DNA of 56,076 nt from a virus. The DNA is taken from positions 1 to 56,076 of IMG/VR virus record IMGVR_UViG_3300034093_001920. One strand, written 5' to 3'. Made by a program: the position numbers and the translations under genes. The notes beneath the pieces are model-generated. The model was not told the origin of the DNA. It saw nothing but the letters and a program-made list of their open reading frames with translations, and made no database searches. Positions within the stretch are counted from its first letter, which is position 1; every line of letters begins with the position of its first letter. This document shows, piece after piece, positions 1-56,076 of the stretch.

Positions 1-42
1 ATTACTGACGCTAGACTTATTATTGAATACTTAGGAGCATAA
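1..42 (+). CDS. C-terminal end of an upstream phage gene (partial)
   Basis: Frame 1 is open from the first base and reads ITDARLIIEYLGA before a TAA. That stop overlaps the ATG of the next gene (TAATG), the junction type used throughout this genome. It is probably the tail end of another tail-module protein, but 13 residues do not allow a functional call. Confidence 0.5.
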   Translation: MTDARLIIEYLGA

Positions 43-932
43 TGCCTGCACGTAATACTTATGTAAAAACTGCTAGTGGTTGGGAACAAATTGCCACCAC
101 TATCCAAGCGGTTCCGCAAGGCCTCGTGCCCATCGTTCCAACATCGGTCGTAAACGGTTCGTTCACTGGAGACGGTGTCGTTTCATTCGCGAGTGCTGGA
201 AGCGTAAGCTTGAACGGCGTGTTCACTTCGGCGTTCACGAACTACATCATCACTTACAACCTTATCTCTGGAAGTTCCGACGCCGCAGTTCAGATACGGT
301 TCAGGGCGAGCGGCACGGATGATTCCGCAACTTCGTATGTGACATCTTATCAAGAGTCAACGGCTGGGGGCGCGTTCACTGCGTCTGGAGGAACAACAAG
401 CAGTATCCGTGTGGGTCGAATGTCGACAACTGGCGCTGGTGGTGAGATTCAAGTTTTTGCACCACAACTTTCAACCACGCGAAGTCGAGCGGTTGCTAGG
501 TCTATGGATAGCACCCACTTCGCTCAAGGCGGAGGAACTTGGAACGCTAACAAGACCCACGATGGTGTGACGCTAATCCTTAGTGGTATTACTGGGACAG
601 GCACTTTGCAGGTCTTCGGGTATTCAAAGGGCGGACTAACACAGCCTCAGACCATCCAACCGTACGCAATGTCCGCTGGAACCGCTACGGCAGTCGGTAC
701 TGGTGGAACAACCGCAAGCGCAACCGTGACCTTTCCTACTGGTCGGTTTAGCGTAGCCCCGATAGTAACTGCATCGTTTACACAGGGAAGTATCTTTATC
801 GCAAACGCAAACACCGCAACATCAACGGGCGTAACTATTGTTCTCCGTGACCGTAACGACGCTGCAATAACGGGTTCTTACAGCGTGGCTTGGCAAGCAA
901 TTCAAATGACCTCCGCAAGCGGAAGTGGATAG
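42..932 (+). CDS. tail fibre / receptor-binding type structural protein
   Basis: The 296-residue protein is rich in Gly, Ser, Thr and Ala with very few Cys and no catalytic motif, typical of a beta-structured tail appendage. The last ~70 residues (FPTGRFSVAPIV then alternating strands ending SVAWQAIQM) resemble the C-terminal domains of phage fibre proteins that bind host surfaces. AGGAG lies upstream of the ATG. It is followed by other tail-like genes on the same strand. The role as a fibre or minor tail protein is inferred from composition and neighbours, not from a recognised family. Confidence 0.65.
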   Translation: MPARNTYVKTASGWEQIATTIQAVPQGLVPIVPTSVVNGSFTGDGVVSFASAGSVSLNGVFTSAFTNYIITYNLISGSSDAAVQIRFRASGTDDSATSYVTSYQESTAGGAFTASGGTTSSIRVGRMSTTGAGGEIQVFAPQLSTTRSRAVARSMDSTHFAQGGGTWNANKTHDGVTLILSGITGTGTLQVFGYSKGGLTQPQTIQPYAMSAGTATAVGTGGTTASATVTFPTGRFSVAPIVTASFTQGSIFIANANTATSTGVTIVLRDRNDAAITGSYSVAWQAIQMTSASGSG

Positions 933-941
933 GATAAAACA

Positions 942-1148
942 ATGGATGAAATGGAATTTCAAGAGTACATGGTTACGTGCCACACCCAAAGTTGTAGCAA
1001 CGGTAACACCCCCATCCTTGTAATGGCTCCTGTCATTGCTCCCACGGTTGTATGCGGAGTGTGCACCGTCGAAATAACCGACGTGGTAGTGGCTTCTGAA
1101 TGGGTGCCTCCCATTGAAGAACAAGTAAGCCCTGAAGAAACCGCGTAA
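942..1148 (+). CDS. small Cys-containing hypothetical protein
   Basis: This 68-residue protein has CHTQSC near residue 13 and CGVC near residue 38, which could form a four-cysteine zinc knuckle, and an acidic C-terminus. The start ATG follows AGGAT. It sits between two tail-like genes, so it may be a virion or chaperone component, but no family is recognised. Confidence 0.6.
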   Translation: MDEMEFQEYMVTCHTQSCSNGNTPILVMAPVIAPTVVCGVCTVEITDVVVASEWVPPIEEQVSPEETA

Positions 1149-1185
1149 ATAAGCGACAATAGATAAAGAGACTTAGGAGACAATC

Positions 1186-1623
1186 ATGGTAGCTAGTTAC
1201 CCCGTATCTGCACCCGTTTTGCCCGCAACGCAGGTTGACGGAACGAGTACCGTAAACGCAGAAGACGTAAACCTTGTGTACGATGAGCTTGCGGCAGTTG
1301 CGACTACTTTGGGCGTGGCCCCCGCAACGCGAAGTGCTGCTTGGGGCAGCAACTCGTACAACACAGGTACTTTAACGTTTGGAACTGTTGGTGCTCGCAT
1401 CAAAAATGTTGAAGACGGAGTTCAGGTAATTACGGCATCCGCACTTACCACCGTAGGAAACAAGACTGTTACCGTTGCCAGTGACGCAAACGTCAGCCTT
1501 GCGCTCAAAGCTAAGTCTGGTCAGACAGGGAACTTGTTTGAAACTCGATTGAGCGACAATACTCTTGTGACAGAAATCAACGCGTCAGGCTACATTGTAG
1601 CTATTGACGGCGGCACTGCCTAG
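1186..1623 (+). CDS. tail-associated structural protein
   Basis: The 145-residue protein has low-complexity Ala/Thr/Val/Ser composition and predicted beta structure. Its N-terminal part (SAPVLPATQVDGTSTVNAED) resembles short phage fibre or tail-tip subunits whose N-termini contain helical trimerisation segments. A strong TTAGGAG precedes the ATG. It lies directly before the large tail protein and probably belongs to the same appendage. The exact function is unknown. Confidence 0.55.
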   Translation: MVASYPVSAPVLPATQVDGTSTVNAEDVNLVYDELAAVATTLGVAPATRSAAWGSNSYNTGTLTFGTVGARIKNVEDGVQVITASALTTVGNKTVTVASDANVSLALKAKSGQTGNLFETRLSDNTLVTEINASGYIVAIDGGTA

Positions 1624-1632
1624 GAGTAATTC

Positions 1633-4167
1633 GTGGCTAAATACGGCGGGTTTCTGTACTACCCTAGCGGGAATGCTCTAGCAAAAGTCTACGGTGGCGC
1701 TGCGCTTCCTTCGCTCTCGGTTGAGCCGTTTACCGCGCTCACTGTCGATTACGACCAAGTTGAACTTTCATGGGTCAATCCTGTGGGGGACTTTCGTAGG
1801 TTTAGGCTTCTGCGGAGTCAAGAAGGAATCCCCGACACAGAAGAAGACGGGCTGATTCTTTACGACAGTGCAACTGTTCCGTCTTTCACAACGTTTACCG
1901 ACAACGGCACTCTTCAGTCGGGAAACGTCGTCCCCATTATTCGCGGACGGCACGTGTACTACAGCATCTGGCTGTGGCTCGGGGAAGATGAGTTTAACCG
2001 CTGGTATTTAGTGGGAAATGTGTACACCACAATGCCTACTTCTCACCCTGTTATCACGGGAACTGGAACAGAGTCCACCACCCACACTAGGTTGATGGAA
2101 AGTCTTCCAAAGATTTTAACTAGCAGTGATTTAAACGCGCTAGGAACCACGGACTACGAGTCTGATTTAGCAAAGTTCCTCCAAGGGTTTTCGTTTACGA
2201 CGGACCAGCTGCTCACTCTTACTGACTTGTTGCTTCCTAACAGCAGTTTTATAAATCTTACCCCTGAGCTTCTTAACGCCTATGCGGGAAACTTGGGAGT
2301 AGAGCCAGAAAACAGGCTTTCAACAAAGTATCAGCGAAAGCTTGTTCGTAACGCACTGCTGCTGTACGCAGAAAAGGGCACAAGTTCTTCTCTTAACGGA
2401 TTCGTAGAGTCCCTGACTGGGTACTCAACAGACATAGTTTTGTCTCCTAACTTAATGCTTAGCGCTCAAGACTCTACTTTTTACAAGGGAGTGGGAAACT
2501 GGGTTGCGGGAGCAAACTGTGCAATTACGTCGGTGGTTGGAACACCACCAGATGTGGGTGAGGCAACTACCTCTGAACTTCGTTACCGCGTAGATTCAAA
2601 CTACATTGGTCAGGTGATTACCAGTGCGGCAGACGCGGTAGTGACAAACGGTGCGGCAAATGTTCGCACCAAAGGAATTCCTGTCATTGGCGATACTCTT
2701 TACGTTTTTTCGTTTTACCAAAAAACAGTAGCAACTACTCCCACTCTGACGCTCGGTGTTTCGTGGTACGACTACACGGGGAACATCATTGGCACTCAAG
2801 TAACGGGAACTGGTACGGGAACCGCTGCGTGGACCAAACTCTCTTCGGCTGAGTTGCTTTCTCCGACTAACGCTGTGTATGCGGTTGTGTCCATAAAGTT
2901 TAGCGCGGCTAATACTTACTTCATTGACATGATTCAGTTTGCAGAATCTTCGGTTGTAGAAACTTCTGAGGCGCGAGGAGTGGGCGTTGTTTTATCTCCC
3001 ACCAAACAAAACCTTATTCTTAATCCTTCTGTAGAAGACAACACAACTGGCTGGACGGGTACAAACACCACTCTAACAACCGCTTTGCTTGGAACCCCAA
3101 TTAGTGGAGTTCCGACAGGTCTGGACTACTTGGTATCCACGGCGTCCTCGGCGGCAAACGTTGTAATCGCAACGACCTCGCCTGCGGCAACGGTTAACCC
3201 TGGCGATTACACCTTCTCTGCGTATTTAAAATCAGCCACTTCCCCAACCGCGGGCTACAACGTAACCATTGAAGCGTATAACTCAACCCCGTATTCAAAC
3301 TATGTGGCAGTCCCTACTCCCACAGGTGCGTCTACTGGTTGGTCTTACGCCGCGGGGACTGGTGGGACCTTTACCACTACATACCCGTCTTCTGGTGGCC
3401 CGCCCGATAACGCAACTAATGTTTCCCTTGCGTTTTCTGCAACACCTACTAGCGGTGACGTTAGCGTAGCGGTCTCTTCGGCAGGAATTGCCCCGACGCT
3501 TGTTGCCGACACCGAATACGCCTTTAAGATATGGGTGCGGACATCTCGCACCGCCACTCTTTTCCCTGTAATTACGTGGACTGGCGCGGACGAAGAAACG
3601 GGTGATGACGTAGTAATCGCGGCAAACACGTGGACACAAGTTCAGTTTACAACTACAGCTCCCAGTGAAGCAACCGACGTAGGTGTTGCACTTGTCTTCG
3701 CGGTGAGCGACAACAGTTTTGCAAGTGGTGACACAATCAAAGTTGCAAAAGCGGAATTTGGCCCAGTAACGTACATAAGTACAACTAACTGGGACCCGTC
3801 GGATAATGTATGGGAAAGATTCGCCGCCACTGTGTCGGTTCCTTCCTCGGCAGTAATTCCCGACGCCATGTCGTTTAAAACAACGATTTCGTATGTTGCT
3901 ACCGCCGCTACTGTTGGCCTTGACGGTGCGCAGTTAGAGTACGGAAACCACGCTACGGACTATTTTGACGGGTCGTCGTACAACGCTAACTGGAATGGTG
4001 GCGACACCGCTGCGGGTGCCGCGTACTCCCACATGTACGGAAGTCGTGATTCCAAAATTGCTCGTCTTGGGCAAGAACTTGTAAACTATCTACCGCTCGG
4101 CACACCTTACTACGTAGAAACCACTGAGGGCGTTGAGTTTATAGGAACATTTAAGGGGTACGCATAG
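1633..4167 (+). CDS. large minor tail protein with FN3-like, tail-protein-I-like and carbohydrate-binding-like domains
   Basis: The 844-residue protein starts at GTG after TAGGAG. Residues ~27-110 form a fibronectin-III-like module (LSVEPFTALTVDYDQVELSW). Residues ~145-275 are helical (TRLMESLPKIL, then ELLNAYAGNLGVEPE and KYQRKLVRNALLLYAEKGT) and resemble the phage P2 tail protein I family that joins baseplate to fibres. The rest has two or three galactose-binding-like beta-sandwich repeats, with similar openings NLMLSAQDSTF and NLILNPSVEDNTTGW. The combination suggests a tail-tip adaptor that reaches host surface glycans. Domain boundaries are approximate. Confidence 0.7.
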   Translation: MAKYGGFLYYPSGNALAKVYGGAALPSLSVEPFTALTVDYDQVELSWVNPVGDFRRFRLLRSQEGIPDTEEDGLILYDSATVPSFTTFTDNGTLQSGNVVPIIRGRHVYYSIWLWLGEDEFNRWYLVGNVYTTMPTSHPVITGTGTESTTHTRLMESLPKILTSSDLNALGTTDYESDLAKFLQGFSFTTDQLLTLTDLLLPNSSFINLTPELLNAYAGNLGVEPENRLSTKYQRKLVRNALLLYAEKGTSSSLNGFVESLTGYSTDIVLSPNLMLSAQDSTFYKGVGNWVAGANCAITSVVGTPPDVGEATTSELRYRVDSNYIGQVITSAADAVVTNGAANVRTKGIPVIGDTLYVFSFYQKTVATTPTLTLGVSWYDYTGNIIGTQVTGTGTGTAAWTKLSSAELLSPTNAVYAVVSIKFSAANTYFIDMIQFAESSVVETSEARGVGVVLSPTKQNLILNPSVEDNTTGWTGTNTTLTTALLGTPISGVPTGLDYLVSTASSAANVVIATTSPAATVNPGDYTFSAYLKSATSPTAGYNVTIEAYNSTPYSNYVAVPTPTGASTGWSYAAGTGGTFTTTYPSSGGPPDNATNVSLAFSATPTSGDVSVAVSSAGIAPTLVADTEYAFKIWVRTSRTATLFPVITWTGADEETGDDVVIAANTWTQVQFTTTAPSEATDVGVALVFAVSDNSFASGDTIKVAKAEFGPVTYISTTNWDPSDNVWERFAATVSVPSSAVIPDAMSFKTTISYVATAATVGLDGAQLEYGNHATDYFDGSSYNANWNGGDTAAGAAYSHMYGSRDSKIARLGQELVNYLPLGTPYYVETTEGVEFIGTFKGYA

Positions 4168-4179
4168 TAGACTGCGGGA
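4146..4179 (+). promoter_or_regulatory. promoter for the 4180 membrane-protein gene, leaderless start
   Basis: AACATT (4146-4151), 16 nt, TAGACT (4168-4173), then 6 nt to the ATG at 4180. The same hexamers and spacings recur before the gene at 29650. A -10 box this close to ATG predicts transcription starting at or next to the start codon. No Shine-Dalgarno sequence precedes this ATG. Confidence 0.55.
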
Positions 4180-4458
4180 ATGGACACATTACTCGTAGTA
4201 CTTCTCGTCTCTTTCGCAGTTGCATTTACAACTGAACTTCTTTCCTTTATCTTTGGATTGATTCCTTTTCTGAACCAGGTTAGTGTCGCTATGTTGACAT
4301 TACCTGTGTCTGTGGTCTACCATAGCATTCTCGGTACAACGTACCCAGACATAGTGATTGAGTCGACGGCAACGGCGTTCTTGGCGCTTGTTCTTGGTGT
4401 TATTGTTGAACGAGTAAATACTGAACCAATTGAAATACGGAGGGGGAAGCGTGGATAA
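4180..4458 (+). CDS. small membrane protein, holin-like
   Basis: The 92-residue protein is mostly hydrophobic. There are probable membrane helices at ~3-22, ~30-50 and ~60-78 and a charged C-terminal tail (IEIRRGKRG). It sits between the tail genes and the replication genes, a place where actinophages often put holin or membrane genes. A second holin candidate is at 52945, so this may instead be an accessory membrane protein. Confidence 0.6.
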   Translation: MDTLLVVLLVSFAVAFTTELLSFIFGLIPFLNQVSVAMLTLPVSVVYHSILGTTYPDIVIESTATAFLALVLGVIVERVNTEPIEIRRGKRG

Positions 4459-4594
4459 GGAAGACCGACTTCGCGAACTTATCGCGGAATGGGCACCAGA
4501 AGCAACTGACTTGGAGCGGGACGCTTTGGTGTTTATGTTTCTGAACAACATTGACGCCGTAAAGAATTACTTTGAGGGGCCTAAGACAGAGTGA
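4451..4594 (+). CDS. 47-residue acidic hypothetical protein
   Basis: A short frame begins with GTG at 4451 after GGAGGGG and ends at a TGA that overlaps the GTG start of the next gene (GTGA). The product MDKEDRLRELIAEWAPEATD... is helical and acidic. Overlap with both neighbours and a strong ribosome-binding site support it as a real gene. Function unknown. Confidence 0.6.
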   Translation: MDKEDRLRELIAEWAPEATDLERDALVFMFLNNIDAVKNYFEGPKTE

Positions 4595-5538
4595 GTATTC
4601 CTGAGGAGATTTTTTCTCTTCCGCTAAGACACTCTGAACTCAAGACCTTTGTAGCCATCTATCGCACTAGCGTGGATGGTGTTTCAGACATCTCTACGGA
4701 AGAACTTAAGAGCCAAACAGGCTACAGCACTGAGACACTCAGGCGGGCTTTTCGCGCGCTCGAATCCCATGGGGTAATTGTGACTGAGCGTACCAAAAAG
4801 AGCTACAGCCACGTCTACAGCAACAGGTACTCGAACAATCGGTACCACGTCAAGTTGTGGTCCTCAGTTGTGGGGTCCTCATCTGATACAGGTAGTAGTA
4901 ACTACAACACAGTAGGGAAAACAGTAGGGAAAGAAGATACTGCGTATCTTCTTATGCCGCAAGCGGCAGAAACGGAGGCTGGTGCAATGGTGGGATGGAA
5001 GAACGAAGACGATGACTCGGTAGGTGGCTTCGGGCTCTTCGAGGAAGAGGTCGAGGAGAAGGTCGCGTCGAAGGTCAAGCCACCGAGCAAACGAGACCCG
5101 CGGACTCGCGGTCGCAGACCTATCGAAGACTGGACCGTGTACGATGTTGCCTCAGAGTTTTCCTTCAGGCTGGGCCGAAAGTTCCCGTACAGTCCTGGGC
5201 TGGTAAACGTCCAAGCCATCAGTGGCGCGCTCCGCCAATGGCGAAACGCACACGGAATCACTCCCACGGTTGAGGTTGAGATTATGAACTCCTTCTTTGC
5301 CGATGACAGGAACTACCTTGGTGCCGACAAGAACCCCGAACAAGTTCACAAGTGGTACTTGAGAATGTTCAAGACTGAAATGGCGGACACCCTGATTAAC
5401 TTCGGCATACACGCCGATGCAGACCCCGATTCGACAAAGCCCGAAGAGTTCGTATATGCTTCAGACGGAAAGCGTTTTGACAACTCAAACTTTGGACGAC
5501 GCGAACGCGACCGTTACGAATCATCTTTGGAGGGGTAA
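4591..5538 (+). CDS. winged-helix replication initiation protein
   Basis: Residues ~10-90 form a winged helix-turn-helix domain (FVAIYRTSVDG, then ISTEELKSQTGYSTETLRRAFRALESHGVI), of the kind found in phage O-type and DnaD-like initiators. A low-complexity acidic and basic linker (~115-165) leads to a C-terminal helical domain (~168-290). It lies directly upstream of, and overlaps, a DnaC-like helicase loader, the same order as lambda O-P. The likely role is to bind the origin and recruit the loader. No origin is identified within the gene. Confidence 0.65.
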   Translation: MSIPEEIFSLPLRHSELKTFVAIYRTSVDGVSDISTEELKSQTGYSTETLRRAFRALESHGVIVTERTKKSYSHVYSNRYSNNRYHVKLWSSVVGSSSDTGSSNYNTVGKTVGKEDTAYLLMPQAAETEAGAMVGWKNEDDDSVGGFGLFEEEVEEKVASKVKPPSKRDPRTRGRRPIEDWTVYDVASEFSFRLGRKFPYSPGLVNVQAISGALRQWRNAHGITPTVEVEIMNSFFADDRNYLGADKNPEQVHKWYLRMFKTEMADTLINFGIHADADPDSTKPEEFVYASDGKRFDNSNFGRRERDRYESSLEG

Positions 5539-6257
5539 TGACTTACAACATTGGGGAACTCAGTCCGATGAAGCGACACTGGATTAGCAAGAGTTCTAAC
5601 ATTCCCACGCGCTTCTGGGGCTTTGAGCCGAGCGACATCGTCCGTGACAAAGGTTCTTTTCCTGACGACATCTACGACTGGATGAAGACCCTGCAGGAAG
5701 GGCTGTGTATCAAGCACCCTGGCGGACTTGGGACTACAGGCCGAGGACTGCTGTTTGACGGCAAGCCAGGAATGGGAAAGACTACCCACGCGGTAACGAC
5801 CCTCATGGAGATTGTCCGCTACCTCCCCGACGAGGATGACGAGTGTCGCAAACTTCTTCACTACTCGATGCAGGACTTCACCCACAACGCTCGACCCGTG
5901 TATTACCTGACCATGACAGACCTTTTGTGGAAAAAGAAGAGCGCATGGGACGCTGAGGGCGAGGAACAAAAGCGTCTTGTTTCCGAAATGGAAGGCTTTC
6001 ACGGTAGGTCCCGAGATGATAGACTGAACGTAAGAGTTCTTGTTCTTGATGACCTTGGCAAAGAGTACGGTTCGGAATACGATAAGTTTTCGTTTGATGA
6101 AATCCTTCGCTCACGCTACGACCAGGGACTCCCCACGATTATTACCACCAACACCCCGCGCGAAAACTGGAAGACAAAGTACGGCGAAGTTATGGCAAGC
6201 TTTGCGTTCGAGGCGTTCAAGCGGGTATCCCTCACTGGCTCAGATTTGAGGGCATAA
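5538..6257 (+). CDS. DnaC-like AAA+ helicase loader
   Basis: The 239-residue ATPase has Walker A GKPGMGKT at residues 75-82, Walker B LVLDDLG near 168-174 and a sensor-1 TTNTPREN around 203-210, as in DnaC/IstB-type AAA+ proteins. It is expected to load the DnaB-like helicase at 7028 onto DNA opened by the upstream initiator. The ATG overlaps the previous stop (TAATG). The family call is firm, although the helicase partner is inferred from gene order. Confidence 0.85.
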   Translation: MTYNIGELSPMKRHWISKSSNIPTRFWGFEPSDIVRDKGSFPDDIYDWMKTLQEGLCIKHPGGLGTTGRGLLFDGKPGMGKTTHAVTTLMEIVRYLPDEDDECRKLLHYSMQDFTHNARPVYYLTMTDLLWKKKSAWDAEGEEQKRLVSEMEGFHGRSRDDRLNVRVLVLDDLGKEYGSEYDKFSFDEILRSRYDQGLPTIITTNTPRENWKTKYGEVMASFAFEAFKRVSLTGSDLRA

Positions 6258-6274
6258 CGATGAGAGGAACGGAC

Positions 6275-6565
6275 ATGGCGGATTGGCTTACCATCCAGAT
6301 GTTCGTCTCAGACGACGGCGTGTGTGAGGTTCTCGGGAACCATGACGATTACCGCAAGATGCGATGCACCTGCGCCGCGTGGAATCCTTTTGCAAAATGT
6401 AAGCACGTTAGGCACATGCGGAAGACAATGGAAGACAACGGGGGAGTACTGAACGTGTCTATCCCCGAGACTGCTACTGAAGAAGAGATTGACGCCGCGA
6501 TGGATAGCGCATCCAACTTTCGCGCACTGCTAATTAAGTACAGCAAGATTGAGTACATTCCGTGA
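6275..6565 (+). CDS. SWIM-type zinc-finger protein
   Basis: A CxCx8CxH motif (CTCAAWNPFAKCKHV, about residues 31-45) matches the SWIM zinc-binding signature, a DNA- or protein-binding module. The ATG at 6275 (MADWLTIQ) is preferred because GAGAGGA precedes it; an in-frame ATG at 6260 lacks a ribosome-binding site. It lies between helicase loader and helicase, so a role in DNA metabolism is plausible but unproven. Confidence 0.7.
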   Translation: MADWLTIQMFVSDDGVCEVLGNHDDYRKMRCTCAAWNPFAKCKHVRHMRKTMEDNGGVLNVSIPETATEEEIDAAMDSASNFRALLIKYSKIEYIP

Positions 6566-6999
6566 TTGGTGGAGACATCTCCAACTCCACGCCTCCGCGA
6601 ATTATTGTTGTTGCGGATGTAGTTGTAGAATCAATCGTTACCGATAACAGCGATGTTCCCGCCCTCAAGAAGTTCTTTACTCGAGCACCTGAGGCCAAGA
6701 AGATTATTAAATGGAACAACATGGCTCTCTCTCACTTGTGGCGAGTTGCGGACAGGTACGGATTGTCGGTAGAGTTAGTGGCGTACGCAGACGAGGACTG
6801 GACGCAGAAAGACCTCGACAACTTGATGGCGAAACTAGACGCAAGGGGCGGCAACCCGTTTAACTACGCACAGATTTACGATGATTTCCACGAGCTGGTA
6901 GGGGAACTCCCATACCGTGGTAATCTGAAAGCAGTAATCGACCAACCTGGTGGAGTTGCTCGCTACGGGTCCTACGGACTCGAACTACAAAATCTTTAG
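6562..6999 (+). CDS. hypothetical protein, possibly HAD-like fold
   Basis: This 145-residue protein starts with GTG overlapping the previous TGA. An N-terminal hydrophobic strand (PRIIVVADVVV), a central helix and strand (ALSHLWRVADRYGLSVELVAYAD) and a C-terminal VIDQPGGVARYGSYGLEL suggest an alpha/beta fold reminiscent of degenerate phage HAD-like proteins. The nucleophilic DxD motif is not seen. Function is not assigned. Confidence 0.6.
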   Translation: MIGGDISNSTPPRIIVVADVVVESIVTDNSDVPALKKFFTRAPEAKKIIKWNNMALSHLWRVADRYGLSVELVAYADEDWTQKDLDNLMAKLDARGGNPFNYAQIYDDFHELVGELPYRGNLKAVIDQPGGVARYGSYGLELQNL

Positions 7000-7027
7000 A
7001 TACAATTAACACTGGAGGGGAATCCAA

Positions 7028-8275
7028 ATGGCGCACGACAACGAGTATCGGCTAGTAAGCAAGGTAGTTACTGACCGCAACATCATTCCTGTCATGGAGG
7101 CAGGAGTTAAAGACGAGTGGATTGTCGATGACGACCTCCGCCGTGTATGGAAGTTTGTTCGTGACCACTACGCACGGTACAGCGAGGTTCCGACCTACAC
7201 CACGGTCAAGGACAACTACCCTAACTTCCAGGCGCTCAAGGTCGAAGACACAATTGACTATCTCATCGACCAGATGGTGTCATTCCGACGGAAGACCCTC
7301 ACGCTCCAGGGCGCAGAGCAAATCATTGAGAAGCTTCAGACCAACGACCACGAGTCAGCCATCAACGCCATGGGCAAGACCATTCAGTTGGTCAACGAGC
7401 AGGGTGTCCAAGGAACCACTCACATCGACATTTCTAAAGATGCAGACAAGTTTTGGGAAGAGTACGAGCGAGTTCAGAACTCAGAGTTTCTCGGTATCCC
7501 TACTGGGTTTGAGAAGATTGATGAAGCAACTGCTGGACTCCAGGGCGGTCAGCTGATTACCTTTATTGCCCCACCAAAAACTGGTAAGTCCCAGATTGCA
7601 CTTCAGATGGCAATCAACGTTCACGAAATTGGCAAGGTTCCGATGTTCCAATCCTTTGAGATGAACAACCACGAGCAGAGCCAACGCCACAGCGCCATGC
7701 GCTCCCACATTTCGCACACCAATCTTCGCCGTGGAAAGCTCAAGTCCGCAGAAGAAGACCGTTTCGTCGAGATGATTGACCGCATGAAGACTATGCAACC
7801 CTTCCACCTGGTTGACGCCATTAACGGTCTTACGGTCGATTCTTTGGTTGCCAAAGCCGAGCAGTTGAAGCCCGATATTCTCTTTGTAGACGGCGTATAC
7901 TTGATGATGGACCAAGTTACTGGGGAAGCGAACACGCCCCAAGCACTGACAAATATCACGCGAGCGTTGAAGCGCGTTGCCCAAAGACTTGACATCCCCG
8001 TAGTAATTACCACCCAGACCCTTTTGTGGAAAATGAAGGGTGGCAAAGTGTCGGCAGATTCGATTGGTTACTCCTCCTCGTTCTTCCAGGACTCCGACGT
8101 TATTTTGGGACTTGAGCCTGTAGAAGACGACGAGTCAATCCGTGTCCTCAAGGTAGTCCAGTCGCGTAACTGTCCCCCTTCCCAAACATCTATTACGTGG
8201 GGCTGGGACACGGGGTGTTTCCACGACGAGACAAAGCAGTCCGCCTGTAAGTTCTGCGTACCCTGGACGCCCTAA
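7028..8275 (+). CDS. DnaB-like replicative helicase (RecA-type ATPase)
   Basis: The 415-residue protein has a short helical N-terminal domain (1-125) and a RecA-like C-terminal domain. Walker A APPKTGKS is at 181-188 and Walker B DILFVDG at 283-289, with QTLLWKMKGG and SIGYSSSFFQDSDV matching the DnaB H3/H4 region. It should unwind DNA at the phage fork. GGAGGGG precedes the ATG. It is followed without a gap by the primase (TAATG). The C-terminus has several Cys residues (TGCFHDETKQSACKFC) whose role is unclear. It is a little shorter than cellular DnaB. Confidence 0.85.
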   Translation: MAHDNEYRLVSKVVTDRNIIPVMEAGVKDEWIVDDDLRRVWKFVRDHYARYSEVPTYTTVKDNYPNFQALKVEDTIDYLIDQMVSFRRKTLTLQGAEQIIEKLQTNDHESAINAMGKTIQLVNEQGVQGTTHIDISKDADKFWEEYERVQNSEFLGIPTGFEKIDEATAGLQGGQLITFIAPPKTGKSQIALQMAINVHEIGKVPMFQSFEMNNHEQSQRHSAMRSHISHTNLRRGKLKSAEEDRFVEMIDRMKTMQPFHLVDAINGLTVDSLVAKAEQLKPDILFVDGVYLMMDQVTGEANTPQALTNITRALKRVAQRLDIPVVITTQTLLWKMKGGKVSADSIGYSSSFFQDSDVILGLEPVEDDESIRVLKVVQSRNCPPSQTSITWGWDTGCFHDETKQSACKFCVPWTP

Positions 8276-9246
8276 TGTACGACATCGAAACGGTCCTTGC
8301 GGAACTCGAGATTAGCTTTGATGTCCGTAATAACGAGGCGTTGGCGCTGTGCCCCATGCACAGAGCGCGCACAGGAGCCGCTGACCACTCGCCGTCGTGG
8401 TGGATTAACCTTGATACAGGGGCGCACATGTGCTTCTCCTGCCACTACAAGGGCAGTATTCTCCAACTTATTTGTGACATCAAAGACTTTTTTACAGACA
8501 CTTGGGGAGTAAAAGAGCACGACTACGAGTCCGCAAAAGCCTGGCTCGCAAATGTTTCTGAGATTACTCCCGAGAAGTTGGCAATGGCGCTAGCCAAGAT
8601 TCCTCGTCAACACGAAGAGTACGTACGCCCACTGGAGATGTCAGAAGCCCGTCTTGCCGTGTTCGTTAGCCCACCTCAGGAACACCTTGAGCAAAGGAAG
8701 ATTACACATGAATCCGCGAAAGCCTACGAGATACTCTGGGACGCAACAAAAGAGTGCTGGGTACTCCCTCTCCGAAACCCCCAAACGGGAAAGCTCCTTG
8801 GGTGGCAAGAAAAAGGAACAATCAACCGCTCGTTCTTCAACCGTCCGACAGGACTCAAGAAGTCCTCGACGCTTTTCGGGTACACAACTCTCGTCGATGG
8901 TGACGTTGTTGTGGTTGAGTCTCCTCTTGATTGCGCTCGTCTGCGCAGCGCTGGAGTTAGCAACGTTGTAGCCATCTGTGGGTCAACCATCAGCGAGGAC
9001 CAGTTCAAACTTATTCGGTATGCCGACCGTGTCATTGCCGCGTTTGACAACCCCAAGATAGACAACGCGGGTAAGTCGGCCTCGCAAGATATTCGTAAAC
9101 TCGCTAGTAAATACGGTGTAAACCTCCTCTTTTTCAACTATGGTGAAACTGGGAAGAAAGACCCTGGCGACCTTACCGAGGACGAGATTGCGTGGGGACT
9201 TTCCAACGCACAATCGGCACTAATCGGTGAGAAAGCGTATGTTTAA
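8275..9246 (+). CDS. DnaG-type DNA primase
   Basis: The N-terminal CHC2-type zinc finger uses C26, H29, C53 and C56 (CPMH ... CFSC). The Toprim catalytic segment follows, with GDVVVVESPLDCARL (E215) and VIAAFDNPKIDNAG (D258 region). At 323 residues it is shorter than cellular DnaG and seems to lack the C-terminal helicase-binding domain. It lies next to the helicase, so RNA priming at the fork is its expected role. Confidence 0.8.
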   Translation: MYDIETVLAELEISFDVRNNEALALCPMHRARTGAADHSPSWWINLDTGAHMCFSCHYKGSILQLICDIKDFFTDTWGVKEHDYESAKAWLANVSEITPEKLAMALAKIPRQHEEYVRPLEMSEARLAVFVSPPQEHLEQRKITHESAKAYEILWDATKECWVLPLRNPQTGKLLGWQEKGTINRSFFNRPTGLKKSSTLFGYTTLVDGDVVVVESPLDCARLRSAGVSNVVAICGSTISEDQFKLIRYADRVIAAFDNPKIDNAGKSASQDIRKLASKYGVNLLFFNYGETGKKDPGDLTEDEIAWGLSNAQSALIGEKAYV

Positions 9247-10810
9247 AGGAACACTAAAACCGTACCAAGTAGAAGCGGTCGACAAGATGGTCGACAAAAA
9301 ACAAGTTCTTGTTGCCTACCAGATGGGTCTTGGCAAAACGCCAATGACAATCGCCGCTATCGAGGCGCTTCGAAAGAACAACGAGATTACAGAGACAGTT
9401 CTGATTCTTTGTTTAGCGAGCCTAAAGTATCAGTGGCAAAAAGAGATTGAGAAGTTTACTGGATACGAATCTTTGGTGATTGACGGTTCTCCCAAAGTGC
9501 GTAAAGACCAGTATGACCGTGCAAAACAATACCGTTACATCATCATGAACTACGAGCAAGTGGTGAACGACTGGGACTTCATCAAAGACGAAGTATTCAG
9601 CGCCATCATCTGTGACGAAGCAACCGCCATCAAGGGATTCCGCGCTAAGCGTGCCAAGAAGGTAAAGGAACTCGCCAAGAAGATTCCCGTTCGATATGCC
9701 CTCACGGGTACACCAATTGAGAACGGACGTCCAGAAGAAATCTTTTCTATCATGCAGTTTGTTAATCCAACCATCCTGGGTCGCTTTGATTTATTCGACA
9801 AGACGTTCATCGTCCGCAATCACTTTGGGGGAGTACAGCGATACCGCAATCTAGAGACGTTGCACAAAGCCTTGACAGAACACTCTGTCCGTAAGGCACA
9901 GACCGACGACGACGTAAAGCCGTATCTACCCGACGCAATCTACCGTGAACCACTGTTAGTTCCTGTAGATGCAAAGACCAAGAAGTTGTACAACCACATT
10001 GCAACTGACCTTCTTGACCTTCTAACGCAGGCATCTTCTTTATTTGGAAGTGGGTTCAGCCTCCAGGCGCACTACGGTCAGGGCCAACAGATGGGCGACC
10101 CCGCCAGCGAAATGCGTGGGCACATCATGTCCCGAATCACAGCCTTACGGATGCTTTGCTCAAATCCTAAACTCCTTACGGATAGCTACGCTAACTTTGC
10201 CAAGATGGAAGGTAAGGGAAGTGCATACGCTCATCAGCTCGGTGAGGCAGGACTTCTAGAGGGACTCACTAAGACGCCTAAGTTAGATGCAACTATTGGT
10301 TACCTCATGGAACACCTGGACATTGACCCAAGCTACAAGGCAGTGATTTTTTCTAGTTACCTTGGTTCTGTTGACCAGTTACAGCAGCGCATCGCCGCAA
10401 AGGGCATTGACTCAGTTATCTACACGGGCGAAATGAACGCGTTGCAGAAGGAAGCCAACAAGACGTTGTTTAAGACTGACCCCGATACTCGCGTTATCAT
10501 CTCGTCGGATGCAGGCGGATACGGCGTGGACTTGCCTGAAGGTAATCTACTCATCAACTACGACCAGCCGTGGTCGAGTGGACTAAGCATGCAGCGCAAC
10601 GGGCGAATCAACCGCGCAAGTAGTGAATGGGAAACAATTACTATTCAAGACATTCTTATTCGCGATTCGATAGAACAGCGACAACATGATATGCTGAAGC
10701 AGAAGGTGGCAGTCGCTAACGCAGTTCTCGACGGAAGTGGTATCAACGAGAAGGGCGGAGTTGACCTCACCGTAGGAAGTCTGATAAGCTTTCTAACACC
10801 AAGAATATAG
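9239..10810 (+). CDS. SNF2/superfamily II DNA helicase
   Basis: Motif I is AYQMGLGKT near the N-terminus, motif II is ICDEATAIKG, motif III ALTGTPIENG, motif V SSDAGGYGVDLP and motif VI MQRNGRINRASS. These define a DEAx-box SNF2-like translocase. The ATG at 9239 overlaps the primase stop and is preferred to a GTG at 9227 that lacks a ribosome-binding site. Such enzymes remodel DNA or protein-DNA complexes during phage replication or recombination; the specific job is not evident here. Confidence 0.85.
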   Translation: MFKGTLKPYQVEAVDKMVDKKQVLVAYQMGLGKTPMTIAAIEALRKNNEITETVLILCLASLKYQWQKEIEKFTGYESLVIDGSPKVRKDQYDRAKQYRYIIMNYEQVVNDWDFIKDEVFSAIICDEATAIKGFRAKRAKKVKELAKKIPVRYALTGTPIENGRPEEIFSIMQFVNPTILGRFDLFDKTFIVRNHFGGVQRYRNLETLHKALTEHSVRKAQTDDDVKPYLPDAIYREPLLVPVDAKTKKLYNHIATDLLDLLTQASSLFGSGFSLQAHYGQGQQMGDPASEMRGHIMSRITALRMLCSNPKLLTDSYANFAKMEGKGSAYAHQLGEAGLLEGLTKTPKLDATIGYLMEHLDIDPSYKAVIFSSYLGSVDQLQQRIAAKGIDSVIYTGEMNALQKEANKTLFKTDPDTRVIISSDAGGYGVDLPEGNLLINYDQPWSSGLSMQRNGRINRASSEWETITIQDILIRDSIEQRQHDMLKQKVAVANAVLDGSGINEKGGVDLTVGSLISFLTPRI

Positions 10811-10820
10811 GAGGGGCAGT

Positions 10821-11009
10821 ATGGGTAAGGTACGGGTTTCATTCGAAGCTACATTCACCGATGGCGACTCAAACCTCGTGACTACTGACAAGCGATTTGT
10901 TCGCAAGGTCTTGAACAAGCGGTTTAAGACTATGCCAGAAATCATCGGGTTTATTCGCGTGCTGGAAGAAGAAGATTGGCAGAAACAACTTGAGGAGGAC
11001 GAAGACTAA
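10821..11009 (+). CDS. 62-residue hypothetical protein
   Basis: A small protein with a basic middle (DKRFVRKVLNKRFKTM) and an acidic C-terminus (LEEEDWQKQLEEDED). GGAGGGG precedes the ATG, and the stop overlaps the next ATG. It is conserved in gene order with the replication block but has no recognised domain. Confidence 0.65.
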   Translation: MGKVRVSFEATFTDGDSNLVTTDKRFVRKVLNKRFKTMPEIIGFIRVLEEEDWQKQLEEDED

Positions 11010-11449
11010 TGGCTAATGTCACTGATGAAGGACCCCGCGAGTTTGCAAACCCTGACCAGTTTGACTCGCAGGTTCGCGAATACGCGCAGGTACGAGACAG
11101 CATGACTGTTCTCGAAGCACGCAAGAAAGAACTTCACGGCAAGCTCATGAGCAAGCTGGAAGAAGACGGTATCGAAGACGAGGGTGGAAACATTGTCCTT
11201 GAACTTCCCGACGCTATCGCAGGCATCACGGCACTCGTAAAGACTCGCCGTGTCAGCCGCAAGGTAGACCTCGAACGCGCCCTTGAGATTGTGAAAGAGC
11301 ACGGACTTGAGGACGACCTCATCGAGATGGTTCCTCAGTTGGTAGAAGACGCCGTCATGGCGAAACTCTACGAAGGAGAACTGAACGAAAACGAAGTTGA
11401 CCAGATGTACCCACAGACGGTCACGTGGGCATTGAACACCAAGAAGTAA
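11009..11449 (+). CDS. helical hypothetical protein of the recombination/replication block
   Basis: The 146-residue protein has an N-terminal coiled-coil-like helix (QVREYAQVRDSMTVLEARKKELHGKLMSKLEEDG), a short beta section and a C-terminal helical region. The architecture resembles small phage recombination-accessory proteins, such as Gam- or Gp157-like, but no diagnostic motif is seen. It is translationally coupled to its neighbours. Confidence 0.6.
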   Translation: MANVTDEGPREFANPDQFDSQVREYAQVRDSMTVLEARKKELHGKLMSKLEEDGIEDEGGNIVLELPDAIAGITALVKTRRVSRKVDLERALEIVKEHGLEDDLIEMVPQLVEDAVMAKLYEGELNENEVDQMYPQTVTWALNTKK

Positions 11450-11452
11450 TTC

Positions 11453-11926
11453 ATGGTAGGAATGCGCAGCGAAGCCGAAATCCTCAAAGCCTTTGAGGGT
11501 CTCGACACGCGCCCTGGTTCACGACACGCCCGAGTTGCAACGAGTTCTGTTGCAGAGAAGAAGCGTGCTAAAGTTCTGGGAGAAGGAAGTGGTTGGGATG
11601 AAAATCCCATCATCAAATCTGTACGAGGAGTAGAGACCGAATTGTTCACCATCAGTGCTTTGGCACAGGCGTTGGAGAAGGAAGTCGTTACGATTCGGTA
11701 CTGGGAGAAGAAGGGCCATATCCCTGGCGCTCCCTTCAGACTTCGTTCCAAGATAATTAACGGTAACAAGGTCAACGGCAATCGGGTGTATACTCGGGAA
11801 CTGATTGAAATTGCTATCGAAGAATTTCAAGAACGAGGTCTGCTAGGTTCCGCTCGTGTAGACTGGAACCGAAACAGCGACTTGACATCTGCTATTGTTA
11901 GCAAGTGGCAAGAAGCCCTCAAATAA
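11453..11926 (+). CDS. MerR-like helix-turn-helix DNA-binding protein
   Basis: Residues ~63-125 contain a MerR/excisionase-type winged helix (ELFTISALAQALEKEVVTIRYWEKKG then RVYTRELIEIAIEEF). The N-terminal 60 residues are polar and probably flexible. It may bind a specific DNA site to control replication or transcription. The target is unknown; it precedes the ssDNA-binding protein gene, which starts after a 61-nt gap. Confidence 0.7.
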   Translation: MVGMRSEAEILKAFEGLDTRPGSRHARVATSSVAEKKRAKVLGEGSGWDENPIIKSVRGVETELFTISALAQALEKEVVTIRYWEKKGHIPGAPFRLRSKIINGNKVNGNRVYTRELIEIAIEEFQERGLLGSARVDWNRNSDLTSAIVSKWQEALK

Positions 11927-11987
11927 CTAAATACACCGATTCATCCAAAGAGTGCGAAAGCCTCATAACCAATAAGGAGACCAGCCG

Positions 11988-12647
11988 ATGGTCAATGCGC
12001 CTACTGTAGACGCTTCCAACTACACGGACGACGAGTTCGTTGTAGACTCCCCCGACGCATCACCCAAGCACGGAACTTCGGTTCAGGCTGGCTGGGGTGC
12101 TGCCGCTGACAAGCTGACCGTGAAGAATTCGGAATACCCGAATGACTTCAAGTTCTCGGACAAGCCTCAGCTCGTTCGTTTCCTCGAAGACGCTCCGTTT
12201 GCTGTTTACCAGCAGCACTGGATTGAGCGTGAAGGCAAGAAGTCTTTTGTCTGCCTCGAGGACGAGTGCCCCTTGTGCATCATTTCTGGTGACAAGCCCC
12301 GTGGACGCTTTGCGTTCAACGTTCTCGTCCTTTCGGAAGAGACCCCTACCGTCCAGATTCTGACGGCTCCCCCGACGTTTGCCCGTATGCTTCGTTCTGC
12401 GAACGAGGACGAGCGCCGTGGACCCCTGACGAAGTACTACTGGGCTATCTCTCGCGAGGGAACTGGTCCTCAGACCACGTTCAACCTTGAGCGCGTCCGT
12501 GCGACCGACCTCGCTGAAGAGTGGGAGATGGACGCTGAGTCCATCGACGAATTCGCGGCGACTGCTGTCAAGTACGACGCTTCGACCGTCTACGTCAGCC
12601 CGAAGGACGAGATGACCACTATCGCTCGTTCGCTCATCAACGCGTAG
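11988..12647 (+). CDS. probable single-stranded DNA-binding protein
   Basis: The 219-residue protein has a disordered N-terminus, an OB-like beta-rich core with a possible zinc motif (CLEDECPLC, near residues 87-95, as in gp32-like proteins) and an aromatic-rich region (PLTKYYWAISREG). Codon choice is strongly biased to C/G-ending codons compared with neighbours, as in highly expressed genes. It has an excellent ribosome-binding site (AATAAGGAG) and its own terminator. It lies directly before DNA polymerase. These features fit the phage ssDNA-binding protein, although the family match is from memory. Confidence 0.6.
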   Translation: MVNAPTVDASNYTDDEFVVDSPDASPKHGTSVQAGWGAAADKLTVKNSEYPNDFKFSDKPQLVRFLEDAPFAVYQQHWIEREGKKSFVCLEDECPLCIISGDKPRGRFAFNVLVLSEETPTVQILTAPPTFARMLRSANEDERRGPLTKYYWAISREGTGPQTTFNLERVRATDLAEEWEMDAESIDEFAATAVKYDASTVYVSPKDEMTTIARSLINA

Positions 12648-12661
12648 TAGGTCCCACTCAC

Positions 12662-12704
12662 AAGAGCGGGAGGTTGGTACCCCTCCGACCTCCCGCTCTT
12701 ATCT
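12662..12704 (+). terminator. strong stem-loop terminator
   Basis: A perfect 13-bp stem (12662-12674 AAGAGCGGGAGGT with 12688-12700 ACCTCCCGCTCTT) with a 13-nt loop is followed by ATCTTTG. It follows the abundant ssDNA-binding protein gene and should limit read-through into polA. Confidence 0.8.
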
Positions 12705-12731
12705 TTGGGGAACAGGGGAAACAAAGGAACC

Positions 12732-14723
12732 ATGAACGTCATAACGACTCAGGACCAACTCGACGAGTTCATCCGCGCCTACAGCAATGTGGGTGCATTT
12801 GCGTTTGACGTGGAAACTATTGGGGAGAACCGTCTGTACCCCATCATCAACGACGTGTGCTGGATTTCTTTTGCGACCGAGGGTCGTGTAGATGTGATTC
12901 CGATGGGTCACCCCAACGGTTCTTTTGAGGGATGGAAGAAGCCCCTTTTGCTCGACGGTCAGCGACGCCTTGCTGCGGGCAAAGACATCCTTGAGTCGCA
13001 CTACTCAAAGGACCAGCGTAAGTGGGTACCTAAGTTTGGCGAAGCACCCGAACAACTTACTCCTGGACAAGTCTTCTCTGCTATTAAGCCCATCATGTTT
13101 GGACCAGCGCTAAAGATTGGTCACAACCTTAAGTTCGACCTTAAGTCCGTAGCCAAGTACTTCGGTAAGACCATCCCTGCTGGACCATACTTTGACACGC
13201 TTATGGCGGCGTTCATTGTTGACAACCGTAACCGTCTCGGTCTGAAACTCAAGGACTGCGTCAAGCGAGAACTGGGAATCGAAGTTGCTAAGGGAATTGG
13301 TGAGAACGTAGCCGAGCACTCGTTTGAGGATGTTGCTGAGTACTCTGGCATCGACGCGGATGTAACGTACAAATTGTACAAAAAGCTCAACGAGAAGATT
13401 GTTGGACGACTTCGCAAGGTATGGAAGTTGGAGATGGATTGCCTGCCCGCCCTGTGCGACATGGAACTTGCGGGAGCACCCATTGACCAAGCACAGCTGG
13501 ACATCATCGCCGCCCAGATTGAAGAAGACAAGATTAAAGCAGAAGGAAACGTCTACCGTATTGCGGGCAAGGCGTTTAGCATCAACAGTGTTCCTGTTAA
13601 GCAGGAACTCTTGTTTGGTGGAGCAAAGCCACGCATTATTCCTAACACTAAGATTCCTACCACTCTTACCCCTAAAGGTAAAGACGCAAAGATGCGTGGG
13701 GAAGAGTTGAGCCACATCCACTACTCATGCGCCGCGGATGCTCTGGAGTTCTACCGCGAGAAAGACGACTTGGTCGCAGCACTTCTGGAGTACCAGGACC
13801 TCAACAAGCTGATGACTACTTATGTCACGCCGTACAAGGGCGGAGATGTCAAGCGCGTTACTAACGGTAAAGAACGAATTATCCAAAAGGCAAGTCTTCT
13901 CATCAACGGTCGCGTGCACACGAACTTCAAGGCACACGGCGCAGAGACTGGGCGTCTGTCGTCGAGTGAGCCAAACCTGCAGAACATCCCGTCGTCGGGA
14001 GACTACGGCAAGTTGATTCGTAACTTGTTCGTTGCTCCTCCTGGGTACAAGTTGGTTGTTGCTGACTACTCGCAGATTGAGCCTCGCGTTATCGCCGCGT
14101 TCAGTGGTGACCCGATTCTCATGAACAACTACCTGAGTGGCGGAGATATCTACACAACTATTGGTGACACCATGGGTGTAGACCGCAAGGCGGGCAAGGT
14201 TCTCGTTCTCGCCATCTCGTATGGCGTAGGCCCCGACAAGATTGCGTCAAGCATTGGGTGTACCCTCAAAGAGGCCAAGGACCTGATGTCCGCATTTGAG
14301 CAGAAGTTTTCCACCATTCCTCGGTACAAGTCGCGCGTCATCCGACAGGCCAAGGACGGTAATGGTATTCCGTTTGTTGAGACTATCTTTGGTCGTCGTC
14401 GTTACTTGCCCGACCTCCGAAGCACCGACCGTGGTCTGATGTCTCGGGCAGAACGACAGGCATTTAATACGGTAATCCAGGGAAGTGCCGCGGACATCAT
14501 GAAGTTGGCTATCGTCCGTGCACACTCCTGCTTCATCGACGAGCCTGACATCAATGTCCTCCTTACCGTCCACGACGAACTGGTGACGGTTTGTCCTGAG
14601 GACCGAGTGGACGAGACCGTGGAAGCAATTCGTGTATCGATGGAAGGAATTACGATTAAGGAAATGACTGTGCCCCTCATTGCGGGAATCGAAGTTGTAG
14701 ACAAGTGGGGAGAGGCAAAGTAA
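12732..14723 (+). CDS. polA: family A DNA polymerase (Pol I-like) with 3'-5' exonuclease
   Basis: The exonuclease motifs are FDVETIGE (Exo I), IGHNLKFDLKSV (Exo II) and YSGIDADVTYKLY (Exo III). The polymerase has TGRLSSSEPNLQNIPS, motif A VVADYSQIEPRV, motif B RKAGKVLVLAISYG and motif C TVHDEL. At about 663 residues it lacks a 5' nuclease domain, normal for phage PolA. The ATG at 12732 after AAAGGA is preferred to an upstream TTG. The position equivalent to E. coli Phe762 is Leu. Confidence 0.92.
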   Translation: MNVITTQDQLDEFIRAYSNVGAFAFDVETIGENRLYPIINDVCWISFATEGRVDVIPMGHPNGSFEGWKKPLLLDGQRRLAAGKDILESHYSKDQRKWVPKFGEAPEQLTPGQVFSAIKPIMFGPALKIGHNLKFDLKSVAKYFGKTIPAGPYFDTLMAAFIVDNRNRLGLKLKDCVKRELGIEVAKGIGENVAEHSFEDVAEYSGIDADVTYKLYKKLNEKIVGRLRKVWKLEMDCLPALCDMELAGAPIDQAQLDIIAAQIEEDKIKAEGNVYRIAGKAFSINSVPVKQELLFGGAKPRIIPNTKIPTTLTPKGKDAKMRGEELSHIHYSCAADALEFYREKDDLVAALLEYQDLNKLMTTYVTPYKGGDVKRVTNGKERIIQKASLLINGRVHTNFKAHGAETGRLSSSEPNLQNIPSSGDYGKLIRNLFVAPPGYKLVVADYSQIEPRVIAAFSGDPILMNNYLSGGDIYTTIGDTMGVDRKAGKVLVLAISYGVGPDKIASSIGCTLKEAKDLMSAFEQKFSTIPRYKSRVIRQAKDGNGIPFVETIFGRRRYLPDLRSTDRGLMSRAERQAFNTVIQGSAADIMKLAIVRAHSCFIDEPDINVLLTVHDELVTVCPEDRVDETVEAIRVSMEGITIKEMTVPLIAGIEVVDKWGEAK

Positions 14724-15121
14724 TGTTCTGGAAGAAGAAGCCCAAAGTCAAAACGATAGAAATCCTGTCCCACATACGGGAGTTCCTTTACGACTCTCAG
14801 TTTAAAGAGGCCGATGCCCTCGCCGTTATTCTTGGCGCTCCAATTATTAGCGAAGAACTTATGGACAAAGAGTTTGAGCAAAGCGATTTGCGCATTGAAG
14901 AAATTGCACATTTGATTCCTATTGTTCACTCGTACGCACACCTTCTCGCGGGTGCAATGATTACTTTGGAAAAGAAAGCGTCCGAGACCGAGAACGATGA
15001 GCACCCCGAAGAGTTCTGGGAAATGATGCGGACACTCCTTGAGCAGATTTCCATGTCGCTAACAATTGGTGTAGTATCTCAATTAAACCAGTTAGACCTT
15101 ATCAAAGTGAAGGCACCATGA
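14723..15121 (+). CDS. 132-residue hypothetical protein
   Basis: It begins MFWKKKPKVKTIEIL at an ATG overlapping the polA stop (TAATG). The protein is mainly helical, with an N-terminal basic patch and a central hydrophobic helix (IVHSYAHLLAGAMITLEKKA). It is translationally coupled to polA and the next gene. No family recognised. Confidence 0.65.
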   Translation: MFWKKKPKVKTIEILSHIREFLYDSQFKEADALAVILGAPIISEELMDKEFEQSDLRIEEIAHLIPIVHSYAHLLAGAMITLEKKASETENDEHPEEFWEMMRTLLEQISMSLTIGVVSQLNQLDLIKVKAP

Positions 15122-15318
15122 AAATTAGTTCAGCAGACGTAGCCGCGGCAACGATGGCGGTTACTCTAAACAAGGTTCTCTCCTTTATTGAAGAGCCCTG
15201 CAATCGATTGGACTTCGACGACTTTGAACGAGGAGAAGCCGCTATGGCAGCTCAAATATTTTGGATTATCAACGACAACTTAGGAGATGGGAAGGTGTAC
15301 GGTGCAGAACACAACTAA
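15118..15318 (+). CDS. 66-residue helical hypothetical protein
   Basis: The ATG overlaps the preceding TGA (ATGA). The product MKISSADVAAATMAVTLNKVL... is helical with an acidic middle. No motif found; it is retained because of tight coupling on both sides. Confidence 0.6.
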   Translation: MKISSADVAAATMAVTLNKVLSFIEEPCNRLDFDDFERGEAAMAAQIFWIINDNLGDGKVYGAEHN

Positions 15319-15520
15319 AGGACGTCTTTTGATTGCTGTCCTTGTCATTACTAGCGGACTTCTTGGTGGGGCATTGGGCGCACATCTTGGTCGCAATGAA
15401 TTCGAGATATTTCTTTTTGCCGCAGGTTTTGGGTTTCTTGCGTATATCTCCCTCGTGTCTTTGGTAATCATCATGATGTACACCGCACTGAAAGCAATGA
15501 AAAGGATGAACAATGAGTAG
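15302..15520 (+). CDS. small two-helix membrane protein
   Basis: Two hydrophobic helices (LLIAVLVITSGLLGGALGA and FLFAAGFGFLAYISLVSLVII) flank a short polar loop. GTG at 15302 with GGGAAGG upstream is preferred to ATG at 15287, where AGGAG touches the start codon. It overlaps the previous gene. A small phage membrane protein of unknown role. Confidence 0.6.
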   Translation: MQNTTKGRLLIAVLVITSGLLGGALGAHLGRNEFEIFLFAAGFGFLAYISLVSLVIIMMYTALKAMKRMNNE

Positions 15521-15902
15521 TAGTGCAGACTGGTTTGCGCGCAAACTGCAGGGCGCACCGCCCGCAGTGCAGCAGGGGCGACCTGAAGTGTCCCCTCCCA
15601 TGCCCGCTACACAGCAGCCGATGGCGGAGATGCCCCAACAGTTCCAGCAGTCAAATGACCCCTCCAGACTTGCTCAGAGCGCCTCTCAGACCGCCTCCTG
15701 CCCCGACTGTAACTCGGGCAACTACTTCGCGTTCCAGAACTCACAAGCGCGCTGTTACGATTGCGGATACCCCATCCAACAGCAGGGAAGCAAGTACGGA
15801 AGCCTCTCAACCGCCCACGTCGAGGGGGCAACCGCAACCGCTCTTGGAAACAACACCGCCAACAACTACAACCCACAAGGTATTATCGGAAGGATTCAGT
15901 AA
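15513..15902 (+). CDS. zinc-ribbon protein with Pro/Gln-rich N-terminus
   Basis: The 129-residue protein opens MSSSADWFARKLQG, has a Pro/Gln-rich linker, then a zinc ribbon (CPDCNSGNY ... CYDCGYP, ~63-88) and an Asn-rich tail. Similar proteins occur near recA-like genes in other actinophages, to my recollection. It may be a nucleic-acid-binding or adaptor protein. Function unknown. Confidence 0.7.
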   Translation: MSSSADWFARKLQGAPPAVQQGRPEVSPPMPATQQPMAEMPQQFQQSNDPSRLAQSASQTASCPDCNSGNYFAFQNSQARCYDCGYPIQQQGSKYGSLSTAHVEGATATALGNNTANNYNPQGIIGRIQ

Positions 15903-16057
15903 TGAATAGCCCAGAAAAAACACCAGAATACGACAAGGCGTTTCTTGACGGATACAACTCCGCTCTTGACGACTTCCTAAATGATGAAGCCAACAGCCCG
16001 TTAGTTGTCCAGGCCCGTGAATGGTACGAGAAGAAGGCCCGCCGTGCTAACAGCTGA
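15902..16057 (+). CDS. 51-residue hypothetical protein
   Basis: A short helical protein (YDKAFLDGYNSALDDFLNDEA) starting at an ATG that overlaps the previous stop and overlapping the GTG start of the RecA-like gene. Coupling supports expression. No function inferred. Confidence 0.55.
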   Translation: MNSPEKTPEYDKAFLDGYNSALDDFLNDEANSPLVVQAREWYEKKARRANS

Positions 16058-17102
16058 ACTTAAAACTATTGTTGCTAAGCTCAACAAGAAGATGGGTTAC
16101 GACGCTGTTGTAATCGGTTCCAGTATCCGTGAGGGGCTTGTCTCGCGCCACACTACAGGCTCCACAACGTTTGACTACGTACTCGGCGGAGGATTTCCCG
16201 CTAACCAATGGAACGAACTTATTGGGGAAGCATCGCACGGTAAGACCGCAGTAGCACTCAAGTGCATCGCGGCAAACCAACAGCGTGACCCAAACTTTGT
16301 GACCGTCTGGATTGCTGCGGAGCAGTGGGTCCCCGAGTACGCAGCGATGTGTGGCGTTGACGCGTCCCGCGTCTTTGTGGTGGAGACCAACATCATGGAG
16401 GAGGCATACCAGGCGGTCCTTGAATTCGCGGAAAGCAAGCAGGTAGACGCTATCGTACTTGACTCACTCCCTGCGTTAATCCCTGGTCCCGAGAACGAAA
16501 AAGACATGGACGAAATAACTGTTGGTCGCGGAGCAATGCTTACCAACAAGTTTTTCCGAAAGGCAGGCGCGGCAATGAAGCGTAGCCTTACAGAAGAAGA
16601 ACGCCCGATTCTTGGAATCGTCATTAACCAGTACCGCATGAAGATTGGTGTCATGCACGGAGACCCACGAACTACCCCTGGTGGAGAGGGCAAGAACTAC
16701 GCGTTCTTCACTCGTTGCGAGGTTCGCCGTGATGAATGGATTGAGTCTGGGTCTGGAGCCAACAAGGTACGCGTCGGACAGCGCATCAAGATTCGCACGC
16801 TCAAGAACAAGACCGCACCGCCTCAACAGGTCGCTTACGTAGACTTCTACTTCAAGGACCACAGCATCTACGAGGCAGGAGACTATGACACCGCGAAAGA
16901 GGTTGCGGCAATGTCGGTAGTTCTTGGAATTGTGGACCGCAAGGGCGGTTGGATTTACCACGGAGAACGCAAGTGGAACGGTAACGAAGCGTTTACACAA
17001 AGCCTGCGCGAAGAGTTTGACTTGTTTGAAGAACTTCGTGACCAGGTTCTTACCCACCAGGTATCGTTCCTGGAACCTAGCGAGGAGAGCACGGATGAGT
17101 AA
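16044..17102 (+). CDS. RecA-like recombinase
   Basis: Walker A GEASHGKT (61-68) and Walker B AIVLDS (136-141) lie in a RecA-fold core, with GAMLTNKFFRKAGAAMKRSL and IVINQYRMKIG resembling the DNA-binding loop regions. At 352 residues it matches bacterial and phage RecA. The start is taken as GTG 16044 because the reading frame upstream is the previous gene. Expected role: strand exchange in phage recombination, with the nucleases that follow. Confidence 0.8.
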   Translation: MLTAELKTIVAKLNKKMGYDAVVIGSSIREGLVSRHTTGSTTFDYVLGGGFPANQWNELIGEASHGKTAVALKCIAANQQRDPNFVTVWIAAEQWVPEYAAMCGVDASRVFVVETNIMEEAYQAVLEFAESKQVDAIVLDSLPALIPGPENEKDMDEITVGRGAMLTNKFFRKAGAAMKRSLTEEERPILGIVINQYRMKIGVMHGDPRTTPGGEGKNYAFFTRCEVRRDEWIESGSGANKVRVGQRIKIRTLKNKTAPPQQVAYVDFYFKDHSIYEAGDYDTAKEVAAMSVVLGIVDRKGGWIYHGERKWNGNEAFTQSLREEFDLFEELRDQVLTHQVSFLEPSEESTDE

Positions 17103-17340
17103 CTTCAACATCAACGACACCGAATGGGCGCAAGAACTCGAACAAGGTCTCGAAGAATACATGCAGGGACTCTACGAGGCGCTTGACGCCGAAAACAATG
17201 ACGAGGGAGTAGGTCCCGTAACTTTGTCGGGACAACCTTTCTGCGGTTGTGAAACATGTATTACCCGCGAAATGCTTTGGTACGCTACCCCCATCATTCT
17301 GCAAGGTCAGAAGGACGGGGCGGTGGAACTTGAAGTCTGA
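17095..17340 (+). CDS. 81-residue acidic protein with CGCETC motif
   Basis: The N-terminal half is acidic and helical (TEWAQELEQGLEEYMQGLYEALDAEN). A CGCETC cysteine cluster near residue 48 may bind metal. The ATG overlaps the recA-like stop. No family recognised. Confidence 0.6.
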   Translation: MSNFNINDTEWAQELEQGLEEYMQGLYEALDAENNDEGVGPVTLSGQPFCGCETCITREMLWYATPIILQGQKDGAVELEV

Positions 17341-17644
17341 AGGACAGAAGCAGTCACAGAAACACGAGAAGCGACTAGCTAAAGAGGTTGGTGGAGCAAC
17401 TACCGCTGCTTCGGGAGCGTTCTGGTCGCGGAAGGGCGATGTACGCAATGGCGACCTCCTCATTGAGCACAAGTGGACTGGGAAGAAAACCAAGACCATT
17501 AGCTCAGCAGAACTCAAGAAAATTACTAACGAAGCGATTATGGACGGTCGCCTTCCTGTATTTGGGATTCATCTTGACGGAGTTGATTACGTTATTCTTC
17601 TTGAGACAGATTTCCTAGAAATGTGGCGAGACCGTGTTTCTTAG
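17330..17644 (+). CDS. PD-(D/E)XK nuclease, Hjc/resolvase-like
   Basis: The core FWSRKGDVRNGDLLIEHK carries the conserved Asp (KGDV) and E-x-K (LIEHK) of PD-(D/E)XK nucleases, with a preceding GATTAASGAF loop typical of phage Hjc-like resolvases. TTG at 17330 is the likely start; an ATG at 17249 would lie deep within the previous gene. At 104 residues it is about the size of a minimal Holliday-junction resolvase. It probably processes branched DNA made by the RecA-like protein. Confidence 0.75.
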   Translation: MKSEGQKQSQKHEKRLAKEVGGATTAASGAFWSRKGDVRNGDLLIEHKWTGKKTKTISSAELKKITNEAIMDGRLPVFGIHLDGVDYVILLETDFLEMWRDRVS

Positions 17645-18020
17645 TGAGCATACCTGGATGGAAAAAGCCGCGTGCAGCGGAGTTAACATCGGAGTCTTTG
17701 GCAAGGGGACAGACCTGTTCTTTCCCCCACGCGACAAAGAACTGTACAAAAAGATTTCAACAGAAGGAAAGAAGTACTGTTTTGGGGACGAGGAAACAGG
17801 TCGACCTCCCTGCCCCGTTAGAAACGAGTGCCTCTGGTTTGCAGTAGAGCTAGATGAGCAACACGGCATCTGGGGCGGTTTGTCACATCGCGAAAGAAAT
17901 GCTAGAGTTAGAAAGTGGCACAGAGACCACCGACATGAGATGACTTTGAAAGAGTACATGCTCAACCTTCAGGAGGGGAAAAATGGTAGTTCAGTCGAAA
18001 GACTTGAAAAACTTTCTTGA
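17634..18020 (+). CDS. WhiB-family iron-sulfur transcription regulator (first copy)
   Basis: The WhiB pattern includes an N-terminal Cys (KAACSG, C14), C49, C60 and C66 (CPVRNEC) and the GIWGG turn (GIWGGLSHRERN), followed by a basic C-terminus. WhiB proteins bind a [4Fe-4S] cluster and regulate transcription with sigma A in actinobacteria. The usual C-x2-C pair is stretched to C49-x10-C60, which is unusual. It overlaps the resolvase gene upstream and the nuclease gene downstream. Confidence 0.85.
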   Translation: MFLSEHTWMEKAACSGVNIGVFGKGTDLFFPPRDKELYKKISTEGKKYCFGDEETGRPPCPVRNECLWFAVELDEQHGIWGGLSHRERNARVRKWHRDHRHEMTLKEYMLNLQEGKNGSSVERLEKLS

Positions 18021-18843
18021 CGCTAAGAAACGTCCGACACGATTGCTTGGGGACATAGACCGTTTCCTCATCATGCAACCCGCGGGAGACCGTAGCACCA
18101 CGGTGTTGCACCCTTCCGAAATCACCAAGAAGGACTGGTGTAAGCGTTCCTCGTGGTTCCTCCTTCAAGGTGCGCCCAAGAAGCAAGACAAGCACCCCTT
18201 CAAACTTCAGTCAATCTTTGACACGGGACACGCTCTTCACGCTAAGTGGCAGAAGTACTTCCAAGACATGGGAGTACTACACGGTCGTTTCAGCTGCCTT
18301 GCGTGTGACCACATTACTTTTGGGACTTCTCCCGAGGCGTGTGAATCGTGCGGGGCTCCTTCGCGCAAACTTGTGTATGACGAGGTCACTCTGTTTGACA
18401 ACGACCTCCGCATCAAAGGCCACACCGATGGTTGGGTCAAGGGAATTGGTGAAGACACCTTGATTGAGATTAAGACTGTCGGACCTGGAACTCTTCGTAT
18501 GGAAGCTCCGTCCCTGATGCAGGAGGCAGACGGAAACTTCCTCAAAGCATTCAGCAATGTGAACCGACCCTTTGGTCCGCACGTACTTCAGGGGCAGGTG
18601 TACCTTGAGTTGATGAAGCGCATGGGTCACGATGTAAACGAGATTACGTTTATCTACGAACTTAAAGCGGACCAGTCAATGAAAGAGTTTAGCGTCAAGG
18701 CAGACTACGAACTTGTTCGCCACGTGTTTGAAGGCGCTGCGCGTGTCGTTGAAGCAATCGAGTCTGGCGAGGTGCTAGACTGTAGCAACAACCCTGGGGG
18801 CACCTGCTCTCAGTGTGATTCTTACAAAGAAGGGGATATCTAA
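17983..18843 (+). CDS. Cas4/RecB-like nuclease with Fe-S cysteines and inserted zinc finger
   Basis: The PD-(D/E)XK active site is seen as H83, D149 (IKGHTDGW) and E162-x-K164 (LIEIKTV). C53 together with C267, C275 and C278 (CSNNPGGTCSQC) match the four cysteines that hold a [4Fe-4S] cluster in Cas4/AddB-like nucleases. Between them, C105, C108, C120 and C123 form an extra zinc finger. AGGAGGGG precedes the ATG, which overlaps WhiB. There is no CRISPR array, so a role in phage recombination or end processing is likely. Confidence 0.8.
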   Translation: MVVQSKDLKNFLDAKKRPTRLLGDIDRFLIMQPAGDRSTTVLHPSEITKKDWCKRSSWFLLQGAPKKQDKHPFKLQSIFDTGHALHAKWQKYFQDMGVLHGRFSCLACDHITFGTSPEACESCGAPSRKLVYDEVTLFDNDLRIKGHTDGWVKGIGEDTLIEIKTVGPGTLRMEAPSLMQEADGNFLKAFSNVNRPFGPHVLQGQVYLELMKRMGHDVNEITFIYELKADQSMKEFSVKADYELVRHVFEGAARVVEAIESGEVLDCSNNPGGTCSQCDSYKEGDI

Positions 18844-19121
18844 TGCAGGAGACATCAAAGGCCGCAGAACGCAGCCTGAACAAGAAGACCATTGAGGTGG
18901 TCCGACAGAACATCTACATGATTCTCAAGTCCAAGCCGATGGTTGACTGGGACATGATTGACAAGTACCGCACTCGTAAGCGTGCACCCAAGGCATCGAC
19001 CAGCGGTCTTCGTAGCCGTCGTGCGGAACTCGTGCGCATGGGCCTTGTAAAAGACAGCGGAAAGCGCGCCAAGCTTCGTTCGGGCCGCTACGCCATTGTG
19101 TGGGAAGCGGTGAAGAAGTAA
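18843..19121 (+). CDS. small winged-helix-like basic protein
   Basis: The 92-residue basic protein (TSGLRSRRAELVRMGLVKDSGKRAKLRSGRYAIVWEAV) has the helix, helix, wing order of a DNA-binding winged helix. It is coupled to the Cas4-like gene by TAATG. It probably binds DNA; the target is unknown. Confidence 0.6.
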   Translation: MQETSKAAERSLNKKTIEVVRQNIYMILKSKPMVDWDMIDKYRTRKRAPKASTSGLRSRRAELVRMGLVKDSGKRAKLRSGRYAIVWEAVKK

Positions 19122-19342
19122 TGGAACACGACCACGACCACGCAGGAGAATCAATCTGGCAAGTAGCCTGGGAAATCTTTAGTGACCCAGGCCACATTCT
19201 TGCAGAGTTGGGGTGGACAATCATTCAGGACGGGTTGTTCGTAGCTGTACTGTACGGAATTGTCTTCAAGAAGATGATTCTTCCCAAGTTGCGCAAAGAC
19301 ATCCACCGCGAAATTGACGAAGAACACGGAATCGAGCACTAA
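19121..19342 (+). CDS. small single-pass membrane protein with His-rich N-terminus
   Basis: The start MEHDHDHAGES is His/Asp-rich and may bind metal. One hydrophobic segment (IIQDGLFVAVLYGIVF) is followed by a basic stretch (KKMILPKLRKDIHREI), giving one probable membrane helix. It overlaps both neighbours. Function unknown. Confidence 0.6.
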   Translation: MEHDHDHAGESIWQVAWEIFSDPGHILAELGWTIIQDGLFVAVLYGIVFKKMILPKLRKDIHREIDEEHGIEH

Positions 19343-19806
19343 TGAGCGTTATCAGCACCATTGCCTCTGACTGGGGACTGGACTTTACCAAACCTGACCT
19401 TGAACAGGTCCAGATGCCTGCTGATATCACGATGTTGTCGTCCGAGCAGTTAGCCGAGAAGTTTACTCAGCTGACTGCTTGGGCGGACTACATTGCTTCA
19501 CAACTTGCTGTTGCACAGATTGAAGAACGAGCAGCACAACGCTCGCTGGATGTTGCCGAGAACAAGCTTCTTGTTAAGTTGATGGCCTCAGCAGGTCGCG
19601 GAGACCGCATTACCTTGGTAAAAGCGCAGGTATCCGTGGATGATACGGTTCTTGCACTTGCTCAGACCGCCGAAGAAAAGTACGCTTACCGCAAACTTGT
19701 TGAGATGATGCTCAACAACCACGAGCGGGACCTGCAGTTGGTCAGCCGTGAAATCACTCGTCGCACCAATGACCAGCGTGCAAACCGAAAGGACTACGGA
19801 ATCTAA
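19342..19806 (+). CDS. coiled-coil hypothetical protein
   Basis: The 154-residue protein is almost fully helical from residue ~30 (SSEQLAEKFTQLTAWADYI... to the end), with heptad-like spacing and a basic C-terminus (RRTNDQRANRKDYGI). No catalytic motif. It may be a recombination or structural accessory. Confidence 0.6.
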   Translation: MSVISTIASDWGLDFTKPDLEQVQMPADITMLSSEQLAEKFTQLTAWADYIASQLAVAQIEERAAQRSLDVAENKLLVKLMASAGRGDRITLVKAQVSVDDTVLALAQTAEEKYAYRKLVEMMLNNHERDLQLVSREITRRTNDQRANRKDYGI

Positions 19807-20228
19807 TGGGATTTACTGAAGATGAGTTTTACCGAACCCCCATGGGGAAAAATGACGAAGAGTGGGTACAAGACTTCCTTTCGGGCAGGTTCCTCAATAA
19901 AGGTAAGCCCGTAGAGCGGTCTGAAGACGAGCAGTTTCGTGCAATTTCTGGTGAGTACTACGAGTACCTCCACAACATTCTTGCCGAGAAGCAACAGGAT
20001 TACGGTCCCCTGAACATCGCCCTTGCTCCTGGAGGGCCCCTCAACGGTCTTCTCGTGCGCATGAACGATAAGTTGCAGAGACTCATTAACTTGACATATA
20101 ACCCTACGGGCAAGCCCAACAACGAGGCTATCGCGGATTCTTACGCAGACCTCGCCAACTACTGTGTTATTTCCATGATGGTTTTGGACGGGGTGTGGAA
20201 GGGAGTTCCTGAGGAGTATCTCCCGTGA
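19806..20228 (+). CDS. nucleotide-modification-associated domain 1 (DUF1599)-like protein
   Basis: The segment EKQQDYGPLNIALAPGG, then GLLVRMNDKLQRLINL and NEAIADSYADLANYCVI, follows the pattern of the Nmad1/DUF1599 family, a helical fold related to MazG-like nucleotide enzymes and often found near phage DNA-modification genes. The substrate is unknown. Relevance to the base-modification-like genes at 29.6-32.5 kb is an inference. Confidence 0.7.
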   Translation: MGFTEDEFYRTPMGKNDEEWVQDFLSGRFLNKGKPVERSEDEQFRAISGEYYEYLHNILAEKQQDYGPLNIALAPGGPLNGLLVRMNDKLQRLINLTYNPTGKPNNEAIADSYADLANYCVISMMVLDGVWKGVPEEYLP

Positions 20229-20776
20229 AGGAATTCTATCGCCTGACCGTCCAGGAAGAAGCCCTTGCAGCCCGCGTAGGGTGGGAACGCCAACTCCCAA
20301 TGCTTGGTCAGCCCGAACGTAACCGCAATTACAGTGAAGGTGACATCTGGGAAGCGTGGCAGCACATGATTTGTGCAGCTTCTGAGATTGCCGCAGCGCG
20401 TATGCTGGGGATGGACAACTTCGAGCCCCACGCCAATACTTTCAAGACTAAACTCGACATCCCTGGGTATGAAGTTCGATACTCGTTTACTAAAAAGGGG
20501 CGGTCAGAGGGCGAAAAGTGGTCTTTGAGATTTAATCCCAAAGTAGATGACCCTAACCAGGTGTACATCCTTATTGCGGGCGGACCCGAGACCAAGAACC
20601 GACGCGATGAGACCACTAACTACGAAGGTCCCGCTTTCTTTTCTCTCGGATGGATGCGGGGAAGTGACTGTTTTACGGATGAGTTCGTAGCTCCTTACGG
20701 ACAGAACAACTATTCTGTTCCCTGCGACAAGCTCAACCCCATGTCAACACTCCCCATCATGGAAGACTCAAAATGA
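20225..20776 (+). CDS. hypothetical protein, possible PD-(D/E)XK-like fold
   Basis: The 183-residue protein starts with GTG overlapping the previous TGA. A helix ([15 protein letters not shown]), [13 protein letters not shown] and QVYILIAGG have the order of a restriction-endonuclease-like core (Glu, Asp, E-x-[KR]). The signature is weak. It sits among nuclease genes. No firm function. Confidence 0.55.
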
Positions 20777-21405
20777 GCCCCAGAAAATGTTCTTTTGACG
20801 GATGTGAACGGCGGTTTTATTCGCAAGACCTTTGCCAAGCACACTATCAACAGTCGAAGCGCATAGGAGAGGTAACTGAGTTGTCCAGTAACCGCACAAA
20901 AGACACGAAAACATGTGTAGAAGAAAACTGTGCAGAAAACGTTTACTTTAGTCGCCTTTGCACCGAGCACCACTCCGTCAAACAAGCGGATAGCCCATGC
21001 TCATTTGATGGGTGTGACCGAATTGCCACGTCTAAATCCCTGTGTAAAACACACTACGGACAATTAAACGCAGGCAAAGACCTTACTCCAATACGTAAGT
21101 ATGACTCGTCACAGCCGTACGTCACCAAGGCTGGGTATGTTCTTATCTCAATGAATGGAGAGCAGATTACCGAGCACCGACTTGTTATGGAACAACATCT
21201 TGGTCGTCCCCTTAAGTCAGGCGAGAATGTTCACCACAAGAACCGCCGACGTGATGATAATCGTATTGAAAACCTGGAACTATGGTCTCAGCATCAACCG
21301 CGCGGAGCTCGAGTAGAGGATTTGCTAGAAGACGCTGTTTACGTTCTTTCCACTTACGGAGAACAATACTGGGGAAAGGATGATAGTGCCCCCGAAGATG
21401 AGTAA
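20773..21405 (+). CDS. HNH homing-type endonuclease with three zinc-finger repeats
   Basis: Three repeats of a C-x4-C-x10-11-C-x2-H pattern ([10 protein letters not shown]...LCQAH, CVEENC...[15 protein letters not shown]...LCKTH) precede an HNH domain, [16 protein letters not shown] then [20 protein letters not shown]. This is the layout of free-standing phage homing endonucleases. It overlaps the genes on both sides by a few bases, so if mobile it is well settled. Confidence 0.85.
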
Positions 21406-21988
21406 CCCCAAGGTATTTGGAAAAGCGTTAGCACGCGGGACTAAGGTAGCGGTAGGGATTGACCAGTCGTTAACTGGTTTTGCGGTATCCGTAATCAATC
21501 TAGATAATCCAACGGACCATTTAACTTTGGTCTATAAAAGCCCGTACAACGGAGTTCAGCGCCTGTCGGATATCCAACAGTTTTTGCACAGTGAAATTAC
21601 ATCTCTTATGGACGACGGATGCAAAATAGCTGACATTGCTATGGAAGGAACTGTTTTAGCCAGCCACGCAGCCCTAGTTCTCGGAGAATTATCTGCCACA
21701 GTAAAGCTTGAGTTGTTTTTCTCTTTTGCTGGACACGCAAAGCACTTGCGAACCCCGCTGCTAGTTCCTCCCATGACCCTGAAGAAGTACGCTACGGGCA
21801 AGGGAACCTCCAAGAAGCAGGAGATGCTCATGCAGATTTACAAGCGTTGGCACGTAGAGTTTAATGACGACAACGCCGCGGATGCCTACGCCCTTGCCCG
21901 ATTAGCGGGAGGAATAGCAATAGACGCCATTGAAAAGGCAGTTGTAGAGCAAATCAAAGACCCAAAGTTCAGGGATACAATCCTTTAG
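21380..21988 (+). CDS. RuvC-like Holliday junction resolvase
   Basis: Catalytic acids are seen at D28 ([10 protein letters not shown]), E89 (AMEGTV) and D164/D168 ([14 protein letters not shown]), the RuvC/RNase H pattern. At about 200 residues it fits phage RuvC-like resolvases. The start is uncertain: ATG 21380 touches its GGAAAGG, GTG 21386 has better spacing and ATG 21398 is also in frame. It could resolve replication or recombination junctions before packaging. Confidence 0.8.
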
Positions 21989-22047
21989 ATACCCCTGTAC
22001 CATTGGTTATGAGGCGGGCGGACCCCTAATAATAAGGAATACCCCTC

Positions 22048-22335
22048 GTGACTAACATCGAAACACCAGCAGAAGAACAGTTTCTCCGCGTAAGCGCGAG
22101 TTCTAATCCACAATCCGTTGCATCCGCAATTGCACACGCAGTCTACGATACTCGCTCAGTCAAACTGCGCGCAGTAGGCGCGGGAGCGGTAAACCAATCG
22201 GTAAAGGCCATTGCCATTGCCCGTGGTTACGTCGCTCCCCGAGGTTTTGACCTCAGTTGCGTACCTGGATTTACAACGATTGATTCACGCGAAGGCGAGA
22301 TTAGCGCCATCGTGTTCACCGTGACATCCAGCTAA
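22048..22335 (+). CDS. SpoVS-like protein
   Basis: The sequence LRVSASSNPQSVASAIA, VGAGAVNQSVKAIAIARG and YVAPRGFDL closely follows SpoVS, a small Alba-fold protein of spore formers. It starts at GTG after AATAAGG and covers the whole domain. In bacteria SpoVS affects sporulation and may bind nucleic acid. A phage copy could modulate host DNA or RNA. It begins a new group after a 59-nt gap. Confidence 0.85.
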   Translation: MTNIETPAEEQFLRVSASSNPQSVASAIAHAVYDTRSVKLRAVGAGAVNQSVKAIAIARGYVAPRGFDLSCVPGFTTIDSREGEISAIVFTVTSS

Positions 22336-22349
22336 ATTACACGTACTCT
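22322..22349 (+). promoter_or_regulatory. possible promoter for the 22.4-kb block
   Basis: TGACAT (22322-22327), 16 nt, TACTCT (22344-22349), followed by TAAGGAG and the ATG at 22374. The TACTCT hexamer and spacing resemble other promoters proposed here. Weak evidence. Confidence 0.35.
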
Positions 22350-22373
22350 AGAAGTAAGAGTAAGGAGTTCCCA

Positions 22374-22823
22374 ATGGCAAATTGGGCAAGTATTGGTCAC
22401 GGGATGCGCCGCCGTATGGGTGCACCGTCGAGCCACCATGAAGCGGCAGGAGCCAACATGACACGTCAGCACTACACCTCAGACGAAGCCTACGAGCTTG
22501 CCTCGCAGCAGTCCTCTTCGCGTATCCCCATGGGTGACGACGCGTACATGGGTTCTGGTCAGAACGATGAGTTCAGCCCCGAGCAGTTCCAAGGAACTCT
22601 CGTCCCCAAGCAAAGCACGCAGTCGATGGACCCCACCGCAGGTGGTAAGGCCAACCGCGTAAACATTGAGCGAATCGGTGCAACGTACCGTGTTACTGCT
22701 GGTGTTGCAGGTCTGGTTGACCCCACATTCGGTCCCACGCAGTCCAGCGGACGCATTGTTCCCTCGGTCCACGGTCGTAACACCATGGACTTCCAGAGCG
22801 CTGAGGAAAGCTCCTACCTCTAA
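22374..22823 (+). CDS. hypothetical protein of the 22-30 kb block
   Basis: This 149-residue polar protein (MANWASIGHGMRRRMG, then a Ser/Gln-rich and Gly-rich sequence ending GRNTMDFQSAEESSYL) has no recognised domain and looks partly disordered. C-ending codons dominate. Upstream AGGAG is good. It may be a virion-associated protein. Confidence 0.6.
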   Translation: MANWASIGHGMRRRMGAPSSHHEAAGANMTRQHYTSDEAYELASQQSSSRIPMGDDAYMGSGQNDEFSPEQFQGTLVPKQSTQSMDPTAGGKANRVNIERIGATYRVTAGVAGLVDPTFGPTQSSGRIVPSVHGRNTMDFQSAEESSYL

Positions 22824-22832
22824 GGAGTAACC

Positions 22833-23111
22833 ATGGGACTCTTGTCCTTCCAGCACCAGACTGGTCAGCAGTACTTGGGTAAAGCAATGAACTCGGGTAT
22901 CGACGTTCCTGGCGGCGGCGGTTACAACGACGCAACTAGCGCAACTCTTCAGGACGACCGACCTTTAGCCCTGTCAGCAACGACAATGGGTTCATTTGGA
23001 GCAGGAACTTCTTGGCGAAGCAAGCACATTGGTCTAAAAGGTATTCAAAAGGGTAACGTCGGTTCGACAATTAACTTTAATACTAATCAAGTTGACCCGA
23101 ACGTAAGGTAA
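22833..23111 (+). CDS. 92-residue Gly/Asn-rich hypothetical protein
   Basis: The sequence is rich in Gly, Ser and Asn with few charged residues (VPGGGGYNDATSATL, SFGAGTSWRSKH). AAGGAG precedes the ATG. It resembles small structural proteins but is not recognised. Confidence 0.55.
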   Translation: MGLLSFQHQTGQQYLGKAMNSGIDVPGGGGYNDATSATLQDDRPLALSATTMGSFGAGTSWRSKHIGLKGIQKGNVGSTINFNTNQVDPNVR

Positions 23112-23115
23112 GCAG

Positions 23116-23886
23116 ATGCCCGCAAACTTTCCCGACATGTTCCAAGGAGCACAGTTTGGTCGCGATGGAAACGTTCCCTTTGCAGCCCAGGGAGCTCAGT
23201 ACTACGCAAATATCCACATGGGTCAAGTTCGCGACGCCGAAGATATCCGTCGCTCCGTAGTCAACATTCACCAAGCCAAAGACATCAGCCGCGCCTACCA
23301 GGCAGCGCCAACGTATCAGCCTGAAGCCGAACAACACTGGCGTAAACTTGCCGAGGAAACAAAGCACCAGTTTGACTTTCTTACAGGTTCCGAGCGCCGC
23401 GGAGGACTTGGGGTAGACGTTGAGGTCCACCCCAATGACCCGTATGTTAAGTTCTCGGGAGCACCTGACCCCCACGGTATGATGGTTGACCTTAACCAGA
23501 ACCGCCGAGTAAAGGTTCTTGCTACCGCCACAACGGGAAGCCACCCGTTCTTATCAAACGACGAGAACGACATGTTTCGCGCAATTCACGATGTGTTTGG
23601 TCACGCAGCAACAGGACGCCCATTTGACCCGCACGGCGAAGAAGCAGCCTACCGCAGCCACGCCTCGATGTTTTCTCCTGAAGCCCGCATCGCAATGGCG
23701 GCAGAAACTCGCGGTCAAAACTCTGTCAACAACTTTGGCGGTCTTCCTCGTGGCGAATATGCCGAGCAAAAGGTCGCAATTATTCCTAACATTAACGACG
23801 TTATGCCAATCACTAACCCGCACCAATTCAACGTGGCGCAGGTACAGGCACGACGGTCGATGCGGTATGCCTTCGGAAGGAGCTAG
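23116..23886 (+). CDS. candidate metalloprotein with HDxxGH...E motif
   Basis: The C-terminal half contains MFRAIHDVFGHAATG (H158, H163), GEEAAYRSHASMFS and AAETRGQNS (E198), a pattern of His and Glu that could bind zinc like a zincin peptidase. I recall this pattern from phage and conjugative-element polyvalent proteins but cannot name the family. The N-terminal ~90 residues are polar. Protease activity is only a suggestion. Confidence 0.6.
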   Translation: MPANFPDMFQGAQFGRDGNVPFAAQGAQYYANIHMGQVRDAEDIRRSVVNIHQAKDISRAYQAAPTYQPEAEQHWRKLAEETKHQFDFLTGSERRGGLGVDVEVHPNDPYVKFSGAPDPHGMMVDLNQNRRVKVLATATTGSHPFLSNDENDMFRAIHDVFGHAATGRPFDPHGEEAAYRSHASMFSPEARIAMAAETRGQNSVNNFGGLPRGEYAEQKVAIIPNINDVMPITNPHQFNVAQVQARRSMRYAFGRS

Positions 23887-23889
23887 CCC

Positions 23890-24411
23890 ATGACGGGAAT
23901 GTCTCCTTCACAGAACTGGCAATCCCTTGGCGGTAACGGTTTCAACGGTTACAACAACCAAGGTGGATTCGGTGGTCCAGTAGCGCGTGGTGAACTTGAC
24001 GGTATCCGTATGGGTATTGGAAGCGTGCCTTCCGCCGAGTACCCTGACGGATACCTCGGAACCATGCGCAGCCGCCGCGATGACCGCCTGTTGGACAGCA
24101 TCAAGAATCGTGTCGGACAGAAGTCGTACCAGCGCGGTGTCCACAAGGGTGAGCGTGTTGAGGCGTCTGCATACTTTTGGTCACCTGACTTTAACTCTCA
24201 GAGTGGTATCAAGCGCCAGATGAAGTCTAAGTTGGTCAATGTAAACGGTGTTAACGTCTGGATGCAACCCCGTAGCGCACCTCGTATCGACCTTGTGCCC
24301 GCACCTCACCTTGTCAACGACGGTAAGGCGAACACTGTGGCAAACAGTCCCGCAGAGTTTAACGTGCAGCGTGCCAGCCACATGGCGTACCTCAAGCCTG
24401 TTTGGGGATAG
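23890..24411 (+). CDS. hypothetical protein with SPSQNW-type N-terminus
   Basis: The 173-residue protein starts MTGMSPSQNWQSLGG, then a Gly/Asn-rich stretch and a basic middle (RSRRDDRLLDSIKNRVGQKSYQRG). The N-terminal SPSQNW echoes the SPSQF start of the ParB-like protein at 51188. No domain recognised; probably virion-related or DNA-binding. Confidence 0.55.
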   Translation: MTGMSPSQNWQSLGGNGFNGYNNQGGFGGPVARGELDGIRMGIGSVPSAEYPDGYLGTMRSRRDDRLLDSIKNRVGQKSYQRGVHKGERVEASAYFWSPDFNSQSGIKRQMKSKLVNVNGVNVWMQPRSAPRIDLVPAPHLVNDGKANTVANSPAEFNVQRASHMAYLKPVWG

Positions 24412-24413
24412 CC

Positions 24414-25088
24414 ATGGCGTACATTTCTACCGACGTTTTTGCACAAAAGCTTACTGACAAAGGCAAAAAAGTATGGGCTCCCGAGATTGCTGCTGAAGCG
24501 TTTCCTTCCCATGTCGAAAACATCATCCGTAAGAGTGAGGCAGCTACGCCTGCCGACCGTAAACACGGAGAAATGTGGTATCGAGACGCTCACATCCAGT
24601 CTTTTGCTGTCGGACAGGGAAACATTGAACGGGGAGCGGGAATTATTGCCGCATTATCGCCGCGTGCCCCGTGGGATGACAACATCGCCGCCGCTCGCCG
24701 TCTCTCTCAAACAGGGGAATCCTGGGAAAAGCACACTTTGCACGCGCAAGACAAGGGTCAGGTTGCTGTCCAAAACGCCAAAGCACTTCGAATTCTTGCG
24801 GGTGAGCATCCGTTAGACGTTCTCGGAGGCATGAAAGAGCGTTCTTTTTACCACAATATTCTTGACCCAGAGAACCCAGAGCACATTACTATTGACAAGC
24901 ACGCCCACGATATTGCTATGGGAATCCCGCAAGGAGTCCGCCGCACCATTCCAGAACTTGGATTAGGTGCTAAGGGTCGATACCAGCACTTTTCCGACGC
25001 GTACCGCGCTGCTGCGGACGCGTCTGGATTTGTTATCCCGAACGTCCTTCAAGCAACCACGTGGGTCGCCCACCGAGAGGGTCGATAA
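24414..25088 (+). CDS. conserved phage protein of unknown function
   Basis: The 224-residue protein has segments GAGIIAALSPRAPWDDNIAAARRL, ITIDKHAHDIAMG and VLQATTWVAHREGR. I recall this set from other actinophage proteins; its helical pattern slightly resembles HhH DNA glycosylases, but the catalytic lysine or aspartate is not evident. ATG 24414 is the chosen start; the previous gene ends at 24411. Confidence 0.6.
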   Translation: MAYISTDVFAQKLTDKGKKVWAPEIAAEAFPSHVENIIRKSEAATPADRKHGEMWYRDAHIQSFAVGQGNIERGAGIIAALSPRAPWDDNIAAARRLSQTGESWEKHTLHAQDKGQVAVQNAKALRILAGEHPLDVLGGMKERSFYHNILDPENPEHITIDKHAHDIAMGIPQGVRRTIPELGLGAKGRYQHFSDAYRAAADASGFVIPNVLQATTWVAHREGR

Positions 25089-25450
25089 TGCCACAGTCAG
25101 TTGATGGAGTATACGACTACACCAAGCCATGGCGTGGTACAGAGCCGTCAGACGTCGTACAAAAGCGGTGGACGTACGCTGGTCCGTGGGCGTCTAACGA
25201 AGAACGCCTTACACAGCAAGCAATTGCGGTAGGAACGCTGACCGCTTCACAGATTCAGGAGATGGTTCGCCCCAATCTCCCACAGATTCGGTTGTTTCCC
25301 GACCGATTTGGGTACGGAGACCGTACTCAACCCACAATCGAGGATGTTGTATCCGCAGACCGCGTGTACATGGAGCCTCGAGTTTCTTGGTACTCAGGCG
25401 GAGTTGGAGACTTCTCTGGTTCCAGCCGCAATAGTTTGCAGGATATCTAA
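25088..25450 (+). CDS. 120-residue hypothetical protein
   Basis: It begins MPQSVDGVYDYTKPWRG at an ATG overlapping the previous stop. It contains a short helical stretch (EERLTQQAIAVGTLTASQIQEMV) and a Gly/Ser-rich end. No family recognised; coupled to the surrounding block. Confidence 0.6.
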   Translation: MPQSVDGVYDYTKPWRGTEPSDVVQKRWTYAGPWASNEERLTQQAIAVGTLTASQIQEMVRPNLPQIRLFPDRFGYGDRTQPTIEDVVSADRVYMEPRVSWYSGGVGDFSGSSRNSLQDI

Positions 25451-25632
25451 TGAACCCAGTCCCAAATCGCGCCCCGAAGTACGTTCCAGTTCGTAATGAA
25501 GAACTTCACCGTGCCATGCTAGAATTGAGGCAGGGCAGCCGTACATCCCCACAGGATACGGACAAAAATCGTAACAACAGAACGCGCAAAGCATCAAAGC
25601 GCTCTGCGATTAAAGAAAGCATGGATAGCTGA
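25450..25632 (+). CDS. 60-residue basic hypothetical protein
   Basis: A basic, Arg/Lys/Asn-rich small protein (DKNRNNRTRKASKRSAIK), coupled by TAATG on the upstream side and TGATG downstream. Could bind nucleic acid. Unknown. Confidence 0.55.
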   Translation: MNPVPNRAPKYVPVRNEELHRAMLELRQGSRTSPQDTDKNRNNRTRKASKRSAIKESMDS

Positions 25633-26036
25633 TGAAGAAGATTTTAGGAGCACGTCTCGACACTGTTGTCGACCCAGTAAATGATTCGGACTGGTTTGGA
25701 CAGGAAGAACGTGAGTCGTACCCTATGTCGTCGGAACTTCACGCAGGAATGGCCCAGTACATCGGTGCTCTTCGCGCAGAGTGGTCAAACCCTAACAACG
25801 GTGCTTACGTTGCTGCCCAGCATGACCTTCGTTCTGCTGACACATCTGTTCGCGCAAGCGTAGAGGCCCACGCCAAGGGAGACTTCCATCTAGCGACTCA
25901 GCACCTCGAAGCCGCCGCGCTTCGTATTGAGTCCGCAGACTCTAAAGCCAACGCTGAAAGCCCCGCACTTCGCGGAGTTGAGCCAATCCACGCTGTAGTA
26001 GCGGCGTACAAGCACAAGGTCAAGGACTACATCTAA
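25632..26036 (+). CDS. helical repeat-domain protein (family A of the block)
   Basis: The 134-residue protein has a helix-rich domain with VEAHAKGDFHLATQHLEAAALRIESAD. Similar helical patterns with a H/A-rich GDxxxAxxHL element occur at 26505 and twice in 27055, suggesting one duplicated domain. No catalytic motif. Function unknown. Confidence 0.6.
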   Translation: MKKILGARLDTVVDPVNDSDWFGQEERESYPMSSELHAGMAQYIGALRAEWSNPNNGAYVAAQHDLRSADTSVRASVEAHAKGDFHLATQHLEAAALRIESADSKANAESPALRGVEPIHAVVAAYKHKVKDYI

Positions 26037-26236
26037 TGGACCTCGATGGCGGCGGATACACTCTCGACTTACAGGCACAGAAAATAGCAGAAAATGCTAT
26101 CCTGTATAGAGGTTCTGCCCCATGCCCCATGTGCGGAATCATCATGGACCCAGTGAAATACATGTACAGCCGTGGGTTGTGCGAACCCTGCGATAACGAC
26201 CGCAGGACCAAGCGGTTGAAAGGACGAATCGTCTAA
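26036..26236 (+). CDS. small zinc-ribbon protein
   Basis: CPMCGIIMDPVKYMYSRGLCEPC gives a four-cysteine zinc ribbon in the C-terminal half of a 66-residue basic protein. Coupled to both neighbours. A nucleic-acid or protein adaptor is possible. Confidence 0.6.
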   Translation: MDLDGGGYTLDLQAQKIAENAILYRGSAPCPMCGIIMDPVKYMYSRGLCEPCDNDRRTKRLKGRIV

Positions 26237-26505
26237 TGGTTAAGACAGCAGTCGGAGGCATGGAGCCCGAAGACCCGCGCATGCACCCAAACGCCGAGGC
26301 ATACCTAAAGCGCAACACAGTTGACCGACGTTTTGGTCGTACAGGGATGAACGTTGAGCGCGTGTACCCTAGCGGTGCATACCGCATTGGGCACAATGAT
26401 GCGCCCTACGAGTCAAACAAAGATTACTACGGTTACCCCAAGCGCGAGGCAATGGACGTCCACGCCAAGTACCTCCGCAACAAGTACCCTCGAGGTGAAT
26501 ACTGA
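26236..26505 (+). CDS. 89-residue hypothetical protein
   Basis: A polar, Tyr/Arg-rich protein (NDAPYESNKDYYGYPKREAMDVHAKYLRNKYPRGEY) with no recognised domain; coupled to neighbours by TAATG and TGATG overlaps. Confidence 0.55.
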   Translation: MVKTAVGGMEPEDPRMHPNAEAYLKRNTVDRRFGRTGMNVERVYPSGAYRIGHNDAPYESNKDYYGYPKREAMDVHAKYLRNKYPRGEY

Positions 26506-26828
26506 TGAACGAACACCACCAAGATATGATTGACCTCGCCAATGATGTCGATGATATTGCAGAGCGACAGGACCTTGACCAGCCCATTCGCGGTCAGTTC
26601 CGTAAAGCCAACAGCGACGCAATGGGTGCAATCTTTGACTCGCACGACCACCACGAGAATGGGAATACGCAAGCCGCCCATGCAGGTCTTCTTGTCGCTG
26701 CTCGACACGTTATTAACTCCGCAAAGCTGGTTGAAGGTGCTGCAGGATACCGCATCCCCGAGCTTGCAGGTATAAAGAACAACGCTGAAATTTACGCAAA
26801 CCAATACAAGAATGCATTTAGGAGCTAA
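26505..26828 (+). CDS. helical repeat-domain protein (second copy)
   Basis: The 107-residue protein MNEHHQDMIDLANDVDDIAE... is all-helical and shares the pattern DSHDHHENGNTQAAHAGLLVAARHV with 25632 and 27055. It looks like a single stand-alone copy of that domain. Function unknown. Confidence 0.6.
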   Translation: MNEHHQDMIDLANDVDDIAERQDLDQPIRGQFRKANSDAMGAIFDSHDHHENGNTQAAHAGLLVAARHVINSAKLVEGAAGYRIPELAGIKNNAEIYANQYKNAFRS

Positions 26829-26830
26829 TC

Positions 26831-27043
26831 ATGGCAGTAAACACATCACGTTCAATGAACGCGGGCCTCAAAGAAGGTTCGACAGACGGCAAGTACCGCA
26901 AGGCTCGCCCCGATACTGAGGTCGGAGACACCCTCGGTAACGAGAAGACCCTCGACAACAAGCAGACACTTCACCCGTTCTACGGATACGGGTTCGCTAC
27001 ATCGGAATACCCCGATGAAGCAAAAGTAAACCCTGGTAAGTAA
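26831..27043 (+). CDS. 70-residue hypothetical protein
   Basis: A polar Lys/Asp/Asn-rich peptide ending GYGFATSEYPDEAKVNPGK, with AGGAG upstream. Probably disordered; could be a virion or tail-tube cement component. No family. Confidence 0.5.
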   Translation: MAVNTSRSMNAGLKEGSTDGKYRKARPDTEVGDTLGNEKTLDNKQTLHPFYGYGFATSEYPDEAKVNPGK

Positions 27044-27054
27044 GGACTACAATC

Positions 27055-28572
27055 ATGGCAGAGAAGAAGCCCGCGGCTAAGAAGCCCGCAGCAAAAGCGC
27101 CCGCTAAGAAGCCCGCAGCAGCACCCGCTGCTCCTGCCAAGACGCCTCTTCGCGCCTCAGAGACCCGCACATCGGGTCAATTTGACGCCTCTGGTGTTGA
27201 GTTAAGCAATGCCGATGCAGGCAAGATTGCTGGAGAAGTTATTCTTCGACCAGCGGGAGCTACTCGTGGCGGAAAAACAAAGGCAGCAAATCAAAAACTA
27301 GACCTACCTTCCCGCCCAATTGGTTCTGTCCGAACCGTTGGAGGTCAACGAGTTAAACTGGTCAAAGGCGAAGGTGTAGACACCAAAGAACTGGCAAAGT
27401 TTTCTGCCGAAACTGACGCCGCCATTGCCGCGAAGAAACTTGCTGACCGTACCCGCAAGGGAGCCTCAGCCACAATCGACGCCCCCGCACCCCGTAAGTT
27501 CAAGACGGGACGAGTTGCCAAAGCCAGTGCCGTTAAAGAAACTGCCGCCAAGCGTACTCCTTCTGCCCGTAAAGTTCAGCGCGATGCCCAAGCCGCAGCA
27601 GCCGAAGCAGCAACAAGGCCAGTAGAGAAGACCGCCAGTGACTACTTGGGCGCAGCAGAGCGTCAGGTAAAAGAGATTGTCCCCGTATGGCACTCTCCCG
27701 CCAGCGACTTGCTCACGCGTTTCTCAAACACGCCTCACACCCGTACAATGAAACTTGTCAGTGCGATTGACGCGAAGATTGGCTACAACGGAGAAAACCT
27801 CCCCAGCAGCATCTCTCCTGAGGTTCGCCAAGAAGTGTCCGCACGCATGGCGTCTGTAAAAGAAAGTCACAACCGTGCGTACCACGCAGCCATTACGGGT
27901 GACCCCGTAGCATCTCTACAGCGCGCACACGAAGCACACGAGACCCTCCAGAGTGTCGGATACATCTTGAGTCAAGACCCAGAAGCCAACAAGACCCGCG
28001 CGCTGTCGGTTGCACGAGACATTGTTGCTCCAATTAAGCAGCACGGGGATATTGTCAAGCGCGCTCTGTCCGACCAAAAGAAGAACATGAGCATCGAGAC
28101 CACTGACCCTCAGTGGAAAACCGCCGATAGCGTAATGGGACTTCGCAATGAGAAGACCACCGTTAAAGAAGGTCCGTATGCAGGTCTTCGACCAGCAAAA
28201 GACTTCCGAACCCCTGACGCACGCAATTCCCGTCGCGGGCACGCCATTTTCCCCACGATTAAAACTTTGGTAACGACTGCTATGAACCACTCAGCAGACC
28301 CTCGCGACCAGATGCACGCAGAGAGGCTTCTCCAAACCGCTCGAGGCTTTGGTGGAGCAGTAGAGTCGGGAGACCGTACTGCAGCCGTAAACCTCGGTCA
28401 GCAGACCCTGATGCACTTGTCAGCTCTTCACAACAGCGTTCGTAACCAATTGAACTCTCGTTACCCTGCTGGCTACTTGGGAAACCGCGTTGTCAACCTG
28501 TACGCAAACACCCTTGCGCAGCACCACGATATTGCTGCTGACCGCATTAAAGAAATCTTGGGAGAAAAGTAA
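27055..28572 (+). CDS. two-part protein: basic Lys/Ala/Pro-rich N-terminus plus helical domains
   Basis: The first ~28 residues repeat KKPAAKKPAAKAPAKKPAA-like units, as in histone H1 tails, and basic Ala/Lys-rich sequence continues to about residue 190, suggesting DNA contact. Residues ~195-345 and ~385-500 form two related all-helical domains (AYHAAITGDPVASLQRAHEA; GGAVESGDRTAAVNLGQQTL), like those at 25632 and 26505. No enzyme motif. It could condense or coat DNA, or bind DNA in the virion. Confidence 0.65.
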   Translation: MAEKKPAAKKPAAKAPAKKPAAAPAAPAKTPLRASETRTSGQFDASGVELSNADAGKIAGEVILRPAGATRGGKTKAANQKLDLPSRPIGSVRTVGGQRVKLVKGEGVDTKELAKFSAETDAAIAAKKLADRTRKGASATIDAPAPRKFKTGRVAKASAVKETAAKRTPSARKVQRDAQAAAAEAATRPVEKTASDYLGAAERQVKEIVPVWHSPASDLLTRFSNTPHTRTMKLVSAIDAKIGYNGENLPSSISPEVRQEVSARMASVKESHNRAYHAAITGDPVASLQRAHEAHETLQSVGYILSQDPEANKTRALSVARDIVAPIKQHGDIVKRALSDQKKNMSIETTDPQWKTADSVMGLRNEKTTVKEGPYAGLRPAKDFRTPDARNSRRGHAIFPTIKTLVTTAMNHSADPRDQMHAERLLQTARGFGGAVESGDRTAAVNLGQQTLMHLSALHNSVRNQLNSRYPAGYLGNRVVNLYANTLAQHHDIAADRIKEILGEK

Positions 28573-28799
28573 TGTCAGAGAACGACGCAAAGCGATTTAT
28601 TGCTGAAAACACTAGCGACCGCCGCAAGACGACTACCGTTGTTCGAATGATGCGCAACGTTGGCGGTCAAGAACCTTTTACGATGGACCTTTGCCCTTCG
28701 TGCGTCGGCATCTACACCAAGTCTGGTGACTTTGACAAATCCGACTCCAGCCACCTTGTGCATGGAGGAACTTGCGAGCACTGTGGAGCGCAAGCGTAG
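28572..28799 (+). CDS. small zinc-ribbon protein
   Basis: CPSCVGIYTKSGD...GGTCEHCG gives a zinc ribbon in a 75-residue protein whose first half is basic (SDRRKTTTVVRMMR). Coupled to 27055 by TAATG. Confidence 0.6.
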   Translation: MSENDAKRFIAENTSDRRKTTTVVRMMRNVGGQEPFTMDLCPSCVGIYTKSGDFDKSDSSHLVHGGTCEHCGAQA

Positions 28800-28807
28800 T
28801 ATAGACT
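28780..28807 (+). promoter_or_regulatory. possible promoter for the 28836 gene
   Basis: TATAGACT (TAGACT at 28802-28807) gives the same -10 hexamer seen at 4168 and 29638. It is followed by ~15 nt and TAGGAG before ATG 28836. The -35 is not clear. Confidence 0.35.
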
Positions 28808-28835
28808 AAACCGTAACACTTACTAGGAGCACAAC

Positions 28836-29393
28836 ATGGCAGAAATCCCCCTTATTGGTTCGCGCAATCTTGATGACGGTCCAGTCATCAGACTGCTGTA
28901 TTGCCTTGTCTGCAAGAGCCTCGAAGAACTCCCTATGCACCACGGACCGTCAGATACCGACACTCTTCTCCAGATTTCTGTTGAGAAGCACGTATTTCCC
29001 TCGGGTGACCCGCATACGGGCAAACTCTTTGTCATCCCTGTAAAGATGTGGGCAGAGCCAAAGAACAAGAAGGCTATTATTCAGCAACTCAAGGGCGGTG
29101 GCTCAGAGGGGCTTGCGGAGATTGACCCCGATTATTACGACACTAAAATGACGTTTCACGAAGACGCCATGAAGTGCTGGGAAGCGCACAGCCGTCCTGG
29201 AGACAAGACTGTTGGTTGTGGAGATTATCAGTCAGAGAGCAAGCGTCTTCTTCCCAACACGGAGAAAGAACGCCGTGACCTTGGGCTTCCCTCCGCAGCC
29301 GAGAGCAGCCTCAAAGTGTACCTGTGCCAGTTCTGCCCGTATCAGCAGCGCGTAATTGAAACAAAGCGATTTGAGCAAGGAATGTACAACTAA
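28836..29393 (+). CDS. Cys-rich hypothetical protein with zinc-ribbon-like motifs
   Basis: The 185-residue protein contains CLVC near residue 23, single cysteines at ~110 and ~129 and CQFC at ~168, a pattern fitting a split zinc-binding fold. AGGAG precedes the ATG. No family recognised; the region is conserved in layout with the preceding zinc-ribbon gene. Confidence 0.6.
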   Translation: MAEIPLIGSRNLDDGPVIRLLYCLVCKSLEELPMHHGPSDTDTLLQISVEKHVFPSGDPHTGKLFVIPVKMWAEPKNKKAIIQQLKGGGSEGLAEIDPDYYDTKMTFHEDAMKCWEAHSRPGDKTVGCGDYQSESKRLLPNTEKERRDLGLPSAAESSLKVYLCQFCPYQQRVIETKRFEQGMYN

Positions 29394-29617
29394 TGGACAT
29401 GTTTACCGTTTCGCTCAACAACAATCGGGAGTATGTCGTCACAACTACCGAGGCTAGCCTTACGGATGAGGATGTCTTTCACATTCTCCGTCGGATGGTT
29501 TTTGACATGGAACAGAAGCGTTTGGCTAAAGAACTTGCGGGCCAGGTAGCTCCTTCAGAAAGTAACGTCGCTAGTCTTATCCGTAAGCGTTTGTCCGACA
29601 GAAAAACTAATTCATAA
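29393..29617 (+). CDS. 74-residue hypothetical protein
   Basis: The N-terminal strand MDMFTVSLNNNREYVVTTTE and a helix (DEDVFHILRRMVFDMEQKRLAKEL) form a small alpha/beta protein, and the C-terminus is basic. Coupled to the previous gene. No function. Confidence 0.55.
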   Translation: MDMFTVSLNNNREYVVTTTEASLTDEDVFHILRRMVFDMEQKRLAKELAGQVAPSESNVASLIRKRLSDRKTNS

Positions 29618-29649
29618 CATTTCCACCAGAACAGTGCTAGACTGTACAC
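29616..29649 (+). promoter_or_regulatory. promoter for the 29650 gene, leaderless start
   Basis: AACATT (29616-29621), 16 nt, TAGACT (29638-29643), 6 nt, then ATG 29650. It is identical in hexamers and spacing to the promoter at 4146. No ribosome-binding site precedes the ATG. Confidence 0.55.
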
Positions 29650-30555
29650 ATGGTTGGTGAAAGTTACTCTACGTCGTATTTCAGTACGCCGTCAAACTCC
29701 CTTGACCCCACGTTGTTCGAGGGGCGTAACTTGCGTTCGCCTATTCGGCAGGGAATCATGACCCTCATCAACGACTTTTTAGGGCGCAAGTACCGTCACC
29801 CTGAGTTTTGGTCGCACCCGTGGCTCGCTGGCTCTGCTGTATCGTACCAATGGGAAGCCTCTCGGCAACCTGGAGACTTAGATTGTCTCGTAGGTGTCGA
29901 CTTTGTTCAATTCCGTAAGGCTAATCCAGAGTTTGCTGGGCTGTCCGACAACGAGGTCGCGTACGAAATCAACGACGATTTTCGCAATGGGCTTCAGCCA
30001 AAGACTGCTGATTGGAACGGGTTTGAACTTACCTTTTATGTAAACCCAGGTGGGGCAGACATCCGCGACATCAAACCCTACGCCGCATACGATTTAAAAT
30101 ACGATGAATGGACAGTAACTCCTAGCCCGCTGGCTTCTCCCCCCGCCGCCCCTGCTTGGGAAACGTCTGTTAGCGCAGACAAGGCTATGGCGTCGCAGAT
30201 TGTTGCGCGGTATCTAGCGGCTCTCAATTCAGCGCAAATTTCGACATCTGAAGCAACCCGCCGCAACGCAGAGACCAACATGAAGATGTCTATGGAACAG
30301 GCTATCAACATGTTTGAGGACATTCACATGGGTCGCCGCTTGGCGTTCTCTACGGATGGCGAAGGCTATGCAGACTTCCACAACTACCGCTGGCAGGCAG
30401 CAAAGCGTGAGGGAATCATCCAGCAACTTAAGCCAATACGCGATAAGGCTATGGATGTCGCCTCACAGACTGCTCAGGAACTCTACGGAGTTGATTTGCC
30501 CGATACAACTACCCTCATTCGTCGCGCGGCTTTGTACGGAAAGAGACCGCAGTAA
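29650..30555 (+). CDS. nucleotidyltransferase-fold protein
   Basis: The segment WLAGSAVSYQWEASRQPGDLDCLVGV (residues ~59-84) contains the hG[GS] and D-x-D elements of the polymerase-beta-type nucleotidyltransferase fold; a candidate third acid lies after WNGFELTFYVNP. The second half is helical and Ala-rich. It starts a transcription unit that continues with a HAD-like protein and a TGT-like protein. Substrate unknown. Confidence 0.7.
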   Translation: MVGESYSTSYFSTPSNSLDPTLFEGRNLRSPIRQGIMTLINDFLGRKYRHPEFWSHPWLAGSAVSYQWEASRQPGDLDCLVGVDFVQFRKANPEFAGLSDNEVAYEINDDFRNGLQPKTADWNGFELTFYVNPGGADIRDIKPYAAYDLKYDEWTVTPSPLASPPAAPAWETSVSADKAMASQIVARYLAALNSAQISTSEATRRNAETNMKMSMEQAINMFEDIHMGRRLAFSTDGEGYADFHNYRWQAAKREGIIQQLKPIRDKAMDVASQTAQELYGVDLPDTTTLIRRAALYGKRPQ

Positions 30556-30559
30556 CGAC

Positions 30560-30571
30560 TAGGCTTACTTC
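30560..30571 (+). promoter_or_regulatory. -10 element directly before the 30572 gene
   Basis: TAGGCT (30560-30565) stands 6 nt before ATG 30572, the same geometry as the other leaderless starts. No clear -35 is visible and the gene has no ribosome-binding site. Confidence 0.4.
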
Positions 30572-31063
30572 ATGCACATACTCGTAGAACTTAACGGCGT
30601 CCTTCGCAATCAAGATGATGCTCCGATTCCTGTCGGACAGATTATGGTTGGAACGCTTAGTGCTTTCCACAAGATTACTATTTTGTCGTTTATGGATGAA
30701 CGCGGAACAAAGCACTGGCTCGACTCCAACAAGATTGTCGACATGGATGACATCATTGACTCATCCGTAGGGCTTACGGACGAACACCTTACGGAGCGAC
30801 AAATCAAACTCGCTCGCAGCCGAGGGGCTGTTGACCTGTTCATTACGGGAGACCCGTCAATGTGGGCTTTTGCTTTTGAGATGGGGATTCCCTCGGTTAT
30901 GATGGGGCAACCGTCTTATCTTCGCCCCGAGTTTCGCCCTGATGCTCCAAAACGCTTGCGGGCATGGAATGACATTGAAGAAGCCATCCGTAAGGAAAAC
31001 ATCAAACGCACTAACGACGCCAGGCTCGTCCGCACAGATGAGGGTTTGAGGTTTGACGGATGA
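30572..31063 (+). CDS. HAD-like superfamily protein, catalytic Asp not evident
   Basis: The start MHILVELNGVLR matches the HAD motif I position, but the usual DxD is replaced by ELNG. Later LARSRGAVDLFITGDPSMWAFAFEMGIPSVMMG resembles the HAD end region where GDPSMWA takes the place of motif IV acids. It may bind a ligand without phosphatase activity. The gene overlaps the TGT-like gene. Confidence 0.6.
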   Translation: MHILVELNGVLRNQDDAPIPVGQIMVGTLSAFHKITILSFMDERGTKHWLDSNKIVDMDDIIDSSVGLTDEHLTERQIKLARSRGAVDLFITGDPSMWAFAFEMGIPSVMMGQPSYLRPEFRPDAPKRLRAWNDIEEAIRKENIKRTNDARLVRTDEGLRFDG

Positions 31064-32547
31064 TTATCTTTGGTGGAGTAGAGATTCCATCCAACAGGAC
31101 GCTACTTGAACGCTCTGGTGTACAGAATGTTATGCTCAACTACTGGGGTTTGCGTAAACGCGGGCTTCCTAAAACAAAAGCGTATCTAATTGGTGAGCAT
31201 TTCCTTACGGACATGAAAGTCTGGGTCGACTCTGGGTCTACACAGGCTGACAAAGCAACCCTATCGCCGCGCGAATTAGCGGAATACGCAGCCGACTATG
31301 AAGAGTTTATTGCGCTCAACTACGACCGCATTGAGGGCTTTACAGAGTTTGACTCCACATCGCTGGGGATGCCTGCCGTTATTCAGAATCGAGCTGTGTA
31401 TGAGAATGACCCGAAGCTGTGGGTAGTATGGAAAGAGTCTTACGGACAGCCTGTCCTACGGATGTGGGCTAACGAGTACTCCAACATCGCTATCCCCCAT
31501 GAAACAATTGAGTCGGTCACTACTCTGGCTGGGGTGACTCGGGGGCTGGCTCAGACTACTGGGGTTCGCTTCCATGCGCTCGCTACGGCTAAGCCTGATA
31601 ATTTACGCCAGATACCGTTTAGCACCACCAGCACGCTCTCATGGCTCTCTCCAATGCGCCGAGGAGAGACGATTATCTGGGACGGCAACAAGATTGTCCG
31701 TTATCCCAAGAAGATGAAGTCGCAAGCCCGCATTAGATACAAGAGCATTGTCGAAAAGGCTGGGCTGAATTACGAATTGTTTGTGTCGGATGACACCCTA
31801 GAAGCAACAAAGGTTGCTATCTGGTCTTACTTACAGTTAGAGAGAACCATGACAGACAACAATGACAACATTACCCCCATCAACAAGAACAAGTTAGTTG
31901 ACAATAGTGATGACACCCTATACACAGGTTTGATGGAAACAGGGTTGGGGTCTTCTGCTAACAGCGGTGTTGAGATGCGGAAAAAAGAACGGGCTGAGGT
32001 AGTCCAAAGAGACCCGCAAGAGGTAGTTGCTATGCCCGTAGTCGGCTACCAGATGAAAACGATTGTTGATTCGGACGGCTCTCACGATGTGCTCAAAGAT
32101 GTGCCTATCGTACAGTCCACGGCTAGTACTTTACGCCAATGTAATACCTGCTTTGTGGCTTCTAATTGCCCTGCTTTCAAAGAAGATAACACCTGTGCTT
32201 TCAGTCTTCCTATCGAGGTAAAGACTCGTGAACAATTACAGGCTTTGAACACGGCTCTCTTAGAGATGCAGGCTCAGAGAGTAATGTTTATGCGGTTTGC
32301 AGAGGAACTGAACGGTGGCTACGCCGACCCCAATGTGTCGCAAGAGATAGACCGATACCAGAAGATGTTGAAGAACATCAAGGAGTTAGACGAGTCCAAA
32401 GAGTTCATCCAGATTACGGCTCAACGCAACGCAAGTCAGGGCGTGCTTTCCGCTATCTTTGGAGACCGAGCAACGGTACTTCGGGAGATGGAACAGCCTT
32501 TGAATGAAGTCGAGACTACTCAAATCATTCGCGATTCCCTGGAATAA
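31060..32547 (+). CDS. TGT/DpdA-like TIM-barrel protein with C-terminal cysteine cluster
   Basis: Residues ~1-250 resemble tRNA-guanine transglycosylases and the phage/island paralogue DpdA: WVDSGSTQ (D57), then FHALATAKPDNLRQIPF and STLSWLSPMRRGE, matching the barrel's DSG and SW..R.G strands. A second half has C361, C364, C370 and C379 (CNTCFVASNCPAF), which could hold iron-sulfur or zinc, and helices. DpdA inserts 7-deazaguanine into DNA. No preQ0 pathway genes are in the window, so that activity here is an inference. Confidence 0.6.
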   Translation: MIIFGGVEIPSNRTLLERSGVQNVMLNYWGLRKRGLPKTKAYLIGEHFLTDMKVWVDSGSTQADKATLSPRELAEYAADYEEFIALNYDRIEGFTEFDSTSLGMPAVIQNRAVYENDPKLWVVWKESYGQPVLRMWANEYSNIAIPHETIESVTTLAGVTRGLAQTTGVRFHALATAKPDNLRQIPFSTTSTLSWLSPMRRGETIIWDGNKIVRYPKKMKSQARIRYKSIVEKAGLNYELFVSDDTLEATKVAIWSYLQLERTMTDNNDNITPINKNKLVDNSDDTLYTGLMETGLGSSANSGVEMRKKERAEVVQRDPQEVVAMPVVGYQMKTIVDSDGSHDVLKDVPIVQSTASTLRQCNTCFVASNCPAFKEDNTCAFSLPIEVKTREQLQALNTALLEMQAQRVMFMRFAEELNGGYADPNVSQEIDRYQKMLKNIKELDESKEFIQITAQRNASQGVLSAIFGDRATVLREMEQPLNEVETTQIIRDSLE

Positions 32548-32635
32548 CCCGCAGCGAAGTTAGTTGATAAGAGCCTACGGATAGGTTTGAATCCTTACGG
32601 ACAGAAAATCGACAGCCTTACGGATTGAAAAACGG

Positions 32636-32684
32636 CATAAAAAAACCCCCATGCCATCCCGATTAGGGACAGCATGGGGGTTCT
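32636..32684. terminator. bidirectional terminator between the converging plus and minus blocks
   Basis: An 11-bp perfect stem (32644-32654 with 32672-32682) is preceded by a run of seven A and followed by TTCTTG. It gives a U-rich tail on the minus strand and a shorter one on the plus strand. It separates the plus genes ending at 32547 from the minus genes ending at 32709. Confidence 0.8.
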
Positions 32685-32708
32685 TGTATAGCATGAACGG
32701 TTATTTAG

Positions 32709-33077
32709 TTATAGCGAGTAGGGCGTGTTCTTGTTGTATGAGGGTAGTTTTCTTCCAGCCTCACGGATAGAGACCTCACGGATGGCAAGGGCAACCCTCT
32801 CGGATGTTTCTTTGGCTTCCGCAAAGATGCGAAGCCGAGTGTTGGGAGTACGCAACATTGTCTTTCGCTCCTCGGGCGTAGTACCGCCCCAGATGCCCCA
32901 CTTACGCAGGTCAGAGTCAGCCATGGCTGTCTCCAAGCAGTCAAACGCTATCGGGCATCCAGCGCAGATTCTCTTTGCTTTGTCAATTCCCTCGCGGTCG
33001 GTTGGGTCTGGGAAAAACAAGTCAGGGTCGCTGACTATGTTACAAGACGCGAGGTCTTGGTTTTCTGGGGTTAGCAT
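32709..33077 (-). CDS. WhiB-family iron-sulfur transcription regulator (second copy)
   Basis: It has the canonical WhiB set: C12, C38, C41 and C47 (CAGCPIAFDC), then KWGIWGGTTPEERK and a basic C-terminal stretch. Unlike the copy at 17634 the C-x2-C-x5-C spacing is normal. AAGGAG precedes the start. It is the last gene of the minus cluster, before the terminator. It probably regulates host or phage promoters through host sigma factor. Confidence 0.9.
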   Translation of the reverse strand: MLTPENQDLASCNIVSDPDLFFPDPTDREGIDKAKRICAGCPIAFDCLETAMADSDLRKWGIWGGTTPEERKTMLRTPNTRLRIFAEAKETSERVALAIREVSIREAGRKLPSYNKNTPYSL

Positions 33078-33079
33078 GG

Positions 33080-33289
33080 CTACTCCTTGTATCCGTGTCG
33101 TTTCATTTCGGCTAGGACATTCCGTAGGCTACGGAAGTCCGATGGTGTTGACGGTGCGAACATTACTTCACCGTCAGGGGCAAACATCTTGAAGTGGCAC
33201 TTCTTGGTAAACTCAATCTGCCAACCCTGTTTCTCCGCCTTGGCGAAGAGGATGCGGAGTTCCTTACTGCTTACCTTGGGCTTACTCAT
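33080..33289 (-). CDS. HicA-like small protein
   Basis: The 69-residue protein MSKPKVSSKELRILF... contains GWQIEFTKKCHFKMFAPDG and ends SLRNVLAEMKRHGYKE, matching the fold pattern of HicA mRNA interferases; Cys-His (KCHFK) replaces the typical Ser-His. The start is taken at ATG 33289; an upstream in-frame ATG at 33322 falls in the previous gene. No HicB with the usual fold is adjacent. Interferase activity is not established. Confidence 0.6.
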   Translation of the reverse strand: MSKPKVSSKELRILFAKAEKQGWQIEFTKKCHFKMFAPDGEVMFAPSTPSDFRSLRNVLAEMKRHGYKE

Positions 33290-33476
33290 ACTCGTCCGAT
33301 GAAACTGCCTCGGCTTCGGCAATCAGAATAGAACTAAACGCTTCGCCCATAGCCTCTTCGACTGTGCTACGGACAATCCGCCATTCGCTGTCGGACAACT
33401 TTCGCCCACCGAGCAGGTCTTCCTCAAACTCCAAACGAGTAAGTTCGTAGTCTAGGCTGAGAGTTTCTTCATCCAT
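33282..33476 (-). CDS. acidic 64-residue hypothetical protein next to the HicA-like gene
   Basis: MDEETLSLDYELTRLEFEEDLL... is highly acidic. AAGGAGAAAC precedes the start. It overlaps the HicA-like gene by 8 nt, the arrangement of a toxin-antitoxin pair, but it lacks a recognisable HicB domain. A partner role is speculative. Confidence 0.55.
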   Translation of the reverse strand: MDEETLSLDYELTRLEFEEDLLGGRKLSDSEWRIVRSTVEEAMGEAFSSILIAEAEAVSSDEYE

Positions 33477-33487
33477 TGTGTTTCTCC

Positions 33488-33598
33488 TTATTGGTTGATG
33501 AGGATAGTGATGTAAACGAGAGTCGCGAGGTGGGCAAGTACCGCTCCGAAGAACGCTCCCTGCCATCGGGCTTTGGACTTGTAGATGTTTTTAGTCAT
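33488..33598 (-). CDS. 36-residue single-pass membrane peptide
   Basis: The frame MTKNIYKSKARWQGAFFGAVLAHLATLVYITILINQ has one hydrophobic helix with a basic N-terminus. It overlaps the upstream gene by ATGA. The start and overlap support it as a real gene. Role unknown. Confidence 0.55.
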   Translation of the reverse strand: MTKNIYKSKARWQGAFFGAVLAHLATLVYITILINQ

Positions 33599-33798
33599 CC
33601 GTCGTATCCGTAAGAGTAGTCTTCGCCTGTGTGTTGATACTCACAAGCGTTACAGATAGTGACTATCGTTGCGTGGTAACGACCCACTACCTCTGTCCAC
33701 ACAGTACAGTACGCCAAGTCTTCACAACTGGGGCACTCCCACTCTGATTCTTCGGACATCCCCTCGTCTGGGGGGTCGATTGGTGCTTGTACACTCAT
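33595..33798 (-). CDS. small zinc-ribbon protein
   Basis: ECPSCEDLAYC...ICNACEYQH provides four cysteines of a zinc ribbon in a 67-residue acidic protein. AAGGAGAACC precedes the start. Confidence 0.6.
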   Translation of the reverse strand: MSVQAPIDPPDEGMSEESEWECPSCEDLAYCTVWTEVVGRYHATIVTICNACEYQHTGEDYSYGYDG

Positions 33799-33926
33799 TG
33801 GTTCTCCTTATGGCAGTCGCACACACATTGTGGCGAGTCGGAATGATACGGCGTTTCGACTGGACATCCCTCATGATGACCAGTCATACACCAACCTGTG
33901 GGAAGTATGCCCCTACTTTTGGACAT
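33795..33926 (-). CDS. 43-residue Cys/His-rich protein
   Basis: MSKSRGILPTGWCMTGHHEGC... ends QCVCDCHKENQ; Cys and His are densely spaced and likely bind zinc. The ATG overlaps the stop of the upstream gene. Function unknown. Confidence 0.5.
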   Translation of the reverse strand: MSKSRGILPTGWCMTGHHEGCPVETPYHSDSPQCVCDCHKENQ

Positions 33927-34158
33927 CAGCGGTAGTTCCACAGACGAGGCAAGCATCCTCGTAGATAGGGCAGTCCTCTTCGCAGGGTTCACACAACGCC
34001 CAACGGACATCCGACAGTTGTTGTCCGTCACGCTGACGGCTATGGATAAACGCATCCACAGCCCATGTACCAAACCCTTGCGAGATAAGGTAGCACAGGT
34101 CATCGAGGCTTACCTCGTTGCCCTGCTTGTCGTAGATGACATCCATTCCTTGTGCCAT
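33913..34158 (-). CDS. hypothetical protein with C-terminal Cys cluster
   Basis: The 81-residue protein contains CEPCEEDCPIYEDACLVCG near its end, a zinc-binding pattern, after a short helical start (MAQGMDVIYDKQGNEVSLDDLCYL). GAGGTG precedes the ATG, which overlaps the preceding stop. Confidence 0.6.
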   Translation of the reverse strand: MAQGMDVIYDKQGNEVSLDDLCYLISQGFGTWAVDAFIHSRQRDGQQLSDVRWALCEPCEEDCPIYEDACLVCGTTADVQK

Positions 34159-34403
34159 TACTGCACCTCTCCCTCAACGATGACCGCGTAGTACAAGTCG
34201 TTTGGGTTGTTTGCCAAGTCAAAGTGACATCCCCACTTTTCGCACATTGACTTTGCGCCAGCGAAAGTCTTGTAATAGTTGTAGTTACGGATAGCGTGAC
34301 TTTCCTGACGGATGATTACGGCACAGAACTTCTTGTCATCGTCCCATCCCGTGAAATCGTTTTCCGTTCCATCCAACTTCTGAACGGTGTATTTGATTGC
34401 CAT
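34158..34403 (-). CDS. 81-residue alpha/beta hypothetical protein
   Basis: MAIKYTVQKLDGTEND... has strands and a central helix (FAGAKSMCEKWGCHFDLA). GGAGATAAAC precedes the start. It resembles the other small alpha/beta proteins of this cluster. Confidence 0.55.
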   Translation of the reverse strand: MAIKYTVQKLDGTENDFTGWDDDKKFCAVIIRQESHAIRNYNYYKTFAGAKSMCEKWGCHFDLANNPNDLYYAVIVEGEVQ

Positions 34404-34405
34404 GT

Positions 34406-34687
34406 TTATCTCCTCTCGTACTGCCACATTACGGCATTACAGTAGTTATGTACAGCCCCCTCGGTCATTCCTGACTCGTGGCTGTGTTGTAGGTGAACTG
34501 GGTAGTCCATGAACTTTGGCGGAAACAAGTTCCAGTTTATGGGCTTATCGGTAATCCGCTTGGGGGCTGTCCAGTCGAGCGTTTCCTCACAGTAGAAACA
34601 CTTGCCCTGTTGGACACGGATGTATTCCTCACGGACAGCCCTGCGCTCTTGCCAAGTGAGCGTGGTGTAATCGACAGGTAGTTCCAT
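34406..34687 (-). CDS. HNH/endonuclease VII-like small protein
   Basis: The 93-residue protein holds GKCFYCEETL and YPVHLQHSHESGMTEGAVHNYCNAVMW, matching the two-Cys plus H-H-N pattern of endonuclease VII-like HNH nucleases. GGAG lies upstream of ATG 34687. It could cut branched or host DNA. The active-site pattern is complete, although the product is very short. Confidence 0.65.
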   Translation of the reverse strand: MELPVDYTTLTWQERRAVREEYIRVQQGKCFYCEETLDWTAPKRITDKPINWNLFPPKFMDYPVHLQHSHESGMTEGAVHNYCNAVMWQYERR

Positions 34688-34758
34688 TACTCTGTCTCCA
34701 TGTCGCAGAAGTAACAGGATGTTCCTTCTCCGTAACATTCGTCTGTCATCTCGTGCAT
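34687..34758 (-). CDS. 23-residue Cys-rich micropeptide
   Basis: MHEMTDECYGEGTSCYFCDMETE is bounded by a strong GAAGAGAAG leader and a stop overlapping the next ATG. It has three Cys. Its position in the operon supports translation, but it is very short. Confidence 0.4.
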   Translation of the reverse strand: MHEMTDECYGEGTSCYFCDMETE

Positions 34759-34760
34759 GG

Positions 34761-34952
34761 TTACTTCTCTTCCAGGATTGAGTAGGTTGCGGTTGTCGCA
34801 TCGTCTCCGATGTAGTACAACTCAATGTAGTCTTCGACCGCGAGTCGTGCGAGGCTCTCACTCTCTGCCTCAACAGCGTACTCGAAGTCATCCGACAGGG
34901 GATACCACCCCTCGGGATACTGGATGTGTACTTGCGCTGTCCAGTTACTCAC
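34761..34952 (-). CDS. small alpha/beta protein of a tandem family
   Basis: The 63-residue product MSNWTAQVHIQYPEGWYPLSDDFEYAVEAESESLARLAVEDYI... shares the strand, VEA-S-xxx-A helix arrangement with 35197, 35361 and 35525, suggesting one duplicated fold. No function known. Confidence 0.55.
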   Translation of the reverse strand: MSNWTAQVHIQYPEGWYPLSDDFEYAVEAESESLARLAVEDYIELYYIGDDATTATYSILEEK

Positions 34953-35188
34953 AGGCGGATGCCCAGTCTTTCGGCTGTCTTCGCCAAGTCCAGATTGTTT
35001 CCGCCCTGCTTGGCAACCATGTCAATCAGCCACGACCGTTCATCGAGGCAAGACTGGTGCGCCCAGATGTTGTCATCTTCCATAAAGAAAGTTTCGACAT
35101 CAGCACTACCGTCATCAAGTTCTCCGAACTCGTAACCGCAGATGTCGCACCATTCTTCTTCGGGCTTGCGTTGGATTTTCTTAGTCAT
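34949..35188 (-). CDS. zinc-ribbon-containing hypothetical protein
   Basis: EEWCDICGYEF at the N-terminus and AHQSCLDERSW later give a C-C-H-C type zinc site. It is coupled to 34761 by ATGA. Unknown role. Confidence 0.55.
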   Translation of the reverse strand: MTKKIQRKPEEEWCDICGYEFGELDDGSADVETFFMEDDNIWAHQSCLDERSWLIDMVAKQGGNNLDLAKTAERLGIRL

Positions 35189-35196
35189 TAGTTCTC

Positions 35197-35364
35197 CTAG
35201 TCTTCGTAAGGGTCGGCGTAGTCAACGGTAAACTCTCCACCATCGTGGCTGAACTCGGACATCTCGCAGTTGCGAGCGATGTCGAGGGCATCATCTCGGT
35301 CTTCCGCCTCGACCAACATAGTGTAGTTCTTGATTTCACTTGCGGTGATAAGCCACTTGCTCAT
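35197..35364 (-). CDS. small tandem-family alpha/beta protein
   Basis: MSKWLITASEIKNYTMLVEAEDRDDALDIARNCEM... (55 residues) is a paralogue of the next gene, 35361 (MTKYLITATRTSLYEIEVEADSAQEAHESLDGW). Conserved MxKxLITA, VEA and dA helix mark the family. Confidence 0.55.
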   Translation of the reverse strand: MSKWLITASEIKNYTMLVEAEDRDDALDIARNCEMSEFSHDGGEFTVDYADPYED

Positions 35365-35528
35365 TTGGTCTCCTCAACATCAAAGTCCCACTTGTGGGTT
35401 CTGGCGTACTGGTCAAAGTCATCGGCAATCCAGCCGTCAAGGCTCTCGTGAGCCTCTTGTGCGCTGTCTGCCTCGACCTCAATCTCGTACAGGCTTGTTC
35501 GGGTCGCGGTGATAAGGTACTTGGTCAT
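35361..35528 (-). CDS. small tandem-family alpha/beta protein
   Basis: The 55-residue paralogue of 35197 overlaps both neighbours by ATGA. Both are probably descended from one duplicated gene. Function unknown. Confidence 0.55.
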   Translation of the reverse strand: MTKYLITATRTSLYEIEVEADSAQEAHESLDGWIADDFDQYARTHKWDFDVEETK

Positions 35529-35737
35529 TCGTCTTTCTCCTCTTCCTCGGGGCGGATGTCAATGGTCTCGTAGTGCCGACCCTCGGTGGTGAGCGATACA
35601 ACACCCTCGATGTCGTGAGCCTCACCGATGTAGGCAATAGCCTCGTCGGCAAGCATCACGGCATCGCTTTTGCTGGGGGCAGTCACAACAACAGTATGTT
35701 CGACTACCTCTTGTACGACAATGGTGTAATCGGTCAT
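35525..35737 (-). CDS. small alpha/beta protein of the tandem family
   Basis: MTDYTIVVQEVVEHTVVVTAPSKSDAVMLADEAIAYIG... has the same strand, -V-A-S-xxA helix order as 34761, 35197 and 35361, with an acidic C-terminus. Overlaps neighbours. Unknown. Confidence 0.55.
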   Translation of the reverse strand: MTDYTIVVQEVVEHTVVVTAPSKSDAVMLADEAIAYIGEAHDIEGVVSLTTEGRHYETIDIRPEEEEKDE

Positions 35738-35910
35738 TCCATGTCCTCCTTTATCTCGTCTTCGGTCTCAAAGGGAATCAAACGGCTGTTCTCCAACCGC
35801 TTGTTCAGGATGATGACGATGTTGCCGTCAGACTCCTCGTCAATCATGTAGTGCGGTGCGTATTTAGCCACCTCGGTGAGCAGGTCGCTCAATAATGGTT
35901 GCTTGTCCAT
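35734..35910 (-). CDS. 58-residue hypothetical protein
   Basis: MDKQPLLSDLLTEVAKYAPHYMIDEESDGNIVII... with GAAAGG upstream of ATG 35910 and the start overlapping the previous gene's stop. Acidic C-terminus. No family. Confidence 0.5.
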   Translation of the reverse strand: MDKQPLLSDLLTEVAKYAPHYMIDEESDGNIVIILNKRLENSRLIPFETEDEIKEDME

Positions 35911-36044
35911 TAGAACCTTTCTTCCAACGCGCTGGCGTTGGGGTTGTCGTAGTAGAACTTCATTACACAGGTGTCGCACAAGTCAAAGATGTGACTGTGG
36001 ATAGTTGCCCCACAATCGGGGCATTGGTAGTGCTCGGTCAGCAT
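35910..36044 (-). CDS. 44-residue zinc-ribbon protein
   Basis: MLTEHYQCPDCGATIHSHIFDLCDTCVMK... is almost entirely a four-cysteine zinc ribbon. Its leader includes TCCGTAAGGAG, so the genome's over-represented TCCGTA motif runs into the ribosome-binding site. Confidence 0.6.
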   Translation of the reverse strand: MLTEHYQCPDCGATIHSHIFDLCDTCVMKFYYDNPNASALEERF

Positions 36045-36052
36045 GACACTCC

Positions 36053-36325
36053 TTACGGACGGGCTATGGATAAGTTCGTCCGTAAGACAGGGATGCTCGC
36101 CGCCGACATTCTCACGCTTGCTTCGAGCATGATACTTGCTACGGATACTCGAAGTACATCAGCAATCGACTCAATAATCTCTTCCGATGTGGATGTGACT
36201 CCGCGCTCGGTGTCGGAGATAGTGGCGATAGAGATGTACCCAAAGTTAGATACATCCGTGAGGGTCAATCCGTGAGACTGTCTAATCTCACGGATGACCT
36301 GTCCTACATAGTCGCGGAACTTCAC
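36053..36325 (-). CDS. XRE/Cro-CI-type HTH regulator
   Basis: The 90-residue protein contains IREIRQSHGLTLTDVSNFGYISIATISDTERGV and IIESIADVLRVSVASIML, the canonical XRE helix-turn-helix arrangement. It could be a repressor of this phage or of host genes. No clear operator is seen next to it, but the promoter array at 46.7-47.1 kb is a candidate target. Confidence 0.75.
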   Translation of the reverse strand: MKFRDYVGQVIREIRQSHGLTLTDVSNFGYISIATISDTERGVTSTSEEIIESIADVLRVSVASIMLEASVRMSAASIPVLRTNLSIARP

Positions 36326-36453
36326 TTGTTTTCCTCGAACTCGCGCTGTTGCTGTTCGAGGTTTGCCTGACCCATGGCGGTGATGAGGTCGGTCAGCGAA
36401 CCAATCGACTTGTCAAACTCACCCCATGAGTCGAACTTGATTTCTATGGTCAT
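36322..36453 (-). CDS. 43-residue hypothetical protein
   Basis: MTIEIKFDSWGEFDKSIGSLTDLITAMGQANLEQQQREFEENK has a strand then a helix. AAGGGG precedes the start. It overlaps the HTH gene by ATGA. Confidence 0.5.
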   Translation of the reverse strand: MTIEIKFDSWGEFDKSIGSLTDLITAMGQANLEQQQREFEENK

Positions 36454-36463
36454 GTTATTCCCC

Positions 36464-36958
36464 TTATTTTGTCCAGATGTAATCGTACTGCGTAGGTGCG
36501 ACACCGTTGTCTTCTTCCCAGTCAAACTGACTATACCACTCGTACTTCTTAGTGAGCAGAGCGACACGGTGTGATGATGCGAGGGCATCGTAGATAGGCT
36601 CGTACATCCAGTCTGGCAGGTCGGCAGTACCGTTCTCCCAGACCAAGCCAAGGTCAATGGCGCGGTCGTAGGTTGCCATAGCCTTGTCAGCGATAGTGGA
36701 CTTGTATCCACGGCGTTTCCACTCAACGACCATTTCTACAATGTAGTTGAGCAGACCCGACTCGTGCCCTCGCCACATCTTGACGGCAGGATGATTGACC
36801 CAGCCCTTGGGCTGACGGTGGTTGCCAGCAGGGTCTAGTTCGAGCAGGGTCATCATAATCTGCCAACCCTCTAACGCCTGCTTGTTGAGGCGTTGGTTGT
36901 CCAGCACACGAGCGACCTCTGCGAAGTCGTGCGTGGCATACGGCAGGAATGTCTGAAT
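36464..36958 (-). CDS. pyrimidine-dimer DNA glycosylase (Pyr_excise family), apparent ATT start
   Basis: Residues from the second codon read QTFLPYATHDFAEVARV then LDNQRLNKQALEGWQIM and GWVNHPAVKMWRGHESGLLNY, matching the pyrimidine-dimer glycosylase family, which excises UV photoproducts. The family start MQTFLPY aligns exactly with ATT at 36958-36956. AGGAG lies 6 nt upstream, and TAG closes the frame above. The nearest conventional start is GTG at 36907, which would remove the conserved N-terminus. A sequencing error cannot be excluded. Confidence 0.7.
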   Translation of the reverse strand: MQTFLPYATHDFAEVARVLDNQRLNKQALEGWQIMMTLLELDPAGNHRQPKGWVNHPAVKMWRGHESGLLNYIVEMVVEWKRRGYKSTIADKAMATYDRAIDLGLVWENGTADLPDWMYEPIYDALASSHRVALLTKKYEWYSQFDWEEDNGVAPTQYDYIWTK

Positions 36959-36967
36959 GGTGTTCTC

Positions 36968-37258
36968 CTATCGCTTGTCAATGATGTTGTAGGCTTTGGT
37001 CAGGCTTTCATCGTAGTAATCAAGGATTGACTCCATGACTTCTAACTTCATGTTGACTCGAAGTTTGCCTATTCCCTGTGACTCCACGGTGATGCCACCG
37101 CTGTTCACATAGCCTGTAATGGGGTCGAGTACCTCGTTGATGCCCAAAGGCACAGCGACTCGCGTTCGGAACGCAAGAACTCTCTCGTCATCCAACTCGA
37201 TGTCGTTGGCGTAGTTCTCCTCGAATGAAGGGAACTCGGTGCGCGTTTCTTCCGCCAT
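36968..37258 (-). CDS. 96-residue hypothetical protein
   Basis: MAEETRTEFPSFEENYANDIELDDERVLAFR... is acidic with a beta-rich middle (GGITVESQGIGKLRVNMKLEV). It overlaps its upstream neighbour and ends 10 nt above the glycosylase ATT start. Unknown. Confidence 0.55.
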   Translation of the reverse strand: MAEETRTEFPSFEENYANDIELDDERVLAFRTRVAVPLGINEVLDPITGYVNSGGITVESQGIGKLRVNMKLEVMESILDYYDESLTKAYNIIDKR

Positions 37259-37506
37259 TAGTTTGTGTTGGACTGGTCTTCGAGCAGGCTCAACAGGTAG
37301 TCGTTGCCTGCGATGATAGCACCGTCAAGGTTCTGCCCAAAGGTTTCAGCCACCGCTTCCCACAGTTCTTCTGCTCGGCTGTCGGATACAGGCTCATCCA
37401 ACAGGTTGTTTACATCGTCCTTTGACCACCAAGTGACTACGATTCTGTCCGTAAGCGCATGGTTCTTTGTCAGTCCAGCGATGAGTGATTCGATTGAGGT
37501 TTCCAT
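37258..37506 (-). CDS. 82-residue helical acidic protein
   Basis: METSIESLIAGLTKNHALTDRIVVTWW... has helices and an acidic character. Coupled by TAATG-type overlap. No family. Confidence 0.5.
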   Translation of the reverse strand: METSIESLIAGLTKNHALTDRIVVTWWSKDDVNNLLDEPVSDSRAEELWEAVAETFGQNLDGAIIAGNDYLLSLLEDQSNTN

Positions 37507-37617
37507 TTACTGCTCCTTTGTTTCATTGGTCATGTCTCCCCACGCCTCACACTCTTCCATACAGCATGGACAGTACGAGTCGTAGATGTGTTCGCAACAA
37601 GCGTGCTTGGTTTCCAT
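37507..37617 (-). CDS. 36-residue Cys-rich protein
   Basis: METKHACCEHIYDSYCPCCMEECEAW... has six cysteines in 25 residues and could bind one or two zinc ions. It is tucked between neighbours without gaps. Confidence 0.5.
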   Translation of the reverse strand: METKHACCEHIYDSYCPCCMEECEAWGDMTNETKEQ

Positions 37618-37626
37618 TGTCATCTC

Positions 37627-37854
37627 CTAGTCAATCTCTCGGATGATTGTGAACTCCGAGCAGTCGTTGTCTTTGTCAAAGGCATCGAGGAACTCCTGCT
37701 CGTTCATAAAGTAGTACATGATGCGCGCATCAAAGTCCTCGTCTGCGCTCATGCGGTAATACTCTTCCGCGCTGTTCACGATACAAACGGTGGCGGTCTC
37801 CGAGGGGAATGTCTCCGCATCTTTCCAGCGGTATTCGATGTCGGTGGTACGCAT
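37627..37854 (-). CDS. 75-residue hypothetical protein
   Basis: MRTTDIEYRWKDAETFPSETATVCIVNSAEEYYRMSADEDF... is acidic, with predicted strand and helix. Coupled to the upstream gene. No family. Confidence 0.5.
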   Translation of the reverse strand: MRTTDIEYRWKDAETFPSETATVCIVNSAEEYYRMSADEDFDARIMYYFMNEQEFLDAFDKDNDCSEFTIIREID

Positions 37855-38069
37855 TAGTCAGCCTTACGGATGATGTGGGTCAGGGTGTCCGTAAGGTTGC
37901 GGAGAGTCTCTACAACTCCGTCGGATTCATCCAGAAAGACCCACTCACCGAGGTCATCATCCCAAGTGTCGTGCTGAAACCGCGCCTCGGCGGTGTCGCT
38001 GTCCACATAGAACTTGCCGTCCGTGTGGTCGTACTTTACAACGAAGTATGTTTCCAAGTTGCTTGACAT
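37854..38069 (-). CDS. 71-residue hypothetical protein
   Basis: MSSNLETYFVVKYDHTDGKFYVDSDTAEARF... is acidic and beta-rich, ending with a helix containing GVVETLRNLTDTLTHII. No motif. The gene overlaps TCCGTA/TACGGA motifs. Confidence 0.5.
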   Translation of the reverse strand: MSSNLETYFVVKYDHTDGKFYVDSDTAEARFQHDTWDDDLGEWVFLDESDGVVETLRNLTDTLTHIIRKAD

Positions 38070-38252
38070 TTACTTCTCCTCTGCTTTGTACTCGTTCATG
38101 AAACGGAGTACGAACTGATACGCCATATACGCTCCTTGCGCGTAAGCATAGTCGTACTCCATACCTGCCTCTTCGGACTCCGCCATGTCGGTGGCAAAGC
38201 CGTCTGCTTGTTGCGTGAGGAAGTCACGCAACTCTTGTTCGGTGTATCGCAT
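38070..38252 (-). CDS. 60-residue helical hypothetical protein
   Basis: MRYTEQELRDFLTQQADGFATDMAESEEAGMEYDYAYAQGAYMAYQF... is helical and Tyr-rich. Coupled to the Api92-like gene by TAATG. Confidence 0.5.
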   Translation of the reverse strand: MRYTEQELRDFLTQQADGFATDMAESEEAGMEYDYAYAQGAYMAYQFVLRFMNEYKAEEK

Positions 38253-38923
38253 TACTTGTTCTCCTGTTCGGTTGGTTGGTCAGGCGCAATCTTGATGAGA
38301 GGCTCGTGGCTATTGTCCTCTCGGGGGCAGTCATCGTACCAGTCTTCTTCATCGAGCCAGTCGCAGTTACAGGTACGACCGCGCTCCTCGAAGTCGGCGT
38401 GGGATTCAGGGATGTCGTAAGACTCACTCTCAACGATGCCGTCTCGGTCAATCTCAAACTCTCCACCAAAGCCCTGCTCCTCTTCCCACGCCCAAGTAAA
38501 CGAGAGGCTGGGGAACTTTGTGGGGAGTGCTTCCATGATTCCAATGGGAACGCCCCACGGAGTCTCAAAGCGAACTACGGCGTAGGTGTCATCGTCTCGC
38601 TCTATCTCGGCGTTGTTGGCATCCCACTTACATCCCCAGTTTGTGTTGTTCCAGTTGTACCAGTTGTTGTCGGGCTTTTCGGAGTCGGCAACCGACCAAT
38701 ACTCTTTCCACAGGCTCTTCTTGGGAGAGAGAATGTTCCAGAACGAGAAATCGGTTTTGGTGTATTCGAGAACATGAATGAGGTTCTCCTTACGGACAGA
38801 GGGGGGCAGATTCTCATCCTGTTTGACATACGGAATCTCTGCGGTGGTCTTGGCGATGAACTTGTCCAGTTGAGCCTTGGTCTTGGCGTGGACATGGACT
38901 TGGTTGTAAACCCAGTTAGGCAT
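38252..38923 (-). CDS. Api92/YubB (DUF1281)-like ferredoxin-fold protein
   Basis: The 223-residue protein starts MPNWVYNQVHVHAKTKAQL and includes NWYNWNNTNWGCKWDANNAEI and FETPWGVPIGIMEALPTKFP, the signature of the Api92-like ferredoxin-fold family found in phages and plasmids. The C-terminal third is acidic and holds a Cys pair (CNCDW). GAGGCAGAG precedes ATG 38923. The family has no proven function. Confidence 0.75.
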   Translation of the reverse strand: MPNWVYNQVHVHAKTKAQLDKFIAKTTAEIPYVKQDENLPPSVRKENLIHVLEYTKTDFSFWNILSPKKSLWKEYWSVADSEKPDNNWYNWNNTNWGCKWDANNAEIERDDDTYAVVRFETPWGVPIGIMEALPTKFPSLSFTWAWEEEQGFGGEFEIDRDGIVESESYDIPESHADFEERGRTCNCDWLDEEDWYDDCPREDNSHEPLIKIAPDQPTEQENK

Positions 38924-39048
38924 TACTCTGCCTCGCATCCACCGCAGAGGTAGTCTCCGCCGTATGGGTTGCCAATGAATGTTCCATGCTTACAGCGGTA
39001 ATCGCTGTTGGTGAGGTCATCCTCGTCAAACAATGGGTCGTTGTACAT
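38923..39048 (-). CDS. 41-residue zinc-binding-like protein
   Basis: MYNDPLFDEDDLTNSDYRCKHGTF... ends YLCGGCEAE, so C-H and C-x2-C could bind zinc. Its stop overlaps the following gene's ATG. Confidence 0.5.
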   Translation of the reverse strand: MYNDPLFDEDDLTNSDYRCKHGTFIGNPYGGDYLCGGCEAE

Positions 39049-39080
39049 GGTTTTTCCTTTCTGTTGGACGAGCCTGTCCG

Positions 39081-39479
39081 TTAGGACAGTCCGTCAATAA
39101 TCTGACGCAGTTCTTCGATGAGTTCCTGATGTTTCTCAATGATGATGAGCAGGATGCTGGCAGGGATTCCCACCACAGGGTCATCCCTACGGATGACTGC
39201 GATGCGGTCGAGTTGTTCTTTGGTCAGGATGTCTTTGAGCGACTCACGAATACGCGCAGTAACCTCTTCTACCTTGCGCTTGCGCTCCTCTTCGCGTTTG
39301 CGGTCATCCGCCTCGCCTAGTTCATCCTCAACGGTGCGAGGCACAGGCATCTCATAAGGCTTGCTCGGCACGCGACTGGTTTTCCAACCGCTGTTCTTGT
39401 GTGGGTACTCCCATGTACATTGACCAGTTTTGAGGTAAACCTCGTCCTGTTGACCGCAGTAGGGGCAGTTGGGGTACAT
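39081..39479 (-). CDS. zinc-knuckle and coiled-coil hypothetical protein
   Basis: The N-terminal CPYCGQQDEV is followed by a charged coiled coil (ADDRKREEERKRKVEEVTARIRESL) and a hydrophobic C-terminal helix. AAGGAGAACCC precedes ATG 39479. Longer in-frame ORFs upstream are not supported. Function unknown. Confidence 0.55.
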   Translation of the reverse strand: MYPNCPYCGQQDEVYLKTGQCTWEYPHKNSGWKTSRVPSKPYEMPVPRTVEDELGEADDRKREEERKRKVEEVTARIRESLKDILTKEQLDRIAVIRRDDPVVGIPASILLIIIEKHQELIEELRQIIDGLS

Positions 39480-39489
39480 TGGGTTCTCC

Positions 39490-40035
39490 TTATTCTCCGA
39501 AGAATGTCGGTACGATGCGTGCTGTGCGCCCTCTGTCCGTGTAGTAACGAATATCCGCGCTGTTGACTTTCTTTTGGGCAAGAGCGAGGCTACCACACCA
39601 GTTGGATGCGAAGTATTCTCCGACTGTCGGATGTCCGTCGGCAATAGCCTTGTCGCGTTTGTCTTCGATGTTTTTGATGCGTTCAGCGATGTTGTCTCGC
39701 GCCTCGGCGTATCTCTCAACCGAATACCACTTGGCGTTGCTGTCGATGGCTGACAAGATGTTCCTAGTTTTGTCTTCCTCGCTCAACCAGTTCCATGCGC
39801 TGATGCGGTTAGTGTCGCTGACATTCTCGGCGTACATTTGTTCGGCAATCTCTTCTGGGGTCTTGTTGTGACTTTCCCAGTTATCGTTCTCATTGTCTAT
39901 CAACCTGTTGAGGTCAGCGATGTACCCCTCAATGCTTTGGGGGCTTATCTCAATCAGGTGGGTGTACTCGCGGAACGAACTGCGCTTGGCAATCGTGCCG
40001 TCAGCAAGTTCGACTTTGTAATGAAACTTTGGCAT
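39490..40035 (-). CDS. 181-residue hypothetical protein
   Basis: MPKFHYKVELADGTIAKRSSFREYTHLIEI... is followed by a helical coiled-coil section (YAEARDNIAERIKNIEDKRDKAI). AGGAGAACACC precedes the start. No recognised family. Confidence 0.55.
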   Translation of the reverse strand: MPKFHYKVELADGTIAKRSSFREYTHLIEISPQSIEGYIADLNRLIDNENDNWESHNKTPEEIAEQMYAENVSDTNRISAWNWLSEEDKTRNILSAIDSNAKWYSVERYAEARDNIAERIKNIEDKRDKAIADGHPTVGEYFASNWCGSLALAQKKVNSADIRYYTDRGRTARIVPTFFGE

Positions 40036-40044
40036 GGTGTTCTC

Positions 40045-40317
40045 CTAGTAGGACTGGTGGATAGCGACAAGCAGGTTACGGATAGCAGGAACAAGTCCGA
40101 AGTGCTTACGGACAACGCGGAAATCGCGAATGGCTTTGCGGATGTCTAGCATGGGCATCTCCTTATGGATGTCTAACGGATAGAATGGGGAGACAAGTTT
40201 GTGTCGGTCTCCCCAACGACAGCCCAGTTTCTCAATACCATGTGGCAGGGCACACTCCCCTCGTTGATACTTCGGAGAGGCAAACACTTCTACCACGCGA
40301 CCGAGGGGCGTACCCAC
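40045..40317 (-). CDS. hypothetical protein, start uncertain
   Basis: GTG 40317 follows TAGGAGATGCG, a good ribosome-binding site, and yields 90 residues. A second start (ATG 40152, 35 residues, MLDIRKAIRDFRVV) also follows AAGGAG. The C-terminal part looks helical and protein-like; the N-terminal part overlaps a 9-bp hairpin (40186-40215). Function unknown. Confidence 0.4.
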   Translation of the reverse strand: MGTPLGRVVEVFASPKYQRGECALPHGIEKLGCRWGDRHKLVSPFYPLDIHKEMPMLDIRKAIRDFRVVRKHFGLVPAIRNLLVAIHQSY

Positions 40318-40370
40318 CGCATCTCCTAGACTGCTCTACAACATCTCCCATAGGGCAAACAGCCCAACCC

Positions 40371-40595
40371 CTATGGCGTATCCTGTGTTATTCCGACACC
40401 ACACCCCACAGGCAAGGTATGGTGAAGTTGTCGATGCGGATTCGGAATCCTTGCTTGGAGTTTCTCGTACTCCCGAGGCGTTACGACTTCGCCCGATGCT
40501 GTCGGACACGGATGTCCGACAGAATAATGTGAGCAGTTGTTTCGACATACTCGGGTCGCTCCTCGGTGGCAATCGCTTGTTCTAAATAATGGCAC
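40371..40595 (-). CDS. low-confidence ORF in a hairpin-rich gap
   Basis: A 74-residue frame from GTG 40595 with several Cys and His residues and EVVTPREYEKLQARIPNP. It lacks a convincing ribosome-binding site and overlaps three inverted repeats, so it may be noncoding RNA instead. Confidence 0.25.
   Translation of the reverse strand: MPLFRTSDCHRGATRVCRNNCSHYSVGHPCPTASGEVVTPREYEKLQARIPNPHRQLHHTLPVGCGVGITQDTP
40499..40522. repeat. perfect 10-bp inverted repeat
   Basis: CTGTCGGACA and TGTCCGACAG flank the loop CGGA. It contains the GTCGGAC motif seen in several other hairpins of the region. It lacks an adjoining T-run, so it is not a standard terminator. Confidence 0.6.
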
Positions 40596-40636
40596 TCAAC
40601 CTGAACAAGCGAACCACCGAGGAGTGGTGTTGAGTG
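40559..40636. other. mutually exclusive RNA hairpins downstream of 40668
   Basis: Hairpin A pairs 40559-40569 with 40614-40624 and 40574-40582 with 40603-40611. Hairpin B pairs 40593-40600 with 40629-40636, and 40613-40617 with 40624-40628. They share bases, so only one can form. On the minus strand they follow the 40668 gene. With a gap of 350 nt containing little coding signal, this may be a regulatory or small-RNA region. Confidence 0.45.
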
Positions 40637-40667
40637 AGGTCAGTTTTCCGCCGTGACCTAGGGGGTT

Positions 40668-41324
40668 CTAGCGCGCATCCAACTGCGCGTACATCTTCTC
40701 GACCAGTTCCTCGAACAACTTGTAGTCGAGGGAGACACTACCCGAGAGTGTGGGGTCTGCCTTGGTGCGCTGTTCATCGAGCCAGCGGTGGCTGTCCTGT
40801 CGGATGTGGATGTTTATCTCTCGGTCAGCAGGGTCGAACTTCCGACCGAGGAGACCCTCTACGGTGTCACGGACACTCGTAGTGCGAGACTCTGCCTCAC
40901 GCCGACCACGCTCTTCTGCCTCTTGGATGATTGAGCGTGTGCGCGCATCTTCCGCATCTTGGTCTTCTTTTGCCTTGGCGTAGTCATCCCACAACTTCTG
41001 GGTCGTGGTGTCGTACACTCCGAGAATGGTCTGACCGTCAACGAGGGTCTTGACCTTTTCGACCGAGCCGTCTTGCTTTGTCATCGTGGTCGTGATGTAG
41101 TACCGCTTGGTGCGCGACTTGGGGTCAGTCGGTGTCCAGAGGCTACTGGCATCCGACATGGCGCGCCAGTACAGCCCTGACCAATGAGGCTTTTGGAAGT
41201 TGGCGTGAGATTCGAGGACAGCGATGACCGAGTTGGTCATGTTGGCTCGGTGTAGTTCGCTGGCGCGCTCGGATACAACAATCTTCGAGCCGACTGGGAT
41301 TGCGAGGACTTCTGCGTGTTTCAT
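40668..41324 (-). CDS. 218-residue hypothetical protein
   Basis: The N-terminal domain (KHAEVLAIPVGSKIVVSERASEL, then TKRYYITTTMTKQDG) is beta-rich, followed by a long charged helix (AKAKEDQDAEDARTRSIIQEAEERGRREAESR) and a C-terminal helical part. AAGGAG precedes the ATG by 9 nt. No recognised family; the charged helix may dimerise. Confidence 0.6.
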   Translation of the reverse strand: MKHAEVLAIPVGSKIVVSERASELHRANMTNSVIAVLESHANFQKPHWSGLYWRAMSDASSLWTPTDPKSRTKRYYITTTMTKQDGSVEKVKTLVDGQTILGVYDTTTQKLWDDYAKAKEDQDAEDARTRSIIQEAEERGRREAESRTTSVRDTVEGLLGRKFDPADREINIHIRQDSHRWLDEQRTKADPTLSGSVSLDYKLFEELVEKMYAQLDAR

Positions 41325-41369
41325 GGTTTGGTTCTCCTTATGGATAGTTGAGGTGTTGCTTACGGACGG

Positions 41370-41888
41370 TTAGACGATGCGACAATGCGTGAGGATAGTC
41401 GAGGTCGAGCCTCGGAAGTCATCGACTCCCTTGACCTTACCCACTATTGTAACCTCGTCACCCACGGCGAGGTCGTTCACCCAGTCGCGTGTCGTGAATG
41501 TCTTGACTCGGTGCTTGTCGTTGATGAAGACGAGCAGGGTTGTTCCACCAAAGCCCGAGTAGATGTCGCGCTTGGAGTCGAGCCGACCTGTGAACCGAGC
41601 CTTGTCACCAACGCTTACGGACAGAGCCGTCAGAGTATCCGACAGGGCACGCTGGGCATTGAGATACGGTGTCGCGATGTTGCGGATGCGGTCGATGAGG
41701 AATGATGCTCCCGATGAGTTGATGCCGTCAAGAGTGTCATCCTCGATGCCAACTGCTTGGACGAGTTTGAGTGCGTACCCCAACTGCTTGTCCGATGCTG
41801 GGTAGCGCGAGGACATGGTGCGTGCCGTGGCAAGAGTCTCACGGACAGCCTCGATGTCGGCATTGGTGAGGAGTTCGGTATCAGTCAT
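41370..41888 (-). CDS. hypothetical protein with C-terminal OB-like fold
   Basis: The N-terminal helices include SDKQLGYALKLVQAVG and ASFLIDRIR. The C-terminal ~80 residues (VSVGDKARFTGRLDSKRDIYS, GDEVTIVGKVKGVDDF) look like an OB fold that could bind nucleic acid. Two upstream-downstream overlaps support it. Unknown function. Confidence 0.6.
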   Translation of the reverse strand: MTDTELLTNADIEAVRETLATARTMSSRYPASDKQLGYALKLVQAVGIEDDTLDGINSSGASFLIDRIRNIATPYLNAQRALSDTLTALSVSVGDKARFTGRLDSKRDIYSGFGGTTLLVFINDKHRVKTFTTRDWVNDLAVGDEVTIVGKVKGVDDFRGSTSTILTHCRIV

Positions 41889-42027
41889 GAGTTTGACCCC
41901 CTAGTGTGGTAAAGCAGTCGTGGCAAAGGATGTCGAAGTTTAGATACCCAGTACGAGTCCACTCCGAGCCACCCCATTCGGGAATGGTAAGTTGCGTACA
42001 GCGTTCGCAGGTTTCGAGTTCAGTCAT
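41881..42027 (-). CDS. 48-residue zinc-binding-like protein
   Basis: MTELETCERCTQLTIPEWGGSEW... has CERC and CHDC, a four-cysteine zinc ribbon. Overlaps neighbours at both ends. Confidence 0.5.
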   Translation of the reverse strand: MTELETCERCTQLTIPEWGGSEWTRTGYLNFDILCHDCFTTLGGQTHD

Positions 42028-42248
42028 GATTGGTCTCCTACGAAGTTGAGCAGAGGGGTGATGTTCCCCTCGCGGTCTAGGGCGAGTTCGATGTTGTCGC
42101 GGATAACGCTACGACCGTTGGCAAGAAGAATCTCGATAACGATTTCACGGAATCGCTCGGCGGTAGGCGTGTACCCCTTGCCGTATCCCTCACCTACTTC
42201 ATAGGCAAGAGCATCGAGAGCGAGGTTGTTGGTGAGTTCTTTGGACAT
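42024..42248 (-). CDS. 74-residue hypothetical protein
   Basis: MSKELTNNLALDALAYEVGEGYGKGYTPTAERFREIVIEIL... is alpha-helical with a Gly-rich turn. Good AGGAGAAC leader. No family. Confidence 0.5.
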   Translation of the reverse strand: MSKELTNNLALDALAYEVGEGYGKGYTPTAERFREIVIEILLANGRSVIRDNIELALDREGNITPLLNFVGDQS

Positions 42249-42268
42249 GATTGTTCTCCTGATGTTTG

Positions 42269-42303
42269 TGTCGGACAGCCTCACGGATAGAGGCTGTCCG
42301 ACA
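42269..42303. repeat. 14-bp perfect inverted repeat between genes
   Basis: TGTCGGACAGCCTC (42269-42282) and GAGGCTGTCCGACA (42290-42303) pair across a 7-nt loop, ACGGATA. It follows the VWA gene stop and precedes 42248. There is no T-run, so it may be a processing or protein-binding hairpin rather than a terminator. Confidence 0.6.
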
Positions 42304-42309
42304 GGGTGA

Positions 42310-44196
42310 TTAGTTTGCGAGGTTGCGGGCTGTCGCGGTTGCGACCAACTCGCGACCGAGAGCGATGATGCCTCGGACTTCGCTGATGTCGGCAACGAAC
42401 TCGAATCCGTGGTCGTTGTCGATGCGGTAGCCTGTGTTGAGATTGACGAGACCTGTAAGGACTCCGCCGAGGCGCAGGTCACTCGCAATCTTGTCGCACT
42501 TATCTTCGCTCTCCCATTGACCGTCCGTAATCGTAAGCATGACCTTGATTGCTCGGGTCGAGTCAGCGAGGATGCCTTGTGCTTTGGAGAGACCAACGAG
42601 AGGTTCAGTACCACCGCTGTGGTGGCTGTGTCGCATCTGACTGGTCGCGCTGTCACCCGAGCCGTAGAGGACTTCCGAGTCCGAGGCAAAGGTGATGACA
42701 GTCGTGCTGGCGTTCACCGTGTCGAGTGCGCGCTTGACCGCCCACATCGCCTCGAACGCCTCACGGCGAACACCGCTCATTGAGCCAGAGACATCCAGCA
42801 GGACAACACACTCGATGTCCACAGCATCCTCACGACCAACCTCGAATCGGTCGAACGCGGTGTCGAAGTCCTTGTCTGCCAGCCAGCGACCAAGGTTGAC
42901 CTTGCCAGACGAGACCTGCCTGTTCCAGCCAGAGTCGTGCTTGGCTTGGAGTTCTTCGAGGACTCGGGCAAAGCCGTTGGATGCTTGTGCCGTCTCGGGA
43001 GTGACCGACTCCATGTCGTAAGTTGCCTTACGGATGTTCTGGTCGACTCCGTTGAGGGGGTTCTCCATGCCGTTGATAGCGTTGGCATCGTTGATGATGT
43101 CTTCCCGAGCCTCGTTCACAACCTTGTCGAGAGCATCGCGGAGAGTGTCGACAATCGACTCGCCAGTTCCAGCACCCTGACCGTCAGAGGGCTGGTCATC
43201 GTCCGAGTCATCGTTCGACTGTGGAGCAGGGTTGCTCGGTGACGGCGACTTGTTTGTGCTGGGCGTGCTGTCGGATGAATCGTCCGTAGGCTGTCCGTTA
43301 GAACCGCCCGACTCTTCATCCCCGTCCGAATCCGAGTCGCTCGGAGCAGGGTTGCTCGGAGCAGGTTCGGGTGGAGCAGGGTTGCTCGGGAACTGTGGCT
43401 CGGGCTGGTTGCTCGGCGCACGCTCGGAATCCTTGGACTGTTCGGACTGGGGTACAGGTCGAACCGACCCCGACTCCTGTGACGAGCCACCCTTACATCC
43501 ACCCTCGGGCGGAGTGAACTGATTGAGCAGGTGGTAGAACTCTTCGAGCAGAGCCTCGCCTCGGTCGTTGTCCTTGGGGAAGACGAGAAGACGGTACTCG
43601 TCAATCACTCGGGCAAGGTCGGGCATGAGTTCGGGTCGAGCGAACTTGTCGGCAACTGCCTGTCGGACATCCAACGGCAGGTACTTGCGACCATGAGTCA
43701 GGATGAACGCTCCCGATACATCGTCCTGTCCGAGAATCAGAGTGAGGACGGTTGGGGTGAGCCAGAGTCGTGCCGACTTGCCCCAGCGACCAGTCGCGAG
43801 AGTCTCGATGCGCTGGTCTTCGAGGATGTTGAGTTCGCGAGTGTAGCCGTTGTCGATTGCGAACTTGGTGATGCCAGCACCCTTGCGAGGCGTGTACAGG
43901 ATGTGGAGCATCTCGTGGACGGACAGACCCTTGTTGGATGCGATGTCCGACAGGCTGTCGAATGAGAGCGACTCGGAGTCGAACCAGATTTGCGTGGGAA
44001 TCGACCAAGCAGGGGCAGGTGCTTTGCCCGAGGCGCGAACATCGTGGAGCGTGACCTTGATTGGAGACCAAGTGTCGAGCGACTGCTTGACCACGGTGTT
44101 GATGAACTTACGGCTGTGTTCGATGAACCGAGCCTTGCGCTCGGCATCGGGGTCGACAGCCGACAATGGGCTGGACTGGAAGTTGGGGGTAGACAT
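42310..44196 (-). CDS. VWA-domain protein with N-terminal HExxH metallopeptidase-like domain
   Basis: The N-terminal domain carries SVHEMLHILYTP (H94, E95, H98) with NILEDQRIE downstream, a zincin-like pattern. A Ser/Pro/Asp-rich linker (~235-345) leads to a C-terminal von Willebrand A domain with the MIDAS motif LLDVSGSMSG (D468, S470, S472). Such VWA proteins work with MoxR AAA+ ATPases, and one is next in the operon at 44292. The pair likely assembles or remodels a protein or metal-containing target. Cobalt chelatase activity is not supported beyond fold. Confidence 0.8.
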   Translation of the reverse strand: MSTPNFQSSPLSAVDPDAERKARFIEHSRKFINTVVKQSLDTWSPIKVTLHDVRASGKAPAPAWSIPTQIWFDSESLSFDSLSDIASNKGLSVHEMLHILYTPRKGAGITKFAIDNGYTRELNILEDQRIETLATGRWGKSARLWLTPTVLTLILGQDDVSGAFILTHGRKYLPLDVRQAVADKFARPELMPDLARVIDEYRLLVFPKDNDRGEALLEEFYHLLNQFTPPEGGCKGGSSQESGSVRPVPQSEQSKDSERAPSNQPEPQFPSNPAPPEPAPSNPAPSDSDSDGDEESGGSNGQPTDDSSDSTPSTNKSPSPSNPAPQSNDDSDDDQPSDGQGAGTGESIVDTLRDALDKVVNEAREDIINDANAINGMENPLNGVDQNIRKATYDMESVTPETAQASNGFARVLEELQAKHDSGWNRQVSSGKVNLGRWLADKDFDTAFDRFEVGREDAVDIECVVLLDVSGSMSGVRREAFEAMWAVKRALDTVNASTTVITFASDSEVLYGSGDSATSQMRHSHHSGGTEPLVGLSKAQGILADSTRAIKVMLTITDGQWESEDKCDKIASDLRLGGVLTGLVNLNTGYRIDNDHGFEFVADISEVRGIIALGRELVATATARNLAN

Positions 44197-44245
44197 GGTG
44201 TGAACCTTTCGGGTTGGGATGATGTGGGGTTGTTTGTGCTGGGAT

Positions 44246-44304
44246 GACGGCTGACGGACACCCCTATCCGTCAGCCGTCCGTAAGCCTCGGTTAGACCGA
44301 GGCT
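44246..44304. repeat. two adjacent hairpins between MoxR and VWA genes
   Basis: A 13-bp perfect stem (44246-44258 with 44267-44279) is followed by a 9-bp stem (44284-44292 with 44296-44304) that overlaps the MoxR stop. They could lower expression of the VWA gene relative to MoxR. No T-run is present. Confidence 0.55.
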
Positions 44305-45596
44305 GTGAACGCGATGCCCAACTCGCCACAGATGTTCGAGGCGTTGAGGTCGAGCGTGTTGGCGATGCCACCACGGTCTGGAACTTTCATCGAGTTCAGG
44401 AGAGAGTGTCGTGCGAACTCCCAGCCCAACTCCGTGTTGCTCACGAAGTCTTTGAGTACTCGGGTCGAGAAGATAGAACTGAACTCGCCCAACTCGTACT
44501 GGTCGCGGATTGCGAACGCGACATCCAACAGCGACTTGCTGGGGATGAACTTGGACTCGATGTCGCGGTCATAGGTGAACTCGACCTTGATGCCGTAGCG
44601 GTCGAGGAACGCCTCGTCTGGCTGTGCGACTCCCTTGTAGTTCCAGTTGCCGTCAGCGATAATGAGGCACTCGGGGTGAATCTTGATGACCTGCCCCTTG
44701 TCTCGGGTCATGCGAATCTCGCGCTCCATGAGAACAGCGAGGAAGTACGAGTTCGCCTTGGGAGACATACGAGTTGCCTCGTTGATGAGGACAACGGACG
44801 GCTGTTGGATAGCATCCACCAGCGCGCTGTTGCGCCACTCGAAGTGCCCCTCGGCAGTCGGTATGAGTTCGCCCTGAATCTGCCCCTCGTCCATGCTCGG
44901 GTCACAGTTGACCGTTGCGAACGGCACGCCACGGCGCGATGCCTGACGGCGCGCGCTGGTCGACTTGCCAGTTCCAGCGTGACCGCCGACCCAGACATTC
45001 CGTTGCTCACGGAGTGCCTTGTCGAAGAACGCATCCTCGGGTGTGCCAGCCACGACTCGTGGAATGTAGCCAGCGATGTCGGGGTCAGTCGGCAACGGAT
45101 AGAGCAGAGTCGAGTAGGCGTGAACCAACTCGGGCTGTCGGACAGGCTGTACGACAGGCGGTGCGACCTGTACGACAGGCGCGACTGGTTCGACTGGGAC
45201 AGGCGGAGCGACAGCGACAGGTGGAGCGATGTTTGTGCTGGGCGCACCTTGTCCGTTGTACACGGAATCGAAGACAGGCTCGACAGGCGTGCTTGTCATC
45301 GTGGTGTCAGCGCGAACCTTGCGCTCGATGCTTTGGAGCAGGGTGGCTGGTTTCTCGCCAGCCTTGACCTGCTCGATGTTGTTGTCGGTCAGGGTGACGG
45401 TCAGCGGTGTGCCGACCAACATCTCGCCCATGTCGAATGTTGGGATGTCGAAGTTCCACGCGGTGTGGACTCCTTGACCTGCGCCGTTGTGTCGGGTGTA
45501 CACAATCGGGTCTCCGTTCGAGTCGTGAATCACGACTGTCTGTCGGATAGGGCTGTCGTATGAGGTACGACTCTGGATGATGCTTGCGGTGTTCAT
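44292..45596 (-). CDS. MoxR/CobS-like AAA+ ATPase
   Basis: The protein of about 434 residues has a beta-rich N-terminal part, a Pro/Val-rich linker (~115-160) and an AAA+ core with Walker A GGHAGTGKS (204-212). The Walker B is VVLINEATRM, with Asn272 in place of the usual Asp and Glu273 present. MDEGQIQGELIP and DRYGIKVEFTYD are MoxR-like. It precedes the VWA partner gene. ATG 45596 is chosen over a longer in-frame ORF. Confidence 0.85.
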   Translation of the reverse strand: MNTASIIQSRTSYDSPIRQTVVIHDSNGDPIVYTRHNGAGQGVHTAWNFDIPTFDMGEMLVGTPLTVTLTDNNIEQVKAGEKPATLLQSIERKVRADTTMTSTPVEPVFDSVYNGQGAPSTNIAPPVAVAPPVPVEPVAPVVQVAPPVVQPVRQPELVHAYSTLLYPLPTDPDIAGYIPRVVAGTPEDAFFDKALREQRNVWVGGHAGTGKSTSARRQASRRGVPFATVNCDPSMDEGQIQGELIPTAEGHFEWRNSALVDAIQQPSVVLINEATRMSPKANSYFLAVLMEREIRMTRDKGQVIKIHPECLIIADGNWNYKGVAQPDEAFLDRYGIKVEFTYDRDIESKFIPSKSLLDVAFAIRDQYELGEFSSIFSTRVLKDFVSNTELGWEFARHSLLNSMKVPDRGGIANTLDLNASNICGELGIAFTASV

Positions 45597-45630
45597 GTTG
45601 CTCTCCTTGGTTGGGGTTACTTGGTTGGGG

Positions 45631-45861
45631 TTACTGCTTGGGCAGGGGGTGAGAATCGGTGAGTCGGGCGGTGAGGTCATCGCCCCAGAACATGGTGTCG
45701 AGGTTGTACACCGTGTCGGACAGAACGACCAGTCGCTCACGGACAACATCGCTGTTGCGAGTCGTGAGGTCGAATATCTTGGCTCTGCGGTTCAGGTAAA
45801 CATTGACGAGTTCATCCCGAACAATTCGGGCTGTCTTGCGGTCAAGGGTGATGTCGGTCAT
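45631..45861 (-). CDS. 76-residue hypothetical protein
   Basis: MTDITLDRKTARIVRDELVNVYLNRRAKIFDLTTRNSDVV... is helical and charged. It sits directly upstream of MoxR and could be a substrate or adaptor. Unknown. Confidence 0.5.
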   Translation of the reverse strand: MTDITLDRKTARIVRDELVNVYLNRRAKIFDLTTRNSDVVRERLVVLSDTVYNLDTMFWGDDLTARLTDSHPLPKQ

Positions 45862-45891
45862 GAGTTGGTCTCCTTGGTCTGTCGGACGGAA

Positions 45892-46248
45892 TCAGATGCG
45901 CGCCATGCGTGCGAGTCGCTTGGCATCCGTAGGGCTGGTCTCGTTGAGTCGGACGAGGTAGTTGTGAACCGTCTCGCGAGGCAGGTTGCGAAGAATCCGA
46001 CCGACCAGAGTGCTGGTGGTCTGACTACGCGACCATGAGAGCAGGTGGGTAATCGTCATGGTGTCGAGGTCGAGTTCGAGGATGTCGGTCGACCAATGCG
46101 TGATGCCGTAGGTCGGGCGTGACTCGTTGGTCTCCATGTCGTACTTGTTCCAGCGAGTCGCGACAATCGTGTCGTTGTAGTTGTGGAACGAGGCGAGGTC
46201 GGCAACGAGCGAGTCAATCTTGTAGTTGGGGATGCGGTTGTTGGTCAT
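45892..46248 (-). CDS. 118-residue hypothetical protein
   Basis: MTNNRIPNYKIDSLVADLASFHNYNDTIVATRWNKYDME... has a mixed alpha/beta pattern and a basic C-terminus (DAKRLARMARI). Two adjacent ATGs (46254 and 46248) follow AAGGAG. No family. Confidence 0.5.
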   Translation of the reverse strand: MTNNRIPNYKIDSLVADLASFHNYNDTIVATRWNKYDMETNESRPTYGITHWSTDILELDLDTMTITHLLSWSRSQTTSTLVGRILRNLPRETVHNYLVRLNETSPTDAKRLARMARI

Positions 46249-46267
46249 GGTCATGGTCTCCTTGGGG

Positions 46268-46417
46268 TTAGAGGATTGCGTTGATGTCATCGGACATCGC
46301 TCGGCTGGCGAACTCGTTGAGGTGAGTCTCGCAGAGCGAATCGTGGAACTGGACGATGAAGACATCGCCAGAGCAGGTGTTGGGCTGACGGTCGGCGTGA
46401 ACGCAGGTCGGGGTCAT
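46268..46417 (-). CDS. 49-residue Cys-containing protein
   Basis: MTPTCVHADRQPNTCSGDVFIVQFHDSLCETHLNEF... has three Cys and nearby His, a possible zinc site. Its start overlaps the stop of 46414. Confidence 0.5.
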   Translation of the reverse strand: MTPTCVHADRQPNTCSGDVFIVQFHDSLCETHLNEFASRAMSDDINAIL

Positions 46418-46704
46418 GCTTGCGCCTCGACCGTCTGGCGTGCCTTGGCAATCGCATCGAAGATGATGCGCTTGCGCGCTCCCTTGGGCATCGACTGGTA
46501 GAAGTCGAAGTCGACTGTTTCGAGAGACTCGGCAATTCGGTTCACCAGTCCGTAAGCGGTGAAGAGGACTTCTTCCTCGTCCTTGGTGAAGTGCCAGTAA
46601 TCGCCACCGACTACGGCAGACGGCGAGAGTTCGAGGTGCGTGGAGAAGAGGTACGCGATGATGCGTGCGTACTCTTCGCGACTTGGGGTCAGGTCAATCA
46701 TCAT
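46414..46704 (-). CDS. first gene of the minus-strand cluster, 96-residue hypothetical protein
   Basis: MMIDLTPSREEYARIIAYLFSTHLE... is helical and mildly charged. AAGGAG precedes the ATG. It is nearest to the promoter array, about 61 nt from the closest predicted -10 box. No family recognised. Confidence 0.55.
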   Translation of the reverse strand: MMIDLTPSREEYARIIAYLFSTHLELSPSAVVGGDYWHFTKDEEEVLFTAYGLVNRIAESLETVDFDFYQSMPKGARKRIIFDAIAKARQTVEAQA

Positions 46705-47015
46705 GGGTCGGTCTCCTTGGGGTAGAGGAATGGGGAGCGCACGATGCGCCCCCCAACAGATACAACAATACGCCTACGCCCCAACCACGATGACGATAGG
46801 TCGAAACTAATTCGAGGAGTTTCAGACCGACCAATCGAGGCGAGGCGAGACGAGAATCGGGGAGCGCGTATTGTCGCGCCCCCCAACAAAGACAACTTTA
46901 CGCCTACGCCCCAAGCAGGATGACGATAGGTCGAAATTGCCCAAGAAATAATGTTTACCTGAAATCGCCCCTATCGTCATCGTAGATGGGGTCGTATGGT
47001 AGGGCGGGGGTTCGA

Positions 47016-47031
47016 GGGGGCGGCAGCCCCC
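47016..47031. repeat. GC hairpin at one predicted minus-strand transcript start
   Basis: GGGGGC (47016-47021), loop GGCA, then GCCCCC (47026-47031) overlaps the position where a transcript from the 47038 -10 box would begin. It may shape or stall that transcript. Confidence 0.4.
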
Positions 47032-47062
47032 TTATACCACAACACCCCAACTAGGATGACGA

Positions 47063-47099
47063 TAGAGAGAAAGAGAATAAGAGAGAGAGGGAGAGAATA
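47063..47099 (+). repeat. purine-only GA-rich tract
   Basis: The plus strand holds an almost uninterrupted run of A and G (AGAGAGAAAGAGAATAAGAG and onward), with two or three breaks. It lies between two copies of the promoter element. Such tracts bend DNA or can form triplex structures. Confidence 0.5.
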
Positions 47100-47135
47100 G
47101 TACACCCCGACCCCAACTAGGATGACGATAGCCCC

Positions 47136-47526
47136 AAACTGTTACCTGATAGTAACATTCGACCTGTACCGTAGACCTGGGGTCACCAGCGACCGTCTGA
47201 GCCGATTTAGCCACAGTAGCCATAATTAGTCACCTCGACCGCGTTAGCCCGTCAGACAGGCGCGTACGGTCTTACGGACGGTCTGTCCGACAGCCCCCAC
47301 CCGTTACCGCAACCCGCGAGATGGCCCCCCAGGTCAGACGCCCAGGTAACGATGGTCATCCTAGGCAGTAGCCAAGGTGGCCCGTGTAAGCCATTGAGCG
47401 CCCCTGCAGCAAGGCCAAGGTGTCAGTTGGCGTAGAGAGAGTGTATACCCCCGCCAAGGACGCCAGAGGAGGGCTGAGGGCCTTTTAGAGGGTTATCCTA
47501 AGGTCGCCCCTGCTATCCTGAAGACA
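47136..47526. other. noncoding gap before the rightward small genes
   Basis: About 390 nt without a convincing gene. It contains a TTACGGACGG and TGTCCGACAG pair at 47.27-47.29 kb and a partial, degenerate copy of the control box near 47351. No tRNA or strong terminator was found. Confidence 0.5.
47514..47526 (+). promoter_or_regulatory. -10 element for the 47527 gene
   Basis: TATCCT (47514-47519) with a TGC just before it (extended -10) lies 7 nt upstream of ATG 47527. No ribosome-binding site is present. A leaderless start is likely. Confidence 0.4.
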
Positions 47527-47685
47527 TGACAACGAGCAAGCGCCAGTTCGCGGAGACCATTACGCAGAGGGAGCTCAATCGGCTACCCTACATGGCTGGC
47601 TATACTACTCACCTGTCCTTCTATCAGCCTAACATGCCCCCTGCTATCCCTGCGGTACCCATGGGAGTTCCCATCAAAGACGTGA
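47527..47685 (+). CDS. 52-residue hypothetical protein
   Basis: MTTSKRQFAETITQRELNRLPYMAGYTTHLSFYQ... begins at a predicted leaderless start. It is short and ends WEFPSKT. No family. Confidence 0.45.
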
Positions 47686-47734
47686 AGTAAAGCGGGCCAC
47701 CATAGTCGGGGCGTTTTTAGGTAAGCCTGTGCTC

Positions 47735-47767
47735 TACTCTCTCTCTATGGCATACTTAATTATCTGA
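47735..47767 (+). promoter_or_regulatory. promoter plus six-codon leader ORF
   Basis: TACTCT (47735-47740) sits 6 nt before ATG 47747, which opens the short frame MAYLII and stops at 47767. A ribosome-binding site then drives 47783. The mini-ORF could be translated from a leaderless mRNA. Confidence 0.4.
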
Positions 47768-47782
47768 ACTTAAGGAGCCACA

Positions 47783-48058
47783 ATGGCTAAGAAAGAACCA
47801 ATGCGCCTCGCGCAGGATTTCAAAGACAACCTCAAGGCTGGCACTGGCATTGGTGCCGTGATGGTCGGGGGCTCCATGGCTAACTCTGTTACAGGAGCAG
47901 TTGTTGGCGGCCTGGCTGGTGCTGTACTCGGTGCAGGCATGGGCGTTGCCAAGACGGTCATCGATGCACACAAGGCCCGTAAGGCTCAGGACCGTGCCGA
48001 CCTCGTTCGTTCCATTGCACGACACCCTGCTCTCGGGCGTCAGTTCCCTCAAGACTAA
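47783..48058 (+). CDS. small glycine-zipper membrane protein
   Basis: The 91-residue protein contains GTGIGAVMVGGSMANSVTGAVVGGLAGAVLGAGMG, a Gly/Ala-rich hydrophobic stretch typical of glycine-zipper transmembrane helices, flanked by basic ends. TAAGGAG precedes the ATG. It could alter the host membrane. Confidence 0.65.
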   Translation: MAKKEPMRLAQDFKDNLKAGTGIGAVMVGGSMANSVTGAVVGGLAGAVLGAGMGVAKTVIDAHKARKAQDRADLVRSIARHPALGRQFPQD

Positions 48059-48089
48059 AAAAGGTCGGGGCCTTCGAAGGTAAAAAATT

Positions 48090-48320
48090 ATGGCAAACGT
48101 AAGCCACCAGTTCAATGACATCATTGCTCGGAACATTACCCACAACGAAGAGCACAGAATGACTGCTCGTGCCTTCTTTGGCAATAATCATGACTACAAG
48201 GGTGCTCTTCCGTGTCAGACGTGCGGGGACCCAGTTCCTGAGGACACTTGGCATGAAGAGATGGGTTATTGCGTCGAATGTCAGCACAATGCGTTCGACC
48301 ACTCCGATGAGGAGAAGTAA
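48090..48320 (+). CDS. small zinc-ribbon protein
   Basis: The sequence PCQTCGDPVPEDTWHEEMGYCVECQH in a 76-residue protein forms a zinc ribbon. It overlaps the next gene by TAATG. The GAAGG leader is weak. Confidence 0.6.
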   Translation: MANVSHQFNDIIARNITHNEEHRMTARAFFGNNHDYKGALPCQTCGDPVPEDTWHEEMGYCVECQHNAFDHSDEEK

Positions 48321-49300
48321 TGACTCGAGAAGACGAAAATAGGCTTGAAGGTCTCCGTGATGCGGACAAGAAAGCCGCTATTGAGGACAGTCGTACGCGG
48401 CACGGGCTTACAGCCTCGATGTATACGCGTGAGAACTGGAACTCGATGGACGGCCCGTCTACTCGGTTTGACCAAGAGGAACACTACAACGAGTTAAAAA
48501 AGAAAGCTCTAGAGAAAAGTAGTATCCCTAACGAAGGAGATTATCTTCCTGGGATGACATCTAGAGAAATGTACCCTGTTGTACAGCGTAACGAAAACGT
48601 TGGTACGCAATTCATTGAACACGTCAACAAAATATCTCGTAGGTCTGAGCTTCGACCGTCAAAAGATTACACAACGATTCTTCGTCCTGGTCTTACAGAT
48701 GAAGGAACTAAGATGAGCCTTTACCATATCCCCTCAAATGATGTCGTAGGAGATGTAGCGTGGAAAAGTGCTACTGGGCACGTCGAGTGGCTTGGAGTCG
48801 AGCACGGGCATCGGCACATGACCAGCTACTTAGTGGCTCAAGCCTGGAATCACGCTCGTACGAAGGGTGAGCTTGGACCCGCATCGTCGGCTGAGCTAAG
48901 TCCCGATTCCCGAAAGATTATGGCAAAGTACAACCCCGACTCGTCGGATTACCGTAGGAACCAAGGGCTCGACCCCAATACAGTAGAGTGCCCTACGTGC
49001 GAAGGCACTGGGCATGGAATTATGCATCCTGTGAGCCGTGATGAGGGAAGAACTGTCCAGTACCACTACTCCGATGGTTCGGGGCGAGTTAATATCCCCG
49101 AAGCACCCAACACCGAAGCGGGTCGTAAGATGGGAATAGGGTACGCACTACAGGAAGAGCCAGGTGCGCACACTATGGGTCACTTTGACAATAGCAACGC
49201 TTTTCTACACCCTGAGTCAGGGAGCTCTCACTACTGGCCCGATATAAGCCACTTTTGCCGAAACTGTGGTGGAACTGGCTCAAAGATGGCGCACGAATGA
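48320..49300 (+). CDS. GNAT-like domain plus DnaJ-type zinc motif, with an internal VGTQF tag
   Basis: Residues ~91-98 read NENVGTQF, related to the tags at 49297, 49698 and 55055. Residues ~130-205 (SLYHIPSNDVVGDVAW, GHVEWLGVEHGHRHMTSYLVAQAWNHAR) resemble a GNAT acyltransferase core. C224-x2-C227-x-G-x-G and C313-x2-C316-x-G-T-G match DnaJ-like CxxCxGxG repeats. The order suggests a multi-domain effector. The GNAT call is from pattern only. Confidence 0.55.
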   Translation: MTREDENRLEGLRDADKKAAIEDSRTRHGLTASMYTRENWNSMDGPSTRFDQEEHYNELKKKALEKSSIPNEGDYLPGMTSREMYPVVQRNENVGTQFIEHVNKISRRSELRPSKDYTTILRPGLTDEGTKMSLYHIPSNDVVGDVAWKSATGHVEWLGVEHGHRHMTSYLVAQAWNHARTKGELGPASSAELSPDSRKIMAKYNPDSSDYRRNQGLDPNTVECPTCEGTGHGIMHPVSRDEGRTVQYHYSDGSGRVNIPEAPNTEAGRKMGIGYALQEEPGAHTMGHFDNSNAFLHPESGSSHYWPDISHFCRNCGGTGSKMAHE

Positions 49301-49701
49301 CTCCTGAAAACGTAGGACAACAGTTCAGAGAACTCTACCACGCCTCCTGGCGACAGAACAGGGACAGCATCGAGGAACGTGGTCTGAGAGCCAGCCAGCC
49401 CTGGGATGATGCACATGAGGGCGTCTACACCATGCCTAACCCACACCAAACTGTAGGGTATGGGCATGATATCTATAAGATTACTGTACCTGCGGACGAG
49501 AAGCTTGAAGACGACGACATGGAAGAATACGCCAAGGTAATCACGCGCAATGTTGAGCCCGACGAAATTACGCGGGTAGGGCACTTCTACGACGGTCCTC
49601 GAGGCGGCGAGACCCACATGCATCGTGTGGAAGACTGCAGAGGTACTGATTGGGAAGAGTTCCGCATACACCCTCGCTGGACTCGGGGTGGGAAACGGTG
49701 A
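49297..49701 (+). CDS. ADP-ribosyltransferase-like protein with PENVGQQF tag
   Basis: It begins MTPENVGQQF and continues LYHASWRQNRDSIEERGLR, HEGVYTMPNPHQTVGYG and ITRVGHFYDG, resembling the H-Y-E class of ADP-ribosyltransferase folds (as in Arr or RNA 2'-phosphotransferase). The catalytic residue is not proven. It shares IEERGLR and RVGHF with 51748, so they are paralogues. Overlaps the previous gene by ATGA. Confidence 0.55.
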   Translation: MTPENVGQQFRELYHASWRQNRDSIEERGLRASQPWDDAHEGVYTMPNPHQTVGYGHDIYKITVPADEKLEDDDMEEYAKVITRNVEPDEITRVGHFYDGPRGGETHMHRVEDCRGTDWEEFRIHPRWTRGGKR

Positions 49702-50126
49702 GCCCAGAAAACGTTGGTCAGCAGTTCATAACCCTCTATAGAGGTCTCTCTGGCGTACAGAAGATGAGCGACATTACAACGGGGTACTTGGGCAACCACT
49801 GGACTCCCAATCGTTCTGTAGCCCACTCTTTTGCGCTCAATGCCCCGTACCAAGTAGTTGGGCAACCACCTGTCAAGTTTAAGAAACTCCGCGGCGTTGT
49901 TCTTACCGCCAATGTGCACCCCGACCACATCTTCGACCCAGAAGAAAGCGAAGGGGAACTACTCGGTATGGGCGTATTTGGCAGGGGTAGTCACGAGGAG
50001 GAGCACACCGTCCGCGATGGCTCACCCATCTCCATTACTGGGGTGGACAAAGTATCGTTCAAAGACGGTGACCACGACGTCACCGCTGTTCCAATGAAGC
50101 GCTTTCCCAAACAGGGCATTGCCTAA
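49698..50126 (+). CDS. ADP-ribosyltransferase-like protein (R-S-E type) with PENVGQQF tag
   Basis: Starts VSPENVGQQFITLYRGLSG at GTG 49698, overlapping the previous TGA. LYRG then GNHWTPNRSVAHSFA and HEEEHTVRDGSPISITG have the order Arg, Ser, Glu of R-S-E ADP-ribosyltransferases. This class modifies arginine or other residues of host proteins. Activity is not established. Confidence 0.6.
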   Translation: MSPENVGQQFITLYRGLSGVQKMSDITTGYLGNHWTPNRSVAHSFALNAPYQVVGQPPVKFKKLRGVVLTANVHPDHIFDPEESEGELLGMGVFGRGSHEEEHTVRDGSPISITGVDKVSFKDGDHDVTAVPMKRFPKQGIA

Positions 50127-50158
50127 AAATTTAGGGCCCGTAATTCGGGGCAGTAGCC

Positions 50159-50170
50159 TACACTGGTGTA
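50159..50170 (+). promoter_or_regulatory. -10 element for the 50171 gene
   Basis: TACACT (50159-50164) stands 6 nt before ATG 50171. No ribosome-binding site. Confidence 0.45.
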
Positions 50171-50410
50171 ATGAGCAAAGAACGCAAATCACACTTTCTT
50201 CAGGGAATTATGTCCGCCAACTTCCCTTACTACACAGGGTCTGGGTATGGATACGGCGGATATGGGTACTACGGCGGCGGATATGGTTACGGCTACGGCG
50301 GTAACTACACCAGCTCAGAGTCTGCTTCTGGCTCTGCTGGAGAGGGTGGAGACACAGGCATGGGCGCTGATGGCGGCGACATGGGCGGTGGAGACGGCGG
50401 CGGAATGTAA
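50171..50410 (+). CDS. Gly/Tyr-rich low-complexity protein
   Basis: After a short start (MSKERKSHFLQGIMSANFPYY) the 79-residue protein is dominated by YGYGGYGYYGGGYGYGYGG and then Ser/Gly/Asp repeats ending MGGGDGGGM. It has no fold signature and a composition like phase-separating or adhesive proteins. It may help the virion or modify the host surface. Leaderless promoter. Confidence 0.55.
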   Translation: MSKERKSHFLQGIMSANFPYYTGSGYGYGGYGYYGGGYGYGYGGNYTSSESASGSAGEGGDTGMGADGGDMGGGDGGGM

Positions 50411-50411
50411 C

Positions 50412-50430
50412 TATCGGGGCCTTTTTAGGT
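50412..50430 (+). repeat. CGGGGC...TTTTTAGGTAA element (copy at 50.4 kb)
   Basis: A copy of the recurring short element with core CGGGGC and TTTTTAGGTAA; the best match is at 47708, and a weaker form is at 48064. It lies between genes in all cases. Confidence 0.4.
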
Positions 50431-50449
50431 AAAACTCCCGCAAATCTGC

Positions 50450-50491
50450 TATAGTAGACCATAGGTCATCTTGTAATTAAGGTGGCCTTTT
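50450..50491 (+). promoter_or_regulatory. promoter and adjacent hairpin before the lysin gene
   Basis: TATAGT (50450-50455) is a -10 box. Starting 8 nt downstream, a 10-bp stem with two G-U pairs (50463-50472 with 50479-50488) is followed by TTT. A transcript from this promoter would meet a terminator-like hairpin almost at once, which could act as an attenuator for 50550. Confidence 0.4.
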
Positions 50492-50549
50492 GTCATACCA
50501 AGACAATAAACGACCGAGTACTAACTACCAAGGAAAGGTAGGTCGCTAA

Positions 50550-51137
50550 ATGAAATGGATGATTGCAGCAACACTGGCAGGAAGCACCGCTATCGCGCCA
50601 GTCGCAATTAATGAAGTTGAAATGAAACCAGAAGTTGTTCAGTTTGACTTTGTAGAAAAGAACACACAGGAGTTTACGCTTCCTGTGGACCCCGTGCTCT
50701 GGGCGCAGGAAATGCGTCAAGACGCGGAGCGTGAAATGTGGCCCGAAATTAAAGCCTATAAAGCAATGATTCGGGCTAAACGGATGAAACCCGTAATAAA
50801 GGTTCTTGATGAACTCAAGAGCTACGTAGGAAAGACACCTTATGTCTTTTCTGGAGCATCACCGAGAGCATGGGACTGTAGTGGTCTCGTCATGTGGACT
50901 TACGCACAACTCGGCATTGAGCTACCACACAGTGCATCTGCACAGCTTTCCGCAGGGAAGCACGTCGCAAATCCCCAACCTGGCGATATCGTCGTTTGGG
51001 GCGGCGGATACCATTCAGGTATCTATCTCGGTGATGGCAAGGTTATCAACGCCTTGAACCCTCGCGTCGATACGAACATCATGGGTGTGAACGCAATTAG
51101 CGGTTCTATCACCTACGTTCGCGTCTACGACTACTAA
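50550..51137 (+). CDS. secreted NlpC/P60 peptidoglycan hydrolase (endolysin candidate)
   Basis: An N-terminal hydrophobic stretch (MKWMIAATLAGSTAIAPVA) resembles a signal peptide or anchor. The NlpC/P60 domain has PYVFSGASPRAWDCSGLVMW (C110), GYHSGIYLG (H155) and a third residue in VINALNP. These enzymes cut peptide stems of the cell wall. A good AAGGAAAGG leader precedes ATG 50550, with the Shine-Dalgarno in a hairpin loop. It may act in lysis or at infection. Confidence 0.8.
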   Translation: MKWMIAATLAGSTAIAPVAINEVEMKPEVVQFDFVEKNTQEFTLPVDPVLWAQEMRQDAEREMWPEIKAYKAMIRAKRMKPVIKVLDELKSYVGKTPYVFSGASPRAWDCSGLVMWTYAQLGIELPHSASAQLSAGKHVANPQPGDIVVWGGGYHSGIYLGDGKVINALNPRVDTNIMGVNAISGSITYVRVYDY

Positions 51138-51175
51138 CCGCAACAGTTTAGGGGGCCATCCGTTGGGTGGTCCCC

Positions 51176-51187
51176 TACACTTGTTTT
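51176..51187 (+). promoter_or_regulatory. -10 element for the 51188 gene, after a hairpin
   Basis: TACACT (51176-51181) lies 6 nt before ATG 51188. It directly follows a G-rich hairpin (GGGGGCCATCC with GGGTGGTCCCC, using G-U pairs) that may end the lysin transcript. Confidence 0.45.
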
Positions 51188-51751
51188 ATGACTCTTAGCC
51201 CTTCTCAGTTTGGCTCTCAACCTGTTTATACGGGCCCTGGGCTTGCTGGGCGGGATTCTCATCACTGGAGCAAGTACGCCTTAGCGGAACGCCGTACTGT
51301 CGAAGCTTCTAAAGAACCTGGCGGTAAATGGGGTTTTCAGGTAGCCCTAGTTCCCGTATCTCAACTTGCCAAGTACCGTGAGTTTGACCGAACAAAAGCT
51401 CCCTATGGGTATGCAGACAGCAACGAGACAATCAGCTCTATTGCTGACGACCTCCGCAAAGGCGGCACTGGCGCACTTCGCTCTCCCATCAGCATTTCCT
51501 ATGACCACAAAAATAAATGGGGGTACATTGCCGAGGGGAATCACCGCGTTGCCGCGGCTATTCAAGCGGGAGTAAGTCATTTGCCCGTACAGATTGGTGG
51601 GAACTCAAACGCAGGCTTGCTGGATGACCTCAAGGCTAAAGGAGTCGGTGCACCGCTGCACCTTGACACTCGCCTTGTTGAAGGAGACACGGGATACTTC
51701 CCGTCTTATCAGCACCCTGGAAACTTCAAGGAATTTGAGGGAGCACGATGA
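51188..51751 (+). CDS. ParB-like (Srx-fold) protein with SPSQF start
   Basis: It starts MTLSPSQFGSQPV, probably leaderless. LVPVSQLAKYREF, SSIADDLRKGGTGALRSPISISY and YIAEGNHRVAAAIQAGVSHLPVQI follow the ParB/Srx fold, including the GNHR motif. ParB-like phage domains can be nucleases or NTP-binding. The C-terminal ~60 residues are unique. Confidence 0.65.
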   Translation: MTLSPSQFGSQPVYTGPGLAGRDSHHWSKYALAERRTVEASKEPGGKWGFQVALVPVSQLAKYREFDRTKAPYGYADSNETISSIADDLRKGGTGALRSPISISYDHKNKWGYIAEGNHRVAAAIQAGVSHLPVQIGGNSNAGLLDDLKAKGVGAPLHLDTRLVEGDTGYFPSYQHPGNFKEFEGAR

Positions 51752-52242
51752 CTCAGCACCCAGACGACGAGAACTACTGGTACCACGAATCTTCTAGCTC
51801 TAATCGAGAGGGAATTGAAGAGCGTGGTCTTCGTCCTAGTTTTTCCGAGGTGTATGTACACCACGATGATTTCCCCAAGGGCCAGTGTCCCGCGTGTGAG
51901 GCTGGCGATAGCAACACGGAGTATGGTGAGCACGGGTTTGACGCAAGCACAGTTTTCCTACACCATGACTCAAATGAAGTGGGCGCTTACCACGGCGATA
52001 ACAATGCTGACATCTGGGCTGTCCCTAAGCGTGAGATTAAGGTTGACGCAGACACCTCTATTCATGGCGTAATGACCAGCGGTGTTGAGCCCTGGAAGCT
52101 TAGCAGAGTTGGGCACTTTACTGACGGCTACCATACCGCCAAGCACGACCCTTGGAAACCCCTAGAAGATTGTGACGAATGCAAGAACCAAGACAAGCTC
52201 CACGAAGAACACCTGCAAAAGAAGTGGGGACATTCTCTATGA
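51748..52242 (+). CDS. ADP-ribosyltransferase-like protein, paralogue of 49297
   Basis: NYWYHESSSSNREGIEERGLRPSF and VEPWKLSRVGHFTDG repeat the pattern of 49297 (QNRDSIEERGLR, ITRVGHF). It contains an extra Cys-rich segment (CPACEAGDS near residue 50; CDECKN near the end). Overlaps neighbours by ATGA. Activity unknown. Confidence 0.55.
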   Translation: MTQHPDDENYWYHESSSSNREGIEERGLRPSFSEVYVHHDDFPKGQCPACEAGDSNTEYGEHGFDASTVFLHHDSNEVGAYHGDNNADIWAVPKREIKVDADTSIHGVMTSGVEPWKLSRVGHFTDGYHTAKHDPWKPLEDCDECKNQDKLHEEHLQKKWGHSL

Positions 52243-52349
52243 CCGTAATATCCCGACAGATGGCTAACCGTATCTACGGTGGTCCTCGTGGCAACTTTAA
52301 GGATTACGTCGTAGGCAATCAGGCGCAGGTTAGTGGAATAAAAAACTAA
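52239..52349 (+). CDS. 36-residue hypothetical peptide
   Basis: MTVISRQMANRIYGGPRGNF... overlaps both neighbours (ATGA upstream, TAATG downstream). Basic. Function unknown. Confidence 0.45.
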   Translation: MTVISRQMANRIYGGPRGNFKDYVVGNQAQVSGIKN

Positions 52350-52711
52350 TGGGTAGAAATAACGCAGACTTTAACGAGGGTAGCTTTACTCTGAGTTACA
52401 ACAACGAAACGTTGTTCCACGGTACTCGCCAAAAGCTATCCGTAGGAGACGCCATCAACCTACAGCCTGCCGAACGGGGCAAGGGCATTAACGTCCCCGT
52501 CTCGTGGACTACAACAAGCCCAATTGACGCCGCACACTACGGTGCTCGCGATGAGGGCGACGGTAAGGTTAACGTCTACACCACAGAACCCGTAGACCGC
52601 GCTAGCGTCCGCGGGGCGTACTCGGGAATCCTGCACCCAGGAGAACGCAAAATCAACACGCACTTCATCTCTAAGCACGGCTTTACAGTTACAGGAGTAC
52701 ACAATGGCTAG
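52349..52711 (+). CDS. Arr-like ADP-ribosyltransferase-like protein with MGRNNADF tag
   Basis: After MGRNNADFNEGSFTL, the segment ETLFHGTRQKLSVGD and SWTTTSPIDAAHYGARDEGDG resembles Arr-type rifampin ADP-ribosyltransferases (H-G-T, then A-xx-YGA). The 120-residue size is near the minimal Arr domain. It does not imply drug resistance in the phage. The tag is repeated at 55602 and 55966. Confidence 0.6.
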   Translation: MGRNNADFNEGSFTLSYNNETLFHGTRQKLSVGDAINLQPAERGKGINVPVSWTTTSPIDAAHYGARDEGDGKVNVYTTEPVDRASVRGAYSGILHPGERKINTHFISKHGFTVTGVHNG

Positions 52712-52922
52712 GAAAGAAGACTTTGATAAGGGCAAAGACAATAGCCCGTTTGGTACTGGTCCCCATGGCGGAGACCGCGACCTGGATGAGCCCAATGACA
52801 ACGGCTGGGGAACTCACGTAGAGCGCCCCAGGATGTCCTGCCCTCATTGCCCCGCCATGTTTCACTTTTCAACTGGACTTTCTACACACAAAAATCAACA
52901 ACACCCAGACTACCTTTGGTAG
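52704..52922 (+). CDS. small protein with a single C2H2 zinc finger
   Basis: The 72-residue protein has SCPHCPAMFHFSTGLSTHKNQQH (C46, C49, H62, H67), a C-x2-C-x12-H-x4-H finger similar to the eukaryotic form. The N-terminus is acidic and Gly-rich. It overlaps 52349. Possibly DNA-binding. Confidence 0.65.
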   Translation: MARKEDFDKGKDNSPFGTGPHGGDRDLDEPNDNGWGTHVERPRMSCPHCPAMFHFSTGLSTHKNQQHPDYLW

Positions 52923-52944
52923 CCTGAAACTAAAAGGAGAAATA

Positions 52945-53145
52945 ATGAACTGGTTTACCCCAGAACGACGTTTGTTCGTCTACCGCGTTACCGCTAGCCT
53001 CGTCACCGTTGCTGTTGCCCTGAACGTTTTTACCCAGGGAACTGCCGACGAAGTGACGTTGGTTGTCTCAAAGGTTCTGGACGCAATTACCGCAGTGAGT
53101 GCCCTTCTGGCATCTCTCCTCGCGGCTAAGAACGTCGCCAAGTAG
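52945..53145 (+). CDS. holin (small two-helix actinophage type)
   Basis: MNWFTPERRLFVYRVTASL... contains two hydrophobic helices (VTASLVTVAVALNVF and AITAVSALLASLLAA) joined by a short polar loop; this start is common in actinophage holins. AAAAGGAG precedes it. It is 1.8 kb from the lysin gene. Forms lysis pores if the family call holds. Confidence 0.75.
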   Translation: MNWFTPERRLFVYRVTASLVTVAVALNVFTQGTADEVTLVVSKVLDAITAVSALLASLLAAKNVAK

Positions 53146-53162
53146 TACCACCCGACAAGAAG

Positions 53163-53202
53163 AAGGCCCCCTAGCCAATAGGCTGGGGGGCCTTATCTTT
53201 TA
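53163..53202. terminator. bidirectional terminator
   Basis: AAGGCCCCCTAGCC (53163-53176) pairs with GGCTGGGGGGCCTT (53181-53194), nearly perfectly, around AATA, followed by ATCTTTTAG. It separates the holin gene from the minus-strand gene at 53204. Confidence 0.75.
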
Positions 53203-53203
53203 G

Positions 53204-53938
53204 TTAGAGGAAGACCGCGTCGGCAAATACTACGCGGGACGCCATCTTGGACGCGCTAATGATTGCGATAGGGGCTGAGACACTCAGGACCATTCCTGCC
53301 CACATCCGCGGCTCGGTGAAGTCGTAGTTCCAGAAGTCAAGCGTGTGGAAGCCATTGGCGAGGACGGCGATTGCGCCGAAAGCAACCATTCCTGCTACTG
53401 CACCAAAGGTCTTCTCTTTTTCTCCTTCGGGAGTTACTCGAGATGCCAGGAGGAGATACGCAATGAGGAACAGCAGGTACATCAACTCAATGAAGAAGAA
53501 GAACAAGCTTCCCATCCACGGCTGAGACAGTCCGACGAACTCAGCAACCGCAGTGATGCCATTGAACGAAACTACCGCGGATGCGATGAACGCAATAATG
53601 ATTCCCGCAACCCAGAGCCAGAGAACAATCTTCTGGTCAATCTGCACCTTAGGGGCTCGTTTATGCTCTTGCTTCTCAAACCTAGTAACGCGCTGTTCTT
53701 TGGCGCGCTCCTTGGCGTTCTTTTTACGCCCGCCGACATCCGACGGTACGGTGAATGGGCGACTAACCCACTCTTCACTGGGAATTACTTCCTCTAGTGG
53801 GGCCTTGTTTTCAGGCATTTGTTCTTCTTCCTCAGTAGTTGGTTCTTCGAGCTCAAGGTCTTTCTCAAACTTTTCCTTAATGCCCCACAAAGAGGCATAC
53901 GAAGGAACGTGGTATACGTCCTCCTCATACTCGTCCAT
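53204..53938 (-). CDS. four-helix membrane protein with acidic N-terminus
   Basis: The first ~100 residues are acidic then basic (EEEEQMPENKAPLEEV; RKKNAKERAKEQRV) and probably cytoplasmic. Four hydrophobic segments follow (VLWLWVAGIIIAFIASAVVSF; LFFFFIELMYLLFLIAYLLL; AVAGMVAFGAIAVLANG; WAGMVLSVSAPIAIISA). Topology resembles DUF2637/SpdB-type proteins of actinobacterial plasmids. A leaderless promoter precedes it. Function unknown. Confidence 0.6.
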   Translation of the reverse strand: MDEYEEDVYHVPSYASLWGIKEKFEKDLELEEPTTEEEEQMPENKAPLEEVIPSEEWVSRPFTVPSDVGGRKKNAKERAKEQRVTRFEKQEHKRAPKVQIDQKIVLWLWVAGIIIAFIASAVVSFNGITAVAEFVGLSQPWMGSLFFFFIELMYLLFLIAYLLLASRVTPEGEKEKTFGAVAGMVAFGAIAVLANGFHTLDFWNYDFTEPRMWAGMVLSVSAPIAIISASKMASRVVFADAVFL

Positions 53939-53950
53939 ACTTGTACTTTA
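53939..53950 (-). promoter_or_regulatory. -10 element for the 53938 gene, minus strand
   Basis: TAAAGT (53950-53945) sits 6 nt before ATG 53938 on the minus strand. Its spacer (AGTTTGGGGTTTATGG) resembles that of the repeated control element at 47 kb. Confidence 0.5.
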
Positions 53951-54059
53951 CCATAAACCCCAAACTACGTGCACTCTCTGCGTTGTTATCAGAAGGATGT
54001 TAAGACAAGTTTGATACTCTGGTAGTTCTTCCAATTTTAAGCATAGAAAGAGGCAAAAC

Positions 54060-55040
54060 ATGGCAATTCTCGGAACTGGACTCCAGGACGGACTCCTCCT
54101 CAAGCCAATCCGTTACCAATGGGCGATGGACCTGTACAACCAGGCAGTAGCCAATACCTGGTTCCCCAATGAAATTCAACTGGGCGAAGACATTGCAGAC
54201 TTCAAGAAGATGTCTGAAGAAGAGCAGAACGCTATTACGTTCCTAATGTCCTTCTTTAACCCCTCTGAGCTCATCGTTAACAAAGCCCTAGCATTTGGTG
54301 TCTACCCCTATTTGAACGCGGCAGAGACGCACCTCTACCTCGCCAAGCAGATGTGGGAAGAAGCCAACCACTGCATGAGCTTTGAGTACATCCTCGAGAC
54401 GTTCCCCGTGGACCGTGAGAAGATTTACGCCCAGCACGTTGAGCACCCCGCAATTGCCAACAAAGAAGCGTTTGAAGTTAAGTACATCAAGCGTATGTCC
54501 GACGAGCGTCTCGACATCACTACGGTTGAGGGCAAGCAAGACTTCGTCCGCAACCTCATTGCGTACTCGGTAATCATGGAAGGTATCTGGTTCTACACGG
54601 GATTCATGGTCGCCCTCAGCTTCCGTCAGCGCAACTTGCTCCGCAACTTCGGTTCGCTCGTTGACTGGATTGTTCGCGACGAGTCGCTCCACCTCAAGTT
54701 CGGAATCAACCTCATCCTCACGGTGCTGGAAGAGAACCCAGAGATTGTCACCGATGAGTTTGTGTTGGAAGTCAAGCAGATGATTCTTGACGCTGTGGAC
54801 ATGGAAGTTGAGTACAACAAGGCTATGCTCCCCAACGGTATCCTTGGACTCAACTCTGAGTACATCAGCACCTACACCAAGTACATCGCAGACCGTCGCC
54901 TTGAGGAACTCGGCTTTGAGGCTCACTACAACGTCGCTAATCCCGCAAAGTGGATGGCTACGGCTAACGACACCTTGCAGTTGGTTAACTTCTTCGAAAG
55001 CACCAACACTTCGTATGAGGTCAACGGAGCGACTAAGTAA
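54060..55040 (+). CDS. ribonucleotide reductase R2 subunit, class Ic-like
   Basis: The 326-residue protein carries all metal ligands: E70 (SELIVNK), E101 and H104 (EEANH), E174 (IMEGIWFY), and E208 and H211 (RDESLH). The residue 4 after H104, where most R2 proteins have the radical Tyr, is Phe108, and the first ligand is Glu instead of Asp. These two features mark the class Ic Mn/Fe type, known from Chlamydia. It makes deoxynucleotides with a large subunit that is not in this window. AAAGAGG precedes the ATG. Confidence 0.85.
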   Translation: MAILGTGLQDGLLLKPIRYQWAMDLYNQAVANTWFPNEIQLGEDIADFKKMSEEEQNAITFLMSFFNPSELIVNKALAFGVYPYLNAAETHLYLAKQMWEEANHCMSFEYILETFPVDREKIYAQHVEHPAIANKEAFEVKYIKRMSDERLDITTVEGKQDFVRNLIAYSVIMEGIWFYTGFMVALSFRQRNLLRNFGSLVDWIVRDESLHLKFGINLILTVLEENPEIVTDEFVLEVKQMILDAVDMEVEYNKAMLPNGILGLNSEYISTYTKYIADRRLEELGFEAHYNVANPAKWMATANDTLQLVNFFESTNTSYEVNGATK

Positions 55041-55042
55041 GG

Positions 55043-55054
55043 TAATCTGGTTCT
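55043..55054 (+). promoter_or_regulatory. -10 element for the 55055 gene
   Basis: TAATCT (55043-55048) stands 6 nt before ATG 55055, just after the R2 stop. No ribosome-binding site; leaderless start likely. Confidence 0.45.
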
Positions 55055-55396
55055 ATGGCTTCTATTGAAAACATTGGACGACAGTTTCGCGGTGTGGTGA
55101 CCTTACCTATCCACGAAGTTCACGGGTTTTTGTCTGGTGATTTTCATGACGATGTTGCACACGGGGATGACCCCTTGACTGTGGGTAGGGTCGACTCCGA
55201 CTTGCTTGAGGGCGGGGAGGATGACCGCCAGCAGGAAAACGCTGATTTACTAGCGAGCATTAAGGCTCACGGAGTTACAGAACCTGTTGACGCACATATC
55301 CTTAAAGATAACCGTGTAAGTCTTTTTGACGGACATCACCGAGTCTTTTACGCTACTAAAGCGGGCATAACACACATTCCCGTGAGGTTTAGTTAA
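55055..55396 (+). CDS. ParB-like protein with IENIGRQF start
   Basis: MASIENIGRQFRG is followed by ADLLASIKAHGVTEPVDAHIL and VSLFDGHHRVFYATKAGITHIPVRF, matching the ParB/Srx fold (GHHR in place of GNHR). It lacks the helix-turn-helix of true partition ParB. A related protein is at 51188. Possibly nucleotide- or DNA-directed enzyme. Confidence 0.65.
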   Translation: MASIENIGRQFRGVVTLPIHEVHGFLSGDFHDDVAHGDDPLTVGRVDSDLLEGGEDDRQQENADLLASIKAHGVTEPVDAHILKDNRVSLFDGHHRVFYATKAGITHIPVRFS

Positions 55397-55602
55397 TGAT
55401 TATCCAACTTAATCCTCCGCTTCCGTTCTACACACCCAAAGGGTCTGCTCTAGCGCATTTTCTCATTGACATGGGACCAGAACACAACATACAATGGGTA
55501 TGTTTCCAAGATGAAACGGGAGAGTGCTGGACGTGGCAAAACTCAGACGTCAGGGCGACTAATAACGTCACCATGCACCGAACGAATGTGAAGAAACTGT
55601 AA
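55396..55602 (+). CDS. conserved phage hypothetical protein
   Basis: MIIQLNPPLPFYTPKGSALAHFLIDMGPEHNIQWVCF... with GECWTWQNSDVRATNNVTMHR; I recall this 65-70-residue family from many phages. All-beta. No known role. TAATG overlaps on both sides. Confidence 0.65.
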   Translation: MIIQLNPPLPFYTPKGSALAHFLIDMGPEHNIQWVCFQDETGECWTWQNSDVRATNNVTMHRTNVKKL

Positions 55603-55973
55603 TGGGTAGAAATAATGCAGACTTCCAGGGAGTGGAACTTCACCATGAGATTCATCCAGGTGGTACAGACATTGAAGCCCACCTAAATGGCAATCCCATA
55701 GGATGGCTACAGTTAGATGAAACTGGAAGAGTGGAAGACATTCAAGTCGATGAAAAGCACCAGGGAAAGGGAGTTGGGAAAGCGATGTGGCGACATGCCG
55801 AAAAGTTGCACCAAACAGGGCAAACCCCTAATCCCCCAAAACACTCTGACTATAGAACGTATGACGGTGAGTTTTTTGCTCGGTCTGTGGGCGGTCATTT
55901 GCCTAGAAATACTGCGGAATGGTTACAAGATTATCCTAAAGACCACATCGTTAGGTCGTACCCCAATGACTAG
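55602..55973 (+). CDS. GNAT acetyltransferase-like protein with MGRNNADF tag
   Basis: After MGRNNADFQGVELHH, the segment VEDIQVDEKHQGKGVGKAMWRHAEKL has the GNAT acetyl-CoA binding motif (Q-x-x-G-x-G/A). It has a full core of about 90 residues. The tag matches 52349. Substrate unknown. Confidence 0.7.
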   Translation: MGRNNADFQGVELHHEIHPGGTDIEAHLNGNPIGWLQLDETGRVEDIQVDEKHQGKGVGKAMWRHAEKLHQTGQTPNPPKHSDYRTYDGEFFARSVGGHLPRNTAEWLQDYPKDHIVRSYPND

Positions 55974-56076
55974 AAATAATGCAGACTTTCATGGAGTTCA
56001 CATCTCGGATGGGGAAGACCCTCACTTCTACGACCCAGAAGATAAGGGACGTAGACTGGCTTTACACAAGGATGGG
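55966..56076 (+). CDS. start of another MTRNNADF-tagged protein (partial)
   Basis: ATG 55966 overlaps the previous gene by 8 nt and reads MTRNNADFHGVHISDGEDPHF... to the window end without a stop. It shares the tag and nucleotide sequence with 52349 and 55602. The domain that follows is beyond this window. Confidence 0.6.
   Translation, partial: MTRNNADFHGVHISDGEDPHFYDPEDKGRRLALHKDG

Follow-up and report, generated by a model that had tools for sequence, protein, structure and literature searches.

A divergent intergenic region in what is probably the partial genome of an uncultured phage carries five copies of an asymmetric 31-bp element. With a probability of roughly 45%, these copies form a lineage-specific and recently amplified array to which one DNA-binding regulator made by the phage attaches within the control region of the leftward genes. 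This reading is drawn from three properties of the box that heads the element, namely its confinement to one region, its selection, and its turnover among related phages. The array adds one more case to a familiar class of viral switches and does not establish a new class of promoter.

The DNA analysed here (the window) comprises positions 1 to 56,076 of the IMG/VR virus record IMGVR_UViG_3300034093_001920. It is taken as a fragment because related records reach 95 kb. Its gene content includes DnaB/DnaG/DNA polymerase/UvsX-like genes, a WhiB regulator, a CobS-like AAA ATPase and a VWA protein, together with helicase-loader genes and an O/DnaD-like initiator (4591-5538). Judged by DNA polymerase, Streptomyces phages (36-37% identity) are the nearest sequenced isolates, and this affinity and the WhiB gene suggest an actinobacterial host; a freshwater setting is a guess. 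Polymerases 63-100% identical to that of the window were found in 52 IMG/VR loci. A megablast search of 40-56 kb of the window against phages returned no match. Of the single-protein queries, that with the DNA polymerase recovered close relatives, and those with the AAA ATPase and the 48320 protein did not. Relatives of the AAA ATPase are also present in Brevibacterium phage Cantare and in Gordonia phages. Additionally, the window encodes a queuine tRNA-ribosyltransferase-like protein (31060-32547, plus strand), possibly a DNA-modification enzyme. A literature search found nothing on the timing of gene expression in this phage group, whose members found are metagenomic records.

Structure of the element

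The intergenic region between the leftward and rightward genes spans 1,078 bp (1.08 kb) with a G+C content of 0.56. The box TATCGTCATC[GC]T occurs there in five zero-mismatch copies and nowhere else in the 56 kb. The first-pass annotation had described a fixed geometry, and this proved exact: in five of five copies the box is followed by exactly 16 nt and TA, with TGGGG at spacer positions 4-8. The hexamers that it listed (TATTGT, TAAAGT, TAGGGC, TATAAG and TACTAT for copies 1 to 5) and the orientation of the copies, four leftward and one rightward, were likewise confirmed. The box as annotated is exact but too short, as the invariant part begins one base earlier with a C and runs on to GTA. 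The conserved unit is thus CTATCGTCATC-N-T-NNN-TGGGG-N7-GTA, a three-part asymmetric site of 31 bp (Table 1). When the copies and their flanks were aligned over 95 positions, 20 invariant positions formed this one unit and only two isolated invariant columns lay besides. The box, TGGGG and GTA sit roughly one helical turn apart.

Five copies are present as claimed, and their independence was overstated, for copies 1 and 2 lie within a 61-nt direct duplication (90% identical). Copies 3 and 4 face each other and form an inverted repeat with 31-nt arms around the third hairpin. The end of copy 1 lies about 65 nt upstream of the first ATG of the leftward cluster. Spacings of 130, 136 and 66, with one copy inverted, make the arrangement irregular and mixed in orientation, and the preference for the leftward cluster is weak at n = 5. 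A sixth, degenerate box at 47351 on the plus strand (GATGGTCATCCT) was rejected, as it is without TGGGG and GTA and falls within the three-mismatch background. A role of the box as an RNA element was also set aside; the folds, judged by eye, were inconsistent between copies.

Table 1. Positions in the window of the element copies, neighbouring landmarks and genes discussed in the text
Feature	Position	Strand	Remarks
Element copy 1	46769..46799	-	CTATCGTCATCGTGGTTGGGGCGTAGGCGTA; box 46787-46798; nearest the leftward cluster
Element copy 2	46899..46929	-	CTATCGTCATCCTGCTTGGGGCGTAGGCGTA; box 46917-46928; tandem duplicate of copy 1
Element copy 3	46971..47001	+	CTATCGTCATCGTAGATGGGGTCGTATGGTA; box 46972-46983; sole right-facing copy; lies within a hairpin loop, short in most relatives
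Element copy 4	47035..47065	-	CTATCGTCATCCTAGTTGGGGTGTTGTGGTA; box 47053-47064; inverted partner of copy 3
Element copy 5	47101..47131	-	CTATCGTCATCCTAGTTGGGGTCGGGGTGTA; box 47119-47130
Hairpin GGGGGGCGC-ATCGT-GCGCTCCCC	46732..46754	-	14 nt after copy 1 GTA; fold -24.3 kcal/mol
Hairpin GGGGGGCGCG-ACAATA-CGCGCTCCCC	46859..46884	-	14 nt after copy 2 GTA; fold -24.5 kcal/mol
Hairpin GGGGGC-GGCA-GCCCCC	47016..47031	.	Between copies 3 and 4; 14 nt after copy 3 GTA; fold -17.0 kcal/mol
Two-hairpin leader element TAAGGGGGC..GCCCCC..GAACCCCC..GGGGCGATTTCAGG	46955..47033	-	Enlarged here by copy 3
Purine/pyrimidine (GA/CT) tract	47066..47100	.	Between copies 4 and 5; also beside the hairpin in G031 and G011
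Palindrome TGTTAC-CTGATA-GTAACA	47140..47157	.	Just upstream of copy 5; block corresponds to TGATACCTGACAGCAACT in G031
First ORF of leftward cluster	46414..46704	-	96 aa; without family match; first likely target
CobS-like AAA ATPase	44292-45599	-	Near the head of the leftward cluster; adjoins VWA protein
VWA protein	42310-44196	-	Beside CobS-like AAA ATPase
XRE/HTH_3 regulator	36053..36325	-	90 aa; leftward cluster; candidate; homologues in 4 of 15 relatives
WhiB-family regulator	17634..18020	+	Candidate

Selection on the element

The element is real and under selection, and its TGGGG and GTA parts belong to it. Among 2,000 first-order simulations of the 1,078-bp region, the highest count of any 11-mer reached five in 1, probably through low-complexity sequence. 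Pairs of copies agree at 20-29 of the 31 positions of the element, as against 3-10 in the 19 nt upstream and 7-22 in the 40 nt downstream; this conservation between copies amid diverged flanks indicates that selection acts on the 31 bp. Owing to the duplication shared by copies 1 and 2, the invariant columns at positions 11-40 were also counted in reduced copy sets, where 9-11 were seen for 0.5-3.8 expected (P <=0.00055 in every set). With only three lineages retained, the conserved flanking columns numbered 10, compared with 3.5 expected (P 0.00055). The earlier statement that the fixed geometry is non-random is supported.

Promoter-like features and hairpins

The first-pass annotation had presented the copies as promoter elements with TA-starting -10 hexamers and no standard -35. 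The fixed geometry stands and no standard -35 was found at the copies. As a demonstrated unit the promoter element does not stand, since the likeness to a -10 past GTA is no better than chance. The hexamers share only TA and the preceding G, and TANNNT, the usual actinobacterial -10, is seen in three of five (copies 1, 2 and 5). A search of 46600-47900 for sigma-70 promoters (TTGACA-like -35 and TATAAT-like -10, 16-18 nt apart) gave 0 sites, with 0.8 in shuffled sequence. The right-facing copy 3 is badly placed for a promoter: it has the poorest hexamer (TAGGGC), reads into copy 4 and is separated from the first rightward ORF by about 550 nt. The suggestion of a phage regulator is a sound inference. 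That of an altered sigma specificity found no backing, as the sigma families PF04545 and PF08281 gave nothing above cut-off in the window, which is a fragment, or in ten relatives. A search with PF00940 for a single-subunit T7-like RNA polymerase matched neither the window nor any control genome.

Reading of the sequence places a GC-rich hairpin exactly 14 nt after GTA at copies 1, 2 and 3, which amounts to two independent cases given that copies 1 and 2 are duplicates. If TA begins a -10, the hairpin would start at about +4 of the transcript. At copy 1, a leftward transcript would carry it at its 5' end, with AAGGAG and the ATG at 46704 coming next. Hairpins that stabilise 5' ends are well known. 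The hairpins 14 nt from GTA, together with AAGGAG and ATG, favour a promoter near copies 1 and 2, short of proof, and a promoter or 5'-end reading fits the fixed hairpin distance better than a pure operator does.

The third hairpin is the first of a two-hairpin element common to relatives (GGGGGC..GCCCCC then GA(A/C)CCCCC..GGGGCGTTCTAAGG), which runs from 47033 to 46955 on the minus strand of the window. It also occurs at L080:9779(-) and 10373(-), L081:10761(+), L118:4565(+), L137:5126(+) and L073:3877(-). In L081 its 3' end runs into the probable Shine-Dalgarno sequence of the gene that follows, and for this reason the leader may control termination or translation. An Rfam search of the window returned no match.

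Comparison with related phages

To locate the matching control region, the comparison started from five records with a near-full-length AAA ATPase (35-41% identical over the alignment), one of which (G001) ends before it. The control region is homologous and colinear, with local alignment scores of 129 against G031 (maximum of 97 in 200 shuffles) and 97 against G011 (shuffle maximum 83). Common landmarks are the GA/CT (pyrimidine) tract, the GC hairpin, a GACCCCC...GGGGCG block, a GTTACCTGATAG-like block and CAGTAGCC; furthermore, CTGTTACCTGATAGTAAC of the window corresponds to CTGATACCTGACAGCAAC in G031.

The boxes themselves are absent from the homologous surroundings in G031 and G011; for the relatives compared, this is the outcome that the first-pass annotation had named as refuting its reading. 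With up to three mismatches allowed, the element was absent from 34 records apart from scattered chance-level matches, and the best score of a weight-matrix scan of relatives was 13.7 bits compared with 41-47 for the copies of the window. As the relatives are distant (AAA ATPase 35-42% identical), this absence fits a fast-diverging pair of regulator and site no less than it refutes a class of conserved promoters. At the position of copy 4, G031 has CTATCCACCACCCTTGGCCTTGGGATG and G011 has CTATGTGCATCTA, a weak residual similarity beside a low-complexity tract that is suggestive only of a residual single site. Where the window has copy 3, the hairpin of most relatives closes on a short loop of about 5-16 nt, and in the window this loop holds the whole 31-bp element, which fills it exactly between CCCCCGCCC and GGGCG.

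Other repeats were seen in divergent regions of two further relatives. G024 carries several TGTRTAAC direct pairs at 11-bp pitch in a divergent region (L081:8571-9085), and G025 carries several RTAAC-type direct pairs at exactly 11-bp pitch (L137:3900-4372). In both, the number of 12-mer sites was above anything seen in 40 simulations (6 in G024, at most 4 simulated; 4 in G025, at most 3 simulated). The G024 region gave no significant alignment with the control region of the window, and that of G025 is equated with it by divergent layout only. Tandem pairs at 11-bp pitch resemble sites of OmpR/PhoB-type regulators.

Matches to the element elsewhere were rejected as chance. Of fourteen single exact-element matches in viral contigs, not one had the leading C as well as GTA in place; a relaxed form gave two identical matches inside an 810-codon frame, another relaxed form gave none, and one match in a Chloroflexota MAG lay inside an open frame.

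Two further motifs recur in the group. A promoter-like motif of relatives consists of TAAAACGCCCC followed by TGTCA/TGGCA, with TATAT about 20 nt after CGCCCC. It heads rightward genes in G031. GGGGCGTTTT was seen 12 times for 1.6 expected, and sites of the motif include L079:7415(+), 8402(+), 8886(+) and 9317(+), L081:8076(-) and L080:13066(-); related upstream halves lie at 46971(+) and 47707(-) in the window. CAGTAGCC recurs in control regions of the group, often about 20 nt after GGTTGA, with 60 occurrences for 26 expected in all sequences examined, the loci being partly redundant. It is found at 47214 and 47366 in the window, L080:11749, L081:8592(-) and 9697(-), L082:11682(-) and 11877(-), L137:3999(-), and L079:7117 and 7396.

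Candidate regulators and proposed mechanism

Among the scanned proteins the only regulators found are the XRE and WhiB proteins, plus a weak MerR-like match at 11453 that is a candidate binder, as is the initiator at 4591. The first-pass annotation had spoken of two WhiB proteins; one gene exists, and a second was not found among the genes scanned. XRE proteins usually bind palindromes. The element is non-palindromic, a mild argument against the XRE protein as its binder, and the palindrome TGTTAC-N6-GTAACA beside copy 5 would suit that protein better.

In the proposed mechanism, the sites would overlap promoters of the leftward cluster, and the regulator may read the three-part site along one face of the DNA, an arrangement made possible by the near-helical spacing of its blocks. 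If the TA after the spacer begins an actinobacterial-type -10, each site would span a leftward promoter from about -41 to -11, and the bound protein would set transcription of the leftward operon. We infer binding, promoters and sign of regulation alike. Repression or autoregulation is slightly favoured over MotA-like activation, as the sites are confined to the control region and changed between relatives that kept the DNA around them. A tyrosine integrase is present in 3 of 11 records, so the group likely has temperate members, for which an array of repressor sites would be plausible. In the 56-kb fragment neither an integrase (PF00589) nor a certain immunity gene was seen, which counts against the regulator array, and the relatives lie too far apart for joint change of regulator and site to be visible.

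Alternative explanations

The regulator array has to be weighed against promoters that depend on an activator or a phage-modified polymerase, in which the box replaces the -35, GTAnnnT serves as the -10 and the transcript starts just before the 5' hairpin. The constant distances from box to TA and from GTA to the hairpins keep an activator alive, as do the missing canonical -35, the AAGGAG and ATG after copy 1 and the leftward aim of four copies. This explanation is nevertheless somewhat unlikely, considering that TANNNT is found at three copies only, that the right-facing copy confronts copy 4, that no copies stand upstream of other genes in the 56 kb as they would in a MotA-type regulon, that the boxes are not conserved in relatives, and that no sigma family rose above cut-off. 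An origin of replication, with boxes as iterons for the initiator and hairpins as part of the origin, appears improbable. Repeated asymmetric sites and hairpins do share a divergent noncoding region in a phage with initiator and helicase-loader genes, and the initiator gene itself is without direct repeats; against this, the copies are irregularly spaced and of mixed orientation, the region is G+C-rich and no GC-skew reversal occurs near 47 kb.

Slightly less probable still is a short repeat that spreads as an insertable 31-bp module, helped by local tandem duplication, without a regulatory role of its own. The loop-filling insertion of copy 3 and the duplication of copies 1 and 2 would suit such a repeat, but selective conservation of box, TGGGG and GTA amid diverged positions, along with the orientation bias, would not. 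Arm-type integrase sites of an attP are very improbable: short asymmetric repeats in both orientations and the integrases of three relatives are in their favour, whereas PF00589 has no match in the window, in G031 about 12 kb separate the integrase (about 64.0-64.7 kb) from the homologous control region (about 76.6-77.4 kb), and fixed TGGGG and GTA parts are atypical of attP arm sites. As a long shot, the element could be the unit recognised by an undescribed phage regulator, with three blocks contacted across three helical turns and a coupling to promoters whose transcripts open with a stabilising hairpin; the unit would spread within a control region as an insertable module and so change regulatory specificity rapidly between related phages.

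Relation to known systems

The array provides a precise 31-bp bait for finding the regulator of the group. Moreover, relatives keep the same control region with different repeat arrays, so the turnover of regulatory specificity can be followed.

L5-type cluster A mycobacteriophages have more than 20 operator/stoperator sites of 13 bp spread over the genome (PMC9283540). In L5 and TipsytheTRex these are asymmetric, phage-specific and biased in orientation with transcription, and their repressor is a monomer with two DNA-binding domains that reads one DNA face (PMC9283540). The present array is likewise asymmetric, multi-copy, phage-specific and orientation biased. Unlike stoperators, it consists of five three-part sites of 31 bp, all within 46769-47131 of the 56-kb fragment. 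The stoperator system has a cognate repressor with an HTH and a Stoperator domain; the candidates here are the XRE and WhiB proteins of the scanned set and the weak MerR-like match. The T4 MotA box replaces the -35 at a fixed distance from the -10 (PMC2988021); its centre lies at -30, and 12 +/- 1 bp separate it from a stringent -10 of the TATAAT type in nearly 60 promoters (PMC2988021). Both systems have a phage-specific box at a fixed distance from a TA hexamer, yet in the present array 16 nt lie between the box and a poorly conserved hexamer, in one region only, with a good -10 in at most three of five copies. The G024 and G025 arrays are also multi-copy short repeats in divergent regions of phages with related DNA polymerases, but they differ in sequence and are therefore not homologous as sites. 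The iterons of theta-type origins are similar as repeated asymmetric sites near hairpins; they are regularly spaced in the same orientation, in contrast to the irregular, mixed copies without a skew signal described here. As the array lacks defining features of stoperators and of MotA boxes alike, it is filed under neither, though systems of this kind are familiar.
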